64,000 nt of DNA, taken from NCBI GenBank assembly GCA_944388145.1, contig CALXHQ010000004.1, forward strand, positions 124,001-188,000, in the 5' to 3' direction. Below the pieces are notes generated by a model that saw only the letters and a list, made by a program, of their open reading frames with translations, had not been told where the DNA came from and searched no databases. Numbering within the stretch: the stretch's first letter is position 1; each line of letters opens with the position of its first letter. The translations under genes and the position numbers were made by a program. This document shows positions 1 to 64,000 of this stretch, one piece after another. This stretch comes from an uncultured Gemmiger sp. (GTDB lineage Bacteria; Bacillota; Clostridia; Oscillospirales; Ruminococcaceae).

Positions 1-940
1 CAAACCCGGTGTTGAACAGGTAGATCGGCGTGTGGAAAAAGCGGGCGGCCTCCTTGCGCAGCAGGGCGGCCATGGCCCCGGCGCTGCGCTGGGCGGTCAT
101 GCGGTACTGTTTGCGGGCGGCGCGGGCGCCCATCCGGGTGAGCAGCCGCCGGTAGCTCCGCCCCAGCAGCAGAAGAAACAGGGCCGCGGGCAGGACGCTC
201 AGCGCCAGGGTCCAAAGCAGGGCGGGCAGACTGCCGGTGCAGGCGGCGCCCATCTGTCCGAACAGCCACAGCGGCCCCGAAAGGACCCCGGCCAGCCCGT
301 CGGCCACGCCCTGCTCCGACAGCATGCTGGAGCGGGTAAACAGGTTGATACCGATGGACAAGGCAAAACAGCCCAGCACCACCAGCCCGTAACCCAGGTT
401 GGCCAGCAGGGCATTGTGGCGGCTGTGGCTGGCCAGCCAGGTGATGGCCCAGCCCACCAGTGCTGCCAGCAGCGTGGGGATCAGATTGGCCGCCGGGACC
501 ACCAGCAAAGTGGGCAGCAGCATCGCCGGGCTGCCCGCCGCCGCACAGTAAAGCAGCATACCAGGCAGGATGGTCAGGCCGAAGGTGAGCAGATTTTCCA
601 GATAGACAGCCAGCAGACGGGCGGCAAGCAGCATGGAATCCGAGATGGGCAGGGCCAGCAGCAGATCGTTGTCCCGACCGCCGAACAGCACGCCGCCCGC
701 CCCGAAGGCGGTGAGCAGAAAGGCCATCGCCGCCCCCAACAGGCAGAGGATGCCGGGCACCAGCCCCAGCATACCCAGGGGCGCAAAGGCCATCACCAGC
801 ACGCCGCCAAACAACAGCGACAGCAGCACCGACAGCCCTGCCATCAGGCCGATGGCCAGCGCCGCCCCCGCTCTGCCCGGGGAGATGGATTTGAGCAGCG
901 CGGTCAAACTGACCCGCAGCAGTGCGCGAAAGGCTTTCAT
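1..940 (-). CDS. ABC-2 type exporter permease, 3' end outside window
   Basis: Membrane subunit of an ABC exporter. The frame starts at ATG 938-940 and runs off the left edge, so the C-terminus is missing. The N-terminus is MKAFRALLRVSL, followed by alternating hydrophobic helices; a GGRDNDLLLALPIS stretch is typical of ABC-2 permeases, where a short amphipathic segment follows the second helix. Its ATG overlaps the TGA of the ATPase gene by 4 bp, so the two are translationally coupled partners. The substrate cannot be read from the sequence. Family assignment is from topology and context, not from a diagnostic motif. Confidence 0.8.
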   Translation of the reverse strand, partial: MKAFRALLRVSLTALLKSISPGRAGAALAIGLMAGLSVLLSLLFGGVLVMAFAPLGMLGLVPGILCLLGAAMAFLLTAFGAGGVLFGGRDNDLLLALPISDSMLLAARLLAVYLENLLTFGLTILPGMLLYCAAAGSPAMLLPTLLVVPAANLIPTLLAALVGWAITWLASHSRHNALLANLGYGLVVLGCFALSIGINLFTRSSMLSEQGVADGLAGVLSGPLWLFGQMGAACTGSLPALLWTLALSVLPAALFLLLLGRSYRRLLTRMGARAARKQYRMTAQRSAGAMAALLRKEAARFFHTPIYLFNTGF

Positions 941-1659
941 TTTGCCGCCTCCTCCCGCTCCAGCTGGAGAAAGACCTCCTCCAGGTTGCTCTTGCCCACA
1001 ATCTCGGCGGTGGGACCCGCCTCGATCAGGCGGCCGTTTTTCAGGATGGCCAGCTTGTCACAGAGCTTTTCAGCCACCTCCAGCACATGGGTGGAGAAAA
1101 ACACCGCCCCTCCCTCGGCGCACAGCTCATGCAGCATCTGTTTGAGGGTGTAGGCCGCGCTGGGGTCCAGCCCCACAAACGGTTCATCCAGCAAAAGCAG
1201 CCTGGGGCGGCGGATCAGCGCCGAGACCAGGGCCAGTTTCTGCTTCATACCATGGCTGTAACTGCCGATGGGGCTGCCCAAGTCGCCGGTGAGGGCGAAG
1301 GCATCGGCATATTGGCGGATGCGCGCGGTGCGGGTATCCGCCGGGATGGCACAGATGTCCGCGACAAAGTTCAGATACTGGATGCCGGTGAGGAAGTCGT
1401 ACAGGTCGGGGTTATCGGGCAGAAAGGCCATGATCCGCTTGGCCTCCACCGGTTGGGTGCGGATGGAGTGCCCACCGATAGCGATCTCTCCCTCGGTGAA
1501 ATCCAGCACCCCCGCCACCGCGCGCAGTGTGGTGGACTTTCCGGCGCCGTTGTGGCCGAGAAAGCCGTAGATCTCCCCCGGGGCCACATGCAAAGTCAGG
1601 TCCTGCACGGCGTAGCGGCCGAGCGCATACTGTTTGGAAAAATGGTTGATCCGGAGCAT
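937..1659 (-). CDS. ABC transporter ATP-binding protein (exporter, CcmA/YbhF type)
   Basis: Cytoplasmic ATPase that powers the neighbouring permease. The 240-aa protein has Walker A GHNGAGKST at residues 35-43, signature SYSHGMKQ near 133-140 and Walker B LLLLDEP near 154-160, followed by the D-loop GLD. The start MLRINHF was chosen because GGAGGG lies 6 bases upstream; the frame stays open further upstream but has no ribosome site. It is the first gene of a two-gene operon behind the promoter at 1757-1785. The substrate is unknown; drug, peptide or lipid export are all possible. Confidence 0.9.
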   Translation of the reverse strand: MLRINHFSKQYALGRYAVQDLTLHVAPGEIYGFLGHNGAGKSTTLRAVAGVLDFTEGEIAIGGHSIRTQPVEAKRIMAFLPDNPDLYDFLTGIQYLNFVADICAIPADTRTARIRQYADAFALTGDLGSPIGSYSHGMKQKLALVSALIRRPRLLLLDEPFVGLDPSAAYTLKQMLHELCAEGGAVFFSTHVLEVAEKLCDKLAILKNGRLIEAGPTAEIVGKSNLEEVFLQLEREEAAK

Positions 1660-1756
1660 ACAAATCCCTCCTTGAGGACTGCTCCCCTGCCACCGGCCGG
1701 GGTGGCCGGTATGCACAGGGAGGCGGAAAATCCAGCGCCTTGGCTGAATTTTCCAC

Positions 1757-1785
1757 AGCATACACCCAGGCAGAAACTTTGTCAA
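1757..1785 (-). promoter_or_regulatory. Promoter of the ABC exporter operon
   Basis: On the minus strand TTGACA (1780-1785) is followed by 17 bases and TATGCT (1757-1762). It lies 98 bases before the ATPase start, which fits a vegetative sigma-A promoter with a short untranslated leader. Confidence 0.75.
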
Positions 1786-1845
1786 TAGTTTATCAAAGTT
1801 TTTACAACTGCTTTCTCCCTTTGCCGCCCCAGCCGGTATGCAAAA

Positions 1846-1886
1846 GGCGCGCTGCAGAAGAAACATCTGCAGTGCGCCCGCATTTT
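1846..1886. terminator. Bidirectional hairpin terminator
   Basis: A 12-bp stem (1846-1857 with 1867-1878, one G-T pair) has a 9-base loop. It is flanked by AAAA on the left and a T-rich stretch on the right, so it can act as an intrinsic terminator in both directions. It most likely ends minus-strand transcripts coming from rqcH. Confidence 0.6.
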
Positions 1887-2240
1887 TGTGGCAAACTACA
1901 ATATAAGTCGGAGATGAGCCGGGTGTTTTTCTCTGCCAGGCAAGGATATGCGCGTTATTTTTGCCATTCGGCGATGGCGGGCGTTCCTCTTTCGTCACCG
2001 AAAGGGGAACCGAGAAAGGTGCCACCGATTTCGACGCAGTGGACGCACGAGCAAAGGGTCTTCCCCTTTGCAATCCCGCCTGAGGCAAACAGGTGCCGCC
2101 CCGCCAACGGGCGGTGCCCGGCCTTACCTTGCAGGCCGGGGGATCGTTTCTCTCCCCCGCTCCTGCCGGTAGGTTTGTTACGGTATTTCGGTGTACGCAA
2201 GCAATCCCGGCGCTTTAGACTGTCAGCTCCCGGGCAGGGA
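1887..2240. other. Non-coding stretch with a row of hairpins
   Basis: No gene is visible in this 354-base gap. Between 1983 and 2140 there are four successive inverted repeats: 1983-1994 with 1999-2010 (12 bp, one G-T pair), 2051-2058 with 2064-2071 (8 bp), a CCGCCC/GGGCGG stem near 2098-2114, and 2117-2124 with 2133-2140 (8 bp). The density suggests a structured RNA or an interspersed repeat copy. I do not recognise a known family. Confidence 0.4.
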
Positions 2241-4031
2241 TTATTTTCCGCCGCTGGTTTTGCGGAACGCGGCCTCGTTCTGGCGCAGCTGTTCCTCCAG
2301 CCCGGGGCGGGGCGTGACGTAGACGGTGGTATACACCTCGTAGACGACCATGCCCGGCTTGGCACCGGCGGGCTTTTTGATGTTGCGCACCTCGGTGGTG
2401 TCCACCGGCACCTTGGCCCCGCCGCCCACGCTGGAGTGCAGCACCGCCAGCTCAGCGGCCTCCTCTTTGGTGGTGTCGGGGATGTCCTGCCCGTAGCTCA
2501 GCACCACCGTGTGGCTGCCGGGGGCTTTCTGCACATGGAACCACAGGTCTTTGCCGCGGGCGGTGTGCAGGGTGAGCTTGTCGTTCTGGGTGTTGTTGCG
2601 GCCCACCAGAATCTCGAAACCGTCGCTGGAGCGGTAGCGCAGGAAATCGGCGGGCTTTTGCCGCTTGTCCCGCTGCTTATAGTATTTCAGGTAGCCCTGG
2701 CTTTTCAGCTCAGCGCGGATCTCGTTCAGGGCGGCCTCGCCGGGGGCGCTTTCCACCTCGTACAGGACGGTGGAAAGGTACTCGATCTCGGCCTCGCCCT
2801 CCACCAGCAGCTTTTTCAGCATCTCGCCGGCGGTCTGTTTCTTTTTGTAATCCTTAAAGTATTTCTGGGCGTTCTCATTGGGGGCCAGGCGGGGGTCCAG
2901 CGGGATAGTCACATCCTCGCCGGTGTAGTAGTTCTGCACCGTCACCTGCCGGTCGCCCTTGTGGATGGCCCAAAGGTTTGCCTGGATCAGCTCGCCGTAC
3001 AGCCGCAGCCGGTCGGCCCTGGTGCTGGCGGCCTGCTCCTCCCGCCGGGCGGCCTGCTTGCGCACGGCCCGCTCATGCATGTTATGCACCGCCTTGTACA
3101 GCTCGCGGCTCTTCTGGCGCAGGCGCTCGGCCCGGTCCTTGGTGGCGTAGTAATCCTCCAGCATCTCGCTGTAAGTGGGATAGGTGGCGATTTTGGCCGT
3201 GGGGCCGTACTGCTGCGGCACAAAAAAGCTGAACTCGGTGGGCTTGTCAGTGCCGTCGGCCCGGGGCAGGCGCACCGCAGCGGGGGTTCCGCCGGCGGCG
3301 TGTTGTGCCTTCAGGTCATCGTAGGCGGCGGCCAGCACTCTTTTTTGTTCCCCGTCCAGCTCGTTGGCAAGCCGGGCGGTCTCGCCGTCAAAGGCCCGCC
3401 AGGAGATCTCCCGCATGACCACCGGTCCCACGCCGCCGATGCTCTTGGTCAGGGCATCCGCCGGGGGCAGGTCCCGCTGGCAGGCCAGCTGCACCGCCTC
3501 GGCGCCGGAAATGCTGAGGAAATCCGGCTTGGCGGGTTTGGGCGGCAGCGTGTAGGGCAGGCCGGGCAGCAGCTGGCGAATCTCGCTGTCCTCAAAGTCT
3601 ACCCGCTTGAGGGCGTCGATGATTTTGCCGTTCTGCACCAGGACCAGGTTGGAATAACGGCCCATCAGCTCGGCAGCCATGGTGTTGATAACCAGGTCGC
3701 CCATCTCGTTGGTGCAGCGGAAGTCAAAGTAGACGATGCGGTCCCCCGGTTCCATGTGGAGCCCCACCAGCCGCCCGCCGGTCAGATGCTTGCGCAAAAG
3801 CATGCAGAAGCCCGGGGGCGTGGCGGGATTTTCAAAGGTTTCATCGGTCAGGCAGACCCGGGCGGAGCCGCTGCGGGCCGACAGCAAAAGCCGGAAGGTG
3901 TCGGTGCGGCTGCGCAAAAGCAGCAGCACCTCGTCCCGGGTGGGTTCAAAGATTTTGTCGATGCGGGCATCCAGCAGGCGGCTGTTCAGTTCCGCCGTCA
4001 CCAGTGCCAGCGTTGCGGCGTCAAGCGCCAT
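2241..4031 (-). CDS. rqcH: Rqc2/NFACT family ribosome quality control protein RqcH
   Basis: RqcH binds obstructed 50S subunits carrying peptidyl-tRNA and recruits tRNA-Ala to add C-terminal alanine tails that mark stalled peptides for degradation. The 596-aa length matches the family. The N-terminus MALDAATLALVTAEL opens the NFACT-N domain, a charged coiled-coil region lies at roughly 290-440, and the NFACT-R domain sits near 470-565 with LVGRNNTQNDKLT and WFHVQKAPGSH. Older annotation calls this family fibronectin-binding protein. It lies 21 bp after the Nif3-like gene in the same direction and is probably co-transcribed. Confidence 0.93.
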   Translation of the reverse strand: MALDAATLALVTAELNSRLLDARIDKIFEPTRDEVLLLLRSRTDTFRLLLSARSGSARVCLTDETFENPATPPGFCMLLRKHLTGGRLVGLHMEPGDRIVYFDFRCTNEMGDLVINTMAAELMGRYSNLVLVQNGKIIDALKRVDFEDSEIRQLLPGLPYTLPPKPAKPDFLSISGAEAVQLACQRDLPPADALTKSIGGVGPVVMREISWRAFDGETARLANELDGEQKRVLAAAYDDLKAQHAAGGTPAAVRLPRADGTDKPTEFSFFVPQQYGPTAKIATYPTYSEMLEDYYATKDRAERLRQKSRELYKAVHNMHERAVRKQAARREEQAASTRADRLRLYGELIQANLWAIHKGDRQVTVQNYYTGEDVTIPLDPRLAPNENAQKYFKDYKKKQTAGEMLKKLLVEGEAEIEYLSTVLYEVESAPGEAALNEIRAELKSQGYLKYYKQRDKRQKPADFLRYRSSDGFEILVGRNNTQNDKLTLHTARGKDLWFHVQKAPGSHTVVLSYGQDIPDTTKEEAAELAVLHSSVGGGAKVPVDTTEVRNIKKPAGAKPGMVVYEVYTTVYVTPRPGLEEQLRQNEAAFRKTSGGK

Positions 4032-4052
4032 GGGGATTTCCCCCTCTCCTGA

Positions 4053-4799
4053 TTATAAATAGGTATACGGGTCGCGGTCGGTGTCGGCGGTGTCCACCTT
4101 CAGGCCGGGAAAAGCCCGCATCATGCGGCTTTTCAGCACGGCGGCTATGGGGTGCTCGGTTCCCCAGTGCCCCGCCACCACCAGACCGATGCCGCAGCGC
4201 CTAGCATCGCAGGCGGCATGGTGGTTGGCCTCGCCGGTGACCAGGCAGTCGGCGCCCAGGTCCAGGGCCTCCTGCCAGTAACTGCCGCCGGCGCCGCTGA
4301 CCTCGGCCACCCGGGTAACAGGGTGGTCTGCCTCCACATAGTGAACGCCGGGTCCCAGCGTGGTCTGGCAGAGCTGGGCCAGATGGGCGGCGGTGGTCTC
4401 ATCCACAGTGCCGATGCGGCCGCAGCCATCGGCAAACACAGCGGTATCCCGGATGCCCAGGATGTCGGCCAGCGTATCGTTGACGCCGCCCTCCGCCGCG
4501 TCCAGGTTGGTGTGCATACAGATGGCAGAGATGCCATGGCGCAAAAGCAGCGCCGGCACATCGTTCGCCGCAATGGTTTTCAGCGGCTGGAAAATGACCG
4601 GGTGATGGGCAACGATCAGCTCACAGCCCAGCGCGGCAGCCTCCTCCACCACCGGCGGGGTGATGTCCAGCGCCGTCAGTACCGCGGTAACCGGCCGGCC
4701 GGCATCCACCAGCAGACCAACATTATCCCAGCTTTGGGCCAATTCGGGCGGGGCGATGCGGCGCATCTCGGCCAGAATCTCCTGTACGGTTACGGTCAT
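4053..4799 (-). CDS. Nif3-like dinuclear metal centre protein (DUF34)
   Basis: Member of the Nif3/YbgI/YqfO family, toroidal proteins with a two-metal site; the physiological reaction is not settled. The 248-aa protein carries the signature WDNVGLLVD near residues 24-32, the metal ligands in IVAHHPVIF (62-70) and a C-terminal GHWGTEHP near 213-220 holding further His and Glu ligands. It lacks the PII-like insert seen in the longer Bacillus YqfO form. Its ATG overlaps the trmK TGA by 4 bp. Next to trmK is the usual Firmicutes neighbourhood for this gene. Confidence 0.9.
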   Translation of the reverse strand: MTVTVQEILAEMRRIAPPELAQSWDNVGLLVDAGRPVTAVLTALDITPPVVEEAAALGCELIVAHHPVIFQPLKTIAANDVPALLLRHGISAICMHTNLDAAEGGVNDTLADILGIRDTAVFADGCGRIGTVDETTAAHLAQLCQTTLGPGVHYVEADHPVTRVAEVSGAGGSYWQEALDLGADCLVTGEANHHAACDARRCGIGLVVAGHWGTEHPIAAVLKSRMMRAFPGLKVDTADTDRDPYTYL

Positions 4800-5482
4800 A
4801 TTTCTCCCTCCATCTGTTTCAATATTCGGATCAGTTCGTCCACCGCTTCCGCCTCCGGGCCGGGGGCCAGGCCGCGGCGGTACTTTTCCACCTTGGGGCG
4901 CTGTTGGGCCAGATACCCGGCCTGACCGGCCTGGCCGGCGGTCAGGCCGGTCAGGCAGAACCAGGCGCCGGGTGTGAATGTCCGGCCGTCAAACCGGGCG
5001 TTGACCACCGTGTACCACCGCCCTGCTGCCTGGCACAGGGTCTCACCCGCCAGGGCAAAGCCCCGCCGGGCCAGGCCCAGCCGCAGAATGCTGTGCTTGG
5101 TGGCCGGCACCAAAATCAGGTTGTAGGCCGGATCCTGCACCCAGGGGGCGGCGTCCAAAATTTCCAAAATTGTCTCGGCGCCCATGCCGGCGATGATCAG
5201 CTCGGTGGCCTCACCGGGCTTGAGCACCGAAAGCCCGCTGCCCAGCCGAAACTGCACCCGATCCGCCCAGGGGGCACAGGTGACTTTGGCCTTGGCCAGC
5301 GGGCCGGGACGCAGATCGCATGCAAAAACACGCGGGCAGCGTCCGCTGCCCGCGAGCCACGCACTAAGTTTGCCGTGATCACAGCCGATGTCCGCCGCCG
5401 GGTGCCCGGGCCGCACATAGGCGGCCGCAGCTGACAGCCGGGCGTCCAAACAGGGCGGCTGCGGGTTACTGCTTCTTGGCAA
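4796..5482 (-). CDS. trmK: tRNA (adenine22-N1)-methyltransferase
   Basis: TrmK uses S-adenosylmethionine to methylate N1 of A22 in tRNA. The SAM-binding motif ADIGCDHGKLSAWL is at about residues 30-43, and the family motif IIAGMGAETILEIL at 96-109. The start is uncertain: the annotated one is TTG at 5480-5482, overlapping the end of the upstream DUF1858 gene by 17 bp; a TTG at 5447-5449 would give LDARLSAAA and match the usual family N-terminus. Neither has a clear ribosome site, so translation is probably coupled to the upstream gene. The Nif3-like gene follows with a 4-bp overlap. Confidence 0.88.
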   Translation of the reverse strand: MPRSSNPQPPCLDARLSAAAAYVRPGHPAADIGCDHGKLSAWLAGSGRCPRVFACDLRPGPLAKAKVTCAPWADRVQFRLGSGLSVLKPGEATELIIAGMGAETILEILDAAPWVQDPAYNLILVPATKHSILRLGLARRGFALAGETLCQAAGRWYTVVNARFDGRTFTPGAWFCLTGLTAGQAGQAGYLAQQRPKVEKYRRGLAPGPEAEAVDELIRILKQMEGEI

Positions 5483-5675
5483 AGTAGTCGTTGAGCTGGG
5501 CGATCAGGGCATCCACGTCCACGCCATGGACGGCGCAGGCCTCGGCGACGGTCTCGCCATGGGCGGCCATGCAGCCCAGGCAGTGCATCCCGGTGGACAG
5601 GAAGATGGGCACGCAGCCCTGCTCGGGGTCGTTTTGCAGAATTTCGGCAATAATCGTATCTCTCTGGACAGTCAT
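5466..5675 (-). CDS. DUF1858 domain protein
   Basis: A 69-aa protein of the DUF1858 family (related to ScdA N-terminal and hybrid cluster-associated domains). It shows the family motif GMHCLGCMAAHGETV with Cys32-x-x-Cys35 and an additional Cys21, which suggests a redox or metal-binding role; the precise function is unknown. The start ATG at 5673-5675 has GAAAGGAA upstream. It precedes and overlaps trmK, so it is probably the first gene of the run DUF1858-trmK-nif3-rqcH. Confidence 0.85.
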   Translation of the reverse strand: MTVQRDTIIAEILQNDPEQGCVPIFLSTGMHCLGCMAAHGETVAEACAVHGVDVDALIAQLNDYFAKKQ

Positions 5676-5740
5676 GGGAAGATTCCTTTCTTGGATCGGT
5701 TCATCGGTTTTTGCGGCCGGGAAACCGGCACGCAGTCTTA

Positions 5741-8032
5741 TTATGTCGTAACCTGCCAGGTTGCATACAGGCTGTACCCTTGCAGGAGGACAAACGAGGT
5801 GAGACACAGCACGGCATACACCGCGCCGCGGCCGGCCGGGCGGCGGGCAAACCAGCGCCGGTTGGCGTTGAGCAGCACCAGCAGAAGCGGCAGCACCGGC
5901 AGCCAGTAACGGCCCTGCACGCCAAAGATGGTGGTGTAGTTGATGGGCGTCCAGTTCAGGGCGGCAAAGAAGGTCAGCCCCACCACGCACAGCGTCACCA
6001 GGGCAATGCCCGCTTTGCCCCGGCCGGACAGCGGATTGACCACGCGGGGGGTGCCGTCGGCGGGGAGAGCCGCAGCGGCCAGCGCCGCCAACAGCCCAAT
6101 GCCCAGCAGCCAGCTGACCTCCACCCGGTAGACGATGGGCTCGCCCAAAGCGGTGCCCAGCACCCCTTCCAGCCAGAGGGCCCCCTGCTCCGGGAGCGAG
6201 CGCAGCAGCAGCTTGAGGGTGGCCGGCAGATTGCGGCAGACGTACCCTGCCGAGAAGGTGTAGATGGAATCGCCGTTGGGCTGGATGCTGTCCACCAAAT
6301 CCTCCGGCGTCAGGCCGCCCCACATATGGGTCAGGTTGTACAGCACCACCGGTACAGCGACAACCACACCGGAGATCAGCACCCCGAAAAAGATGCGCCT
6401 GCCCAGCGGGCGCCGCCTTACCAGATAATATACAACGGCAAGCGCCGCCACGGCTGTTGCCAAGGCAACGGCACCGCGGGTCAGGCCAACGCTGTCCACA
6501 TCGCGGGTGGCGTAAAGCAGCGCCCCCAGGTTGGCCTGCATCCAGCAGAACCCGGCCAGCGCCAGCGCCAAAATTTTGACCAGACTGCCCGCCTGCAGCC
6601 GCACCGGTCCCAGGGCAAGCCGCCGGGCATAGGGTGCCGGCCGCCAGTCCAGATTTTCGCTGGGGATCAGCAGGCAGAGCAGCACCACCGGCAGATAGAT
6701 GGCCTTGGCCGGCCCGGTCAACGCAGCCAGCGCCAGCAACAGCAGCAGCTGCCCCGGCGCGGCGGCCCGCTGCCGCAGCGCCAGACAGAGCGCCGCATAG
6801 CAGAACACCAGCCCCAGAACCATGGCGTCGGCGGAAAGGCTGCCCGCCAGCTGCAAAGCCATGGGCAGCAGCGCCGCCGCGGCAAACAGCCATTTTTGCC
6901 CCGGATGGGCCAGCCGCACAGCCAGCGCGGCCAGCAGCAGATAGACCAACAGGTTACCCAACCGCCCCAGTGCCAGCATGGCAAAAAAGCCCAACCCCAG
7001 CAGGCGGGCCAGGGCAATGCCGGCCACCTGGCCCAGATATAGCCACGGGATGCGGCCGGTCATATCGGTGACAATGCCGGTGGGGGTGTCGGGGATACCG
7101 CCTCCCCCCTGCCAGAAGTGTTCCCCCATTGTCTTGTAGGCAAACACGCCAATGTCGCCGGTCTGGTTCAAAAAGTAGGGGGCGTCGCAGGCGCGCACCA
7201 GCACGCTGCCGTCACCGGCCAGGGTGGGCTGCCCCAGCAGGCTGCCGGCCAGCTGGTAGGCCACCGACAGATGGGTATACTCGTCCGGGGCCACCAGCGG
7301 CGGGGTGACGCAGACAAATGCCGCCCCCAGAAGCGCACCGCCGGCCAGCACCGCCAACGCCGGGCGGGCCGTGCGGCCAAACAGCAGCCAAAAGCTGACC
7401 ACCACCGCCGCCAGGATCAGCATGCCGGGCACAAGCAGCATCCGCCCGGACCAGTTTTCGGAGTAATCCACCACATATTGCAGCGCAGCAGTGGCATCCA
7501 GCGGGCCGCCGGCAGCGGCCAGGGCCATGTTCCCTACCTGGATGTTGCTGGCCCACAGCCCCAGCGGCAGGTCCGCGTCGGCGCCGTCCATGTCGGCATA
7601 CCAGATGTGCAGCGTCACAGCGGCGGCGTCCTCGGCCCGATAGGGTTCGGTGAAGATGATGGTTTCAAAGGTATTGTCCCGGATATCGATGCAGTTCATC
7701 GTGCCGGCGGTCAACGTGTCGCCCTGGGGGGATTCCAGCGCCACATGCAGCACACCGGTGGCAAAGGCATGCTCGTAATTGGTCAGGTTCAGGCGCACGC
7801 CGTACAGCCGCTGGCCCGCCTGCAGGCTGATCTGCTGGGTCAGTCCCCCCTGTGCCGGGATGGCCACAGTGCGGGCGTAATCGTCGTTGACAATCTGATA
7901 CACCGGCTGGTTGTCCACCCGGTCGGCCAGGTCATAACGCACCCACAAAAGCGCCAGGGCACAGACCGCCACCGCCGCCAGCCATACAAGCCATAGGCGG
8001 CGCCGGTACAAAAATGCCTTGACCTGTTCCAT
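5741..8032 (-). CDS. DUF2142 family polytopic membrane protein
   Basis: A 763-aa membrane protein. An N-terminal helix (about 14-31) is followed by a roughly 160-residue extracytoplasmic segment and then about 11 further hydrophobic helices. The motif VAPDEYTHLSVAYQL is the acidic loop typical of the DUF2142 and related GT-C glycosyltransferase-like proteins. It is therefore a candidate transferase or flippase for cell-surface glycans; no substrate can be named. GGGGGAG lies 8 bases before ATG 8030-8032. A second GT-C-like protein lies just upstream on the same strand, so they may form one transcript. Confidence 0.75.
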   Translation of the reverse strand: MEQVKAFLYRRRLWLVWLAAVAVCALALLWVRYDLADRVDNQPVYQIVNDDYARTVAIPAQGGLTQQISLQAGQRLYGVRLNLTNYEHAFATGVLHVALESPQGDTLTAGTMNCIDIRDNTFETIIFTEPYRAEDAAAVTLHIWYADMDGADADLPLGLWASNIQVGNMALAAAGGPLDATAALQYVVDYSENWSGRMLLVPGMLILAAVVVSFWLLFGRTARPALAVLAGGALLGAAFVCVTPPLVAPDEYTHLSVAYQLAGSLLGQPTLAGDGSVLVRACDAPYFLNQTGDIGVFAYKTMGEHFWQGGGGIPDTPTGIVTDMTGRIPWLYLGQVAGIALARLLGLGFFAMLALGRLGNLLVYLLLAALAVRLAHPGQKWLFAAAALLPMALQLAGSLSADAMVLGLVFCYAALCLALRQRAAAPGQLLLLLALAALTGPAKAIYLPVVLLCLLIPSENLDWRPAPYARRLALGPVRLQAGSLVKILALALAGFCWMQANLGALLYATRDVDSVGLTRGAVALATAVAALAVVYYLVRRRPLGRRIFFGVLISGVVVAVPVVLYNLTHMWGGLTPEDLVDSIQPNGDSIYTFSAGYVCRNLPATLKLLLRSLPEQGALWLEGVLGTALGEPIVYRVEVSWLLGIGLLAALAAAALPADGTPRVVNPLSGRGKAGIALVTLCVVGLTFFAALNWTPINYTTIFGVQGRYWLPVLPLLLVLLNANRRWFARRPAGRGAVYAVLCLTSFVLLQGYSLYATWQVTT

Positions 8033-8135
8033 CCTGGCTCCCCCTTTGGCGGCCGCTGCGCCGGCCTGCCTGTTTGAATTTTGATTCTTTGCTATTCTAG
8101 CATGTCAACGCAAAAAGTGCAACCATGGCCGGGCG

Positions 8136-9626
8136 TCAAACGGCGATGCTGCGGCGGTAAAGGTACCACACCGCCTGGCCTTCGCCGCCGTCGTACGCGG
8201 CCTGCGCCCTGCACCGATAAGAGGGGAAACGCCCGCTCAGTGCAGCGTCCCGGGTGACTACCCACTCGACGCCGCCGGCGGCAAGCAGGGCATCCTGCTG
8301 CTGTTGTTGCTGAGGCAGCGGCAGATTGGTGACGCAGAAATATTTGCAGGGCGGCTGCTGGCCGGTGACTGTGTAAAAACCGCCGTCCAGCGTGCCGTAA
8401 TTGAGCAGCTGTCCGCCGCCCTCCTGCCGTAGGATCGCCGCGAACCGGAACTGCGGCAGCTCCCCGGCAGGGCGGAGCAGCTGCCCGGCGTTGCGGCAGG
8501 TCAACAGGCAGAACGCCACCGCAGCCGCCGCTGCCGCCGTCACCGCAGCAGGGCGGGCCGGGGCGGGCAGCCGGGGCAGCCGCCGGACCAGCGCCGCCGC
8601 CGGACCGATCCCCAGCGGGGCAAAGACCAACAGCGGCAGCGCATAGTAGATGTGATAGTCGCCAAAGGCGAAGGCGGTCACCGCCAGGCAGCCTGCCATG
8701 CAGGCCACCGCCCCGGCACAGCCCGGCTGCCGCCGGACCAGCAGCCAGACTGCCCCGGCGGCAGCCAACAGCATGGGCAGTGGGGCGTCGTGCAGAGCCC
8801 ACCACAGCCGCTGTACCACCGCCATGGCGGCCGCCGCTGGGGCAAAGCCGGTGGTACGGCCGCCATAGAGGAAAAGGTTTGCCCCGAAGTAGGTGCCGAA
8901 AAAGTCAGCCAGGGCGCCGTTTGCCCCAAAATAAGCAAGCCAGGGCAGCAGTGTAGCCGCCATGCCGCCCAGCCAGGCGGCAATGCTTTGCAGCAGGCGT
9001 TTGCCCCACCCGGCACGCAGATACCCCGCCGCCAGCGCCAGCGCAAACCCTGCAAACAGGCCCATCATGGTAAACTTGACCCACAGCACACAGCCCGCCG
9101 CCGCGCCCAGCAGCGCCACAAGCCCCAGCGAGAGCGGCTGCCGCTGCCCCGGCGGCGGGGCGAAAAAGCGCAGCGCCGCCCAGACAGGCGCCGCCAGCAG
9201 CGGCAAGCAAAGTTCCTCAGCGCTGCCGCCGTGGGCAAAGGTGGCCCCCGCCGCCACCGCTGCGCCGGGCAGCAGCACCCAGGCAGGATGCACCGGCCCC
9301 GCCACGGCCTGCACCGCCCGCAGCCCGGCATACAAAAAGCCCGCAAAGGCGGCAATCTCGATGAGCCAAACGCCGAAAAAGCCGGTGTGATCGATCAGCC
9401 AGCCCACGCCGTAGACCAGATAGAGCAGCGGGCCCTTGTGGTCGAACACATCCCGGTAGAGGACCGCGCCGTTCATCATGGCCTTGCCGGCAGTATAGAA
9501 GATGTTGGCATCCATCCAGTCGTTCAGCGGATAAAGGGGCGACGATTTGGAGCAGACTGCCAGCACCGCTGCCGCAGCGGCCAAACAATACACCGCCTGC
9601 CTGCGGCGGGCGACCCGGTGTTCCAT
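8136..9626 (-). CDS. GT-C type membrane glycosyltransferase-like protein
   Basis: A 496-aa membrane protein with about 10 hydrophobic helices. After the first helix it has the acidic loop NDWMDANIFYTAGKAMM and then YRDVFDHKGPLLYL; this DxxxxKGP pattern resembles the PMT/ArnT-like GT-C transferases that use polyprenyl-phosphate sugars on the outer membrane face. Start MEHRVARR was chosen because AGGAGGT lies 7 bases upstream; longer readings upstream are not supported. The gene is 103 bp from the DUF2142 gene. A role in envelope glycosylation is an inference. Confidence 0.7.
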   Translation of the reverse strand: MEHRVARRRQAVYCLAAAAAVLAVCSKSSPLYPLNDWMDANIFYTAGKAMMNGAVLYRDVFDHKGPLLYLVYGVGWLIDHTGFFGVWLIEIAAFAGFLYAGLRAVQAVAGPVHPAWVLLPGAAVAAGATFAHGGSAEELCLPLLAAPVWAALRFFAPPPGQRQPLSLGLVALLGAAAGCVLWVKFTMMGLFAGFALALAAGYLRAGWGKRLLQSIAAWLGGMAATLLPWLAYFGANGALADFFGTYFGANLFLYGGRTTGFAPAAAAMAVVQRLWWALHDAPLPMLLAAAGAVWLLVRRQPGCAGAVACMAGCLAVTAFAFGDYHIYYALPLLVFAPLGIGPAAALVRRLPRLPAPARPAAVTAAAAAAVAFCLLTCRNAGQLLRPAGELPQFRFAAILRQEGGGQLLNYGTLDGGFYTVTGQQPPCKYFCVTNLPLPQQQQQQDALLAAGGVEWVVTRDAALSGRFPSYRCRAQAAYDGGEGQAVWYLYRRSIAV

Positions 9627-9653
9627 GGGCTTACCTCCTGAACATGGTACAGA

Positions 9654-9697
9654 AAAAGGGTACGCCGTACCGGTTACCCGGCGGCGCACCCTTTTGT
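9654..9697. terminator. Hairpin terminator after the zinc-ribbon gene
   Basis: A 14-bp stem (9654-9667 with 9682-9695, one mismatch) has AAAA on one side and TTTT on the other. On the minus strand it ends in a U-run, so it should end transcripts from the zinc-ribbon gene before the glycosyltransferase gene. Confidence 0.7.
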
Positions 9698-9706
9698 TAC
9701 ACACAT

Positions 9707-9753
9707 GGGCGTATGCGAACGCCCCCAACACCTTTGGGGGACCCGATACGCCC
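9707..9753. other. Long two-part stem-loop just after the zinc-ribbon stop codon
   Basis: An outer 8-bp stem (9707-9714 with 9746-9753) encloses an inner CCCCC/GGGGG stem near 9722-9740. It has no U-run, so by itself it is not a terminator; it may stabilise the 3' end or assist the terminator beside it. Confidence 0.45.
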
Positions 9754-9763
9754 CGGCAGAACA

Positions 9764-10039
9764 TCAGTTCTGGCGCATCTTGGCGAAGCACTCGCTGCAG
9801 TAGACCGGACGGTCCTCGCGGGGCTGGAAGGGAACCTTGCAGGCTTTGCCGCAGCTGGCGCAGACAGCGTCGTACATCTGCCGCTCGCTGCGGTTGGCGC
9901 CCTTCATGGCAGCGCGGCACTCTTTGCAGCGCTTGGGCTCATTCTCAAAGCCGCGGCTGGCGTAGAACTCCTGCTCGCCGGCAGTCCAGACGAACTCTTT
10001 GCCGCAGTCCTTGCAAACTAAGGTCTTGTCTTCGAACAT
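9764..10039 (-). CDS. Double zinc-ribbon protein
   Basis: A 91-aa cytoplasmic protein with two four-cysteine sites: Cys9, Cys12, Cys38 and Cys41 (zf-trcl type), then Cys60, Cys63, Cys81 and Cys84 with the exact spacing CxxC-x17-CxxC. The N-terminus MFEDKTLVCKDCGKEF is typical of this widespread Firmicutes family, whose function is unknown; nucleic-acid or ribosome binding is a guess. The start was set at ATG 10037-10039 because GAGGAG precedes it; the same frame stays open upstream but is not part of the known family. Confidence 0.85.
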   Translation of the reverse strand: MFEDKTLVCKDCGKEFVWTAGEQEFYASRGFENEPKRCKECRAAMKGANRSERQMYDAVCASCGKACKVPFQPREDRPVYCSECFAKMRQN

Positions 10040-10207
10040 AGTGGGTATCTCCTCTTTGTTAAGTTTTGCCCGCGGAAGGATTTCATCCAAATACCTTTGG
10101 GTAACGTGCATCTGCCTCGCTGACAAAAGAGACACCCGTTGGGTTCGGAAGCTAAACTACTGAGGGCATTATATGACCTGGCCAACGGGGGCCGGGTTCC
10201 AAAAGAA

Positions 10208-10747
10208 TTACGTTGCGCCGCGCAGTTTCCGCCTGGCGCGGGCTAAGGCGTTTTCCACCGCCTTGGGTTCCCTGCCCAGCAGGCGGGCTGTCTCGGCGGC
10301 GGAACGGCCGTCGATGGCGCACAGCAGGGCGCCCCGTTCCATTGGGGAGAGCTGGGTCTTGATCCGGCGGATCACATCGTCCACTGTCTCCCCCACAATG
10401 GCCAGTTCCTCGGGGCCGGGCGCCGCCGAATCCTCTGGCAGGGGCACGCTGTCATTCAAGGGGGCGTGCTTTTTGCGAGTGGCGGCCCGGGCGGCGTCCT
10501 GCTGGGCATGGGCGATACAGGCGGCCGCGTAGGAGGCAAAAGCCCCGCGGCCGGGTTCATAGCTGCGCACAGCGTCAAACAGGCCGATCAGCCCTTCCTG
10601 CACGGCATCCTCAAAATCCAGGCCGGGGACAGTGCAGCGGGCGGCACCGCGGCGGATGGCCGGCATCATGCGGGCGATCAGCGCAGCGAGGGCAGTCTCC
10701 TCGCCGGACTTTGCCCGGGCGATGAGTTCTGGGTCAAACTGCTGCAT
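10208..10747 (-). CDS. RNA polymerase sigma-70 family factor
   Basis: A 179-aa sigma factor. Region 2 covers about residues 10-85, with DFEDAVQEGLIGLFDAV matching the -10 recognition and core-binding helices. Region 4 lies at about 125-175 with LSPMERGALLCAIDG and the HTH SAAETARLLGREPKAVENAL. There is no region 1.1 or 3, so it is an alternative factor (SigH/ECF-like size). The start MQQFD was preferred because AGGAGG lies 7 bases before it; the in-frame ATG two codons earlier is too close. No anti-sigma gene is next to it. Its regulon is unknown. Confidence 0.82.
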   Translation of the reverse strand: MQQFDPELIARAKSGEETALAALIARMMPAIRRGAARCTVPGLDFEDAVQEGLIGLFDAVRSYEPGRGAFASYAAACIAHAQQDAARAATRKKHAPLNDSVPLPEDSAAPGPEELAIVGETVDDVIRRIKTQLSPMERGALLCAIDGRSAAETARLLGREPKAVENALARARRKLRGAT

Positions 10748-10781
10748 TGCCATGCCTCCTGCCGGCATCACGATTGCTACC

Positions 10782-10810
10782 ATTCTACCGTTCTGCGGCG
10801 ATTTTGTCAA
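10782..10810 (-). promoter_or_regulatory. Promoter of the sigma factor gene
   Basis: The minus strand reads TTGACA (10805-10810), 17 bases, TAGAAT (10782-10787). It sits 35 bases before the sigma-factor ATG, giving a short leader. Confidence 0.75.
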
Positions 10811-10838
10811 CAAAAAATTCACATTTGAGCGCCCGGGC

Positions 10839-10892
10839 AAAAAAGCGGCGGGCGCCGCCGCCCACCTTCAGGATGGACGGAAGCGCCCGCCG
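10839..10892 (-). terminator. Terminator after the oadB operon
   Basis: A 10-bp GC stem (10846-10855 with 10883-10892) is followed on the minus strand by a run of six U (10839-10844). It lies 36 bases beyond the stop of the 42-aa membrane peptide gene and should end the oadB transcript before the sigma-factor promoter. Confidence 0.65.
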
Positions 10893-10927
10893 TCAAACCG
10901 GCTGTGGCCGCATTTTTCTGCTGGAAG

Positions 10928-11056
10928 TTATTCCCGGCCAGAGAACAGGAAGTTGAACAGGTACACCAGCGCAATGATGATGAGGGTGACAATAAACACA
11001 CCCATCCACCCCTGCAGCGAGTTGACCAGAATGGGCAAAAATGTCTCGAAATTCAT
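10928..11056 (-). CDS. 42-aa single-span membrane peptide, OadG-like
   Basis: A small gene below normal size cut-offs. It encodes MNFETFLPILVNSL, then a membrane span GVFIVTLIIIALVYLFNFL, and ends SGRE. ATG 11054-11056 has GGGGAA upstream. It follows oadB by 21 bases in the same direction. Position and topology match the small membrane subunit (gamma, OadG) of Na+-translocating decarboxylases, but it is about half the usual length and lacks a cytoplasmic tail. No homology can be proven from so short a sequence, so the role is inferred from context. Confidence 0.65.
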   Translation of the reverse strand: MNFETFLPILVNSLQGWMGVFIVTLIIIALVYLFNFLFSGRE

Positions 11057-11077
11057 GGTGATTCCCCTTTCCGCAAA

Positions 11078-12202
11078 TCAGGAAGCAAACAGTGCCAGGA
11101 TCATGCCGCCGGCGATAACCGAGGCAATCTGGCCGGAAACGTTAACGCCCACCGCATGCATCAGCAGGAAGTTCTGGTTGTCCTCCTCCAGGCCCATCTT
11201 GTTGATGACGCGGGAGGACATGGGGAAGGCAGAGATGCCAGCGGCACCGATCATGGGGTTGATCTTTTCCTTGGCAAACAGGTTGTAGAGCTTGGCGATC
11301 ATAACGCCACCCACCGTGTCGAACACAAAGCCCACCAGGCCCAGGGCCAGGATCATCAGCGTGACCGGGTTGAGGAAGCTTTCAGCCTGCATCTTGGTGG
11401 CAACGGTGATGCCCAGCATCAGGGTGACCAGGTTGGCCAGGGCCTTCTGGGCGGTGTCGGACAGGGCGTCCAGCACGCCGCACTCACGGATCAGGTTGCC
11501 GAACATCAAAAAGCCGATCAGCGCCACGCTGCGGGGGGCAAAGATGCCGGCCACCGCGGTGATGAAGATGGGGAACAGGATCTTGGTGACCTTGGAGACA
11601 CTGCGCTCCGCGTACTTCATGCGGATCAGGCGCTCCTTTTTAGTGGTGATCAGGCGGATGACAGGCGGCTGAATGATGGGCACCAGCGCCATGTAGGAGT
11701 AAGCCACCACCACAATGGCGCCGATATAGTCCGACTGGAAGAAATTGGCCACAAAGATGGAGGTGGGGCCGTCCGCCGCCGCGATGATGGCGATGGAGGC
11801 GGCGTTCTTGATGTCAAAGCCCAGCAGACTGGCAACGCACAGGGTGAAGAAGATGCCGAACTGTGCCGCCGCACCGAAGATCATCAATTTGGGGTTGGAC
11901 AGCAGCGGGGTAAAATCGATCATGGCGCCGATGCCGATGAATAGCAGCAGCGGGAACAGCTCGTTGGCGATGCCGGCGTTGAACAGCACGTCCAGGATGC
12001 CCTCCTCGGTGCCGGATTCGTACACCTGGGTCACCGCGCCGGACAGGGGCAGGTTGACCAGGATGGTGCCAAAGCCGATGGGCAGCAGCAGCGAGGGCTC
12101 CATGCCCTTTTTGATGGCCAGATAGATCAGCAGCGCGCCGATCGCCCACATGACGACCTGCTGCCACTGAAGGTTGAGTACGTTACCAAACAGTGCATCC
12201 AT
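11078..12202 (-). CDS. oadB: Na+-translocating decarboxylase beta subunit (OadB/MmdB/GcdB family)
   Basis: Integral membrane ion-transport subunit of biotin-dependent decarboxylase sodium pumps. The 374-aa length and about 10-11 helices fit. The family signature IIAAADGPTSIF, with the Asp implicated in Na+ binding, is present, as are IGIGAMIDFTPLLSNP and NQNFLLMHAVGVNVSGQI. The start MDALFGNVL has GAGGAG 8 bases upstream. Unusually, no carboxyltransferase or biotin-carrier gene is beside it; only a 42-aa membrane peptide follows. It sits behind a yybP-ykoY-like riboswitch and terminator, so it may be regulated by Mn2+. Confidence 0.9.
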   Translation of the reverse strand: MDALFGNVLNLQWQQVVMWAIGALLIYLAIKKGMEPSLLLPIGFGTILVNLPLSGAVTQVYESGTEEGILDVLFNAGIANELFPLLLFIGIGAMIDFTPLLSNPKLMIFGAAAQFGIFFTLCVASLLGFDIKNAASIAIIAAADGPTSIFVANFFQSDYIGAIVVVAYSYMALVPIIQPPVIRLITTKKERLIRMKYAERSVSKVTKILFPIFITAVAGIFAPRSVALIGFLMFGNLIRECGVLDALSDTAQKALANLVTLMLGITVATKMQAESFLNPVTLMILALGLVGFVFDTVGGVMIAKLYNLFAKEKINPMIGAAGISAFPMSSRVINKMGLEEDNQNFLLMHAVGVNVSGQIASVIAGGMILALFAS

Positions 12203-12382
12203 AGAAAAACTCCTCTCACACAGGGGGCGGTGCTGCCCCGTGCCCGGGGCGCGCCCGGGCAGTTCCGTTTTACAAGGGTGTATCCCCCGGCACAGGCCCC
12301 GCCGGACAGAGGCACATCTGAGACGCCAAGGTGTGTTTGAAAAATTTTCCCACACGTTGGATCGGGCAGATGCGCCCCAAGC

Positions 12383-12439
12383 AAAAAGACTTTTGCCATG
12401 GGTGGCACGCACGAAGCCGCTGCACATGGCAAAAGTCTT
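12383..12439 (-). terminator. Riboswitch expression-platform terminator before oadB
   Basis: A perfect 15-bp stem (12425-12439 with 12386-12400 on the minus strand) is followed by a U-run. Its 5' arm contains the last conserved strand of the aptamer (the CUUUUG that closes P1). Aptamer closing and terminator folding are therefore mutually exclusive, the usual design of a transcriptional ON switch. Confidence 0.8.
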
Positions 12440-12520
12440 GCTTTTTGATCCGGCTGCGGGCAGAAACCGTATTGACGCAGTCCGTCACGGCGTGCCCGCC
12501 GTAAGCTACTCCCTTTTGTA
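12428..12520 (-). ncRNA. yybP-ykoY family (manganese) riboswitch aptamer
   Basis: Read on the minus strand, the RNA begins with CAAAAGGGAGUAGC and ends with AGCAAGACUUUUGCC, the two hallmark strands of yybP-ykoY RNAs (consensus AAAGGGGAGUAGC and GCAAGACCUUUGCC); CAAAAG pairs with CUUUUG as P1. Internal CGUCAAUACG and GCCGG also match conserved positions. The family senses Mn2+ and turns genes on. A Na+-sensing class would suit the downstream Na+ pump, but the sequence matches yybP-ykoY. An Rfam RF00080 covariance search would settle it. Confidence 0.82.
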
Positions 12521-12527
12521 CCTCTCT

Positions 12528-12556
12528 ATTATGCGAAAGGGCGTGGACTTTGTCAA
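12528..12556 (-). promoter_or_regulatory. Promoter of the riboswitch-oadB transcript
   Basis: The minus strand has TTGACA (12551-12556), 17 bases and CATAAT (12528-12533). Transcription would start near 12521, exactly at the 5' edge of the predicted aptamer. Confidence 0.8.
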
Positions 12557-12736
12557 GAGAATTTCTCGGGGGGATTTGGCGCAATTTGCCGGCCGGAACG
12601 GCAGAGCTGCGGCGGGGCGCGCGCCCCCGGCGGGCAGCGGCCTCGCTCTGCGCGCAAACAGGTAAAATCAGGTCCGGCAGGTCCTGCCATGAGGGAAGCC
12701 GCAGGGGAGGATGCCATTTTGTTGAATTTGTTTCAC

Positions 12737-12765
12737 TTGACTGGTCAATGATGTTCAAGTATAAT
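12737..12765 (+). promoter_or_regulatory. Promoter of ilvA-ridA
   Basis: TTGACT (12737-12742), 17 bases and TATAAT (12760-12765). It is divergent from the oadB promoter and leaves a leader of about 100 bases before ilvA. Confidence 0.8.
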
Positions 12766-12774
12766 CTTTCATAT

Positions 12775-12823
12775 CGCTTCGACGGCGAAGCGGAGCCTGC
12801 CCCGCCGTGCGCGGGGCAATTTT
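12775..12823 (+). other. Two hairpins in the ilvA leader
   Basis: A 7-bp stem with a 4-base loop (12775-12781 with 12786-12792) is followed by a 7-bp GCCCCGC/GCGGGGC stem (12799-12805 with 12811-12817) and AATTTT. The second could act as a weak attenuator. It has no T-box sequence, so ilvA control differs from that of ilvB. Confidence 0.35.
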
Positions 12824-12870
12824 GTGCGCTTTTGCAGCGCGGGCTGCCAGAATACAGGAGGGTTCCATAC

Positions 12871-14076
12871 ATGCTGACACTGGACAAGATCTACCACGCC
12901 GCCTTTGTGCTGAAGGAGGTGGCCCGCCGCACCGACCTGATTGCGGCGCCCCGCCTGCGCGAGGACTGCGAGCTCTACCTGAAGACCGAGAACCTGCAGG
13001 TGACCGGCAGTTTCAAGGTGCGGGGCGCCTATTACAAGATCAGCCAGCTGTCGGCGGAGGAGCGGGCCAAAGGCGTGATCGCCTGCAGCGCCGGCAACCA
13101 CGCCCAGGGCGTGGCGCTGGCCGCCACCCGCATGGGGCTGAAAAGCGTGGTCTGCATGCCGGACGGCGCCCCCATCATGAAGGTGGAAAGCACCAAGCGC
13201 CTGGGCGCCGAGGTCTGCCTGGTCAAAGGCACCTACGACGATGCCCATGACCGGGCGGTGGAATTGCAGAAGGAAACCGGCATGACCTTTATCCACCCCT
13301 ACGATGATGAGCAGGTCATTGCCGGGCAGGGCAGCATCGGGCTGGAAATCCTGGACCAGCTACCGGATGTGGAAGCCGTGATCGTTCCCGTGGGCGGCGG
13401 CGGGCTGATCGCCGGCGTGGCCTTTGCCGTCAAGAGCCTGCGCCCCGACGTGAAGGTCTACGGCGTGCAGTCGGCCGGCGCGGCCAGCATGTACAAGGCT
13501 TTCCGCGACCATACGTATGAGACGCTGGACACAGTGGACACCTTTGCGGATGGCATCGCCGTCAAGACCCCCGGCGAGCTGACGTTTGAGCTGGTGGAAA
13601 AATACGTGGACGATGTGATCACCGTGAGCGAGGACGAGACCGCCGCGGCCATCCTGTCGCTGATGGAAAACCAGAAGCTGGTGGCCGAGGGTGCGGGCGC
13701 CGTGTCGGTGGCAGCGGCACTGTACGGCAAGCTGCCCATCCAGGGCAAAAAGGCCGTCTGCCTGATCTCGGGCGGCAACATCGACGTGAACATCCTGTCC
13801 CGGGTGATCAACCGCGGCCTGGTGATGAGCGGCCGCAAGTGCAACCTGATGATTGCCCTGGAGGACAAGCCCGGCCAGCTGACCCGCGTCAGTGAGATCA
13901 TCTCCGGCTGCGGCGCGAATGTGGTCAGCGTACAGTACGACCTGGCCGACACCAACATGGCCATCACCAGCTGTTTCCTCAAGCTGGCGCTGGAAACCCG
14001 CGACGCCGCCCAGATCGAGGAGATCAAACAGGCGCTGACCGACGCCGGATTCAAGCTGGTCAGCGAGCGGGCGTGA
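12871..14076 (+). CDS. ilvA: Threonine ammonia-lyase
   Basis: PLP enzyme that converts L-threonine to 2-oxobutanoate and ammonia, the entry step to isoleucine. The 401-aa protein has the PLP lysine in TGSFKVRGA (Lys49), the phosphate-binding loop VGGGGLIAG near 176 and a single C-terminal ACT domain (about 325-400, EDKPGQLTRVSEIIS). This is the short TdcB/IlvA form, so feedback control by the ACT domain is possible. CAGGAGGG lies 8 bases before ATG 12871. It is followed after 47 bp by ridA, whose product removes the enamine intermediate this enzyme releases. Confidence 0.95.
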   Translation: MLTLDKIYHAAFVLKEVARRTDLIAAPRLREDCELYLKTENLQVTGSFKVRGAYYKISQLSAEERAKGVIACSAGNHAQGVALAATRMGLKSVVCMPDGAPIMKVESTKRLGAEVCLVKGTYDDAHDRAVELQKETGMTFIHPYDDEQVIAGQGSIGLEILDQLPDVEAVIVPVGGGGLIAGVAFAVKSLRPDVKVYGVQSAGAASMYKAFRDHTYETLDTVDTFADGIAVKTPGELTFELVEKYVDDVITVSEDETAAAILSLMENQKLVAEGAGAVSVAAALYGKLPIQGKKAVCLISGGNIDVNILSRVINRGLVMSGRKCNLMIALEDKPGQLTRVSEIISGCGANVVSVQYDLADTNMAITSCFLKLALETRDAAQIEEIKQALTDAGFKLVSERA

Positions 14077-14123
14077 CCCAATGATTTTACCGCGGCGCAC
14101 CGCCGCAGAAAGGATGTATTGTT

Positions 14124-14498
14124 ATGAAAGCCATTTCTACCCAAAACGCCCCCGCGGCCATCGGGCCCTACTCCCAGGCGCTGGACCTGGGCAGCCTGGT
14201 GTTTGTCTCCGGCCAGATCCCCGTGGACCCTGCCACCGGCGTCACGCCGCAGGACGTGCGCGATCAGGCCCGGCAGAGCCTTGCCAACCTGAAAGCCATC
14301 CTGGCTGAGGCAGGGCTGACCATGGCCGACGTGGTCAAGACAGTGGTGTTCCTGGCCGACCTGGATGATTTTGCCGCCGTGAACGAGGTGTACGCCCAGT
14401 CTTTTGCTGAGCCCTTTCCCGCCCGCAGCTGCGTGCAGGTAGCCGGCATCCCCAAGGGCGCCAAAGTCGAGATTGAGTGCATCGCGGTGAGAAACTAA
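14124..14498 (+). CDS. ridA: Reactive intermediate/imine deaminase
   Basis: RidA (YjgF/YER057c family) hydrolyses the enamine/imine products of PLP dehydratases, such as those from IlvA, preventing damage to other PLP enzymes. The 124-aa length is standard. The N-terminus KAISTQNAPAAIGPYSQA and the C-terminal signature PARSCVQVAGIPKGAKVEIE, with the carboxylate-binding Arg, are canonical. AAAGGATG precedes the start. It is transcribed with ilvA from the promoter at 12737. Confidence 0.95.
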   Translation: MKAISTQNAPAAIGPYSQALDLGSLVFVSGQIPVDPATGVTPQDVRDQARQSLANLKAILAEAGLTMADVVKTVVFLADLDDFAAVNEVYAQSFAEPFPARSCVQVAGIPKGAKVEIECIAVRN

Positions 14499-14550
14499 AA
14501 CCGCCGCGCCCGGCGGAACCGGACACGGCGGAGGTTTGGCGGATGGCCGC

Positions 14551-15753
14551 TTACAGTTGGACGCCGCCCTTGCACAGTTCAATGAACTGTTTGGCTACCC
14601 GGGGACTGCGGCCGCCGGCGCGGATGGCAAAGGCTTCGCCCTTGATGTACAGCTGGTCGGCAGGCATCTGGACGCCGTACTGTTTGGCCAGCTCCAGCAG
14701 GATGGCTTCAAACCGGGCTTTGTCCGGCCGCTGGAAGGTGACCGTCAGTCCAAACCGGGCGGACAGGCTCATCAGCTCCTGGCGGGTATCGGTGGCATGC
14801 AGGTCATCCCCCTCCCGATCGCTCATCCGCTCCTTGACCAGGTGGCGGCGGTTGGAGGTGGCATACACCGCAATGTTGTGGCTGCGGCCGCCCACGCTGC
14901 CCTCCAAAATTGCCTTTAGCGCGGCGAAATCGTCATCGTTGGCGGAGAAACTCAGGTCATCGATGAACAGGATAAACTTGAGCGGGTTGTCCGCCAGCGA
15001 CTCCATCACCGCCGGGATCTGGTAGAGCTGGTTCTTTTTCACCTCCACCAGGCGCAGGCCATCGGCGGCATACTCGTTGGCGATGGCCTTGACCGTGCTG
15101 GATTTTCCGGTGCCCGCATCGCCGTAAAGCAGGACGTTATTGGCCGGCAGTCCCGCCAGCAGGGCTTTGGTGTTGGCAATGACCTTGGCGCGCTCCGCCT
15201 CATAGCCGGGCAGCTCGGAGAGGCGCTGCGGGTCGGGGCAGCGCACCGGCACCAGCCGGGCATCCTCCACCGTAAAGACATGGTAACGGGCAAACATCCC
15301 GTAGCCTTTTTTGCCCACCTCGGCGCGGCGCTGCGTATAGGCGGCGGCGTAGCCGGCGGGGTGGGTTTCCCACCGGGGCAGGAAGGCACAGGCGGCCTGC
15401 AGCTCGGCGGGCGCATCGGCCAGCAGCGCGTCCAGGCCGTTCTCCCCCACCCGGCCAAGCAGTTCCAGCTCCGAGGAAAGGGCGGCTTCAGCGTTCGGCC
15501 CCGCGCCGCCCGCGGCTGCGCGGCGGATGCAGATGTTGTTGTTTTCCAGCACTGCGTCCAGCAGATAGTCGGTCCAGCAGCGGCCTGTATCAAACAGGGC
15601 CGCCTCAAACCCGGCTACCGCGGCGACAAATGCGGCGGTCCCCTCCCCTGCTGCCTGTACCATGGCGGCGTACCGGCCGATGACCGGGTCATCCAGGATG
15701 CCCCGCAGGACCACAACCCCCCGCAGGCGCAGGTCCAGTTGTTCCAGTTTCAT
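14551..15753 (-). CDS. DUF815 family AAA-type ATPase
   Basis: A 400-aa P-loop protein of the DUF815 family. Walker A GDAGTGKSS lies near residues 209-217 and Walker B ILFIDDLSF near 255-263, followed by an arginine-rich sensor region TSNRRHLVKERMSDREGDD. The first 180 residues are a family-specific helical part. Its substrate is unknown. ATG 15751-15753 has AGGGGGAG upstream. It is oriented against ridA and diverges from ilvB; it appears to be monocistronic. Confidence 0.85.
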   Translation of the reverse strand: MKLEQLDLRLRGVVVLRGILDDPVIGRYAAMVQAAGEGTAAFVAAVAGFEAALFDTGRCWTDYLLDAVLENNNICIRRAAAGGAGPNAEAALSSELELLGRVGENGLDALLADAPAELQAACAFLPRWETHPAGYAAAYTQRRAEVGKKGYGMFARYHVFTVEDARLVPVRCPDPQRLSELPGYEAERAKVIANTKALLAGLPANNVLLYGDAGTGKSSTVKAIANEYAADGLRLVEVKKNQLYQIPAVMESLADNPLKFILFIDDLSFSANDDDFAALKAILEGSVGGRSHNIAVYATSNRRHLVKERMSDREGDDLHATDTRQELMSLSARFGLTVTFQRPDKARFEAILLELAKQYGVQMPADQLYIKGEAFAIRAGGRSPRVAKQFIELCKGGVQL

Positions 15754-15807
15754 ATTTGCAGCTCCCCCTAAAAAAGTAGATAGACACAGCTTCAAGAGTG
15801 TGATACC

Positions 15808-15836
15808 AGTATACCCCCCGCAGCTGGCCGCTGCAA
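15808..15836 (-). promoter_or_regulatory. Promoter of the DUF815 ATPase gene
   Basis: The minus strand reads TTGCAG (15831-15836), 17 bases, TATACT (15808-15813), 55 bases before the ATPase start. Confidence 0.65.
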
Positions 15837-15854
15837 GCGCAGCCGGCCCGAAAA

Positions 15855-15869
15855 TGTGACACTTTCACA
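15855..15869. promoter_or_regulatory. Palindrome between the DUF815 and ilvB promoters
   Basis: TGTGA (15855-15859) and TCACA (15865-15869) form an inverted repeat with a 5-base spacer, just upstream of the ilvB -35 box and between two divergent promoters. It could be an operator, but the spacing fits neither CRP (6) nor Rex (8), so no protein is assigned. Confidence 0.3.
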
Positions 15870-15876
15870 AAAACAG

Positions 15877-15905
15877 TTGACAGGGTCGGTAAATTGCAGT
15901 ATATT
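15877..15905 (+). promoter_or_regulatory. Promoter of the ilvB T-box transcript
   Basis: TTGACA (15877-15882), 17 bases, TATATT (15900-15905). The start point near 15912 is about 15 bases before the T-box stem I. Confidence 0.8.
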
Positions 15906-15927
15906 TTCTGTATAACAATTTGGAAAT

Positions 15928-16210
15928 GCAGTGACGGGAACCAGTATCCCCCAACACCGCCCCCAGAGAGCTGCCGGATGGTGCAAGGCAGCGGGCAGGC
16001 TGCGGGTGAAGTCCTCCCCGAGCAGGCCGGCTGAAACATTTGCGGTAAGCCGGCACGGCAGCATCCGTTACCGTGCGGGGCTTTGTTGGAAGCCCGTTGA
16101 GGGGATGCACCCGCCGGGTGCATCAATGAGAGTGGTACCGCAGAGAGCTATTACCGGCCTTTGTCTCTTGAACGCTTTAGTGCGTTGAGGCAAAGGCCGG
16201 TTTTATTTTT
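15928..16210 (+). ncRNA. T-box leader of the ilv operon, probable valine specifier
   Basis: Classic T-box riboswitch. Stem I opens with GCAGTGACGGGAACCAGTA and contains AGAGAGCTG and GGTGCAAGG of the apical loop motifs. The T-box sequence TGGTACCGC is at 16133-16141 and a terminator follows. The specifier side reads GTGAAGTCCTCC; the triplet after the conserved GAA is GUC, so tRNA-Val is the likely effector. CUC (Leu) two bases later is the alternative. Uncharged tRNA would pair with the T-box bulge and let ilvB be transcribed. Confidence 0.92.
16153..16210 (+). terminator. T-box terminator
   Basis: An 11-bp base stem (16153-16163 with 16191-16201) plus an inner stem is followed by TTTTATTTTT. 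It competes with the T-box antiterminator and lies 93 bases before ilvB. Confidence 0.9.
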
Positions 16211-16302
16211 GCGCCCCCGATCTTGCCATGGATCTTCCCGCACCTGGCAGTGCGTGGAGATTGCCGCCATAAAACCACAGGAAGGAAAAGGAGAGGATCA
16301 CG

Positions 16303-17967
16303 ATGATGCTGACAGGTTCCCAGATTTTTGTCGAGGTGCTGGCCGAGCAGGGCGTGGATACCATTTTTGGCTATCCCGGCGGCGCGGTGCTGAATCTGTA
16401 CGACGAACTGTACAAAAATTCCGACCGCATCCGGCACATCCTGACCGCCCACGAGCAGGGCGCCGCCCACGCGGCGGACGGATACGCCCGCGCCACCGGC
16501 CGCACCGGCGTGGTGCTGGCCACCAGCGGTCCCGGCGCCACCAACCTGGTCACCGGCATTGCCACCGCCTTTATGGACAGCGTACCGATGGTTGCCTTTA
16601 CCGGCAACGTGGCAACCTCGCTTTTGGGCAAGGACAGCTTTCAGGAAGCCTACATCGAGGGCGTGACCATGCCCATCACCAAGCATAACTACACCGTCCG
16701 CCGGGTGGAGGACCTGGCCGACACCATGCGCGCCGCTTTCCGCATCGCCCAAAGCGGGCGCAAGGGCCCGGTGCTGGTGGATATTCCCAAGGACGTGACC
16801 GCTAATTCCTGCGAGTTCACCCCCAAGGCGCCCGAGCCGGTGCGCACCGTCACCCACTACGACGAGGAGAGCGTCAAACAGGCGGCCGAGATGATCAACG
16901 CCGCCAAAAAGCCGCTGGTGGTGTTTGGCGGCGGCGTCCGCGGCGCGGCCGGCTGCCAGCCGCTGCGGGATCTGCTGGCCAAGGCCGAAATTCCCGCCAC
17001 TTACACCCTGATGGCCGCCGGCGTGCTGGCCTACGGCGAGCCGATGAACCTGGGTCTGCTGGGCATGCACGGCTGCTACACCGCCAACAAGGCCGTGGAT
17101 GAGGCCGATCTGCTGATCGCCATCGGCACCCGGTTTTCCGACCGTGTGGCGCTCAAGCCGGAGACCTTTGCCCACAACGCCAAGCGCATCCAGATCGACA
17201 TTGACCCCAGTGAGATGGGCAAGAACGTACCGGTGGATCTGGCGCTGGTGGGCGACGCGGCCTACATCCTGCAGGCCATCCTGCCCCACATTCAGCCGGC
17301 CAGGCATCCGGACTGGATCGCCCGGATCCGGGAATGGCAGTCCCACGACTACAAACCGGTGGACAGCGACACGGTATTGAAGCCCCACCAGATGATTGAC
17401 GAAATCTGCCGCCAGGTCGGCCCCGATGCGGTCTATGTCACCGACGTGGGCCAGCACCAGATGTGGGCGGCCCAGTATCTGCACCACGTCAAGAGCCGCG
17501 GCTTTATCACCAGCGGCGGCCTGGGCACCATGGGCTTTGGCTACGGTGCGGCCATCGGCGCGCAGATCGGCCTGGGGCCGGACGCCCGCGTCATCATGCT
17601 GACCGGCGACGGCAGCTTCCACATGAACCTGAACGAGGGCTGCACCGCCGTCAGCTACGGCCTGCCCATCATCACCGTCATCTTCAACAACCAGGTGCTG
17701 GGCATGGTCCGCCAGTGGCAGACCGCCTTCTACGGCAAGCGGTATTCCAACACCGACCCGGGGCGCCGCACCGACTTTGCCAAAGTAGCGGAGGGCTTCG
17801 GCGCCAAGGGCTACCACTGCGAGACTCCCGCCGAGTTCAAGGCTGCCTTCGCCGATGCACTGAAGCAGAAAGGCCCCAGCTGGATCGACTGCCGCATCGG
17901 CAAGGACGAAAAGGTGCTGCCCATGATCCCCGGCGGCGGCGATATCAACGACATCATGATGGAATAA
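16303..17967 (+). CDS. ilvB: Acetolactate synthase large subunit
   Basis: ThDP-dependent catalytic subunit that joins two pyruvates to acetolactate, or pyruvate and 2-oxobutanoate to acetohydroxybutanoate. The 554-aa protein has the activating Glu51 in TAHEQGAAHAADGYAR, the FAD-type middle domain and the ThDP motif GDGSFHMN...NN starting near residue 435. Two adjacent ATGs are possible (16303 and 16306); GGAGAGG precedes both. It is the first gene after the T-box and is followed 14 bp later by ilvN. Confidence 0.96.
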   Translation: MMLTGSQIFVEVLAEQGVDTIFGYPGGAVLNLYDELYKNSDRIRHILTAHEQGAAHAADGYARATGRTGVVLATSGPGATNLVTGIATAFMDSVPMVAFTGNVATSLLGKDSFQEAYIEGVTMPITKHNYTVRRVEDLADTMRAAFRIAQSGRKGPVLVDIPKDVTANSCEFTPKAPEPVRTVTHYDEESVKQAAEMINAAKKPLVVFGGGVRGAAGCQPLRDLLAKAEIPATYTLMAAGVLAYGEPMNLGLLGMHGCYTANKAVDEADLLIAIGTRFSDRVALKPETFAHNAKRIQIDIDPSEMGKNVPVDLALVGDAAYILQAILPHIQPARHPDWIARIREWQSHDYKPVDSDTVLKPHQMIDEICRQVGPDAVYVTDVGQHQMWAAQYLHHVKSRGFITSGGLGTMGFGYGAAIGAQIGLGPDARVIMLTGDGSFHMNLNEGCTAVSYGLPIITVIFNNQVLGMVRQWQTAFYGKRYSNTDPGRRTDFAKVAEGFGAKGYHCETPAEFKAAFADALKQKGPSWIDCRIGKDEKVLPMIPGGGDINDIMME

Positions 17968-17981
17968 AGGAGGCCCCTGCA

Positions 17982-18566
17982 ATGCCCACTGTGAAAAAAA
18001 ACGAAGCGGCCGAACGCCGGGTCATCAGCATCCTGGTGGATAACCAGAGCGGTGTCCTGGCGCGGGTCTCCAGCCTGTTCAACCGCCGCGGCTTCAACAT
18101 CGACAGCCTGACTGTCTCGGCCACCAACGACCCTGCCATCAGCCGCATCACCGTCACCACCCACGGCGACGAGAATGCCCTGCGCCAGCTGCTTTTGCAG
18201 ACCGACCGGCTGGAAGTGACCCGGCAGATCTTTGAACTGGACCAGGACAACAGCCTGCAGCGGGAACTGCTGCTGCTGAAGGTGAAGGCCGATGTCCACA
18301 ACCGTGCCGAGCTGCGGGAGATTGCCAGCATCTACAAGGCAAAAATCATCGACCTGTCCCCTGACAGCATGGTGTTTGAGCTGACCGGCAAGCCCAGCAA
18401 GATCGACGCCTTCCTGCTGATGTTCCAGGATTACAATATTTTGGAGCTGTGCCGCACCGGCGTCACCGCCATTGAGCGCGGCGGAATGCACCAGCACATG
18501 CAGAAGCCCAAGCAGGAGATCAGCGAGATTGACTACCCCACCTACGGCCCCGGCGGCAACCGGTAA
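17982..18566 (+). CDS. ilvN: Acetolactate synthase small (regulatory) subunit
   Basis: Regulatory partner of IlvB that confers valine feedback inhibition. The 194-aa protein has an N-terminal ACT domain (about 12-85, ISILVDNQSGVLARVSSLFN with RRGFNIDSL) and the C-terminal ALS_ss_C domain (about 95-175). AGGAGG lies 9 bases upstream of ATG 17982. The length is slightly above the usual 160-175 because of a 20-residue C-terminal tail. Confidence 0.95.
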   Translation: MPTVKKNEAAERRVISILVDNQSGVLARVSSLFNRRGFNIDSLTVSATNDPAISRITVTTHGDENALRQLLLQTDRLEVTRQIFELDQDNSLQRELLLLKVKADVHNRAELREIASIYKAKIIDLSPDSMVFELTGKPSKIDAFLLMFQDYNILELCRTGVTAIERGGMHQHMQKPKQEISEIDYPTYGPGGNR

Positions 18567-18645
18567 GCCCTGGACGCAGGCCCTCGTTCCTGGCTCCAAA
18601 TTTCTCATTTCGAATTGTTTTGGTTCCCCGCCCTCCCGGCGCTGA

Positions 18646-19716
<1,071 letters not shown>

Positions 19717-19811
19717 GCCTGCCCGGCAAAAGTTCGCCGCGCTGCAAAGCGGCGCTGCCGGCCGCGCCGCAGGTCCGCCGGCAGTGATAAACATTTTGAT
19801 TTTTTGACCCT

Positions 19812-19851
19812 GGGAGGGCAGGCGGCCGGCAAGCCCCCTGCCCTCCCTCTT
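19812..19851 (+). terminator. Strong hairpin between ilvC and ilvD
   Basis: An 11-bp stem (19812-19822 with 19837-19847) is followed by TCTTT and lies directly before the ilvD ribosome site. It can act as a partial terminator or RNA-processing barrier that lowers ilvD relative to ilvBNC. Confidence 0.6.
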
Positions 19852-19871
19852 TATCAGGAGGTTATGGACTC

Positions 19872-21530
19872 ATGCGCAGCGATAATGTTACCAAAGGGCC
19901 GGAGCGCGCCCCCAACCGGAGCCTGTTCTACGCCCTGGGCTACACCCCCGAGGAACTGGACCGCCCGCTGATCGGCGTTGTGTCGGCGTACAGCGAGATT
20001 GTGCCCGGCCACATGAACTTGGACAAGCTGGCCGACGCCGTCAAGGCGGGCGTCCGCATGGCCGGTGGCACCCCCATCCTGATGCCGTCCATCGGCGTGT
20101 GCGACGGCATCGCCATGGGCCATATCGGCATGAAGTATTCCCTGCCCAGCCGCGAGCTGATCTGCGACAGCGTCGAGACCATGTTCATGGCCCACCAGCT
20201 GGACGGCCTGGTGCTGGTGCCCAACTGCGACAAGATCGTGCCCGGCATGCTGATGGCCGCCTGCCGGCTGGACGTGCCCGCCATCGTCTGCTCCGGTGGG
20301 CCTATGCTGGCCGGCAGCTACGGCGGCGAGGAAGTCAGCCTGTCCAAAATGTTCGAGGCCGTGGGTGCCTACAAGGCGGGTCTGATCGACGACGCACAGC
20401 TGGAGGACTGCACCTGCAACTGCTGCCCCGGCTGCGGCTCCTGCAGCGGCATGTACACCGCCAACAGCATGAACTGCCTGTGCGAGGCCATCGGCATCGC
20501 GCTGCCCGGCAACGGCACCATCCCCGCCGTCTACGCCAAGCGGCTGCAGCTGGGCAAGCGGTCCGGCATGGCTGTCATGGACCTGGTGCGCCGGGGCGTC
20601 ACCGCACGGCAGATCGTCAACGAGCGGTCCATCCGCAACGCCCTGACCTGCGACATGGCGCTGGGCTGCAGCACCAACACGGTGCTGCACCTGCTGGCCA
20701 TCGCCCACGAGGCCGGCGTGCCGCTGGATTTGAAACTGTTCAACGAGATCAGCGCCAAGACCCCCAACCTGTGCCACCTGGCCCCCGCCGGCCCCACCCA
20801 CATGCCTGACCTGTACGAGGCGGGCGGCATCCCGGCCGTGCAGGCCGAGCTGGCCAAGAAGGGCCTTTTGGACCTGGATGTGCCCACCGTCACCGGCAAA
20901 ACGCTGGGCGAGAACATCCAGGGCGCCCATATCCTGAACGAGAAGGCCATCCGCCCCATCGACAACCCGTACAGCGAAAGCGGCGGCCTGCAGATTTTGT
21001 GGGGCAACATCGCCCCTGACGGCTGCGTGGTCAAGCGCAGCGCCGTCGCGCCGGAAATGCAGTGCCATTCCGGCCCGGCCCGCGTTTTTGACAGCGAGGA
21101 GCAGGCCATCGACGCCATCTACAACGGCCGCATCCATCCCGGCGATGTGGTGGTCATCCGCTACGAGGGTCCCAAGGGCGGCCCCGGCATGCGGGAGATG
21201 CTCAACCCCACCAGCGCCCTGGCCGGCATGAAGCTGGACACCACCGTGGCGCTGATCACCGACGGCCGGTTCAGCGGTGCCTCCCGCGGGGCGGCCATCG
21301 GCCATGTCAGCCCGGAGGCCGCCTCCGGCGGACCCATCGGCCTGGTGCAGGAGGGCGACACCATCTCCATCGACATCCCGAACGCCAGCATCACGCTGGA
21401 GGTGGATGAGGAGGAGCTGGCCCGCCGCAAGGCCGCTTACGTCCAGCCGGAGCCCAACGTCAAGTCCGGCTGGCTGAGCCGCTACGCCCGCATGGTCACC
21501 AGCGCCAACTACGGCGCCGTACTGAAGTAA
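19872..21530 (+). CDS. ilvD: Dihydroxy-acid dehydratase
   Basis: Fe-S enzyme that dehydrates dihydroxyisovalerate and dihydroxymethylvalerate to the 2-oxo acids. The 552-aa protein has cluster-binding cysteines in [10 protein letters not shown] and [19 protein letters not shown] (about 180-196), and conserved VTDGRFSG-type residues (here [17 protein letters not shown]). AGGAGG lies 10 bases before ATG 19872; an ATG at 19864 is too close to the ribosome site. It is the last gene of the ilv run. Confidence 0.96.
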
Positions 21531-21553
21531 TCCCCCACCACACTGTTTTCAAG

Positions 21554-21587
21554 CCGCCCGGCAGGCCCGCGCCCGCCGGGCGGTTTT
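21554..21587 (+). terminator. Terminator of the ilv operon
   Basis: A 9-bp stem (21554-21562 with 21575-21583) is followed by TTTT, 23 bases beyond the ilvD stop. Confidence 0.85.
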
Positions 21588-21630
21588 ACATACCCGCTGC
21601 GGCGGAGCTCGCCTGCGGGAGCCGCCCCCC

Positions 21631-21659
21631 TTGCAAGGGCAGGCGGGAATGTGTATGAT
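21631..21659 (+). promoter_or_regulatory. Promoter of the nucleotidyltransferase gene
   Basis: TTGCAA (21631-21636), 17 bases, TATGAT (21654-21659), 62 bases before the start codon. Confidence 0.7.
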
Positions 21660-21721
21660 AGAAGCAGGAACTTTTTACCGAGATTCTGCCGCCCTGGCGG
21701 CACAAAGGAGCGTTTTGGGAT

Positions 21722-22645
21722 ATGAGCAAACCGATTCTTGTGGTGATGGCTGCCGGCATGGGCAGCCGCTACGGCGGCCTGAAGCAGATCGACCCGGTGG
21801 GGCCCTGCGGCGAGGCCATCCTGGATTACAGCCTGTACGATGCCCGCAGGGCGGGGTTTTCCACCGTGGTGTTCATCATCAAGCATGAGATTGAGGCAGA
21901 GTTCAAACGGACGGTGGGCGCCCGCGCCGAGAAAGCCGGGCTGGAGGTGCGCTACGCCTTCCAGCAGCTGGAACTGCTGCCGGAGGGATTTGCCGTTCCG
22001 GAAGGCCGCGTCAAGCCATGGGGCACCGCCCATGCCGTGCTGTCAGCGGCCGGGTGCATCGATGCCCCCTTTGCCGTCATCAACGCCGACGACTACTACG
22101 GGCCCGCGTGCTTCCAGCTGATTTACAACTACCTGTCCACTCATGCGGACGGCGAGAAACTGGCCTGGGCGATGGTGGGCTTCCACCTGAAAAACACCGT
22201 CAGCGAGAACGGGTCGGTCAGCCGCGGCGTCTGCGTCACCGACCGGGAGGGCAACCTGGTCTCGGTCACCGAGCGCACCCGCATCGAGCCGCGGGACGGC
22301 GCCATCGCCTACACCGAGGACGATGGCAAAACCTGGGTGCAGCTGCCCGGCGACACAGTGGTCAGCATGAACCTGTGGGGATTCACCCCCAGCTTTGTGG
22401 AGCAGGCCCGGCAGGGCTTTGCGGCCTTTTTGTCTGAGAACCTGCCTGTCAACCCGCTGAAGTGTGAATATTACCTGCCCAGCGTGGTCACCGCCGCGCT
22501 GCAAAGCGGCAAGGCCCAGGTCAAGGTGCTGACCAGCCCCGACAAGTGGTACGGCATCACCTACCGGGAGGACAAACCCGCCCTGATGGACGCGCTGGAG
22601 GCCATGACCCGGGCGGGCACCTACCCGCGGGGGCTGTGGGAATAA
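21722..22645 (+). CDS. Sugar-phosphate nucleotidyltransferase family protein
   Basis: A 307-aa protein with the NTP_transferase fold. The N-terminal nucleotide-binding signature is MAAGMGSRYGGLKQIDP (9-25), and the catalytic Asp pair lies in VINADDYYGP (about 119-128). There is no C-terminal left-handed beta-helix. It belongs to a Firmicutes group of unknown sugar specificity. It stands alone with its own promoter, followed by the small DUF4177 gene, so context does not reveal the product. A nucleotide-sugar for cell-wall or capsule use is an inference. Confidence 0.8.
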   Translation: MSKPILVVMAAGMGSRYGGLKQIDPVGPCGEAILDYSLYDARRAGFSTVVFIIKHEIEAEFKRTVGARAEKAGLEVRYAFQQLELLPEGFAVPEGRVKPWGTAHAVLSAAGCIDAPFAVINADDYYGPACFQLIYNYLSTHADGEKLAWAMVGFHLKNTVSENGSVSRGVCVTDREGNLVSVTERTRIEPRDGAIAYTEDDGKTWVQLPGDTVVSMNLWGFTPSFVEQARQGFAAFLSENLPVNPLKCEYYLPSVVTAALQSGKAQVKVLTSPDKWYGITYREDKPALMDALEAMTRAGTYPRGLWE

Positions 22646-22686
22646 ACCGGTTGCACTGTGCTGCCCATAAAAGGAGGGTTCCCGCT

Positions 22687-22842
22687 ATGAAGAAGTATAA
22701 AGTCTTTACCGCCAAAGCTCCGGAAGAGGCCGAATCCGAGATGAACCGTATGGCACAGCAGGGCTGGCGCGTGGTTGCCGTGACATTTTGGGAAACCGCA
22801 ATGAGTTACCGCCTTGTTGTGACAATGGAACAGGATGTTTGA
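22687..22842 (+). CDS. DUF4177 domain small protein
   Basis: A 51-aa protein with the DUF4177 core EMNRMAQQGWRVVAVT. The function is unknown. AAGGAGGG is 7 bases before ATG 22687. It is 41 bp after the nucleotidyltransferase gene and probably shares its transcript. Confidence 0.8.
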   Translation: MKKYKVFTAKAPEEAESEMNRMAQQGWRVVAVTFWETAMSYRLVVTMEQDV

Positions 22843-22878
22843 ACCTCGCTTGCTAAAATAACTTTTGCAAAAAAAGCC

Positions 22879-22927
22879 ACCGGCCCGCATCTCAAGAAAC
22901 TGACTGAGATGCGGGCCGGTGTTTTAT
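22879..22927. terminator. Bidirectional terminator between DUF4177 and dnaJ
   Basis: A perfect 16-bp stem (22879-22894 with 22905-22920) has AAAAAAA on the left and GTTTTATG on the right. It serves both convergent genes. Confidence 0.9.
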
Positions 22928-22939
22928 GTCATTTTGCGG

Positions 22940-24115
22940 TTACAGGAAGCGGTCCTTCAGGTTTTTGAAGAAGCCCTTTCGCTTTTCGTAGTTGTCATCC
23001 CGGAGGGAATCCTCAAAGGCTTTCAGTGCGTCGCGCTGGGCCTTGGTGAGCTTTTTGGGGATCTCCACATCCACGACCACATACTGGTCGCCGCGGCCGC
23101 GGCCGTTCAGGTACTGGATTCCCTTGCCCCGCAGGCGGAACTTGGTGCCGCTCTGGGTGCCCTCGGGCAGCTGGTAGGCCACCTTGCCGTCGATGGTGGG
23201 TACGGTGATCTCGCCGCCCAGGACCGCCTGACTGAAGGTGATGGGCTCATGTACCCACACGTCAAAGCCATCGCGCTCAAACACCGGGTCCGGCTTGACG
23301 GTGACATGGACGATCACATCGCCGGCGGGTCCGCCGTTGGTGCCGGCGTCGCCCTGGCCGCGCAGCGCGATGTTCTGGTCATCATCAATGCCGGCGGGGA
23401 TGCGCACTTCCAATGTTTTGCGGCTGCCGGTCTTGCCGGTGCCCCGGCAGGTGCGGCAGGGGTTCTTGATGATGGTTCCGCGGCCGCCGCAGTAGCTGCA
23501 GGGCTGCTGGCTCTGCATCACGCCAAAGGGCGTGCGCTGCTGGGTGACCACATAGCCCCGGCCGCCGCAGTGGGGGCAGGTTTCGGGGCTGGTACCGTGC
23601 TCAGCGCCGGTGCCACCACAGTCCCGGCAGGTTTCCTGCCGGTTGATGGTGACCTTCTTGGCGCAGCCGTGGGCTGCCTCCTCAAAGGTCAGGATCACGC
23701 TGGCCTGGATGTCATGGCCCTTGCGGGGGGCGTTGGGGTTGGCCCGGCTGGTGGAGCCGCCAAAGCCGCCAAAACCGCCAAAGCCACCGAAGATATCGCC
23801 AAAAATGTCACCCAGATCCACGCCGCCAAAGCCGCCGCCAAAACCGCCGGCCCCCGCGCCGCCGCCCTGCTGGGCCGCGTAGTTGGGGTCCACGCCGGCA
23901 AAGCCGAACTGGTCGTACCGCTTACGCTTTTCGGGGTCGGACAGAACGTCGTGGGCCTCGTTGACCTCCTTGAATTTTTCCTCGGCCTCTTTGTCGCCGG
24001 GGTTCAGGTCAGGGTGGTACTTTTTGGCAAGCTTGCGGTAGGCGCTTTTGATCTCGCTGTCGGTGGCGTTTTTGCCGACACCCAGCACCTCGTAATAATC
24101 ACGTTTTTCTGCCAT
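22940..24115 (-). CDS. dnaJ: Chaperone protein DnaJ
   Basis: Hsp40 co-chaperone that stimulates DnaK ATPase. The 391-aa protein has the J domain with His34-Pro35-Asp36, a Gly/Phe-rich linker (about 75-125, rich in GGFGGF), and four CxxCxGxG zinc motifs between about 145 and 215 ([32 protein letters not shown]). The start [13 protein letters not shown] has AGGTGTG upstream; upstream in-frame codons are not part of the family. It lies 271 bp after dnaK. Confidence 0.96.
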
Positions 24116-24278
24116 ATTATCACACCTTTCCATTCGCTGTTCCCACCGGCGCGTTGCCGCGCCTGACAAAGCAGGCCCAGTGACTGGTTTGGGCCATCCG
24201 CCGGCCAAGGTGGATCAGGTCCACCCTGCGGGCCGGGGCGCCCGACTGAATTGACTTTTGATCGGATAACCCCACAAG

Positions 24279-24309
24279 GGCCGCCGTCGGGCAAAATCCG
24301 GCGGCGGCC
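24279..24309. repeat. GC-rich inverted repeat between dnaK and dnaJ
   Basis: A 12-base arm (24279-24290) pairs with 24298-24309 around a short loop. There is no U-run, so it is more likely an RNA-processing or partial-stop element that sets the dnaK:dnaJ ratio than a full terminator. Confidence 0.45.
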
Positions 24310-24386
24310 AGTGGGTCGCAGTTCCTTGCGGGTCAGGCAGTCATCGCCTGACAGGGTTTGTGTTTACACCGCCGGTGCGCCGGACA

Positions 24387-27065
<2,679 letters not shown>

Positions 27066-27069
<4 letters not shown>

Positions 27070-28091
27070 GTTTGTTCCTCCTGTCGCTTGCCGGACATTC
27101 CCTCACCGAGTTTGCCGGCAAAATAGTTTAAGATGGGGATCAGCCGCGAGAAGGCCATCCGGCTGGACCCGATCAGGGCCATGGTGCCGGTCAGGCCGCC
27201 GCCGGCCAGATACCGCTTGCTGACCACACACAAATTCGGCATGGCAGGTTCCAGATCCTCGCCCAGCTTGGCGGTGACCCGGCTGCTGCCGGGCTCGATC
27301 AGTTCCATCGCGGTGCGGTTGTCAGAAAACAGCTCCAGCAGCGCCCCCAAGTTCTGGCGCACATCGGTTTTTTGTGCCAGATACTGGGCGCCCTCCAGGT
27401 AAACCTGGGGGCCAGTGCGGACCAGTGCCTCGGCCGCGGCAATCACCGGGGCCAGCCTTGCGCCGGCCGCCACCCGCAATTTTGCGGAGAGGGTGGCATT
27501 CAGATCCTCCGGCGAGACAAAGGTCAGGTTCCGGTTGAGCAGCTGGGCCAGCTGGGCGGCATCGCTGCGGGACAGGCCGGTGTCGACCCGCGCCACGCGG
27601 GTGCGCACGCCGCCGGCACTGGTGACTGCCAGCACGGCTGCCGAGTAGCGGCCCACCTGCACCACCTCAAAATGGGCGATGCACAGGTCGTCGGCCCGGG
27701 GGGTGGATGCCGCCGCCGCGCAGCCGGTGTAGTCGGCCAGGGCACGGGCTGCGGCAGGAGCCAGCTTTTCAGGCTCGGCGTCCATGGCATCGAACAACGC
27801 GTCGATGCGCTGCCGGTCCTCCTCCCCCAGCACGGTGGCATTGGGTCCCTGAAGCAGGTGGTCCAGATAATATCGGTAGCCTTTGGCGCTGGGCACGCGG
27901 CCGGCGCTGGTGTGGGGCTGTTCCAACAGGCCCAGCCGGGTCAGCGCTGCCATCTCGTTGCGCAGTGTGGCGCTGGAAACGGCCATATCAAAGTAGTTTG
28001 CCAGCAGGCCGGAACCCACCGGCTCACCGTCCAGCGCGTACAGGGCGACGATAGCCTCCAGGACCCGCTGCTTGCGTGCATCCATTGCCAT
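27066..28091 (-). CDS. hrcA: Heat-inducible transcription repressor HrcA
   Basis: Repressor that binds CIRCE. The 341-aa protein has the N-terminal winged helix (about 5-75, GEPVGSGLLANYFDMAVSSA and TLRNEMAALTRLGLL), the conserved HTSAGRVPSAKGYRYYLD and a GAF-like C-terminal domain. The start MAMDARKQ was chosen because GGAGG is 8 bases upstream. It is the first gene of the operon and is preceded by a perfect CIRCE element, so it represses itself. Confidence 0.96.
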
Positions 28092-28114
28092 CGTTGTCGC
28101 CTCCGTTGCCTGTT

Positions 28115-28141
28115 TTAGCACTCTGTCTTCCCGAGTGCTAA
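28115..28141. promoter_or_regulatory. CIRCE operator
   Basis: TTAGCACTC, 9 bases, GAGTGCTAA: a perfect match to the CIRCE consensus. It starts 4 bases downstream of the -10 box of the hrcA promoter and so covers the transcription start. Confidence 0.97.
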
Positions 28142-28145
28142 GTCT

Positions 28146-28173
28146 ATTATATTCCAACCGTGCCATCTGTCAA
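28146..28173 (-). promoter_or_regulatory. Heat-shock operon promoter
   Basis: On the minus strand TTGACA (28168-28173), 16 bases, TATAAT (28146-28151): consensus hexamers directly upstream of CIRCE. Confidence 0.92.
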
Positions 28174-28237
28174 GGGGGTTTGCAAAATTCTTTGAAAGTT
28201 TAACAGTTTCGTCACAATCCCCGGGAATGTGCAGTCC

Positions 28238-28284
28238 GAAAAGCGCCGCCGCCCGCAGGGAGATCCCCACAGGCAGCGGCGCCC
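28238..28284 (-). terminator. Terminator of spoVT
   Basis: An 11-bp GC stem (28243-28253 with 28272-28282) is followed on the minus strand by TTTT, about 70 bases after the spoVT stop. Confidence 0.75.
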
Positions 28285-28351
28285 GGACCATTTTTGCCCG
28301 TTTTGCGCCCCTTTTCCCCGCGACGGACGGTGGGGCGGGGCAGCGGCGTTA

Positions 28352-28906
28352 TCATTCCTCCATCCACCGTGCCAGAAAGTTGGCAGCAATGCGCACCGCG
28401 CCGGTTTGCAGTTCACCGGGTGGTTCCCCCTGGGCAGAGCTGAGCACGCAGACGCCGCCCTCGATGTCGCCGCCCACCAGGATGGGCGCGGCGCAACCCA
28501 GCACCCTCTCGCCGCTTCCGCTGACCGCCCGTACTTGGCGGGAGGGGTCGGCGGGGGCGGTGTACACACTGCGGGCAGCCAGCAGTTTTTCCAGTTCACG
28601 GGTGATGGGGCGGCCCATCAGGTCCTCCTTCTCGCCCCGGGCTGCGCCCGCTGCGGCCACCACCACGTCCCTGTCGCAGACCAGCACCGGTGCCCCCAGG
28701 TTTTTGGCCAGCACATCGGCGTAGATGCCGGTGATTTCGCCCAGGTCCATCACAGGGGAATATTTTTTGAAGATGACCTCCCCGTCCGGCGCGGTGTAGA
28801 TTTCCAGCGCGTCGCCCTGACGGATGCGCTGGGTGCGGCGGATCTCCTTGGGGATGACCACCCGGCCCAGCTCGTCGATGCGGCGCACAATGCCTGTTGC
28901 TTTCAT
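28352..28906 (-). CDS. spoVT: Stage V sporulation protein T (AbrB family regulator)
   Basis: DNA-binding transition-state/sporulation regulator. The 184-aa protein starts MKATGIVRRIDELGRVVIPK, the swapped-hairpin AbrB domain (1-50) with the conserved RRTQRIRQGDALEIY, followed by a GAF-like domain (about 55-180) as in Bacillus SpoVT (178 aa). GGGAGG precedes the start. It suggests a spore-forming ancestry, although SpoVT is also kept in some non-sporulating Clostridia. Confidence 0.93.
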   Translation of the reverse strand: MKATGIVRRIDELGRVVIPKEIRRTQRIRQGDALEIYTAPDGEVIFKKYSPVMDLGEITGIYADVLAKNLGAPVLVCDRDVVVAAAGAARGEKEDLMGRPITRELEKLLAARSVYTAPADPSRQVRAVSGSGERVLGCAAPILVGGDIEGGVCVLSSAQGEPPGELQTGAVRIAANFLARWMEE

Positions 28907-29069
28907 ATGCTCTGTCCTCCCTGCGGCAGGCGGGCGGCGGCCCGTGCTTCTGCCCTTTTTTGACATTCCACCTGTATTGTGCCGCCAGGACAGGCAAAAT
29001 ATACCTGCCGGGCTTTTCAAACGATATGCCATGCCGTATACTGGAATGCAGAGAGGGAGGCGACCTGCC

Positions 29070-29552
29070 ATGAAGGAACTGTTGCAGACCACGCTGTGTT
29101 ATCTGGAGCGGGACGGCTGTTACCTGATGCTGCACCGGGTGAAAAAGAAACAGGATGTGAACCGGGACAAGTGGATCGGCGTGGGCGGCAAGTTTGAGCC
29201 CGGCGAGGACGCCCTGGCCTGCGCCCTGCGGGAGGTTCGGGAAGAAACCGGCTACACCATGCACGGCCCCCGGTACCGGGGCATTGTGGATTTTACCTGC
29301 GATCCCTGGCCGCCGGAGCGGATGCACCTGTTCACCTGCACCGACTTTTCCGGCACGGCCCACGACTGCGACGAGGGAGAGCTGGCCTGGGTACCCAAAG
29401 ACCGGGTGGAACAGCTGCCCATCTGGGAGGGGGACAAGCTGTTTTTCCGGCTGTTGAACCGGGGCGAGCCATTCTTCCACCTGGAGCTGTACTATCAGGG
29501 CGACCGGCTGGTGCACGCCCTGCTCAACGGCGCCCCGGCGCCCCGAGACTGA
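29070..29552 (+). CDS. Nudix hydrolase, 8-oxo-dGTP diphosphatase-like (MutT/YtkD type)
   Basis: Hydrolyses nucleoside diphosphate-linked substrates, possibly 8-oxo-dGTP. The 160-aa protein has a complete Nudix box GX5EX7REUXEEXGU at about 39-61 (GGKFEPGEDA then REVREETGY). The adjacent KWIGVGGKFEPGE is typical of the MutT-like 8-oxo-dGTP group. GAGGGAGG lies 9-16 bases before ATG 29070. It stands alone, divergent from spoVT. Confidence 0.88.
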   Translation: MKELLQTTLCYLERDGCYLMLHRVKKKQDVNRDKWIGVGGKFEPGEDALACALREVREETGYTMHGPRYRGIVDFTCDPWPPERMHLFTCTDFSGTAHDCDEGELAWVPKDRVEQLPIWEGDKLFFRLLNRGEPFFHLELYYQGDRLVHALLNGAPAPRD

Positions 29553-29580
29553 ATTTTGCCGGCAGACACAGGCAAAGAAA

Positions 29581-29636
29581 ACAGGCAGCCGCTTCCGCCA
29601 TGGTTTCCCTGGCGTGAGCGGCTGCCTGTTCTGTTC
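29581..29636. terminator. Bidirectional terminator after the Nudix gene
   Basis: A 13-bp stem (29581-29593 with 29617-29629) is followed by a T-rich stretch and preceded by GAAAAC. It ends the Nudix transcript and may also stop minus-strand transcripts from the zinc-ribbon repeat gene. Confidence 0.75.
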
Positions 29637-29704
29637 AGCCGAAAGAAAGATATGGGGTATCTGACTGAGATCGGGAGGCGGCTCAGTACCGTCTCCGGAC
29701 ACTG

Positions 29705-30418
29705 TCAGGAGAAGAAGGGCGAATCACCGGCATCCCCTGCATTCGAGTCTGCCCCGGCAGAATCGGAGGCGTCGCCATCCGCATCCTCTGCGGGCGTGGT
29801 CTCCTCGTCCTGCTCCGCACTGATGGAGGAATCCTGCCGACCGTCGGTGTAATCGCTGTTGCCGGTGATGAGGAAGAAAGCCTCCACGCCCACCACGCAG
29901 AGCAACGCGATGTCCAGCACAGCCACCAGAATGATCTTCCACAGTTTGGTGGTGGTGGGCTGCACGTTGTTCTCGGCCCGGGAGATGCCTTCCGGCGTTC
30001 TGTCCGTGATCAGCTCTACGCCATCGTCATCCTTTACGCCATCGTCATACTTTTTTTCCCGGTTCCAGACCACCTCGGTGGGGGAGATTGAACCGATATT
30101 GCCCTGACCGGAAACGCCGCCCTGACCGGGGATGCCGCCCTGACTGGGAACACCGCCCTGGCCGGGAACACCGCCCTGACCGGGAACACCGCCCTGACCG
30201 GGGATACCGCCCTGGCCGGAAACGCCGCCCTGACCGGGAACACCGCCCTGGCCGGGAACACCGCCCTGGCCGGGAACACCGCCCTGGCCGGGGATGCCGC
30301 CCTGACCGGGAATGCCGCCCTGACTGCCAGTGTTTGCGGGCCGAATGATCTTATGGCCACAGTAGGTGCAAAAGTTCATATTGTCCGGGACCTGATGTCC
30401 GCAATGGGAACAAAACAT
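29705..30418 (-). CDS. Zinc-ribbon membrane protein with GG(V/I)PGQ repeats
   Basis: A 237-aa protein of unknown function. The N-terminal zinc ribbon is CSHCGHQVPDNMNFCTYCG (Cys3, Cys6, Cys17, Cys20). It is followed by 12 tandem hexapeptides of the form GG(I/V)(P/S)(G/S)Q at residues 34-105, a charged linker, one membrane span (about 153-178, KIILVAVLDIALLCVVGVE) and an acidic, Ala/Asp/Ser-rich C-terminal tail. The topology suggests a cytoplasmic ribbon and repeat with an outside tail. AGGAG precedes ATG 30416-30418. It has a long leader of about 255 bases. Confidence 0.8.
   Translation of the reverse strand: MFCSHCGHQVPDNMNFCTYCGHKIIRPANTGSQGGIPGQGGIPGQGGVPGQGGVPGQGGVPGQGGVSGQGGIPGQGGVPGQGGVPGQGGVPSQGGIPGQGGVSGQGNIGSISPTEVVWNREKKYDDGVKDDDGVELITDRTPEGISRAENNVQPTTTKLWKIILVAVLDIALLCVVGVEAFFLITGNSDYTDGRQDSSISAEQDEETTPAEDADGDASDSAGADSNAGDAGDSPFFS
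30104..30319. repeat. 18-bp coding minisatellite, 12 units
   Basis: Twelve 18-base units encoding the hexapeptide repeats of the zinc-ribbon membrane protein. They differ mainly at wobble positions and at one Val/Ile and one Pro/Ser site. Copy number is likely to vary between strains by slippage, always in frame. Confidence 0.9.
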
Positions 30419-30679
30419 GGTTGTCAACTCCTGTCCTGTACCGTTCCCTCCGGCCCGGGGCCGGCTGGATACGGGTTGCCGCAAAGCATGATTGCAAAAT
30501 GGATTTGGGTATGTTTGATCCACCCAAAAGGCTGGAAGCCCCGTTAGCCAGCAGCGGATGCCAAGTACAAGGCCGCCATACTTTTGGTATAGCAAGACCG
30601 CAGCACACGGCAGGCACTGCTTTGCAGCGGGATGGAACCGTACCGTTTCTTAGATACGCATTGGATGCAACCTAGTTTA
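30419..30679 (-). other. Long leader of the zinc-ribbon repeat gene
   Basis: About 255 bases of apparently untranslated RNA lie between the promoter at 30680-30708 and the start codon. A local stem of TTGGGT/ACCCAA with GGAT/ATCC pairs occurs near 30495-30530. No known riboswitch motif is recognised and no gene is seen on either strand. Confidence 0.4.
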
Positions 30680-30708
30680 AGGGTATCATGCGCGGCGCGT
30701 CCCGTCAA
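30680..30708 (-). promoter_or_regulatory. Promoter of the zinc-ribbon repeat gene
   Basis: Minus strand: TTGACG (30703-30708), 17 bases, TACCCT (30680-30685). The -10 box is weak, so the call is moderate. Confidence 0.5.
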
Positions 30709-30758
30709 GCAATTTTGATATTTTTGTGCATTTTCCCGGTGGCGGGTCCCACCGGGTA

Positions 30759-31394
30759 TCAGTCTGTCAGGGCAGCCGGGGCAGCCGGCAGTTCTCCCGC
30801 CGGCTGGTCCTTGTCCGGGTGGCGGCGTTCCCGATCAGCCCGGCGCAGGCGGCTGAGGGTAACATTGGTCATTTGCAGGTAAGAGGCAATGTATTTGTTG
30901 TTGATCGTATCGATCAGGCCGGGATACTCCTTCAAAAACCAGCGGTAGCGGTCCATGGCCCGGCCGCGGCTGATGATCAGGTTCAGCATCACCTGGTGCT
31001 TCAGCGACTGTTCCAGCAGGTTGTTGTACAACTCCAGGCAGGCCATGGAGCTGTGCACCAGGCGCGCAACCTCCTCGGTGGGCACACAAAGCACCTCGCT
31101 GTCCACCAGGGCGACCATGGTCCCCATGGCCGGCTCTGTGAGGGCGAAGGAAAGCATGGTGGGCTCACCGGGGCGGCAGGCAAAGCAGGTTACCAGCTCC
31201 TCCCCCTCGGCATTCTGAGAGAAGCCGCACAGGCAGCCGCTGATGACAAAGCCGATGACCTTTTGCACTTCCCCCTCCCGCACCAGCACCTCACGGCGGG
31301 TCATGTGGCGTATCTCGGTCACATACAGCAGCTGCTGGATCAACTCCTCATCCTGCAGATGCATCACATTTTTCAAAAAATCATAGATTCGCAT
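30759..31394 (-). CDS. Crp/Fnr family transcriptional regulator
   Basis: A 211-aa regulator. The cyclic-nucleotide-binding fold is at about 15-120 (REVLVREGEVQKVIGFVISG, the family start of the jelly roll), followed by a dimerisation helix (about 115-145) and the HTH near 165-190 with IASYLQMTNVTLSRLRR, typical of Crp-type winged helices. It lacks the N-terminal cysteine cluster of Fnr, so O2 sensing by Fe-S is unlikely; the effector is unknown. A 7-4-7 palindrome sits at about -42 of its own promoter, suggesting autoregulation. Confidence 0.88.
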   Translation of the reverse strand: MRIYDFLKNVMHLQDEELIQQLLYVTEIRHMTRREVLVREGEVQKVIGFVISGCLCGFSQNAEGEELVTCFACRPGEPTMLSFALTEPAMGTMVALVDSEVLCVPTEEVARLVHSSMACLELYNNLLEQSLKHQVMLNLIISRGRAMDRYRWFLKEYPGLIDTINNKYIASYLQMTNVTLSRLRRADRERRHPDKDQPAGELPAAPAALTD

Positions 31395-31600
31395 ATCTGA
31401 TTCCTGTCTCCGTCCCTCTGCGGGCATTGTGGCCAGGCGGCCCGCCCGGTTGTCCCTGCATCCTGGATGTATCCGCAAACTTCCCGGCACAGACGGATTC
31501 CGCAAAAAGCCGCATCTGCCGCGGTCCCACCGCCTTGCAGCGCGCCCCTCCAGTGAATTGTCCCGGCACGCTTGATGGGGGCGATCCACCCAAAAAATCA
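31395..31600 (-). other. Untranslated leader of the Crp/Fnr gene
   Basis: About 205 bases from the predicted start point to the ATG hold no gene on either strand. GC-rich short repeats such as GCGGTGGGACCGC near 31525 could fold locally, but no known RNA family is recognised. Confidence 0.35.
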
Positions 31601-31607
31601 CCTATCT

Positions 31608-31613
31608 ATTATG
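31608..31613 (-). promoter_or_regulatory. -10 box of the Crp/Fnr gene
   Basis: CATAAT on the minus strand. The expected -35 position has no good hexamer but is covered by the palindrome at 31635-31652, as in activator-dependent class II promoters. Confidence 0.55.
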
Positions 31614-31634
31614 AACGATATCTTGCCCTCTTTG

Positions 31635-31652
31635 CATTAACATTGGTTAATG
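31635..31652. promoter_or_regulatory. Candidate Crp/Fnr operator
   Basis: CATTAAC, 4 bases, GTTAATG: a perfect inverted repeat with Fnr-like half-site spacing. Its centre is about 42 bases upstream of the predicted transcription start of the Crp/Fnr gene, the class II activator position. Confidence 0.6.
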
Positions 31653-31809
31653 ATTTGTGCCGGGTTTTGGAATCATCAGCATTTTTCTGTTCCCTTTTGG
31701 CGGCTGCTGGGGGCCAAACATGCAACACAGCGCAATCCCGCCGAGCTTCCGTGCCCTGCCTTCGCATTTTCGGGGCAAAGTTCCACCTCTTCGGGCAAAA
31801 CTGCGCTGC
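31653..31809. other. Gap upstream of the Crp/Fnr promoter, nothing recognised
   Basis: This stretch lies between the candidate operator and the stop codon of the 441-aa membrane protein. No gene, terminator with a U-run or known RNA motif was seen. It presumably holds the 3' end of the membrane protein transcript. Confidence 0.3.
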
Positions 31810-33135
31810 TCAGCCACCGCGGCGGGTCAGCCGGCGCCAGCCGGCGCGCAGGCTGCAAGCCGTGTGCAGAAAGGCAAACCCGGCAAAGACGGTGACGCCC
31901 AAGCTGCGCCAGGTGAACCAGCCGTGCTGGATTGAGTGGGTGCGCAGCAGGGCCAGCCAGGCGGGGGCGGACAACGCCGCCAGCAGAAGCGGCAGCGCCC
32001 GGGCCAGCGCCCGGCGATCCCGCACGCAGAGGGCGACGGCCACCAGCGCCAGCACCAGCACCGCAACCAGCGGCCAGAACAGTCCCTTACCGTTGAGCGT
32101 ACCGTATACAAAGCGGAAGATGTTTGGCCAGGTCAGCTCGATGCCGTGCCAGGTATCGGCCGAAGTGCGTACCGCCGCCTGATGCAGCGCGTCGCCCAGG
32201 ACGTTCTGCCCGGTGATCAGGCCGGCCAGCGCCCATTTGCAGGCCCAGCACAGCCCGTACCCGCCGCCCCAGCAGACAGCGCCCCCCAGCACCGCCCCGC
32301 AGCGGCGCGGTGAACTGCCGCCGGGGGTGCGGGGGTCCAGCAGCCAGACCGTCAGCGGCAGGCCCAGCGTCAGGATGGGGGTGACCAGCAGGTCCAAAAA
32401 GGCGGTGCAGGCGCCCACCGCCACCAGTCCCACCGCCAGCGCAGCTGCCGTGCGGGGTTTTGCCATCACCCACAGGCAGGCGGCGTAGCCCACGGCAAAG
32501 CAGGTGAAAAACTGCACCTGGTGCGGGGCGAAAAAGGCGGTGACCGCCGCCTGGCTGAGGGCAAACCACACCGCCGGCCGCCAGCCGCAGACCCGCCACA
32601 GCCGCCAGAGCAGCGCCCCGATGAGTACAATCCACACCAGGTACTGGACAATGCGCACCTGGCCATAGGTCAAGACCAGCAAAAGCGGCCGCAGCCAGAT
32701 CAGGTAACCGTGCCAATACCGGGCGTAGGAGAAGGGCTCCAGCCCGGTCTCGGCGCCGGTCAGGCCCTGCTGACGGGCCTCCAGATAGGCGGCCAGATCG
32801 TCGGGCAAGGTCTCAAAGTTGTCCACGTTGTAGGCGGTGGCTGTCATCATGGCGGTGAGGGGGGCAGTCTCGTCGGCGGCAGCCGCCTCAAACAGCATCA
32901 CGGTGTCGGTGTAGTTGTCCATCTGGAACAGCTTGAAGCCGAAAAACTCGGGGTAAAGGCCCTCCGCCTGCAGCAGCGGCACCGACCGGGCAATGTTGGC
33001 CCGCACCGGGCCGCCGGGCAGCGCAAAAGCTCCCAGCAGCAAAACAAACAGGACTGCCAGCGTCAGCACAAGGGTCACGGCGGCGCGCCCGGCAAAGCGG
33101 GCAGCCAGGCGAAAGGGCGTGGATGGTTCGGGCAT
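31810..33135 (-). CDS. Polytopic membrane protein of unknown function
   Basis: A 441-aa protein with about 9 hydrophobic helices. The first helix (about 17-40) is followed by an extracytoplasmic segment of about 110 residues rich in Asp, Glu and Tyr (e.g. FGFKLFQMDNYTDTVMLFEAA is its start), then clustered helices. Overall architecture recalls GT-C-like membrane transferases, but no diagnostic motif is seen, so no function is given. AAGGAG lies 9 bases before ATG 33133-33135. The promoter is at 33209-33237. Confidence 0.65.
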   Translation of the reverse strand: MPEPSTPFRLAARFAGRAAVTLVLTLAVLFVLLLGAFALPGGPVRANIARSVPLLQAEGLYPEFFGFKLFQMDNYTDTVMLFEAAAADETAPLTAMMTATAYNVDNFETLPDDLAAYLEARQQGLTGAETGLEPFSYARYWHGYLIWLRPLLLVLTYGQVRIVQYLVWIVLIGALLWRLWRVCGWRPAVWFALSQAAVTAFFAPHQVQFFTCFAVGYAACLWVMAKPRTAAALAVGLVAVGACTAFLDLLVTPILTLGLPLTVWLLDPRTPGGSSPRRCGAVLGGAVCWGGGYGLCWACKWALAGLITGQNVLGDALHQAAVRTSADTWHGIELTWPNIFRFVYGTLNGKGLFWPLVAVLVLALVAVALCVRDRRALARALPLLLAALSAPAWLALLRTHSIQHGWFTWRSLGVTVFAGFAFLHTACSLRAGWRRLTRRGG

Positions 33136-33184
33136 GGGCAATGGCTCCTTCTGTGAATTGGCAGCCACCCCGCCGCACAAAAAC

Positions 33185-33208
33185 GGGAGGGCAGCTGCCT
33201 GCCCTCCC
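33185..33208 (-). terminator. Hairpin terminator after ftsW, at +1 of the next gene
   Basis: A perfect 10-bp stem with a 4-base loop (33185-33194 with 33199-33208) is followed on the minus strand by GTTTTTG. It should end transcripts from ftsW. It also forms the first bases of the transcript made from the promoter immediately upstream. Confidence 0.75.
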
Positions 33209-33237
33209 ATTATAAACGAATCCCGCCGGCCGTTCAA
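33209..33237 (-). promoter_or_regulatory. Promoter of the 441-aa membrane protein gene
   Basis: Minus strand: TTGAAC (33232-33237), 17 bases, TATAAT (33209-33214). The -10 box directly abuts the terminator hairpin. Confidence 0.75.
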
Positions 33238-33307
33238 CCGCTTGGCGCTCCATCGTCCCTTTGCGCATCTGCCGGCGCAGGGCCGGCCGCCCTGTTCTGC
33301 CCGCCCC

Positions 33308-34483
33308 CTAAGCGCCGTCCGCCTGGCGGGAGACCGAGAGCACCACCCCCATCTCGCCCAAAAGCATCATCAGGCTGGTGCCGCCGGAGGAGAAAAACGG
33401 CAGGCTGATGCCGGTGTTGGGGATGGTGTTGGTGACAACGGCGATGTTCAGCACCGCCTGCAGGATCACCTGCACCACAAATCCCACCGCCAGCAATGCG
33501 CCAAACCGGTCCCGCGCCCGCACCGCGATGGACATTCCCCGCAAAAGCAGCAACAAAAACAGCCCGATGACCACCGCCGCCCCCACAAAGCCCAGCTCCT
33601 CGCAGAGGATGGAGAAGATGAAGTCGTTCTGCGGTTCGGGGACGTAGAGGTATTTCTGGCGGCTGTTGCCCAGCCCCAGCCCGGCAATGCCGCCTGAGGC
33701 GATGGCATACAGGCTTTGGATGGTCTGGTGCCCCTCCCCTAAGGGATCGGCAAAGGGGTCCTGCCAGGAGGCCAGCCGGTCAGTGGCGTAGGGAACCAGC
33801 TCGGGCAGAAGGATCACCGCCGCTGCGATGGCCGCAACCGCCGCGCCGCCCGCCAGCGCAAACCACTTGAGCCCGGTGCCGCCCACAAACATCAGCACCG
33901 CGCCGATGCCCAAAATCAGCAGCGTGCCGGACAGGTGGGGCTCCAGCAGCATCAGCACCGTGACCACCCCCAGGATGACCGCAAAGGGCAGCACCCCGGT
34001 GGTGAAGGTTTTCATCCGGTCATGGTTCAGGCTGATAATATGGGCAAACACCAGCACCACCGAAAATTTGGCGATCTCACTGGGCTGCAGGGTGCCCAGA
34101 CCCGGCAGCACAATCCACCGTTTGCAGCCGTTGTACTCCGGCATAAACAGCACCACCACCAGCAATACCAGCGACAGACCCATCAGCGGCCAGGCCAGCT
34201 TGTGCCAGATGTGGTAATCCACCAGCGAGGCCAGGTACATGGCCGCCACCCCCAGCGCCGCAAACAGCAGCTGGGGGCGGATGTAGGTGAAGGCGTCGCC
34301 CCGGCGGTAGAGGGCCACCGCGTACCCGGCCGAAAACAGCACCACCAGCCCCAGCCCCACCAGCGCCAACAAAATCGCCAGAAACGGCAGGTCCAGCCCC
34401 GGCAGTGCCCGCAAACGGCGGCGCAGCGAGGCCAGGCGCCTGCCAAATCCGCCACCCCCGGCGCGGTAAACGGTCTTTTCCAT
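33308..34483 (-). CDS. ftsW: SEDS-family peptidoglycan polymerase FtsW/SpoVE/RodA
   Basis: Lipid II polymerase that works with a class B penicillin-binding protein in division or spore cortex synthesis. The 391-aa protein has about 10 helices, the loop motif KRWIVLPGLGTLQPSEIAK, GSGGIxGxGxGxSxQK-like ASGGIAGLGLGNSRQKYL and the C-terminal TGISLPFFSSGGTSLM. These fit the FtsW/SpoVE branch best, although RodA cannot be fully excluded. The N-terminal 28 residues are basic and cytoplasmic. It lies downstream of the SpoIID-like gene with its own possible promoter. Confidence 0.9.
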   Translation of the reverse strand: MEKTVYRAGGGGFGRRLASLRRRLRALPGLDLPFLAILLALVGLGLVVLFSAGYAVALYRRGDAFTYIRPQLLFAALGVAAMYLASLVDYHIWHKLAWPLMGLSLVLLVVVLFMPEYNGCKRWIVLPGLGTLQPSEIAKFSVVLVFAHIISLNHDRMKTFTTGVLPFAVILGVVTVLMLLEPHLSGTLLILGIGAVLMFVGGTGLKWFALAGGAAVAAIAAAVILLPELVPYATDRLASWQDPFADPLGEGHQTIQSLYAIASGGIAGLGLGNSRQKYLYVPEPQNDFIFSILCEELGFVGAAVVIGLFLLLLLRGMSIAVRARDRFGALLAVGFVVQVILQAVLNIAVVTNTIPNTGISLPFFSSGGTSLMMLLGEMGVVLSVSRQADGA

Positions 34484-34546
34484 CCGGCGTTCCCCCTCTC
34501 CCTGTTTGGAATCCGGCGCCTTGGAGGGCGCAGATCCGCCTTCAGT

Positions 34547-34552
34547 ATTGTA
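34547..34552 (-). promoter_or_regulatory. Possible -10 box of ftsW
   Basis: TACAAT on the minus strand, with GTTAAA 16 bases upstream. The -35 match is poor, so the call is weak. Confidence 0.35.
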
Positions 34553-34590
34553 TGCAGGAAGAGGGGCGTTTAACCCCGGGAAAAGCAGAA

Positions 34591-34625
34591 ACGCCCTGCA
34601 GCACAGGCTGGGTGCCGCAGGGCGT
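34591..34625 (-). terminator. Terminator of the SpoIID-like gene
   Basis: A perfect 9-bp stem (34591-34599 with 34617-34625) is followed on the minus strand by a U-rich stretch, 11 bases after the stop codon. Confidence 0.7.
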
Positions 34626-34636
34626 ATAACGGGTAT

Positions 34637-37600
34637 TTAATAGGTGGTCAGGCTGGTGCCGGGATAGTAGTGCTGCAGGATCTGCTGGTAGCTCCAGCCG
34701 TTGCTGGCATAGCCCACCGCGCCCCACTGGCTCATGCCGACGCCGTGGCCGTAGCCGTAGACGTCAAAGAGGAAGCAATCGGTGGAGGCATCGTAGCTGA
34801 CGGTGAAGCACTGGCTGCGCAGGCTGCGGCCGTCCACGCTCTGGCCGGCCAGCAGCGTCTCGCGGAACCAGCTGCCGCGGCAGGTGGTGTTGGGGCCGCC
34901 GTCCGGGCCGATCTGCATCTGGCTGACCCAGCCGTACTGGTTGGCCGACAGGATCTTGAACCAGCTGTTGGGGTCCACGCCGGACAGGTCAATGCCCAGC
35001 AGGTCCAAAATGCGCTGCTGCACCGTGGCGCGGGCAAACCGGGCCGTGCCCGAGGTGGCGCCGTTGGTGTTCCAGTGGGTGGCATAGCTCTGGTCGTAGG
35101 GGCTGTCCACCGGCACAAGCCAGGCGCGCTCACCGCCCCACACATCCGCCGCAGAGGCGGTACCGGTGGAGGCGGCGGCAAAGTACGGTGTAAAACAGAC
35201 GTTGCCGCCGTAGGTGACCAGCACATGGGCCACCTCCTGCGCAGCGGCCAGGGCACCTGCACCGGGGGTTCTGCCCGCCACCGAGGGGTAGCCCCCCTGG
35301 CTGATGATCCAGCAGTGGGCTGCCACGCACTGGGCCTTGTAGGCCTCGGCAGGGGCGCTGGAACCCAGCTCATTCTCGGCGATCATGGCCAGGCAGGTCA
35401 CCAGGTCCAGCGTCTGCTGGCTGCCGTTCATTGTCACATTGATGGTTTCGCCTTCGGCGCTCGCGGGGGGCTGGCTGCCGCTGTCCGGGGCAGGGGTATT
35501 TTCCGGCGCGGGGTCGGTGCCCCCGCCATCCCCTTCCGGGGCCGGGGTCGGGTTGGCGGAGGCTGTCAGCTCCTCCACCGAGATCTGCTGCTCCGGCAGT
35601 TTGCCCTCGGCCCCCTGATGGATGTCACTCTCAGCGGCGCCCTCCTCGCCTGCCTTGTCGGTCAGGCCGGCCAGCAGGGTATCCACATTCGCCGTCAGCT
35701 GGTTGGTTTGGTCCTGCAGCTGCTCGATGCTCTCGTTCAGCGCCTGGGTATCCACCCCCGGACCGCCGGCTGCGGTGCCATCGGCATCCGTTCCCGCCCC
35801 GTCATCAAAGGCAGCCACGTCAACCCCGGCATTCAGATACCACTCCATCTCCTGGGACATTTGGGTGGACACATCCGGCATTGCCTGGCCCTGGGCCTGA
35901 TACCGTGCGGCGGGCAGCAGCGGGTCGGTGCGCTGTTCGATCAGGGCGGCGGCCAGCTGGGCGTTCTCATTGTCGGCGATCAGCCGGCCGGTGACGCACA
36001 GACGGGTGCCGTCAGCAGCCGGGGCGGATGCCAGCGTCAGGAAGCTGGCCGAATCCCCCACCGTGATACCGGTGTCGTACAGCGAGCGCACCCGGGTGCC
36101 CAGCACAAAATCCAGGTAGGTGGCATAGTCCGTCAGCGGGCGGCCGGTCACATCAAAGGCGCCCGCGCCGGTTTCCGCCGGGTCCTGATAGTAGACGGCC
36201 ATGACCTTGTAGCGGTAGGTGGCGCCGGACAGGTAGAGGGTAAACCCGGCGTTGGCCCGCATGGTCTCGGGGTCCGCAAGGGCGTCCAGCGTGGCGTTGT
36301 TCATCTCCAGCAGGGTGTTGGCCGGGTAGCTGCTGCCCAGGTAGCTGGTGTCGGTCACCTGCGGGCCTGCGGGCCGGGCATCCTCGTCGGAGGCGCCGGC
36401 CAGGTAGACCAGCTGCCCCTCAAACCCCGGGAAGGCCAGGTAGCCCACCAGGTTCTGCTGATGTTCGGCGGCTTGCTGCAGATACTCGCCCACCTGGGTA
36501 TCAAACTGGGCGGTGCCGTAGCCGCGGGCGGCAGGGCCGCTGCCCTGATGGTTGGTAAAGTAAAGAACCATAGCCGTGGCGGCCGCCGCAACCACCACCA
36601 AAAACGCCACACAGACGGCAATCATGGTGGCCCGCTGGCGGCGCTCCCCCCGCTCCACCCGGGCCAGGCTGCGGCTTTGGGCTGCGTCCATGGGCGCCGG
36701 GCGTTCCTCCGCGGGCGGCTGGCGCCGGCTGCGGCCGCGGGGGTTGGCGGCGGAGTCCTGACTGTACAGCTGGTCTACCGCCTGGCGGAACTCCTCCAGC
36801 GGGGCGGGCGGCGCCTGGTCGTCCGCCTGCCGGGCGGCACGCACCGCCTCAGGGTCCAGGCCGCTGGTCAGGTCAGGCAGATCATCATCCAAAATCGAGT
36901 GGGGCGGCCGGGGAGCAGCGCCCTTGGCGTCCGCCTTGGCTCGGCTGTCACCGTCGCGGTTGATGCGGGTCAGCCGGTGGGTGCCGCTGCCCCGGGCCGC
37001 GCGGTAGGCGGCTGCCGTATCGGCGCCGTTGGTGGCAAAGTCCAGCGGCGGCTGCGGCTGGGCAGGCGGTTCCTTTTGGTCGGGGGCCTCCTCAAAGCGG
37101 ATAGCGCCGGCGGGGGCGTTCCAGTCCCGCTCGGCGGCGGCACGGGCCGAGGCTGCCACACCGGCTGCATTGTCCGGCACAGGGCGGGCGGCCGGTGCCG
37201 CAGTGTCGCGTGCCGGCTCAGGGGTACCCTCCTCCCCGATGGAGGCCGCCACAGCGGCTGCGGCGGCGCTTTCCATGGTTGCTTTGGGGATCGGCGCCGT
37301 GTCAAAGTCCAGCATCGGCTCATAGCGGTGGCCGGCCCCGCGCCGGCGCCGCAGCGAAAAGCGGGCGGTATCGCCGGGTTTCTGCTGCCCTTCCGGCGAG
37401 ACCAGCAGCAGTGGGTGGTCGTGGCCGAGGCGGAACTGGATGGTGCCGGGGACAAATTTCAGCCCCAATGTACGGCGGCGCACCAGGTCCAGCAGATGGT
37501 TGCCGATGGCCGCATCACTCAGATCCGGGCGCAGGGCACAGGCCACGGCCCCACGGCGGTCACAGATCAGCACAAAGGGCGCCTGCCCCACCGTAGCAGG

Positions 37601-38134
37601 CATATAGACGGCGGCAATATCGGCCTCGCCCACATCCATTGCCGATTGAGCACGGCCAGCCGCCGCCTGCACCACGTCGCCGGGGAACTTTTTCAGCAGT
37701 GCCGGCGGGGTGACAATCTCACGGGATGCCATCGGGTCGGCGTAGGTGGCCGTGCCAAAGTCAAAGGCGGCCTCGCCGTGTTCCAGCGGGCGCAGCAGGT
37801 CGCCCAGGATGCGGCCGGTGGGTTCGTCGGCCGCCACCAGCAGCCGGCGCTTTTGCAGCAGGGCGTCCAGCGTGGCCTGGGCCAGGCTGGTCTCGCCGGT
37901 GCCGTAGACCGAATCCCCAAACCGGGCGGCCAGCTTTTGCATCCACTTGTCACAGTGGGCATCGGCCATGGCCTGGGTGGGGGCGGACGCCTGCACGCAG
38001 ACGGCAAACTCGCCGTCCCGCTCCAGCAGGCGCAGTCCGGTGCAGCCATCCGCCTGCGCCTGGCGCAGGATGGCAGTCACCTCGGCCGATGTCAGGCCAA
38101 ACACGCGCAGGATGCGCAGCTGTGTGCACACCAT
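34637..38134 (-). CDS. Large membrane protein: CinA-like N-domain, linker, TM, SpoIID/LytB C-domain
   Basis: A 1165-aa protein with an unusual architecture. Residues 40-83 and 84-222 align by eye with the KH-like and C-terminal amidase domains of the neighbouring CinA (shared RFGDSVYG / RLGDSAYD, ATYADPMA / VTYSEAAK), but the active motif AESCTGG is replaced by ADEPTGR (102-108), implying a dead enzyme. Residues 230-495 are a low-complexity Ala/Pro/Arg/Asp-rich linker. One membrane span lies at about 501-526 (IAVCVAFLVVVAAAATAMV). The outside part ends in a SpoIID domain (about 880-1160) with AENELGSSAPAEAYKAQCVA, including the likely catalytic Glu, and GYGHGVGMSQWGA. SpoIID enzymes are lytic transglycosylases acting on denuded glycans. 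GGAGG precedes ATG 38132-38134. Confidence 0.85.
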   Translation of the reverse strand: MVCTQLRILRVFGLTSAEVTAILRQAQADGCTGLRLLERDGEFAVCVQASAPTQAMADAHCDKWMQKLAARFGDSVYGTGETSLAQATLDALLQKRRLLVAADEPTGRILGDLLRPLEHGEAAFDFGTATYADPMASREIVTPPALLKKFPGDVVQAAAGRAQSAMDVGEADIAAVYMPATVGQAPFVLICDRRGAVACALRPDLSDAAIGNHLLDLVRRRTLGLKFVPGTIQFRLGHDHPLLLVSPEGQQKPGDTARFSLRRRRGAGHRYEPMLDFDTAPIPKATMESAAAAAVAASIGEEGTPEPARDTAAPAARPVPDNAAGVAASARAAAERDWNAPAGAIRFEEAPDQKEPPAQPQPPLDFATNGADTAAAYRAARGSGTHRLTRINRDGDSRAKADAKGAAPRPPHSILDDDLPDLTSGLDPEAVRAARQADDQAPPAPLEEFRQAVDQLYSQDSAANPRGRSRRQPPAEERPAPMDAAQSRSLARVERGERRQRATMIAVCVAFLVVVAAAATAMVLYFTNHQGSGPAARGYGTAQFDTQVGEYLQQAAEHQQNLVGYLAFPGFEGQLVYLAGASDEDARPAGPQVTDTSYLGSSYPANTLLEMNNATLDALADPETMRANAGFTLYLSGATYRYKVMAVYYQDPAETGAGAFDVTGRPLTDYATYLDFVLGTRVRSLYDTGITVGDSASFLTLASAPAADGTRLCVTGRLIADNENAQLAAALIEQRTDPLLPAARYQAQGQAMPDVSTQMSQEMEWYLNAGVDVAAFDDGAGTDADGTAAGGPGVDTQALNESIEQLQDQTNQLTANVDTLLAGLTDKAGEEGAAESDIHQGAEGKLPEQQISVEELTASANPTPAPEGDGGGTDPAPENTPAPDSGSQPPASAEGETINVTMNGSQQTLDLVTCLAMIAENELGSSAPAEAYKAQCVAAHCWIISQGGYPSVAGRTPGAGALAAAQEVAHVLVTYGGNVCFTPYFAAASTGTASAADVWGGERAWLVPVDSPYDQSYATHWNTNGATSGTARFARATVQQRILDLLGIDLSGVDPNSWFKILSANQYGWVSQMQIGPDGGPNTTCRGSWFRETLLAGQSVDGRSLRSQCFTVSYDASTDCFLFDVYGYGHGVGMSQWGAVGYASNGWSYQQILQHYYPGTSLTTY

Positions 38135-38174
38135 GGTAACACCTCCAGGAAATGATAGCGGAAGGGGCGGCGGG

Positions 38175-39512
38175 TCAAAGGTCCAGCCGGCCGGGGTCCG
38201 CCAGGCAGGCAGGAACGGCGGCGGGGCTTTGCGGGCCGGCGGCGTCCAGGGTCAGCGCCTCGGGCTGGGGCAGATCCAGCGCCATGCGTCGCAGCAGGTC
38301 CAGCGCGTAGAGCGCCGCCCGGGTGCGGATGATGCCCCGCTCCCGGTAGCCGCCCAGCGTCAGCCGCATCAGATAGGCCCGGTCATGGCGGGCATCGTAG
38401 CCGCCCAGATAGACAGTGCCCACCGGCTTGCCGGGCAGCGCACCGCCGGGGCCGGCAATACCGGTAAGGGCGACGGTCAGCTCGGCGCCGGAGATCCGCT
38501 GCGCCCCCAGCGCCATGGCCACCGCCACCGGGCCGGAGACCACGTTGTACCGCTCGATCAGGGCCGGGTCCACGCCCAGCAGCTTTGCCTTGGCGGCTTC
38601 TGAGTAGGTGACAAAGCCGTAGCTGAACACCTCGCTGGAGCCGGGCACGTTGGTGATACGCTCGGCCACCAGGCCGCCGGTGCAGCTTTCCGCCGTGGCG
38701 GCGTGCAGGCCGCGCGCTTTCAGGGCGCGGACAACGGTGTATTCCAGCGAGGGCACGTCCACATCGTAGGCGCTGTCCCCCAGGCGGGCGCGGAGTTTGT
38801 CCAGCATGGCATCGCACTGGGCTTCCGCCTTGTCGGCGGTGGCAGCCCGGGCAGTGACGCGGATCTCGCTCTCGCCGGTTTTGCAGTAGATGGCCACAGT
38901 GGGGTTGGCGCTGTCAAACAGGCCGCCCACCTTTTCGGCAATGCGGCTCTCGCCCCCCAGTACGTGCAGCGTCTTGCTGTGGATGGTGCAGTTCTGCCGC
39001 CGCTCCAAAATGGGGCGCACCTGCTCGGCCCACATGGCCTTCATCTCCCGGGGGACACCGGGCATCAGGGCGGCACAGTGGCCGTCTGCGTCCTCAAACC
39101 AGGCGCCGGGAGCGGTGCCGTGGGCGTTGGGCAGCTTGCGGCCGTGCACCGGCACCATGGCCTGCTTGCGGTTGTTGCCGGTGGGGGTGCGGCCGGTGCG
39201 GGCAAAAAAGTCCACGATCTTCTGCCATTCTTCCGGGTCAAACACCAATGTATCGCCAAAAGCTTCGGCCACCGTCTCCTTGGTCAGGTCATCGGCAGTG
39301 GGGCCCAGCCCGCCGGAAAAAACCAGCAGGTCGCTGCGGGCCCGGGCGGTACTGACCAGCTCCTTCAGGCGGGCAACGTTGTCCCCCACCACATGCTGGT
39401 GCAGCACCGAAATGCCCAGCTCGGCCAGTTCCCGGCTCAAAAACTGGGCGTTGGTGTTGACGATGTCGCCCAGCAGCAGCTCGGTGCCAACACAGATGAT
39501 CTCGGCGGTCAT
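38175..39512 (-). CDS. cinA: Competence/damage-inducible protein CinA
   Basis: Bifunctional NMN deamidase and ADP-ribose pyrophosphatase family protein of the NAD salvage pathway. The 445-aa protein starts MTAEIICVGTELLLGDIVN, the MoCF-like N-terminal domain (1-170) with SGGLGPTADDLTKE. A KH-like domain (about 175-265) follows, then the C-terminal amidase domain with AESCTGG at 274-280 and ALTGIAGPGG. AAGGAGG precedes the start. The SpoIID-like gene lies 40 bp downstream and thiI 41 bp upstream, so the genes are probably one operon. Confidence 0.95.
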   Translation of the reverse strand: MTAEIICVGTELLLGDIVNTNAQFLSRELAELGISVLHQHVVGDNVARLKELVSTARARSDLLVFSGGLGPTADDLTKETVAEAFGDTLVFDPEEWQKIVDFFARTGRTPTGNNRKQAMVPVHGRKLPNAHGTAPGAWFEDADGHCAALMPGVPREMKAMWAEQVRPILERRQNCTIHSKTLHVLGGESRIAEKVGGLFDSANPTVAIYCKTGESEIRVTARAATADKAEAQCDAMLDKLRARLGDSAYDVDVPSLEYTVVRALKARGLHAATAESCTGGLVAERITNVPGSSEVFSYGFVTYSEAAKAKLLGVDPALIERYNVVSGPVAVAMALGAQRISGAELTVALTGIAGPGGALPGKPVGTVYLGGYDARHDRAYLMRLTLGGYRERGIIRTRAALYALDLLRRMALDLPQPEALTLDAAGPQSPAAVPACLADPGRLDL

Positions 39513-39553
39513 AGGGTGTTTCCTCCTTGGGAAAATGCAATATCAGGGCAGCC

Positions 39554-40747
39554 TTAAAGTTCCGGGTCGTCGCCGATGCGGATAGGGATCTTTTCCACGT
39601 TCTCGGCGGCTTCCCGCTCCAGCTCAGCCAGGCCGGGCATACCGGCTTCGGCCTCCTCGATCTCGGCCAGGGTGGGGCGGGTTTTGGGATGGGCCGGGGT
39701 GAAGATGGTGCAGCAATCCTCGTAGGGCTCGATGGATGTCTCAAAGGTACCGATCTCGCGGGATTTGGCCACGATCTCGGTCTTGTCCATGCCGATCAGC
39801 GGACGCAGCACCGGCAGGTCCTGGGCGGCGTCGGTGCAGGCCAGGGCCGCCAGCGTCTGGCTGGCCACCTGGGCCAGGCTCTCGCCGGTAACCAGTGCCT
39901 GCAGGTCGGTGCGGGCAGCCACCATGCGGGCAATGCGCAGCATACTGCGGCGCATCAGCACGGTGAACAGCACGTCAGGGGCGTTGTCCCGGATGTACTC
40001 CTGGGGTTTGGTGTAGGGCACCACCAGCAGCATACAGTTGCCGGTGTACTCGCTGACTTCCCGGGCCAGGGCCACCACCTTGAGTTTGGCGCGCAGGCTG
40101 GTGTAGGGCGGCGAGGCAAAATGGATGTGGTGCAAAGCCAGGCCGCGGCGGGCCATGTACCAGGCAGCCACCGGGCTGTCGATGCCGCCGGACAGCAGGT
40201 TCAGCGCACGGCCGCTGGTGCCCACCGGCAGGCCGCCGGGGCCGGGCACCTTGGGACCGTGGATGTAGGCGCCAAAGTCCCGGATCTCCACCATGACCTC
40301 CAGCTGGGGATTGTGCACGTCCACCCGCAGGTGGGGATGTTTGGACAGCAGGAAAGCCCCCAGTTCCCGGCAGAGTTCCGGGCTTTTCATGGGGAAGGTC
40401 TTATCCGAGCGCTTGGCCTCCACCTTGAAGGTTTTTACCCCGCGCAGCGCCTCGCCCAGGTAGTCTTCCGCGGTGGCGCAGATGGCGGCAAACTCCTTGT
40501 CGCAGACGGCGGCGCGGCTCAGGCGAGCAATGCCGAACACCTTGGACACGCGGCGGAACGCCTCGTCCATATCGATGTCCTCGCCCTGGGGCTGGATGTA
40601 CAGGGTGCTTTGGGCGGTGCGCAGTTTGAACTCGCCCAGATCCTCCAGCCGGTGACGGACCGCCTTGGTCAGTTTGGCCTCAAAAGTGCCGCGGTTCAGA
40701 CCCTTGAGGGCCATCTCGCCCTGGAAGGCCATGATGATCTCTCTCAT
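39554..40747 (-). CDS. thiI: tRNA 4-thiouridine synthetase ThiI
   Basis: Adenylates U8 of tRNA and transfers sulfur to form 4-thiouridine; also linked to thiazole synthesis in some bacteria. The 397-aa protein has the ferredoxin-like and THUMP domains (about 1-165) and the PP-loop LSGGIDSP at 185-192. It lacks the C-terminal rhodanese domain, as in Bacillus. Start ATG 40745-40747 has AAGG upstream; a TTG three codons earlier is less likely. The adjacent cysteine desulfurase is the expected sulfur donor. Confidence 0.95.
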   Translation of the reverse strand: MREIIMAFQGEMALKGLNRGTFEAKLTKAVRHRLEDLGEFKLRTAQSTLYIQPQGEDIDMDEAFRRVSKVFGIARLSRAAVCDKEFAAICATAEDYLGEALRGVKTFKVEAKRSDKTFPMKSPELCRELGAFLLSKHPHLRVDVHNPQLEVMVEIRDFGAYIHGPKVPGPGGLPVGTSGRALNLLSGGIDSPVAAWYMARRGLALHHIHFASPPYTSLRAKLKVVALAREVSEYTGNCMLLVVPYTKPQEYIRDNAPDVLFTVLMRRSMLRIARMVAARTDLQALVTGESLAQVASQTLAALACTDAAQDLPVLRPLIGMDKTEIVAKSREIGTFETSIEPYEDCCTIFTPAHPKTRPTLAEIEEAEAGMPGLAELEREAAENVEKIPIRIGDDPEL

Positions 40748-40800
40748 ATACTTCAACCTTTTCTATCGTTTATGGTTTGCGGAAAGCAGCGGTTCCCGGC

Positions 40801-41958
40801 TTAAATGTGTTGCAACTCGGCCAGGCCGGCTTTCAGCCCGGCCAGCAGGGCGTCCACATCCGCCTCGTCGTTGTCGGCGCAGAAGCTGACACGGAGGGCG
40901 GTGGCCACAGCCCGGCCATCACAGCCCATGGCCTGCAGCGTGTGGCTGGGCTCGCCCTTGTCGCAGGCGCTGCCGCCCGAGACATAGACCTGCCGGCCGC
41001 TCAAATAGCTGATGAAGGTCTGGCTGTTGACGCAGCCCGTGGAAAAGTTGAGCACCTCCGGCACAGCGTTTTCCGGCGAATGGATGGTGATGCCGGGCAG
41101 CTCGGCCAGTCCCGCCCGCAGTCGGGCGTTGAGGGCGGCCGCATGGCGGGCGTTGGCCCGGAGCTTTTTTGCCCCCTGCTCGGCAGCCAGGCCCAGGCCG
41201 ATGGCGTAGGGCAGGTTTTCGGTGCCGGGGCGGATGCCGCGCTCCTGGTGGCCGCCCAGATAGGGCGGCTGCAGGTGCTGGCGCTGGTTGTCGCAGAGGT
41301 ACAGCGCGCCGATGCCCTTGGGGGCATGCACCTTGTGGCCGGAAACCGACAGCGTATCCACGCCGGGCAGTTTTTTCATGTCCAGCGGCACACGAAGCCA
41401 GGCCTGCACCGCATCGATATGCACGGCGGTGCGGCTGTTTTTGGCCTTGACGCCCGCCGCCAGCCGGGCAATATCCTGCAGGGCGCCGGTCTCGTTGTTG
41501 ACGGCCATGCAGGCCACCAGCACGGTGGTTTTGTCCACCGCATCGACGAGCTTCTGCACATCCAGGCTGCCGTCCGGCTCGGGCAGGACCTCCACCACGG
41601 TGAATCCCCTGTCCTTCAAAGCCCGGATGGGCCGCTGGACGCTGGGGTGCTCAAACCCAGTGGTGACGATCTTGCTGCCCCAGCTCTGCCGGGGGATGGC
41701 TGCCCCCAAAATTGCCAGGTTGTTGCTCTCGCTGCCGCAGGCGGTGAAGTAGACCTCGTCCCGGGCGCAGTTCAGCGTTTTGGCGATCTTGCCGCGGGCG
41801 GCAGCCAATTTGTGCTCGGCCAGGATGGCGGGCTCGTACAAACTGGAGGGGTTTGCCCAGCAGCTGCGCAGGGCGTCATGGATGGCATCCGCCACGGCCG
41901 GGTCCACCATGGTGGTGGCGGCGTTGTCCAGATAGTGCAGATTGGGATCGGTTCGCAT
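40801..41958 (-). CDS. Cysteine desulfurase (NifS/IscS family)
   Basis: PLP enzyme that takes sulfur from cysteine. The 385-aa protein starts MRTDPNLHYLDNAATT, has the PLP lysine in SVSGHKVHAPKG (Lys209) and the persulfide Cys332 in VSGGSACDKGEPSH. No iscU-like scaffold gene is near. The gap to thiI is 53 bp, the same pairing as Bacillus NifZ-ThiI, so its main job is probably tRNA thiolation. The start is not fully certain: GAGG is 16 bases upstream, and a GTG at 42001-42003 would add 15 residues. Confidence 0.92.
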   Translation of the reverse strand: MRTDPNLHYLDNAATTMVDPAVADAIHDALRSCWANPSSLYEPAILAEHKLAAARGKIAKTLNCARDEVYFTACGSESNNLAILGAAIPRQSWGSKIVTTGFEHPSVQRPIRALKDRGFTVVEVLPEPDGSLDVQKLVDAVDKTTVLVACMAVNNETGALQDIARLAAGVKAKNSRTAVHIDAVQAWLRVPLDMKKLPGVDTLSVSGHKVHAPKGIGALYLCDNQRQHLQPPYLGGHQERGIRPGTENLPYAIGLGLAAEQGAKKLRANARHAAALNARLRAGLAELPGITIHSPENAVPEVLNFSTGCVNSQTFISYLSGRQVYVSGGSACDKGEPSHTLQAMGCDGRAVATALRVSFCADNDEADVDALLAGLKAGLAELQHI

Positions 41959-42037
41959 GGCTGTTCTTGCAGTTCCTCTCTGATTTTTGCGCGGCGGGGC
42001 CACAGCGGGCGGCAGCGCGCAGAGTAATACAGAATAA

Positions 42038-42043
42038 ATTATA
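42038..42043 (-). promoter_or_regulatory. -10 box of the cysteine desulfurase-thiI operon
   Basis: TATAAT on the minus strand, 80 bases before the start codon. The -35 position, TGTACA, lies in the loop of the hairpin at 42047-42078 and is only a partial match. Confidence 0.55.
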
Positions 42044-42046
42044 GCA

Positions 42047-42078
42047 CGCCCCGGCGCCTATGTACAGGCGCCGGGGCG
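42047..42078. terminator. GC-rich hairpin between the reductase and desulfurase genes
   Basis: A perfect 12-bp stem (42047-42058 with 42067-42078) lies 34 bases after the aldo/keto reductase stop. The U-rich stretch after it on the minus strand is interrupted, so termination may be partial. It overlaps the -35 region of the next promoter. Confidence 0.55.
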
Positions 42079-42112
42079 AAAAAACCATGAAATTGCAGGG
42101 TATTGCGGCGTC

Positions 42113-43126
42113 TTACTCGCCAAAATCGGCGGCCACCTTTTTCAGCATCTGGCGGATGGGCAGCTGGTAGGGGCAGCGCTTCTCGCAGGCGCCGCAGCCG
42201 ATGCAGGCGCTGGCTTTAACCTTGAGGGTATTGTACCGCTCATGGGCCCAGTCCTGCAGGCCGTACCGGTTCAGGTACCCCTGGAACAAAAAGCAGCTGG
42301 GGATCTGGATTCCCACCGTGCAGGGGGCGCAGTAGTTGCAGCGGCGGCAGAACTGGGTGCCCAGGCTCTTGCGCACCGCCTCGCAGGCGTCCAGCTCCGC
42401 CTGGGTCAGCGGGCCAGCATCGGCCTCAGCGGCCACGTTCTGCTCCAGCTCTTTGGGGTCGGCCATGCCGGGGATAACCACCGTCACGTCGGGGTTGGCC
42501 AGCACATAGCGCACCGCCAGGCGGCCATCCTCGATCGCACCGCCGGCCAGCGGCTTCATGGCCACAAATCCCTTGCCGGCCGCATGGCAGCGGGCGATCA
42601 GTTCGGCGCCCTGCTGTTCGACGATGTTGTAGGGGAACATGATGGTCTCGATATCGGGGCAGGCCAGCGCCTTCTCGAAGGTGGCGGCCAGGTGGGCGGT
42701 GACGCCGATGTGCTCAACAATTCCCGCTGCCTTGGCGCCCTTCAGCGCCTCCATCGCGCCGCCGGGGGCAAGGATGCGGTCAAAGTCCTCAGGGCTGGGG
42801 TTGTGGAACTGGTACAGCTCAATGTGGTCGGTGCGCAGGTTTTTCAGGCTGGCGTTCAGCTCGCGCTCCATCTCCTCGGCGGTGATGGCGCGGCACTTGG
42901 TGGCGATGACAAACTCATCCCGCAGGCCGCTCTCCTGCAGCGACTGGCCGATCCACTCCTCGCTGACGGTGTAGGCACGGGCGGTATCGATGTAATTGAT
43001 GCCGGCCTTGTGGGCGGCCTCCAGCATCTGGCGGGTTTTGGGCTGATCGATGCGTTGCACCGGAATGCCGCCAAAGCCCAGGCGGGAGATCTTCAGCCCC
43101 GTCTGTCCCAATGAAACATATTGCAT
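42113..43126 (-). CDS. Aldo/keto reductase with C-terminal 4Fe-4S ferredoxin domain
   Basis: A 337-aa oxidoreductase. The TIM-barrel AKR domain (1-255) has the catalytic Asp47 and Tyr52 in NYIDTARAY. The C-terminus has a CRRCNYCAPCTVGIQIPSC cluster (about 267-285) and a ferredoxin-like CIGCGACEKRCP (about 307-318), so it may draw electrons from ferredoxin rather than only NADPH. This family is common in anaerobic Clostridia; the substrate is unknown. GGAGG is 8 bases before the start. Its promoter is at 43203-43230. Confidence 0.9.
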   Translation of the reverse strand: MQYVSLGQTGLKISRLGFGGIPVQRIDQPKTRQMLEAAHKAGINYIDTARAYTVSEEWIGQSLQESGLRDEFVIATKCRAITAEEMERELNASLKNLRTDHIELYQFHNPSPEDFDRILAPGGAMEALKGAKAAGIVEHIGVTAHLAATFEKALACPDIETIMFPYNIVEQQGAELIARCHAAGKGFVAMKPLAGGAIEDGRLAVRYVLANPDVTVVIPGMADPKELEQNVAAEADAGPLTQAELDACEAVRKSLGTQFCRRCNYCAPCTVGIQIPSCFLFQGYLNRYGLQDWAHERYNTLKVKASACIGCGACEKRCPYQLPIRQMLKKVAADFGE

Positions 43127-43202
43127 ATCCTTTGCCTCCATTTTTGGCAGTCTGCACAGGGCAAAGCAGCAGGCCCGCCCGTGCCTGGTTGTATTCCAGA
43201 TT

Positions 43203-43230
43203 ATTATAGCAGATAGCCAGCAAATTGCAA
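43203..43230 (-). promoter_or_regulatory. Promoter of the aldo/keto reductase gene
   Basis: Minus strand: TTGCAA (43225-43230), 16 bases, TATAAT (43203-43208), 77 bases before the start codon. Confidence 0.7.
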
Positions 43231-43288
43231 TTTGTTTTGCCGGCGGCAGATCCCCTGCCTGATGGCGCAGTTTGTTCGCCGCTTTTAA

Positions 43289-43317
43289 TTGACAAAGCGC
43301 GCCCGATACGTTACGAT
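43289..43317 (+). promoter_or_regulatory. Promoter of the proCBA operon
   Basis: TTGACA (43289-43294), 17 bases, TACGAT (43312-43317), about 66 bases before the proC start. Confidence 0.65.
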
Positions 43318-43383
43318 AATACATACATATTTATTTTGTTGTTTCCTGTGCCGAAACGGCACATACAAGATGGAGGTTCTTCC

Positions 43384-44184
43384 ATGCGATACGGTTTTAT
43401 CGGCTGCGGAAATATGGGCGGCGCCGTGGCGCGGGCCGTCTGCAAGGGCGCGGGCGCCGGGCAGGTGCTGCTGGCCAACCGTACCCGGGCCAAGGCGGAG
43501 GCGCTGGCCGCCGAGTTGGGCTGCCAGGTGGGCGACAACGCCCGGGTCGCCAAAGAATGTACGTATATTTTTCTCGGCGTCAAGCCCCAGATGATGGCGG
43601 ATATGCTGGATGACATTGCCGACATTCTGGCTGCCCGCCAGACCCCCTTTGTGCTGGTAACCATGGCGGCGGGGCTGTCCATGGCGCGCATCCGTCAGAT
43701 GGCCGGCGACGCCTACCCCACCATCCGCATCATGCCCAACACACCGGTGGCGGTGGGCGCCGGCATGGTGCAGTACTGCTCCAAGGACGTGGAGCCGGAA
43801 CAGCTGGCAGAATTTTTGCAGGCCATGGCCCCCGCCGGCCTGTTGGACCAGGTGGACGAGAGCATGATCGACGCCGCCAGCTGTGTGTCCGGCTGCGGGC
43901 CTGCCTGGGCGTACCAGTTCATCGAGGCGCTGGCCGACGGCGGCGTGGCAGCGGGGCTGCCTCGGGCCAAGGCGCAGCGGTACGCCGCCCAGATGCTTTT
44001 GGGCAGCGCCCGGATGGTGCTGGAAAGCGGCTGCCACCCCGGCGCCTTGAAGGACGCAGTGTGCAGCCCCGGCGGTTCCACCATTCAGGGTGTGCGCGTG
44101 CTGGAGGAGCGGGCCTTCCGCGGCGCCGTGACCGACGCGGTGCTGGCCGCCTTTGACAAGACCCGGGAGATTGGGAAGAAATAA
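43384..44184 (+). CDS. proC: Pyrroline-5-carboxylate reductase
   Basis: Last step of proline synthesis, reducing pyrroline-5-carboxylate with NAD(P)H. The 266-aa protein has the Rossmann start MRYGFIGCGNMGGAVAR, IMPNTPVAVGAGM, and the C-terminal signature DAVCSPGGSTIQGVRVLEE. GGAGG precedes ATG 43384. proB follows after 17 bp. Confidence 0.96.
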   Translation: MRYGFIGCGNMGGAVARAVCKGAGAGQVLLANRTRAKAEALAAELGCQVGDNARVAKECTYIFLGVKPQMMADMLDDIADILAARQTPFVLVTMAAGLSMARIRQMAGDAYPTIRIMPNTPVAVGAGMVQYCSKDVEPEQLAEFLQAMAPAGLLDQVDESMIDAASCVSGCGPAWAYQFIEALADGGVAAGLPRAKAQRYAAQMLLGSARMVLESGCHPGALKDAVCSPGGSTIQGVRVLEERAFRGAVTDAVLAAFDKTREIGKK

Positions 44185-44201
44185 CCTGAGGGGTTGAGAC
44201 A

Positions 44202-44981
44202 ATGCGTATCGTGGTAAAGATCGGCACCAGTACCCTGGCCCACGCGGGCGGACGGCTGAACATCCGCCACACCGAGGAGCTGGTCAAGACGCTGAGCGAC
44301 TTAAAAAACGCCGGGCATGAGCTGATCGTGGTATCCTCCGGTGCCATCGGCATGGGGGCGGGCAAGCTGCAGATCCCCCGCCCGCAGGATATGCCCACCA
44401 AGCAGGCGGCGGCGTCGGTGGGCCAGTGTGAGCTGATGTACACCTACGACCGGCTGTTTTCTGCATACAGCCACACGGTGGCGCAGATCCTGGTCACCCG
44501 GGAGGACTTTGACAGCCCCAGCCGGCTGGAAAACCTGCAGAACACCGTTTACCGGCTGCTGCAGCTGAACGCCATCCCCATCATCAACGAGAACGACAGC
44601 GTCGCCACCGAGGAGATCGCCGTGGGCGACAACGATACCATGGGCGCGCTGGTGGCCAAGTACACCCGGGCCGACCTGTTGGTGGTGCTGAGCGACATCG
44701 ACGGCCTGTACACCGCCGACCCCCACACCCACCCGGAGGCAACACGCATCGAGGTGGTCCGGGAGATCACTCCCGACATTGCCGCACTGGCCGGCGGGGT
44801 GCACAGCGGCCTGGGCACCGGCGGCATGGCCACCAAGATCCTGGCCGCGCGCATCGCCACCGGCGCCGGGGTGGATATGGTGATCGCCAACGGCAGCACC
44901 CCTGCCCTGCTCTACGACATTGTGGAGGGCAAAGCGGTGGGCACCCGATTTATCGGCCGGAAACACGGCCATACTGCCTGA
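44202..44981 (+). CDS. proB: Glutamate 5-kinase, short form without PUA domain
   Basis: First step of proline synthesis, phosphorylating glutamate. The 259-aa protein has the amino acid kinase fold (VVKIGTSTL at 4-12, VSSGAIGMG at 44-52, NENDSVATEEI, DNDTMGALVA). It stops at about 260 residues, so the C-terminal PUA domain of the longer Escherichia/Bacillus enzymes is absent, as in several Clostridia. GAGGGG precedes the start. Confidence 0.95.
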   Translation: MRIVVKIGTSTLAHAGGRLNIRHTEELVKTLSDLKNAGHELIVVSSGAIGMGAGKLQIPRPQDMPTKQAAASVGQCELMYTYDRLFSAYSHTVAQILVTREDFDSPSRLENLQNTVYRLLQLNAIPIINENDSVATEEIAVGDNDTMGALVAKYTRADLLVVLSDIDGLYTADPHTHPEATRIEVVREITPDIAALAGGVHSGLGTGGMATKILAARIATGAGVDMVIANGSTPALLYDIVEGKAVGTRFIGRKHGHTA

Positions 44982-45093
44982 AGCGCCCTGCCGCTGCCCG
45001 GGCTGTGCCGCCCGGCCTTTTCGCGGGACCCTGCGGCGCAAGGCGGGGGCCGCACCCCCTGCCGCTGTGCTTTTTTGAAGGAGGCGTTTTGCA

Positions 45094-46386
45094 TTGACCA
45101 CGCATGAGATTTTACTGGCAGCACAGTCTGCCCGCCAGCCTTTGGCACTGGCGTCCACCGACCGCAAAAACGCTGCGCTGGAGGCTATGGCCGTGGCGCT
45201 GGTGGCGGCAGCCGGGGAGATTTTGGAGGCCAACCGGGCCGACCTGGAAGACGCCCGGGGCAGGGTGTCGGAGGTGATGCTGGACCGGCTGGCACTGACC
45301 AACACCCGCCTGGCAGATATGGCCAAGGGCATCCGAGAGGTGGCCGCCCTGCCCGACCCGGTGGGCGAGGTGCGCAAGCGCATTCTGCGGCCCAACGGCC
45401 TGCTGATTGAAAAAACTGCGGTGCCCATGGGCGTGATCGCCATTATTTACGAAAGCCGCCCCAACGTCACCTCCGATGCTGCGGCGCTGGCCTTGAAGGC
45501 GGGCAGCGCCTGTGTGCTGCGCTGCGGGCGGGATGCCTGGCGCAGCTGCCATGCCATTGTGGAGGCGCTGCGCCGGGGCCTGCGGCAGGCGGGCCTGCCC
45601 GAGACGGCAGTGAGCCTGATTGAGGATACCACCCATGCTTCGGCCAACGCGCTGATGACCGCCGACGGTCTGGTGGACCTGCTGATTCCCCGGGGCGGCA
45701 AGGGGCTGATCGCAGCCTGTGTGGCCAACGCCACCGTGCCCTGCATCCAGACCGGCACCGGCATCTGCCATGTGTATGTGGACAAGGCTGCCGATTTGGA
45801 GATGGCAGTCAACATCATTGACAACGCCAAGACCAGCCGCCCCAGCGTCTGCAACGCCGAGGAGGTCTGCCTGGTGCACCGGGATGTGGCCGCGGCGTTT
45901 TTGCCCCTGCTGGAGCACCGCCTGGTAACCGATCGGCTGGCCGCCGAGCTGCCCCCGGTGGAACTGCGGCTGGACGAGCGTGCCGCGGCCATCATCCCGG
46001 GTGTGCCCGCCGGGCCGAAGGATTTTGACACCGAGTTTCTCGACTATATCCTGGCCGTGGGGGTGGTGGACAGCCTGGAGGACGCCATCGGCCACATCGG
46101 CGCCCACTCCACCCATCACAGCGATGCCATCGTCACGGAGGATCGGGCGGCAGCCGACCGGTTTGTCACCTGTGTGGACAGCGCGGCGGTCTACGTGAAC
46201 GCATCCACCCGCTTCACCGACGGCGGCGAGTTCGGCCTTGGGTGCGAGATGGGCATCTCCACCCAAAAGCTGCATGCCCGCGGCCCCATGGGACTGGCGG
46301 AACTGTGCACCTACAAGTATATCATCCACGGCAGCGGCCAGATCCGCGGCGGCGCGGCAGCCAACTTGCAGACGCCCTGCGGCTGA
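45094..46386 (+). CDS. proA: Glutamate-5-semialdehyde dehydrogenase (gamma-glutamyl phosphate reductase)
   Basis: Second step of proline synthesis, reducing gamma-glutamyl phosphate with NADPH. The 430-aa protein has the ALDH fold, the catalytic Cys in [11 protein letters not shown], and [19 protein letters not shown] near the C-terminus. The start is TTG at 45094-45096: AAGGAGG lies 10 bases upstream and the nearby ATG at 45104 is out of frame. The 112-bp gap from proB contains GC-rich inverted sequence and a T-run. Confidence 0.94.
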
Positions 46387-46420
46387 GCCCCGGCCGGTGC
46401 CCCAACCAAACAAACAGACA

Positions 46421-46470
46421 GCGCCCCGGCAGCGGGGAGGTTTTTCCCTCCCCCGCTGCCGGGGCGCTTG
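46421..46470. terminator. Terminator after proA
   Basis: A 17-bp GC stem (46421-46437 with 46451-46467) is followed by TTGATT. It lies between proA and the convergent muramidase gene and may serve both. Confidence 0.75.
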
Positions 46471-46493
46471 ATTGCGGACGCGGACCAGGCGGA

Positions 46494-48521
46494 TCAGCCG
46501 ATGTTCATATCCACACCGCCGGGCACACCGTCGACCCGGCCGGTACTGGTATACTGCCAGATGTCATAGCGGTAGTTGAAGTCCAGCGTGTCGCGGTACT
46601 GGGCAATCCAGATGTTGTACTTGCTGATGTTGGCATAATTCAACGAGTTGTAGAACCAGCTGGCGTAGGAGTAGACACCGGCGGTGTAGCCCGCGTTGCG
46701 GATCGTCTCACAGAAGGCGACGGCACAGGCGGTGCGCTCGGCGGCCGAGATGTTGTCGGCGCGGCCGGTGTCGCCGGCCACCTTCTCAGTGTCGTAGTAG
46801 ACGCCCAGCGGCAGGCCGTAGCCCTGGCACAGGCTGATGACCATGCTGGCCTCCTCCACAGCCTCGGCTTCATTGACAGCCTGGCTGTAGAAATAAACGC
46901 CAACTTTCAAACCCGCTGCGGTGGCGCCGGCAATGTTCCGGCGGAAGGTGGAATCCTCCACCAGCGCGCCGCTGCCGTAACCGCGGTAGCCCACGCGGAT
47001 GATGGCGAAGGTGATACCGTCGGCCGCCACGGCGTTCCAGTCGATGTTGCCCTGATACTTGGACACATCGATGCCGCGGGCGGTCTGGTTCAGCGCGCCG
47101 TCCGCCGCAAACTCGTAGACATTGCCCTGGATGACCTGGCTGCCGGTGACCGGCTGGTGGGTGGCCGGATCATAGTAATACTGCTTGCCGTTGATGGTCT
47201 GCCAGCCGGTGTATTCGTATGTAATCTGCTCGGTGGCGGACACGTCGAAGCCGTAGTTTGCCAGCTCAGCGGCGGCAATCTCATTGGGCCAGCCGGCGGT
47301 GGGATCGCTGGGGGCGGGGGTTGCCGTGGGCGGCGCCGGCGTGGGGGCAACCTCCGGCGTGGGGGCGGGCGTGGGGGTAACCTCCGGCGCAGGGGTGGGG
47401 GTCGCCTCCGGCACGGGGGTCGGGGTCACTGCGGGCTCGGCAGTGGCATCGGGCGCCGCGGTGGTTTCCGGGGCGGGGGTGGTCTCCTCCAGAGGGTCCA
47501 GCGCCTCGGGGGACGCGTCCGGCGTGGCCTCCGCGCCAGGTTCCGGCGCACCGTGGCGGAGCAGCCCGCCCAGCCCGGTCAGCCGCGCACCGGCCGCCAG
47601 CGAGGCAGCGCTCGTCTCCCGCCGGGCGCCGGTCAGGGCGTTGTTCTCATCGTAGACCGGCAGATAGCCAGTGGCAGAGCCGTCCTTGAGCAGCAGGTGA
47701 CCGTCGCCGCTGAGCTTTGCGGTGTAGACGGTGGTGCGGCTGGTTTCCACCTTGTTGGAATCGGCGTAGGCCACCGTGTCCACAATCTCTTCCTGCACGA
47801 CGGTATCGCCGCCGTAGCTGTTGTCCTCCTGGCTCTCAACGACCTCGTCCGCCTGGACGATCTTATCCTTGACGGCCTCCACATCGGCCTTGTACTCCAC
47901 CTTCTCGTTCACCGTGACGTTGACATCCTCGGGCATACGGTAGCCCTCCACCTCCGGGAACACAATGGTGTACTCACCGGGGGCGACGTCCTCCGCCAAC
48001 AGGGTGCCGGTCTCGGTGTCCACCGGGCAGACCAGCGGCTGGCGCTCGTCCTGGTCCTCCCCGTCGCCGGACACCGGCTGGATGGTGATATCCATGGCCA
48101 CGCCGGTCAGCGGCTTTTTGCCATCCTGCACCCGGGTGGCCTCGGTGTCGGCGGCCTGCACGGCGATGGTCTGGGCCTGGGCGGTCTCCCCGCCGGCTTC
48201 TTCATCGGGCAGCTCCACCAGGCTGTACAGCTGGACGCCAATGTTCTGCTGCAGGATCGAGATCTCGCTGTACACCTCCACCTCCGGGGCGGGGGTGGGC
48301 GCCGGCGTGGGGCTGGGGGTGGCAGTCTCAAAGGTGGCCACCGGCTCGGCCACCGTCGGCACCGGCTCGGCGGGCGGCGCACCGATGAAGGCCGCCGCCA
48401 TGGTGCTGACACCGATGCCGGCGCAGAGCAGCACCGCAACGCCGCCCATGGCCAGCTTGTACAACGGCAGACGCTGGAAGGCGCTGCCGGAAAAATACTT
48501 CATTGCCTTGTGATTTCGCAT
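46494..48521 (-). CDS. Membrane-anchored GH25 muramidase (lysozyme family)
   Basis: A 675-aa cell-wall hydrolase. A basic N-terminus and one hydrophobic segment (about 22-46) act as signal anchor. Residues 60-315 form an unrecognised extracellular region, followed by a Pro/Thr/Ala-rich linker (about 330-420) and a short cell-wall-binding-like WQTINGKQYYYDP unit. The GH25 domain (about 484-675) has RGIDVSKYQGNIDW with the first catalytic Asp and GVYYDTEKV with the Asp-x-Glu pair. It likely cleaves MurNAc-GlcNAc bonds. ATG 48519-48521 has AGGAG 12 bases upstream. Confidence 0.9.
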   Translation of the reverse strand: MRNHKAMKYFSGSAFQRLPLYKLAMGGVAVLLCAGIGVSTMAAAFIGAPPAEPVPTVAEPVATFETATPSPTPAPTPAPEVEVYSEISILQQNIGVQLYSLVELPDEEAGGETAQAQTIAVQAADTEATRVQDGKKPLTGVAMDITIQPVSGDGEDQDERQPLVCPVDTETGTLLAEDVAPGEYTIVFPEVEGYRMPEDVNVTVNEKVEYKADVEAVKDKIVQADEVVESQEDNSYGGDTVVQEEIVDTVAYADSNKVETSRTTVYTAKLSGDGHLLLKDGSATGYLPVYDENNALTGARRETSAASLAAGARLTGLGGLLRHGAPEPGAEATPDASPEALDPLEETTPAPETTAAPDATAEPAVTPTPVPEATPTPAPEVTPTPAPTPEVAPTPAPPTATPAPSDPTAGWPNEIAAAELANYGFDVSATEQITYEYTGWQTINGKQYYYDPATHQPVTGSQVIQGNVYEFAADGALNQTARGIDVSKYQGNIDWNAVAADGITFAIIRVGYRGYGSGALVEDSTFRRNIAGATAAGLKVGVYFYSQAVNEAEAVEEASMVISLCQGYGLPLGVYYDTEKVAGDTGRADNISAAERTACAVAFCETIRNAGYTAGVYSYASWFYNSLNYANISKYNIWIAQYRDTLDFNYRYDIWQYTSTGRVDGVPGGVDMNIG

Positions 48522-48584
48522 CGTACCTGTTTGCTCCTGTTCTGCCCGCAATGCGGTCACATCCATCGATAGGGATACAAGCTT

Positions 48585-48613
48585 ATTATATCGCGCATGA
48601 CCCGCGGCCGCAA
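48585..48613 (-). promoter_or_regulatory. Promoter of the GH25 gene
   Basis: Minus strand: TTGCGG (48608-48613), 17 bases, TATAAT (48585-48590), 64 bases before the start. Confidence 0.65.
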
Positions 48614-48747
48614 GGGATATAGCCTGGAAACATATGTAAATTTTATCGCTGCATCGTGCAGCACTTTTTTACAGCCAACAACATCTGGTGGTTGGGGCAC
48701 ACCCCCTCCCCCAGAGAGCCTCCCCCCTGCCCTTTCGGCCGCCGGCC

Positions 48748-49875
48748 TCAGGAGATCAGGGGCAGGTACTTTTCCACCAGCAGGCCCACGCAGGCGCCGT
48801 AGCTGCGCATACCCAGGTCCTGGTCGTAGCTTTGCAGAAAGCCCTCGTAGACGGCGGTGCCCACCTGCTCGGCGGGGCCCTGCCAGGCGGTCCAGTAGGC
48901 ATTGTTGGCCGCCAGGTCCCGCCGGGCGCCGTCGCACAGGGTAGCCATCACCCCGGCGGCGCGCTGCGGGTCGGCGGAATAGAGGGCGTTATACAGGTGC
49001 AGGTAGCCGTACAGCCAGCCGGAGTAAGCGTATACCGGGTCGCCGCAGGTGACGGCGGCGTAGATGCCGCAGAAATTGGCCTCCTGCTCCGCCGCCACGC
49101 CCCGCTGGTGGGCAAACTCGTGGGCGATGGTCACCGGCAAGAACACCGCCGGGCTGTCCACGTTAAGGGTGCTCTCGCCAAACAGCGGGCAGAGGTAGCC
49201 GGTAAAGCCGAAGGCGCTCATCAGTCGGGAGTAAAAGGCGGGTTTGGGGCGGCGCTGCGGGCCGGCCAGGAAGGGATATTCCGCCGTGATGGCGTCGTAA
49301 ATGCCGTCGCTGGCGTCCAGAATTGCGCCGGGTTCCACCGCAAACAGGCCGTTTTCGTCCCGGGGCACGGCGGCGGTCTCGTTGACCCGGGCAGTAAAGG
49401 TTGCGGTGACAGCCTCCAGCTGGTCCATCGTCATCGGCGGTGCCTTCATGCCCGCCTGCTGGGCAAAGGTGGCGCCGTAATACTGGGTACCCCAGAAGGC
49501 GCAGACCAGCAGATAAATCCACAACACAAACGTGCCAAAGTGCAGCAGCCAGGTACCCAGCCGGTTGTGCACGCCCCGAACCGCCAGCACCACCGCACGC
49601 ACCAGCAGCACCAGCGCCGCCAGGATGGCAATGGTGGCCGCCGCCTCGCAGGCGGAGAAGGGCAACGGGTCCACCGCCGCCGATACCGCCCGTTTGAAAG
49701 GCATGGACACATGGGCCAGCCAGGCGTCCATCCAGGCGCGGTTGCTCCGGGCGGCCCAAAACAGCCCCAGCCCCGCCAGCGCCAGGGCCAGCAGGCAGAG
49801 GGCAATCTTGTGGCGGCGCAGGTTGGCGGTGATCCGCCGCGACAGGGCGGAGCGGTTGGCGGTTTGTGCGGGCAT
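48748..49875 (-). CDS. DUF3810 membrane protein with HEXXH motif
   Basis: A 375-aa protein of the DUF3810 family. Three N-terminal helices (about 25-42, 75-97, 110-130) are followed by a soluble domain with HEFAHQRG (251-258) and a downstream AEQEANFCG, which together resemble a zincin metal site (HEXXH plus Glu). It is therefore a probable membrane metalloprotease; the substrate is unknown. AAGGAGG is 7 bases before the start. It stands alone with its own promoter. Confidence 0.85.
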   Translation of the reverse strand: MPAQTANRSALSRRITANLRRHKIALCLLALALAGLGLFWAARSNRAWMDAWLAHVSMPFKRAVSAAVDPLPFSACEAAATIAILAALVLLVRAVVLAVRGVHNRLGTWLLHFGTFVLWIYLLVCAFWGTQYYGATFAQQAGMKAPPMTMDQLEAVTATFTARVNETAAVPRDENGLFAVEPGAILDASDGIYDAITAEYPFLAGPQRRPKPAFYSRLMSAFGFTGYLCPLFGESTLNVDSPAVFLPVTIAHEFAHQRGVAAEQEANFCGIYAAVTCGDPVYAYSGWLYGYLHLYNALYSADPQRAAGVMATLCDGARRDLAANNAYWTAWQGPAEQVGTAVYEGFLQSYDQDLGMRSYGACVGLLVEKYLPLIS

Positions 49876-49934
49876 GGGCGGCCTCCTTGAACGGGGATGG
49901 AGCGGGCGCAGCGCCCGGGGCGGCTGTTTTCTCT

Positions 49935-49963
49935 ATTATACCGCCGCGCCGGGCAGGCTGCAA
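49935..49963 (-). promoter_or_regulatory. Promoter of the DUF3810 gene
   Basis: Minus strand: TTGCAG (49958-49963), 17 bases, TATAAT (49935-49940), 60 bases before the start. Confidence 0.7.
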
Positions 49964-50016
49964 TTTTCCTGGCCGGCGCGGGCGCAAAGCACATTGTTAT
50001 TTTTTTGTCAGCCCCA

Positions 50017-50045
50017 TTGTCTTTCCGGATTTTATACGGTATACT
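50017..50045 (+). promoter_or_regulatory. Promoter of the 225-aa membrane protein gene
   Basis: TTGTCT (50017-50022), 17 bases, TATACT (50040-50045), about 120 bases before the start. Confidence 0.6.
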
Positions 50046-50166
50046 AATAAAAAAGCTTCGGTTTCCCTGCCCGCTGCCACCGCCGCACCGCCCCAAAAAT
50101 TCTCATTTCCCATTTCAAACTTCTAATTTTCCATGGAAGGCTTCTCACAGAAAGGAGGCCGATTGT

Positions 50167-50844
50167 ATGGCAAATAACACCCCGCAAAGCCCCCGCCCGA
50201 GTGGGGAACCCCCTGCGCTCTCCCGGCGGCAGGCGGTGTTGGCCGCCCGCTGCCTGCTTGTCTTGGCACTGCTGGCGGTCCTCCGCTTTGCCGCGGACCT
50301 GCTGAACAGCGAACTGCTGGCAGCACTGCCCATCTCGCTGCCGGTGCGGGAAATGCGTGCGGCGGGCGATGCAGCCGGTGCGGTGGCGCTGGCCGCCGGC
50401 GGTGCCGTGCTGCTGGTGCTGGGGCAGGCCTGTGGCCGTTACCGTGCCGCCGGGACCTGCCGGCTGGTATGCGGCATATACGCCGCCGCGGCGCTGGTTT
50501 TTCCGGCCTTGCCGGAGCCGCTGCCCCTCTCCTTGGTCACGCCGATCTATTTTGCGGCGCTGGCGGCGGGTGTGTACCTGGAATTTACAGCCCATGCCAG
50601 GGTTTTGGCCGGAACGGAGGACCGGCTGGCCCGCTGGTGGCGGGTGCTGTGGTGGTGTACCGCAGGGCTGGCCGCCCTGGTGCTGGGCGCGCTGGCGATG
50701 CTGTCTGTGTCGTGGGCGGCCGTCTATCTGCTGCTGACCATTGCCGACTGGGGCCTGCTGGCGCTGGACCTGGCCTGCACAGCCACGCTGTACCGCACCG
50801 CCGGGGCACTGCGCCGGGCGGGCGCCGGGCAGGACAGCGGGTAA
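50167..50844 (+). CDS. Membrane protein of unknown function
   Basis: A 225-aa protein with a 20-residue Pro/Ser-rich cytoplasmic N-terminus and about 6 hydrophobic helices. No conserved polar motif or family was recognised. AAAGGAGG lies 10 bases before ATG 50167. It is monocistronic or reads into the TPP riboswitch region. Confidence 0.65.
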   Translation: MANNTPQSPRPSGEPPALSRRQAVLAARCLLVLALLAVLRFAADLLNSELLAALPISLPVREMRAAGDAAGAVALAAGGAVLLVLGQACGRYRAAGTCRLVCGIYAAAALVFPALPEPLPLSLVTPIYFAALAAGVYLEFTAHARVLAGTEDRLARWWRVLWWCTAGLAALVLGALAMLSVSWAAVYLLLTIADWGLLALDLACTATLYRTAGALRRAGAGQDSG

Positions 50845-50876
50845 GTATCCGCAGCCCCCCGCCGGAAAGTTTTTCC

Positions 50877-50904
50877 TTGACATTTTGTCGAAACCGGCTA
50901 TACT
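50877..50904 (+). promoter_or_regulatory. Promoter of the TPP riboswitch-thiT transcript
   Basis: TTGACA (50877-50882), 16 bases, TATACT (50899-50904), just before the TPP aptamer. Confidence 0.8.
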
Positions 50905-50918
50905 GAATTTGGACATAA

Positions 50919-51016
50919 AAACAGGGGCGCTGGGAGTTCTTCCCGGCTGAGATTGAGGCAAATTGCAGCCTCAGGTCGCCTTGAACCTGATCCGGGTAAT
51001 GCCGGCGTAGGAAGTT
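50919..51016 (+). ncRNA. TPP riboswitch (THI element)
   Basis: All conserved parts are present: GGGGCGCT at the P1/P2 side, GGCTGAGAT, TTGAACCTGATCCGGGTAAT and GCCGGCGTAGG. The family binds thiamine pyrophosphate and turns expression off. It lies upstream of the thiamine transporter gene thiT. Confidence 0.97.
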
Positions 51017-51053
51017 TGCGGTATCCTCACCCAAAATGAGAAGAAGCGGCTTT

Positions 51054-51096
51054 GCGCGCCTGCATGCAGTTTGTATGCGGGCGCGTTTCTTGTTTT
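51054..51096 (+). terminator. Expression-platform terminator of the TPP riboswitch
   Basis: A 12-bp imperfect stem (51054-51065 with 51075-51086) is followed by TTTCTTGTTTTT, so control is likely by transcription termination. Confidence 0.75.
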
Positions 51097-51171
51097 TATG
51101 TACTATTTTGTCCAGCCGGGCAATGCTGCACAAAACCGCCGCACCCGCTCGGCCAAAGGAGTGTATCCGCC

Positions 51172-51801
51172 ATGTCTACCCGTCAATCCCATGTCCGCAC
51201 GCTGGTGGAAGCCGCGCTGATGATTGCGCTGGCCACCGTGTTAAGCCTGTTCCCGCTGTCGCTGGCGTGGACGCGGGGCGGCAGCATCACGCTGCTGTCC
51301 ATGCTGCCCATCATTATGATGAGCCTGCGCCACGGTCTGAAGTGGGGCCTTGGCACCGCCTTTTTGTACAGCCTGATCCAGTTTGCCATGGGCATCAGCA
51401 ACCTGGCCTACTGCCAGACGCTGGGCGCCCAGATCGGCTGCGTGCTGCTGGACTACCTGCTGGCCTTCACCGCACTGGGCCTGGCCGGCGCTATCGCAAA
51501 GCCGTTCAAAAAGAGGCTGGCCGGGGTGGCGGTCAGCACCGCAGTGGTCTGCCTGATCCGGTTTGTGTGCAGCTTTTTGTCCGGTTACATCGTCTGGAAG
51601 GACTATGATACCGCCATTGAGTGGCTGAACAACTTCGGCTGGACCGCCTGGTTCACCGAGCATCTGGGCGAAAATGCCCTGTGCTGGTTTTACAGCTTTG
51701 CCTACAACTTCAGCTACATGCTGCCCGAAACCATCCTCACGGTGGCGGGCGCCGTGGTGCTGTACAAGGCCATGCCCAAACTGTTTGCCCGCCAGGCCTA
51801 A
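51172..51801 (+). CDS. thiT: Energy-coupled thiamine transporter ThiT
   Basis: Substrate-binding S component of an ECF transporter. The 209-aa protein has about 6 helices, the helix-1 motif ALMIALATVLSLFPL for docking to EcfT, GGSITLLSMLPIIMMSLRHG and the ligand-loop aromatic residues WFTEHLGENALCWFYSFAYN. AAAGGAG precedes ATG 51172. The upstream TPP riboswitch confirms the substrate. The shared EcfAAT module is not in this window. Confidence 0.95.
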   Translation: MSTRQSHVRTLVEAALMIALATVLSLFPLSLAWTRGGSITLLSMLPIIMMSLRHGLKWGLGTAFLYSLIQFAMGISNLAYCQTLGAQIGCVLLDYLLAFTALGLAGAIAKPFKKRLAGVAVSTAVVCLIRFVCSFLSGYIVWKDYDTAIEWLNNFGWTAWFTEHLGENALCWFYSFAYNFSYMLPETILTVAGAVVLYKAMPKLFARQA

Positions 51802-51833
51802 GTACTGCCTGCCCCTGCTCCGGCTTTTTTCCT

Positions 51834-51878
51834 GCAGCGGCGTTGTGCCCTTTTGGGGTGCGGCGCCGCTGCTTTTTT
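51834..51878 (+). terminator. Terminator of thiT
   Basis: A 9-bp stem (51834-51842 with 51864-51872) is followed by six T. Confidence 0.85.
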
Positions 51879-51894
51879 GCGGGGCGGGCAGCAC

Positions 51895-51923
51895 TTGCAC
51901 AGAGCCCCCGGCCATGATACAAT
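51895..51923 (+). promoter_or_regulatory. Promoter of the 187-aa membrane protein gene
   Basis: TTGCAC (51895-51900), 17 bases, TACAAT (51918-51923), about 90 bases before the start. Confidence 0.65.
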
Positions 51924-52012
51924 AACACTGCATATGGAAAAAAGTGTCATTTTTTGTCGGCCGCTGCCGGCGCGGGCTGCGCCGGGCCGCCGCGTGGGTA
52001 AAGGAGCCTGCT

Positions 52013-52576
52013 ATGGACTTGTCTCACCTTGATCTCACCGCCATCATCGGCAGCATCCCCTCGCCGGTGCTGTCACTGGCGCTGGGTGTCGGCATCTGCT
52101 TTATGGGGTACCGGCTGCGCCAGGCCGGCATCATGCTGGCCGGCGCACTGATCGGGTATCTGATCACCTATGATGTGGCCAGCATGGTGCTGGATGGGAC
52201 CGCTGCCATGGTAGCTGCCGTTGTGGTGGCGCTGCTGCTGGCCGCTTTCTGCTCCTGGCTGTACGACGCCGGCGTGTTTGTGCTGTGCGGCGGCTGTGCA
52301 GCACTGCTGGCATCGGGCTACCTGATGCAGCTGCCGCTGGACCATTGGCTGCAGCTGGGCATTCTGGTGCTGCTTTTTGTGGCGGCCGGAATTTTGGGCG
52401 TCAAGCTGGACCAGCCGGCCATGATTGTCATCACCGGTTTTGCCGGGTCCAGCTGCCTGCTTTCCAGCCTGGGCGAGCTGGGCTGGATGGCGCCGGAGGG
52501 CACCGCCCGCAATGCCCTGCTGCTGATCGTGGCCATCATCGGCATCTCGATCCAGTTTGCCACCACCCACGACTGA
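52013..52576 (+). CDS. Membrane protein, DUF4203-like
   Basis: A 187-aa protein made of about 6 hydrophobic helices. The N-terminal half, LALGVGICFMGYRLRQAG then GALIGYLITYD, resembles the TM198/DUF4203 family, whose function is unknown. AAGGAG is 8 bases before ATG 52013. It has its own promoter and terminator. Confidence 0.6.
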   Translation: MDLSHLDLTAIIGSIPSPVLSLALGVGICFMGYRLRQAGIMLAGALIGYLITYDVASMVLDGTAAMVAAVVVALLLAAFCSWLYDAGVFVLCGGCAALLASGYLMQLPLDHWLQLGILVLLFVAAGILGVKLDQPAMIVITGFAGSSCLLSSLGELGWMAPEGTARNALLLIVAIIGISIQFATTHD

Positions 52577-52597
52577 AGTTTCCCATCCGCCAATCAA

Positions 52598-52647
52598 ACA
52601 GGCCGCCTGCCCCAAATGCCGGGGCAGGCGGCCTGTTTATGTTTTTT
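52598..52647 (+). terminator. Terminator of the DUF4203-like gene
   Basis: A perfect 16-bp stem (52598-52613 with 52621-52636) is followed by TTATGTTTTTT. It may also serve the convergent gene at 52668. Confidence 0.9.
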
Positions 52648-52667
52648 GCAGGGTGCGGCGGGGCTTG

Positions 52668-54470
52668 TCAGTGTTTGTGGTAGTGGCTGCCTTTGCCCTC
52701 CTCCAGCCGGCGGCGCACCAGCGTGACCGCCACAATGACCACACCCAGCGCCAGCACAGCAATGCCCACATACAGCGGCAGCCGGGCCGAAGTCTTGGCC
52801 GTCTGCTCCGCCTGGGCTGCCTCCTCCGGCGAGGGGGTGGGTGCCGGCGTGGGCTGCGGCGTGGCGGTGGGGGTCAGGGTGGGGGCGGGTGTGGTGCCAA
52901 TGATGGTGCCGGCCAGGGGGTCCTCCACCTGGCCGGACCCGCCGGAAGGCCGGGTGGTTGCCGGAGCATGGGTGGGCACCGGGGCAGAGGAAGCCGGGGG
53001 CACCGGCGTTGGCGTTGCCGCCGGCGGCGCGGCGGTGCCGGTCACCGTGACAATGGCCGGCGTGGGGGTGGGCGCCGCCGGGGTGGGCTGCGGTGCGGCA
53101 GGGGCGGCGGTGGGGGCCGGTTCCGCGGGCGTGGGGGTGGGCAGCGGCGTGGTCACAAAGCCCTCCGGCAGGATGACCGTCGGGCGCAGCGCCGCGTTTG
53201 CCTCGGTGCCGATGTCCACCAGGTTGCTCACGTAGACCGGCTCGCTGTCCGGTGTCAGGCGGACGGTGTGTCCGCCGGGGGTCAGCCCGGGAATGGTCAT
53301 CAGGCCGTCGGCGTCAATGGTGGCTGTCATCGCCTGGCCGTCCACATAGACGGTGGCCTGGCAGCTGCGGGCGGTGCCGTCGGTGGTCAGGCAGGCGGTA
53401 AAATCGGCGGCGTCCACCGGCAGGGCCCGGCCGGTGCTGCCGCCCCGCCCAAGCAGCACCGCCAGGGTGGAAGCGTCACAATGTTTGGCCAGATCCAGCA
53501 GCGCACCGTGCAGGGTCAGGTCCGCGGCGGACAGCAGGTTTTCGGTGTTGGGAAAAGCCTGCTCCCACAGCGCCTGCGGCAAGGCCAGCGCGATGCGGGT
53601 GGTGGTATCCCGGCTGTCCAGCAGCTGTTCCCCCTGCAGGCCGGCCAGCCAGACGGCGGCAGGCTGCAGGACACCGTCGGTGGCCTGCCAGGTAAAGCGC
53701 AGGCCGCTGACCTGCAGGTAACTGCCGTATGCCTCCGAGGAGGGGTCCAGCATGTCCTGCATGGCACGGGCCAGCAGTTGATGCAGCTGGCTGGGCGTGA
53801 CCACCACCAGCGCCAGCGCATCGTCCTGCAGGTAGCTGCCCAGGTTTTCGGCGGTCAGGGTGGTGCCGGCGGGCACGTTGGCCAGCAGGCTGCGTCCCTC
53901 CACCACCGATACCAGCGGCAGGCCGGAAAGTGTGCTGTTTTGCTGCCAGCTGTCGCTGGAGATCACCGCCCAGCCGACCGCATCGGCCACCAGGTCGCCA
54001 AAGTTCGTCTCCTCCCGGCTGGCAACGTCCACTGTGCTGCCGGCCAGTGTGGGCACCTGGCTCCACATCGGTGCGGTGACGGTCAGGCTGCGGGGCGCCT
54101 GCGGGTCCCCGGCGGGATAAACAGCGCCGGGCACAGTGCCGCCCACCATCCAGGCGGCAGGCCAATCACCGGGGGCCGGCGCGGTCTCCGGGGTGGCAGC
54201 CTCCGGCGTTGCAGCTTCCGGGGTGGCGGATTCGGAGGTGGAATGTCTCCCCGCAGTGGCCAACTCATCGTCATTTTGGGCGGAGGGTTCCTCCTCCCCG
54301 CCGGTGAACAGCCGCAGCAGATCGCCCAGGATGGGCACCTCCAGCAGGGTTTCCATCACGCCGGCGGGCTGGGCCGTCAGCGGCGCAGCGAAGGCCGGCA
54401 GTGCGGCGGCACCGGCCAGGCAGCAGGCCAGCGCAAGGCTGACCAGTTTTTGCAACGTCCTGTGTTTCAT
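52668..54470 (-). CDS. Surface protein with orphan 5'-nucleotidase C-terminal domain
   Basis: A 600-aa exported, C-terminally anchored protein. The signal peptide (1-28) ends ALPAFA-A. Residues about 150-335 resemble the 5'-nucleotidase C-terminal (substrate-specificity) domain: TNFGDLVADAVGWAV, SLLANVPAGTTLTAENLG and LALVVVTPSQLHQLLARAM. The catalytic metallophosphatase domain that normally precedes it is missing, so nucleotidase activity is not expected. A Pro/Thr/Ala-rich stalk (about 450-565) leads to one membrane span (about 571-592) and a basic tail. It could be a nucleotide-binding or structural surface protein. Confidence 0.72.
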   Translation of the reverse strand: MKHRTLQKLVSLALACCLAGAAALPAFAAPLTAQPAGVMETLLEVPILGDLLRLFTGGEEEPSAQNDDELATAGRHSTSESATPEAATPEAATPETAPAPGDWPAAWMVGGTVPGAVYPAGDPQAPRSLTVTAPMWSQVPTLAGSTVDVASREETNFGDLVADAVGWAVISSDSWQQNSTLSGLPLVSVVEGRSLLANVPAGTTLTAENLGSYLQDDALALVVVTPSQLHQLLARAMQDMLDPSSEAYGSYLQVSGLRFTWQATDGVLQPAAVWLAGLQGEQLLDSRDTTTRIALALPQALWEQAFPNTENLLSAADLTLHGALLDLAKHCDASTLAVLLGRGGSTGRALPVDAADFTACLTTDGTARSCQATVYVDGQAMTATIDADGLMTIPGLTPGGHTVRLTPDSEPVYVSNLVDIGTEANAALRPTVILPEGFVTTPLPTPTPAEPAPTAAPAAPQPTPAAPTPTPAIVTVTGTAAPPAATPTPVPPASSAPVPTHAPATTRPSGGSGQVEDPLAGTIIGTTPAPTLTPTATPQPTPAPTPSPEEAAQAEQTAKTSARLPLYVGIAVLALGVVIVAVTLVRRRLEEGKGSHYHKH

Positions 54471-54551
54471 TTCAGTCCCCCCTGTTTTTGGAGCGGTATC
54501 GGATGTGCCCGTGCTGCGGCTGTCCTGTGCCGCTTGCCGGGGCGTTCGGAC

Positions 54552-54582
54552 AAAAATGGCCGGGGTGTCTGCCGCCCCGGCC
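54552..54582 (-). terminator. Terminator of the PrsA-like lipoprotein gene
   Basis: An 8-bp GC stem (54558-54565 with 54575-54582) is followed on the minus strand by ATTTTTG. It is 168 bases beyond the lipoprotein stop. Confidence 0.65.
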
Positions 54583-54749
54583 CTCAGAGAATATTTGCCC
54601 CTGCCCCTGTGTCTTTCCACGAAAAAGGGGCATCTGCCGCCCGGCCCCGCATCCGCCGTTTTGGGCGGACCGGCCTGCCGTTCTGTTGGGCACCCTGGGC
54701 GGATCATTGATTTGCTGGTTTCTTCTGCGGCGATACCTTGCCGGTCGTC

Positions 54750-55892
54750 TCAGACACTGTGTTTGATGTTGGATGCCTTGTAGGTGTTCATGGCGCCCTC
54801 ATCCAGCTGATGTTCCATCGCTGCGCCATCCGCGTACAGGCGGTCCCGCAGCTCATCCTGCTTCATGGCACCCAGCAGGTCATACGATTCCTTATAAGTG
54901 TCAATATCGTACGTCTTGAGAGGATCCATCTGGCGGGCCACCACCAGCGAGGAAGTCAGGTTAATCTTGGTCCAGCAGCCCATGCCGGCCTCATCCAGCG
55001 CGTCGGTCAGCAGGTTGCCGCCGTTGTCATCATCATAGTTGGCCAGGTCGTTGGGCAGGTACAGGCTGCCGGATACAAAGCTACCAGCCTGTGCGGTTTC
55101 AGCCGTGGACCCCAGGACAGCCATGACCCGGGGCACATACTGGCTGGCGGCCTGGTACATGGCGGCATAGTCGTTCAAGGGCTCGGTGCCGGTGTTTTGG
55201 GTCAGGAAGTTCACGCATTCATCGGCGATGGCCTCGATGGCGGATTCCATCGTTTCATCGGTGAAGGCGTAGGTGTAGGTGGAATAGTCCACCATGGGAA
55301 GGACAACGCTTTCAATGTAGCGGCAGTCCTCCTGAACAAACTGTTCGTACTCCCCGTCGGTCACAGGCTCCTGGCCGTCGGGGCCGTAGAGCGCCTGCAG
55401 GCAGGCCGCGGCTTTCTGGGCATTGGTCAGGTACTTTTCCAGGGTGGTGCGGGCAATGCCGTTTGCCTCGTAGACGTCGCCGTTGGATTCCCACATGGAA
55501 TCGGCGGTGGTGGCCACCTCAGAGGTGGCGGCGTCCTCCAGCGTGGCACCCAGCTGGTCAAACAGCGCCTCGGTGGCGGCGTAATACTCGATGGAGGACA
55601 AGGTCAGCCGGTGGATGTAGTCGGCGCCGTCGGTGGTGACCTCCTCGCCGTTGATGGTGCCGGTGACCTGGGCATTCAGCACGACCTTCACATCGTCGGC
55701 GGATTCCCCGGTGGCAAAATCCACCAGGGACGCGGTGGTATTGTAGGCATTGTACTGGGCCAGCAGATAGATGCCGGCCGGGATCTCGACCCCGCCGATG
55801 GTGCCGACGGTGGCGGGCGTGGTGACATTGCAGCCCGCAACGCCCAGCAGCATTGCCAGCGCCAGGCCCAGGCTGATAAACTTCTGTTTCAT
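54750..55892 (-). CDS. PrsA/SurA-like lipoprotein without a recognisable PPIase domain
   Basis: A 380-aa lipoprotein. Lipobox LLGVAGC places the lipidated Cys at residue 21. The start of the mature part, ATVGTIGGVEIPAGIYLLAQYNA, matches the SurA_N-like chaperone domain found in Clostridia downstream of mfd. No parvulin signature is seen; the C-terminal half (about 210-380) is helical and acidic. It is probably an extracytoplasmic folding factor, but enzyme activity is doubtful. It has its own promoter, 5' hairpins and GGAGAG ribosome site. Confidence 0.75.
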   Translation of the reverse strand: MKQKFISLGLALAMLLGVAGCNVTTPATVGTIGGVEIPAGIYLLAQYNAYNTTASLVDFATGESADDVKVVLNAQVTGTINGEEVTTDGADYIHRLTLSSIEYYAATEALFDQLGATLEDAATSEVATTADSMWESNGDVYEANGIARTTLEKYLTNAQKAAACLQALYGPDGQEPVTDGEYEQFVQEDCRYIESVVLPMVDYSTYTYAFTDETMESAIEAIADECVNFLTQNTGTEPLNDYAAMYQAASQYVPRVMAVLGSTAETAQAGSFVSGSLYLPNDLANYDDDNGGNLLTDALDEAGMGCWTKINLTSSLVVARQMDPLKTYDIDTYKESYDLLGAMKQDELRDRLYADGAAMEHQLDEGAMNTYKASNIKHSV

Positions 55893-55977
55893 GTGGGTAG
55901 GTTCTCTCCTTTATCTGGGGCGCAACGGCTGCGCCCCGACTTTCCCGCACAGGGACACCTGTGCAGCATATACAGTC

Positions 55978-56006
55978 ATTATAGACGCTTTGGGCGGTGT
56001 TTTCAA
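55978..56006 (-). promoter_or_regulatory. Promoter of the PrsA-like gene
   Basis: Minus strand: TTGAAA (56001-56006), 17 bases, TATAAT (55978-55983). The leader contains two hairpins, GCACAGG/CCTGTGC and GGGGCGCA/TGCGCCCC, before the ribosome site. Confidence 0.8.
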
Positions 56007-56067
56007 CCCAAAGGGCCATGGTACATGTGTAAATTGTGTGGCGTACCGTTCCAGGCGGGCGTCGGCT

Positions 56068-59000
56068 TTACATCGCGCCCTGCTTTTTGGCACCGGGCAG
56101 CAGCGCCACCGCGTCCCGCAGGATGGTGAGCGGGTCCTCCCCTTTTGCCACATGCAGCGAGATGGCCGGCCGGCCGATGCCGCTGTACAGCACCCGGTGG
56201 GGGAAGGCGTCCAGCAGCGGGCCCAGCTGGTTGGGGCCGATCACATCGGTGTACAAAAGCAGCGCGTCGCCCCTTTGGGCGATCTCGTTGATGCCGGCGC
56301 GGGCAGCGGTGACCCGGATGAGCGAAATATCCACCAGCCCCTGCACACTGCGGGGCGGGTCGCCGTAGCGGTCGATCAGCTCGTCGATCACGTCGGCGGC
56401 GTCCTCGGCAGTCTCGATGGCGGCGATGCGCTTGTAGGCCTCGATGCGGCCGGCGGCGTCGGGGATGTAGCTTTCCGGCAGGTAGGCATCGGCGTTGATG
56501 TCCACCAGACAGTCGCTCTTGTCGGGGGCAGGCGGCTCGCCCTTGGCCTGGGCGATGGCCTGGCCCAGCATCTTCACATACAGGTCGTAGCCAACGGCCT
56601 CCATGTGGCCGTGCTGGCTGTGGCCCAGCAGATTGCCCGCGCCGCGGATCTGCAGGTCCCGCATGGCGATGCGGAAACCGGAGCCAAAGGCCGTGAACTC
56701 TCGGATGGCGGACAGCCGCTTGGCGGCGATCTCGGTCAGGACCTTGTCCCGCTGGAAGGTGAAGTAGGCGTAAGCTTTGCGGCTGGAGCGCCCCACCCGG
56801 CCGCGGATCTGGTACAGCTGAGACAGGCCCATGCGGTCGGCGTTCTCGATAATCAGGGTGTTGCAGTTGCGCACATCGATGCCGGTTTCAATCAGAGTGG
56901 TGCAGACCAGGATGTCGATCTCGGCGTCCAGCAGCTGCTGCCAGACGGTGGAGATCTGCTCCTCGGTCATTTTGCCGTGGGCGATGCCGATGCGGGCGCC
57001 CGGCACCATCTTGCCGATGCGGGCGGCGCATTCCTCGATGGAATCCACCCGGTTGTACAGATAGTAGACCTGCCCGCCCCGGGCCAGCTCCTTCTTGATG
57101 GCCTCGGCCACGATGCCGGGGTCGTACTCCAGCACATAGGTCTCGATGGGGCGGCGCTCGGTGGGGGGCATCTCGATGGTGGACATATCCCGGATACCGG
57201 ACAGCGCCATGTTCAGCGTGCGGGGGATGGGCGTGGCCGACAGGGTGAGCATATCCACGCCGATGAAGTTTTCCTTGAGCTTTTCTTTGTGCTTGACTCC
57301 GAAGCGCTGTTCCTCGTCGATGATGACCAGGCCAAGATCCTTGAACTTGACATCGTTGGAGAGCAGCCGGTGGGTGCCCACCACAATGTCCACCGTGCCG
57401 TCCTTCAGGCCGCGGATGGTCTCCTTCTGCTCCTTGGCGGAGCGGTAGCGGCTGAGCAGCCCGATGCGGATGGGAAACGCCTCCATGCGGGAGATGGCAG
57501 TGTTGAAGTGCTGCCAGGCCAGGATGGTGGTGGGGGCCAAAATCGCGCACTGCTTGCCGCCCATCACGCACTTGAAGGCGGCCCGCAGCGCCACCTCGGT
57601 CTTGCCCACGCCCACATCGCCGCAGAGCAGCCGGTCCATGGGCCAGGGCTGCTCCATATCGTGCTTGATCTCGGCGGCGGCTTCCAGCTGGTCGGGGGTC
57701 TCGTCGTAGGCAAAGCGTTCCTCAAACTCCGTCTGCCAGGTATCGTCCGGCGGGAAGGCGTAGCCTTTGGCCTGCCTGCGGCGGGCGTAAAGCTCGATCA
57801 GCTCCTGGGCCATCTGCTCGGTGGCGGCGCGCACCCGCTTGCGGGTCTTGGCCCACTCGGCGCCGCCCAGGCGGCTGAGCTTGACCTTGTCGCTGTCGCC
57901 GGGGGCGGTGTAGCGGGAGAGCAGATCCAGCTGGGTGACCGGCACGTAGAGCACGTCCTTCTTGTCGTACTCAATGCGCAGGTAATCCTTGGTGACGCCC
58001 TGCACTTCCATGCGGCGGATGCCCGCATACCGGCCGATGCCGTGGTTCTGGTGGACCACCAGGTCGCCGGGGGTGATGTCGGTCAGGCTGGAGAGGGCGT
58101 CCTTGTTTTTGCGGGCCTTCTTTCGCTTGGCGGCGCTGGACTCGCCAAAGGCACGGGAGGTGATGAGGGCGTATTTGGCAAAGGGATACTCGCAGCCGGA
58201 GGACAGATGCCCCGGCAGCACCTGCACCACGCCGGGGGCCGGCTCGGCGTCGGGCTGCTCGGTAACACGGAACTTTTTGTCCCGCAGGTCCCGGGCCAGG
58301 CCCCTGGCAGCGCGCTCGGTGCCGGCCAGCACGGTGACCGCATACCCCTGGTTTGTCAGGGGCGCCAGGTCCTCATCGGCCAGGGCGGCCACCTCGCCGC
58401 CCCAGGCGGGCAGCGTGTGGGCGGGGGCGTTGACGATCTCCTTGAGCTTCACGTCCGGCATGCTGCGGGCAAAGTTCTCGGCGCAGAGGGTGGGATAGTC
58501 CGCTGCCTGGGCCAGCATCCAGCCCGGCGCGGCGTAGAGATCGTCCAGCCCGGCGCAGAGAATGCCGTCCTCCAGCAGGCTTTTGAACTCCTCGTCCCGG
58601 CGGAACTGGGCGGCGCGCTCGGCCTCCCGCAGGGAAGCGGGCTCCTCCAGCAGATAGAGCGGCGCGTCAAAATAGTCGAGGATGGTGGCGGGCTGCGGGT
58701 ACCGCACCGTGATGTACTTGTCCATGGCGACGGGCAGGGCGCCGCCGTCCAGCATGGCCAGGTCGGCCTCCATACAAGCGGTCATGGCGGTCTTTTTTTT
58801 GCCCCGCTGTTTGCCAAGGTAGGCCCGCAGCAGCCCGGCCGCGTCGGCGGGGGTACCGAACAGCACCTCCCGCGCGGGGCTGAGGTAGAGCTTTTCCAGC
58901 GCGTCCTCCCGCCGCTGGGTGGCCAGGTCAAAGCTGTGCAGCGTGTCGATCTCGTCGCCCCAGTACTCGATGCGGGCGGGGGTCTTCATGTCGGGGGCAA

Positions 59001-59535
59001 AGATGTCCACAATGTCGCCCCGCACCGAAAACTGGCCCGGCCCGTCCACCCGGTCGCGGCGGGTATAGCCCGCATCGGTCAGGGCAGCCACCAGTTCCTC
59101 CCGCGGGAAGGCGTCGCCGGGGTGAAGGATGCGGGTGTTGCGGCAGAATTCCTCCTTGGGCATGGTGTACTGGGTCAGCCCCTCGCAGGGGACGCAGACC
59201 GCCCGCAGGCGGCCACCCACCAGGTCCCCCAGCACGCTCAGGCGGCGGTACTCGTACTCGCGGGAGGTATCCTCGATAGGGCGCAGCACATAGTCCCGGG
59301 CAGGGAACACCGCCGCCGGGATGCCCAGCGTGTTCAGGTCGGCGGCAAAGCGGGTTGCCTCCACCTCGCCGGGGGTGACGATGCACAGCGGCTTGTCCAG
59401 CGCACGGCAGAGCGCCGCATACACCTGCGCCCGGCCGGCGGCAGGCAGGCCGAACAGTGCCGCCGCCCCGGGGGTTGCCAGCGCGGCGGCAAGTTTTTCG
59501 TATTCTTTTGTGGCGGCAAACAATTGTTGGAACAT
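56068..59535 (-). CDS. mfd: Transcription-repair coupling factor Mfd
   Basis: ATP-dependent translocase that removes stalled RNA polymerase and recruits UvrA. The 1155-aa protein has the UvrB-like N-terminal domains (about 1-350), the RNA polymerase-interacting domain starting near 480 (PGDLVVHQNHGIGRYAGI), the translocase motor with GDVGVGKTEVALRAA near 638-652, the DEEQ box VIIDEEQRFG, and the C-terminal TRCF domain. Start MFQQLF has AGGTGA 5 bases upstream. The PrsA-like gene follows, the usual clostridial order. Confidence 0.97.
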   Translation of the reverse strand: MFQQLFAATKEYEKLAAALATPGAAALFGLPAAGRAQVYAALCRALDKPLCIVTPGEVEATRFAADLNTLGIPAAVFPARDYVLRPIEDTSREYEYRRLSVLGDLVGGRLRAVCVPCEGLTQYTMPKEEFCRNTRILHPGDAFPREELVAALTDAGYTRRDRVDGPGQFSVRGDIVDIFAPDMKTPARIEYWGDEIDTLHSFDLATQRREDALEKLYLSPAREVLFGTPADAAGLLRAYLGKQRGKKKTAMTACMEADLAMLDGGALPVAMDKYITVRYPQPATILDYFDAPLYLLEEPASLREAERAAQFRRDEEFKSLLEDGILCAGLDDLYAAPGWMLAQAADYPTLCAENFARSMPDVKLKEIVNAPAHTLPAWGGEVAALADEDLAPLTNQGYAVTVLAGTERAARGLARDLRDKKFRVTEQPDAEPAPGVVQVLPGHLSSGCEYPFAKYALITSRAFGESSAAKRKKARKNKDALSSLTDITPGDLVVHQNHGIGRYAGIRRMEVQGVTKDYLRIEYDKKDVLYVPVTQLDLLSRYTAPGDSDKVKLSRLGGAEWAKTRKRVRAATEQMAQELIELYARRRQAKGYAFPPDDTWQTEFEERFAYDETPDQLEAAAEIKHDMEQPWPMDRLLCGDVGVGKTEVALRAAFKCVMGGKQCAILAPTTILAWQHFNTAISRMEAFPIRIGLLSRYRSAKEQKETIRGLKDGTVDIVVGTHRLLSNDVKFKDLGLVIIDEEQRFGVKHKEKLKENFIGVDMLTLSATPIPRTLNMALSGIRDMSTIEMPPTERRPIETYVLEYDPGIVAEAIKKELARGGQVYYLYNRVDSIEECAARIGKMVPGARIGIAHGKMTEEQISTVWQQLLDAEIDILVCTTLIETGIDVRNCNTLIIENADRMGLSQLYQIRGRVGRSSRKAYAYFTFQRDKVLTEIAAKRLSAIREFTAFGSGFRIAMRDLQIRGAGNLLGHSQHGHMEAVGYDLYVKMLGQAIAQAKGEPPAPDKSDCLVDINADAYLPESYIPDAAGRIEAYKRIAAIETAEDAADVIDELIDRYGDPPRSVQGLVDISLIRVTAARAGINEIAQRGDALLLYTDVIGPNQLGPLLDAFPHRVLYSGIGRPAISLHVAKGEDPLTILRDAVALLPGAKKQGAM

Positions 59536-59551
59536 ACGGTCACCTGTCCAC

Positions 59552-59580
59552 TTGTCAGGCCGCAGCGCGGCCGGTATACT
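59552..59580 (+). promoter_or_regulatory. Promoter of the acyltransferase gene
   Basis: TTGTCA (59552-59557), 17 bases, TATACT (59575-59580). The leader then has a CCGGCAGG/CCTGCCGG hairpin before the start. Confidence 0.75.
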
Positions 59581-59638
59581 AGAAGGAAATAAGGAAAACA
59601 CCCGGCAGGCCCGCCCTGCCGGAAGGGAGATTTGCAAA

Positions 59639-60709
59639 ATGCCGCAGACAAACCCCAACCGTCAAAACCCCGCCCTGGACCTGCTGCGGGTGCTGGCCGC
59701 CGCCATGGTGCTGGCGGTACATGCCGGGCAGGTGGCCGGGCTGGATGCTGTGACCCGGGTGGGCGCCAACGGAGTGCTGTTGTTTTTTATCCTGAGCGGC
59801 TGCCTGACCATGGCCAGCCTGGACCGGAACCCTGCGCCCGAGCGCTACTACGCCGGGCGGGCGCGGCGCATTTTGCCGCTGTACTGGCTGATACTGGCGG
59901 TGCGGTACGGGTATGATGCGGTGGGGTATCTGGCCGGCGGGATGCCGGCGGGGCAGGTATTTGCCCCGGACGGTCCCTGCGGGCCGGGATATCTGCGGTA
60001 TGTGTTCTTTTTGCAGATGTGGCTGCCCAGCGATGACTGGATGCTGTGGAACAACCGCAACGTGCTTTGGACAATGAGCGCCTTCGCCTTTTTCTATCTG
60101 CTGGCACCCTGGCTGCACCGGCTGCTGGAAGCCTGCCGCAGGCGTTGGGCCGGCGGCGGCTTTGTGGCAGGTTTTGCGCTGCTTGCAGCCCTGCTGGCCG
60201 GCAAGGGCGCGCTGGGCCGCGGCATGGAATCCGCCCTGACCGCCCTGCCCCCGGGCAGCGTGGACAATATTTCCGAGTTCAGCGCCAAAAATCCGCCCAT
60301 GGAGCTGTACGCCTTTGTGTTCGGTGTGGTGCTTTACTACGCCATCAAGGAAGGTCGGGCGCTTTTGTACGGCGGGTTCTGCCTGCTGCTGCCAGCGGCG
60401 TTCGGGTTTGAGCGCATGGCGTTTGAGGGCGTGTTCACGGTGCTGGTGCTGCTGGCCCTGCAGCTGCCCTGCCACATCCGGAACGGCAGCCGGGCACAGC
60501 GGGCGCTGCACTTTCTCAGCGCGGGCAGCTTTTTCCTCTATCTGGCCCACCCGATGCTGCTGCCCTTTTTCCCGGTGATGGAGCCGGGCGGCGGGCTGGC
60601 GCGGTGGGGCTACCTGGCCGGGATGCTTGCCCTGTGCGGCGGGGTGTGCTACCTGCTGTACGGGCTGTTTGTCCGCAGGTTCGAGGGGCTGTTTGCCGGG
60701 CGCAGATAA
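59639..60709 (+). CDS. Acyltransferase 3 family membrane protein
   Basis: O-acetyl/acyl transferase of the OafA/YrhL type acting on surface glycans. The 356-aa protein has about 10 helices. The family start LDLLRVLAAAMVLAVHAG, with the catalytic His, is at residues 13-30, and RRILPLYWLIL with a conserved Arg near 75-86. It lacks a C-terminal SGNH domain. GGGAG lies about 10 bases before ATG 59639. It is divergent from mfd and stands alone. Confidence 0.88.
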   Translation: MPQTNPNRQNPALDLLRVLAAAMVLAVHAGQVAGLDAVTRVGANGVLLFFILSGCLTMASLDRNPAPERYYAGRARRILPLYWLILAVRYGYDAVGYLAGGMPAGQVFAPDGPCGPGYLRYVFFLQMWLPSDDWMLWNNRNVLWTMSAFAFFYLLAPWLHRLLEACRRRWAGGGFVAGFALLAALLAGKGALGRGMESALTALPPGSVDNISEFSAKNPPMELYAFVFGVVLYYAIKEGRALLYGGFCLLLPAAFGFERMAFEGVFTVLVLLALQLPCHIRNGSRAQRALHFLSAGSFFLYLAHPMLLPFFPVMEPGGGLARWGYLAGMLALCGGVCYLLYGLFVRRFEGLFAGRR

Positions 60710-60762
60710 CCCCCGCTGCCTTCCCTGGCGCTGTGCGCCTGGGAGGAGCCTTTTTGTGCCGC

Positions 60763-61356
60763 TCAGTGATTGTATCGGTTCTGGGCCTCGGCCAGCTTGC
60801 CGTCCATCAGCAGGCGGCAGGCGGCTTCCACATCGGCAAAGCGGCCGGCGACCGCCGCCGCGTCCTCAGGCGGGAACTTGCCCAGCACCCAGGCGGCCAG
60901 GTCGTACTGGGGGTTGGGCTTCTCCCCCACCCCGATGCGCACCCGGTAAAAGCCGTCGGTGCCCAGGGACGCGATGATGCTTTTCAGCCCGTTGTGGCCG
61001 CCCGCCGAGCCGGAAGGCCGGATGCGGAGATGCCCCGGCTTCTGGGCGATGTCATCGCACAGGACGATGACATGATCGGGCTTGATCTTGTAAAAACCGG
61101 CAGCGGGGGCGATGCTCTGGCCCGACAGATTCATGTAGGTCAGCGGGCGCAGCAGCACCACCTTGTGGCCGTCCACCTGGGCGATGCCGTACTCGCCCTG
61201 CCACTTTGCCTTGTTGATGCTGGTGCCCCAACGACCGGCCAGGTAGTCCAGCGCCGCAAAGCCGGTGTTGTGGCGGGTGCCGTCGTATTTGGGTTCCGGG
61301 TTGCCCAGGCCGGCGATCAGCCAGTCGGCCCCGGACATACTGTGAAAAAATGCCAT
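60763..61356 (-). CDS. pth: Peptidyl-tRNA hydrolase
   Basis: Releases tRNA from peptidyl-tRNA that drops off the ribosome. The 197-aa protein has GLGNPEPKYDGTRHNTGF with the catalytic His29, PLTYMNLSGQS, DDIAQKPGHLRIRPSGSAGG and HNGLKSIIASLG. The start ATG 61354-61356 has AAGGAG 15 bases upstream; ATG 61336-61338 is an alternative without a ribosome site. It follows the GlmU-like gene by 44 bp, which recalls the glmU-prs-pth order of many Firmicutes, but prs is absent here. Confidence 0.95.
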   Translation of the reverse strand: MAFFHSMSGADWLIAGLGNPEPKYDGTRHNTGFAALDYLAGRWGTSINKAKWQGEYGIAQVDGHKVVLLRPLTYMNLSGQSIAPAAGFYKIKPDHVIVLCDDIAQKPGHLRIRPSGSAGGHNGLKSIIASLGTDGFYRVRIGVGEKPNPQYDLAAWVLGKFPPEDAAAVAGRFADVEAACRLLMDGKLAEAQNRYNH

Positions 61357-61400
61357 AGGTGGGGATGTTGTCTCCTTTATAGAATGGGGCCTGGGGCGTG

Positions 61401-62138
61401 TCAGCCTTTCTTCTCGGCTTCCAGCTTCTGCTTTTTGGCGATGTAGGCTTGCAGCTTCTTCTCGCCCCAGCCCTCGATGGCGGCCTGCTTACCCCGCTCG
61501 ATGCCCAGGGCGCCGTCGGGCACATCCCGGCCGATGGTGGAGCCCGCGGCGGTGTAGGCGTGGTCGCCCACCCGGACCGGCGCCACCAGGTTGGTGTTGC
61601 AGCCGATGAAGGCGTAGTCCCCGATGGTGGTGCGGAACTTGCCCTCGCCATCGTAATTGCAGGTGACGGTGCCGCAGCCGAAGTTGCAGTACTTGCCCAC
61701 GTCGGCGTCCCCGATATAGGTCAGGTGGCTGACGGTGTTGCCCTCGGCAAAGTTGGCGTTCTTGGTCTCCACATAGGCGCCCAGGTGGACGCCCTCGGCG
61801 GTGACGGTGCCCGGACGCACATGGGTGAAGGGGCCGATTTTGTTATTCTCGCCCAGGGTGCTGTCGTAGCACTGGCTGGCGTTGACGGTGGACCCGGCGC
61901 CCACGGTGGTGTTCTCCAACAGGGTGTTGGGGCCGATGACGCAGCCCGCGCCGATTTTGGTGCGGCCCTTCAGGATGCAGCCGGGCAGAATGACGGCGCC
62001 GGGGGCGATCTCCACCTCCGGGTCAATGTAGACATTGCGGCTTGTAAACTCCACACCGTTGTCCAGGTGTTTTTCAAAGGTTGCGGCGTACTGGTGCTCG
62101 GCGGCTTCCAGACGCTGGCGGGCGGTGGTCTCGCTCAT
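61401..62138 (-). CDS. Stand-alone GlmU C-terminal (glucosamine-1-P acetyltransferase) domain
   Basis: A 245-aa left-handed beta-helix protein. It matches only the C-terminal half of GlmU (usually about 450-460 aa): IGPFTHVRPGT, GVHLGAYVETKNA with the catalytic His, HLTYIGDADVG and NYDGEGKF. The N-terminal uridylyltransferase half is missing and replaced by about 35 helical residues. It should acetylate glucosamine-1-phosphate with acetyl-CoA; UDP transfer would need another protein. GAGGGGAG precedes the start. Confidence 0.9.
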   Translation of the reverse strand: MSETTARQRLEAAEHQYAATFEKHLDNGVEFTSRNVYIDPEVEIAPGAVILPGCILKGRTKIGAGCVIGPNTLLENTTVGAGSTVNASQCYDSTLGENNKIGPFTHVRPGTVTAEGVHLGAYVETKNANFAEGNTVSHLTYIGDADVGKYCNFGCGTVTCNYDGEGKFRTTIGDYAFIGCNTNLVAPVRVGDHAYTAAGSTIGRDVPDGALGIERGKQAAIEGWGEKKLQAYIAKKQKLEAEKKG

Positions 62139-62261
62139 GCAAAGCTCCCCTCTCGTGGTTCAAAATTCCATGCGCCAATGCCCGGACCCACTCCCTGGGC
62201 CCAGGCGGCGCTTGCTGTTCGGTTGCGGCCTGCGCGGCAAAAAGCCGGCGCGGGCAATGGT

Positions 62262-62289
62262 ATTATAACAGAAAACCCGGGCGAACAAA
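62262..62289 (-). promoter_or_regulatory. Promoter of the GlmU-like/pth operon
   Basis: Minus strand: TTTGTT (62284-62289), 16 bases, TATAAT (62262-62267). The -10 is perfect, the -35 weak. Confidence 0.55.
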
Positions 62290-62330
62290 AGGCCGCCGGA
62301 CGAAAAATCTTTTGCGGAACCGTCCGCCGC

Positions 62331-62359
62331 TTGCAGCCGGGGGCCAAATGGCGTACACT
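62331..62359 (+). promoter_or_regulatory. Promoter of the macro-domain gene
   Basis: TTGCAG (62331-62336), 17 bases, TACACT (62354-62359), 27 bases before the start codon. Confidence 0.65.
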
Positions 62360-62386
62360 GTCAGTAGAGGAAAGGGAGGAATCGCC

Positions 62387-63421
62387 ATGCCGCTGATCAT
62401 TGTCCGCAACGACATCACCCATATGCAGGTGGACGCCATCGTCAATGCCGCCAATCCGTCGCTGTTGGGCGGCGGCGGGGTGGACGGCGCCATCCACCGG
62501 GCGGCAGGACCGGGCCTGCTGGCCGAATGCCGCACCCTGGGCGGCTGCCGCGTGGGCGAGGCCAAACTGACCGGCGGATACAACCTGCCCAGCCGGTACG
62601 TGATCCACACGGTGGGGCCGGTCTGGCAGGGCGGCAGCAGGGGCGAGGCGCAGGCCCTGGCCGCCTGTTACCGCAACGCGCTGCAGCTGGCCATTGCCCG
62701 CGGGTTTGAGACGGTGGCCTTCCCGCTGATCTCGGCGGGGGTGTACGGCTACCCCCGGGCCGAGGCATTTCAGGTGGCCACCGGGACAATCCAGGCCTTT
62801 TTGCAGCAGCAGGAGCTGCACGTCTATCTGGTGCTGTTCGACCGGGACTCCTTTGTGATCGGCGCCCAGCGCTACCGGGACATTGCCGCCTACATCGACG
62901 ACTGCTATGCCGGCGCCCACAGCGACCCACGGGCCCAGCAGCGGCGGCGGGCCGCACTGCTGGAGTGTGCCCCGGCGGAGAGCGCGCCGCTGTGCGCCCC
63001 CAGCGCGGCTTCCTTTCCGGCCGCAGCGGCCGAGCCCCCCGCAGCCGCATATCCGGGCCTGCGCGCGGCGCTGCGCCGGCTGGATGAAAGCTTTACCCAG
63101 ATGCTGCTGCGCAAAATCGATGAATCCGGCATGACCGACGCCCAGTGTTACAAGCGGGCCAATATCAGCCGCAAGCTGTTCTCCAAGATCCGGTCGGACC
63201 CCCACTACCGTCCCAGCAAGCCCACGGCGCTGGCCTTTGCCATCGCGCTGCAGCTGCCGCTGGAGGAGACCCGCAGCCTGCTGGCCAAGGCAGGGTTTGC
63301 ACTGTCCCATGCCAGCGTGGCGGATATTATTGTGGAATACTTCATCTCCCATGGCAACTACGATATTTTACAGATCAACGAGGCGCTGTTCGCCTTTGAC
63401 CAAAGCCTGCTGGGCTGCTAG
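62387..63421 (+). CDS. Macro-domain protein with C-terminal HTH-like domain
   Basis: A 344-aa protein. The macro domain (about 1-165) is complete: VDAIVNAANPSLLGGGGVDG, AIHRAAGPGLLAEC and ISAGVYGYP, typical of MacroD/YmdB enzymes that hydrolyse O-acetyl-ADP-ribose or ADP-ribosyl groups. An Ala/Pro/Arg-rich linker (about 175-230) leads to a helical domain (about 230-344) with QCYKRANISRKLFSKIRSD and YRPSKPTALAFAIAL, which looks like an HTH and recurs in Firmicutes with vWA proteins. GGGAGG lies 7 bases before ATG 62387. Confidence 0.88.
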   Translation: MPLIIVRNDITHMQVDAIVNAANPSLLGGGGVDGAIHRAAGPGLLAECRTLGGCRVGEAKLTGGYNLPSRYVIHTVGPVWQGGSRGEAQALAACYRNALQLAIARGFETVAFPLISAGVYGYPRAEAFQVATGTIQAFLQQQELHVYLVLFDRDSFVIGAQRYRDIAAYIDDCYAGAHSDPRAQQRRRAALLECAPAESAPLCAPSAASFPAAAAEPPAAAYPGLRAALRRLDESFTQMLLRKIDESGMTDAQCYKRANISRKLFSKIRSDPHYRPSKPTALAFAIALQLPLEETRSLLAKAGFALSHASVADIIVEYFISHGNYDILQINEALFAFDQSLLGC

Positions 63422-63479
63422 CCCGGCGGCAAATGTCGCCCGCCAGGTGACCTTTCCGGCGCGCAGATGGGATACAATC

Positions 63480-63520
63480 AGGCTGTAAGGAACACAAGAT
63501 CCTTACAGCCTGTTTTTTTT
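63480..63520 (+). terminator. Terminator after the macro-domain gene
   Basis: A perfect 12-bp stem (63480-63491 with 63500-63511) is followed by eight T. It separates the macro gene from the vWA gene. Confidence 0.93.
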
Positions 63521-63596
63521 ATCGCCGCCTGCGCGCAAGCGCCGGCGCCATTGGAACACCGCGGTTCCCCGGAACCCGCAGAAGGAGGAATTTTCC

Positions 63597-64000
63597 ATGA
63601 TGAATCTGTACAACAACAGCGCCCGCCCCGACAATACCCTGACCGAACTGGTATTTATTTTGGACCGCAGCGGTTCGATGTATGACCTGACCGGCGACAC
63701 CATCGGCGGCTTCAACTCGATGATCCGGGAGCAGAAGGCAAAGCCCGGCCGGGCAGTGGTGAGCACGGTGCTGTTCTCGGACAGGAGCATGGTGCTGCAC
63801 GATCGCATGCTGCTGGACAATATCCCCGTCATGACCCCGGCCGACTATATTCCCGACGGCAGCACGGCGCTGCTGGACGCCATCGGCGATGCGGTGAAAC
63901 ATATCCGCACAGTGCACCGGTATATCCGGCCGGAGGACCTGCCTGCCCGCACGCTGTTCATCATCACCACCGACGGCATGGAAAACAGCAGCCGCCGGTA
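63597..64000 (+). CDS. von Willebrand factor A domain protein, cut by right edge
   Basis: The first 134 or so residues of a vWA protein. The MIDAS metal site is complete at the start (LVFILDRSGSMYDL), with the Thr in PDGSTALLDAIGDAV and the Asp in LFIITTDGMENSS, so it should bind Mg2+ or Mn2+. This resembles TerY-type cytoplasmic vWA proteins. GAAGGAGG lies 8 bases before ATG 63597. It follows the macro-domain gene, a pairing that suggests a joint stress or ADP-ribose-related role. Confidence 0.85.
   Translation, partial: MMNLYNNSARPDNTLTELVFILDRSGSMYDLTGDTIGGFNSMIREQKAKPGRAVVSTVLFSDRSMVLHDRMLLDNIPVMTPADYIPDGSTALLDAIGDAVKHIRTVHRYIRPEDLPARTLFIITTDGMENSSRR

Follow-up and report, generated by a model that had tools for sequence, protein, structure and literature searches.

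The closest described relatives of the RNA considered here are the Mn2+ riboswitches of the yybP-ykoY class (Rfam RF00080). Their L3 loop reads UCAAUUC (UCA41AUUC) in L. lactis and ACAUACU in X. oryzae, and its third letter is given in PMC6754395 as the invariant Mn2+ contact. Mn2+ riboswitches are termed OFF switches in one review (PMC11477304), and that of L. lactis is termed an ON switch (PMC9190785). Another riboswitch, Na+-I (the DUF1646 motif), precedes some oxaloacetate decarboxylase genes according to PMC9337991, and SSRC10 (RF02617) is an RNA of S. pyogenes detected by Northern blot and RACE (PMC3675131). For the protein encoded downstream the reference is the Salmonella OadB, whose residue numbering and roles are followed here; its R304 is described as important for decarboxylation (PMC7274780). 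No paper linking the yybP-ykoY or Mn riboswitch to oadB was found in a search that did not extend to the target lists of Dambach 2015, Price 2015 and Martin 2019, and the association could stand in the lists of those class papers. The sole paper retrieved in one search with both riboswitch and decarboxylase terms was PMC9337991, which concerns Na+ riboswitches.

The window, as the whole 64-kb stretch of DNA from an uncultured Gemmiger sp. is called here, carries on its minus strand a leader in which a promoter, the segments AAAAGGGAGUAGC, GCGUCAAUACGG and AGCAAGACUUUUGCC, a terminator stem, a ribosome-binding site and oadB follow one another in this order. Judged by a covariance model and by covariation, it is almost certainly an ON switch of the yybP-ykoY class. 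The locus comprises the following features:

12528-12556, minus strand: sigma-70-type promoter, TTGACA, a 17-base spacer and CATAAT, as read from the sequence
12429-12519, minus strand: yybP-ykoY-type aptamer with P1.1, L1 (GGAGUAGC / AGCAAGAC), P1.2, P2, P3.1, L3 and P3.2
12469-12475, minus strand: L3 loop UCAAUAC, in which alignment makes 12473 the putative equivalent of the adenosine that contacts Mn2+
12383-12439, minus strand: intrinsic terminator, a stem of 15 bp without mismatches (AAGACTTTTGCCATG/CATGGCAAAAGTCTT) followed by a T tract
11078-12202, minus strand: oadB-family gene, its ATG at 12202 after GAGAGGAG
10928-11056, minus strand: open reading frame for a 42-aa single-helix membrane protein (mini-gamma), adjoining oadB

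The first-pass annotation had assigned the leader to this class and proposed RF00080 as the check; no significant match was obtained, a result that, taken literally, rejects the assignment. RF00080 is absent at E ≤ 10 from positions 12300-12620, has no match above its gathering score in the window and none at E ≤ 0.001 anywhere in the genome. The Na+-sensing model proposed alongside it, Na+-I (DUF1646), gave no match among those listed at E ≤ 10 for 12300-12620, its presence in the library being not separately confirmed. The top Rfam match on the leader is RF02617, SSRC10, with 25 bits (E 0.0091) against a cut-off of 56. In the order Oscillospirales the RF00080 test has little power, since none of 245 genomes reaches its cut-off. 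A scan of these genomes, run with strict filters and with ten candidates scored per genome, gave RF00080 matches at E ≤ 0.1 in 25 of them. Seventeen of these sub-threshold matches are leaders of the same kind, with a GGGAGUA core, and lie ahead of mntP, P-type ATPase, Na/Ca-exchanger-type and, twice, oadB genes; the Pfam check covered three of the genes, one of the two oadB among them. The other eight (L040, L047, L048, L050, L051, L053, L054 and L055) lack the core and were set aside as chance matches. The RF00080 model of Rfam 15 overlooks these RNAs in this order of Clostridia. It is also worth mentioning that Na/Ca-exchanger-type genes stand behind the same RNA class at L041 and L042 (approximately 1640-2660, plus strand), that of L041 being assigned to PF01699.

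A covariance model of the leaders themselves, R1, was built from 15 sequences preceding mntP, P-type ATPase and Na/Ca-exchanger genes, two oadB loci being excluded from training. Run on the window at E ≤ 10, it gives one match, 12429-12519 on the minus strand, with 38.9 bits and E 7.9e-9 (the E-values of R1, and of the model R2 described below, are rough). As the L3 loop is left unaligned in this match, R1 confirms P1, L1, P1.2 and P2 but not L3. Elsewhere in the window lie a T-box leader at 15922-16165 on the plus strand (104.2 bits), before an open reading frame at 16303-17967 which we take to be an acetolactate synthase gene, and a TPP riboswitch at 50913-51030, also on the plus strand (67.3 bits).

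Among 32 oadB loci the motif is present in 25 and R1 detects 22, the ten that it misses comprising seven without the motif and three with it (L020, L023 and L030). Across the order R1 has matches at E ≤ 0.01 in 142 of the 245 genomes, a count not directly comparable to that for the RF00080 cut-off because the thresholds differ. Each match was classified by the first downstream gene resembling one of four references, P-type ATPase, MntP, OadB and Na/Ca exchanger. This assigned 147 of the 150 R1 matches listed: 59 to ATPase, 51 to MntP, 24 to OadB and five to the Na/Ca exchanger, with eight resembling none of the four. Left unclassified were G167:C30, G090:C48 and the oadB leader G106:C1; training rows of R1, every one of them non-oadB, are among the classified matches. 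The survey of the Oscillospirales suggested in the first-pass annotation thus found the pairing to recur, with oadB as the third most frequent target among the classified matches, so that chance in a single genome does not explain it.

The structure itself is borne out by comparison. An alignment of 36 oadB leaders was made without regard to structure, and the structure was then drawn on it: 85.6% of the cells are paired, 22 of 25 pairs show two-sided changes, and none of 500 shuffles scores as high, while pairing falls to 40-44% if the partner column is displaced by 1-3 positions. P1.2, enclosed by L1, is paired in 98.3% of cells in the 15 non-oadB leaders and 91.7% in the 36 oadB leaders, with two-sided changes in all four of its pairs in both alignments. 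No P4 helix or four-way junction appears in the structure fitting either the non-oadB (A1) or the oadB (A4) alignment; this does not set the oadB leaders apart, since those of mntP in the order likewise have none. The two hallmark strands of the class read in the leader by the first-pass annotation are upheld by the R1 match together with covariation, and the consensus promoter that it had placed ahead of them stands at 12556-12528 on the minus strand as TTGACA, 17 bases and CATAAT. The leader of 196 bases folds with a z-score of -5.2, none of 200 shuffles being equally stable; for the aptamer alone the folding energy is ordinary (z -1.16, matched by 29 of 200 shuffles).

The terminator that had been described as a perfect 15-bp stem reusing the closing strand of the aptamer is seen in the window, where the P1 3' strand shares bases with its 5' arm (12439-12425), and the same overlap is found in all 36 oadB leaders. 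A stem that starts in the P1 3' strand and spans at least 9 bp occurs in 36/36 leaders against 234/720 shuffled controls, and one of at least 12 bp in 35/36 against 13/720; a T tract follows the stem in 35/36, compared with 64/720 for shuffled downstream sequence. For the window leader the terminated fold has -60.9 kcal/mol and the fold with P1 enforced -51.6 kcal/mol, so that the terminator is energetically favoured, as required of an ON switch. Read from the sequence, the layout is that predicted for a ligand-ON transcriptional switch and fits ON over OFF; the terminator overlapping P1 and the PF03977 gene behind it agree with the ON-type arrangement and the oadB target named at the outset. 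In the ligand-free state, P1 would give up its 3' strand to downstream pairing, which forms the terminator; with ligand bound, an aptamer docked through L1 and L3 would hold P1, and transcription would run on into oadB and the gene for the 42-aa membrane protein.

A second model, R2, was made from the 36 oadB leaders, including that of the window, which it scores at 77.2 bits. It also recovers, at 59.9 bits, a leader of this genome that precedes mntP (the gene matching PF02659), so that the genome has a second RNA of the class. The OadB proteins were divided by their score against the window protein into a clade of 108 rows with at least 359 bits and 42 further listed rows with lower scores, referred to as canonical. 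An R1 or R2 match lies within 700 bases upstream in at least 37 of the 108 clade members and in none of the 42 canonical ones listed; G219 and G229 add two RNA-oadB pairings beyond those 37, and for 71 of the 108 there is no upstream match among the matches listed. No R2 match turned up in 21 canonical oadB loci, several of which reach just about 100-150 bases upstream, and because of these short stretches the order-wide comparison is preferred.

R2 matches lie upstream of oadB in 30 of 80 named loci, with three other matches elsewhere. The RNA-bearing loci span Oscillospiraceae, Lachnospiraceae, Butyricicoccaceae and Christensenellaceae and include those of Neobittarella massiliensis, Marasmitruncus massiliensis and Pseudoflavonifractor capillosus; in [Clostridium] symbiosum a weak match lies 419 bases upstream of oadB. 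The motif is missing in seven of the first 30 OadB relatives checked (L008, L009, L010, L012, L013, L014 and L015), which mostly come from the same genus, and six of these seven leaders have a TTGACA-type promoter and no visible aptamer. Before 20 oadB loci chosen as RNA-less, the Rfam families gave a single tRNA above threshold and nothing else. On a tree of 61 of the 80 named loci (19 were omitted, some for stops or short length, some merely to cut size) the RNA label requires 15 changes, at least nine of them on starred branches, against a shuffled mean of 22.3; the RNA thus clusters on the tree and yet was repeatedly gained or lost.

As to what the switch governs, two possibilities had been raised from the start, that Mn2+ controls a Na+ pump or that this OadB handles another cation. 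The explanation judged best overall, on which we consider the scales about level, is a Mn2+-class ON riboswitch for an OadB cation transporter that works without an alpha subunit. OadB and the one-helix protein would then form a cation transporter in the homeostasis of Mn2+ (or a related divalent metal) alongside MntP, probably an elevator-type exchanger retaining the Na+/H+ cavity of OadB. The transported ion and the independence from decarboxylation are the weakest parts of this explanation. Its chief competitor, possible but rather doubtful, is that this OadB serves as a conventional beta subunit in a decarboxylase that pumps Na+, with the genes for alpha subunit and biotin carrier at other loci; Mn2+ would raise the level of this OadB, for instance for a Na+ gradient that feeds Na+-coupled metal export or as part of a Mn2+-dependent enzyme set. 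The RNA also stands before Na/Ca-exchanger genes (5 of the 147 classified), which suits this competitor.

The protein belongs to the OadB family, with 504.6 bits to PF03977 and 426.8 bits to TIGR01109; against the OadB chain of 6IVA the E-value is 1.3e-98, with homology over 310 residues and an N-terminal segment (the query began nine codons upstream of the ATG). Its closest named relative (82%) comes from an uncultured Gemmiger. The window protein keeps the equivalents of the Salmonella catalytic and Na+-site residues D203, S382, N412 and E40. In a comparison of 75 clade members with 21 canonical OadB, E40, D203 and Y229 are kept in the clade, as are N373, G377, S382 and N412 save in one gapped row, and this conservation speaks for a beta subunit. 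Other positions have diverged: T148 is replaced by I in 75/75, N311 is kept in 26/75, and R304 is kept in 3/75 and in 2/30 riboswitch-bearing named loci, the window protein having A for R304, K for N311 and I for T148. The loss of R304 was dropped as a sign of lost decarboxylation and weighs little against the beta-subunit reading, since it is equally seen in members of the clade that adjoin a biotin carrier (L260, L277 and L325). The idea that OadB substitutes for MntP was likewise rejected: MntP is found in 222 of 245 genomes and in 38 of the 39 with the pairing, so there is no mutual exclusion and OadB does not replace it.

The neighbourhood of the gene bears on the same choice. No gene for an alpha subunit, a biotin carrier or a full gamma subunit adjoins the window oadB. 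A PYC_OADA gene lies within 5 kb of at least one of the 108 clade members (G063) and of at least 24 of the 42 canonical OadB, and an OadA-like gene directly follows 14 of 21 canonical oadB genes. In flanks of up to 3 kb on either side, biotin carriers occur at 8 of the 80 named loci, 0/30 with the RNA against 8/50 without it, which argues against the beta-subunit reading. Carrier-adjacent clade members, from Streptococcus, Floricoccus and others, favour it; some lie near the base of the clade, and they share most of the clade-specific residues. An unlinked alpha subunit is possible in the genome of the window because of a cluster on contig C24 where PF01039, PF00364 (biotin carrier) and PYC_OADA matches lie together, a further point for a conventional pump, and of the 39 genomes that pair RNA and oadB, 36 have PYC_OADA somewhere. 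The three others (G168, G076 and G229, draft genomes 100, 99 and 97% complete) pair RNA and oadB, and neither PYC_OADA nor a full-length PF01039 protein was found in them. Each has two short PF01039 frames of AccA/AccD size, matching the model in halves as in acetyl-CoA carboxylase; biotin-carrier matches number none in G168, one in G076 (beside the PF01039 pair) and three in G229. An assembly gap is possible, since all three are drafts and G168 is without even the carrier required by acetyl-CoA carboxylase. These near-complete genomes are the strongest support for independence from decarboxylation.

The adjoining reading frame of 42 codons starts 21 bases past the oadB stop and encodes one hydrophobic segment without a confident Pfam match; a close-type relative matches OAD_gamma at E 0.08, with 14.1 bits against a cut-off of 27, and the protein may be a gamma subunit reduced to its membrane helix. 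A short one-helix frame after oadB was found in 74/75 clade members, 0/21 canonical loci and 66/80 named loci, with a search pattern chosen after examples had been viewed. OadH of Enterococcus is a small membrane subunit too. As it belongs to the oadHDB operon (PMC3198936), a one-helix partner is no proof of independence from alpha and sits well with a beta subunit. Separation from the alpha subunit and the three genomes lacking a dedicated one lean towards an OadB handling another cation; conserved Na+-site residues and OadA-type genes in 36/39 genomes lean towards Mn2+ controlling a Na+ pump. An alpha-less transport role of this OadB in metal balance is accordingly put forward as a proposal that could fall either way, and Mn2+ export by it as a tentative one.

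The ligand of the oadB leader is probably Mn2+, by analogy with its RNA class. An alternative which we regard as improbable is that the oadB-linked aptamers are a yybP-ykoY variant sensing another ion; variants with other divalent specificities are expected by a review (PMC7266159), and the type of L3 differs with the target gene. Of 24 oadB leaders, 18 have CG[UCANNNC], three an ACA-type and one a CAACA-type loop, two being unassigned, whereas the CAACA type is found in 50/51 mntP, 51/59 ATPase and 5/5 Na/Ca-exchanger leaders. In genomes with both leader kinds the types differ in 12 of 13, and that of the window has GCCAACAUCAUGG before mntP and GCGUCAAUACGG before oadB. Against another ion, the window loop UCAAUAC is one base off that of the L. 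lactis Mn2+ riboswitch and keeps the invariant adenosine (PMC6754395), the CA columns being invariant in A4; the oadB-type loop also occurs in 5/59 ATPase leaders, and the survey is biased against non-CAACA types because R1 was trained mostly on CAACA-type loops. The differing metal-site loops before oadB and mntP in one genome make the question of yybP ion specificity testable with two short RNAs.

A small RNA acting on its own, or a plain attenuator that binds no ligand, is very hard to credit as the nature of this RNA: its best Rfam match, RF02617, is labelled as an sRNA, but R1 finds the RF02617 matches of two related genomes, where they precede P-type ATPase genes, the S. pyogenes SSRC10 locus precedes a putative calcium transporter (PMC3675131), and core and stems covary in the 36 oadB leaders. 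The RF02617 matches, from Streptococcus sp. S784/96/1 and Floricoccus tropicus and scored by R1 at 48.2 and 38.0 bits, are:

L335, 1500-1589, plus strand: SSRC10 (RF02617) match
L336, 1522-1605, minus strand: SSRC10 (RF02617) match

Since R1 finds it, and before a P-type ATPase or putative calcium transporter gene, SSRC10 looks like the product of a terminated riboswitch, and it is probably the terminated product of a yybP-ykoY leader.

Returning to the Mn2+-class switch for a transporter, the recurrent pairing with oadB suggests a role of OadB in manganese balance. With this pairing, an entire family of proteins joins the targets of the Mn2+-class riboswitch across a large part of the Clostridia, and OadB proteins that stand alone gain a concrete candidate function. 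It is conceivable, if speculative, that alpha-less OadB with its one-helix partner is an unrecognised family of exporters of Mn2+ or a related divalent metal, derived from the decarboxylase Na+ pump and switched on by a yybP-ykoY variant that has an L3 loop of its own; if true, OadB-type proteins would be secondary metal exchangers.

Compared with the known systems, the window OadB is homologous to that of Salmonella (6IVA, 6IWW) and has the Na+-site residues in common with it; unlike in Salmonella, no alpha or full gamma gene adjoins, and R304, N311 and T148 are replaced. The two-stem layout given for the Na+-I riboswitch in PMC9337991 is unlike the window aptamer. SSRC10 shares the L1 strands, L3 and the overlapping terminator with the window leader; it differs in being annotated as an sRNA and in preceding a P-type ATPase gene in the two genomes tested. 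From yybP-ykoY as modelled in RF00080 the leader differs in falling below detection and in its target, oadB, and while a four-way junction is a feature of the solved aptamers (PMC6754395), the structures modelled for oadB and mntP leaders of the order contain no P4. With that class it shares the L1 strands GGGAGUAGC and GCAAGAC, P1.2 and P2, the P3 helix with the sensing adenosine of L3, and the transcriptional platform in which P1 is set against the terminator.
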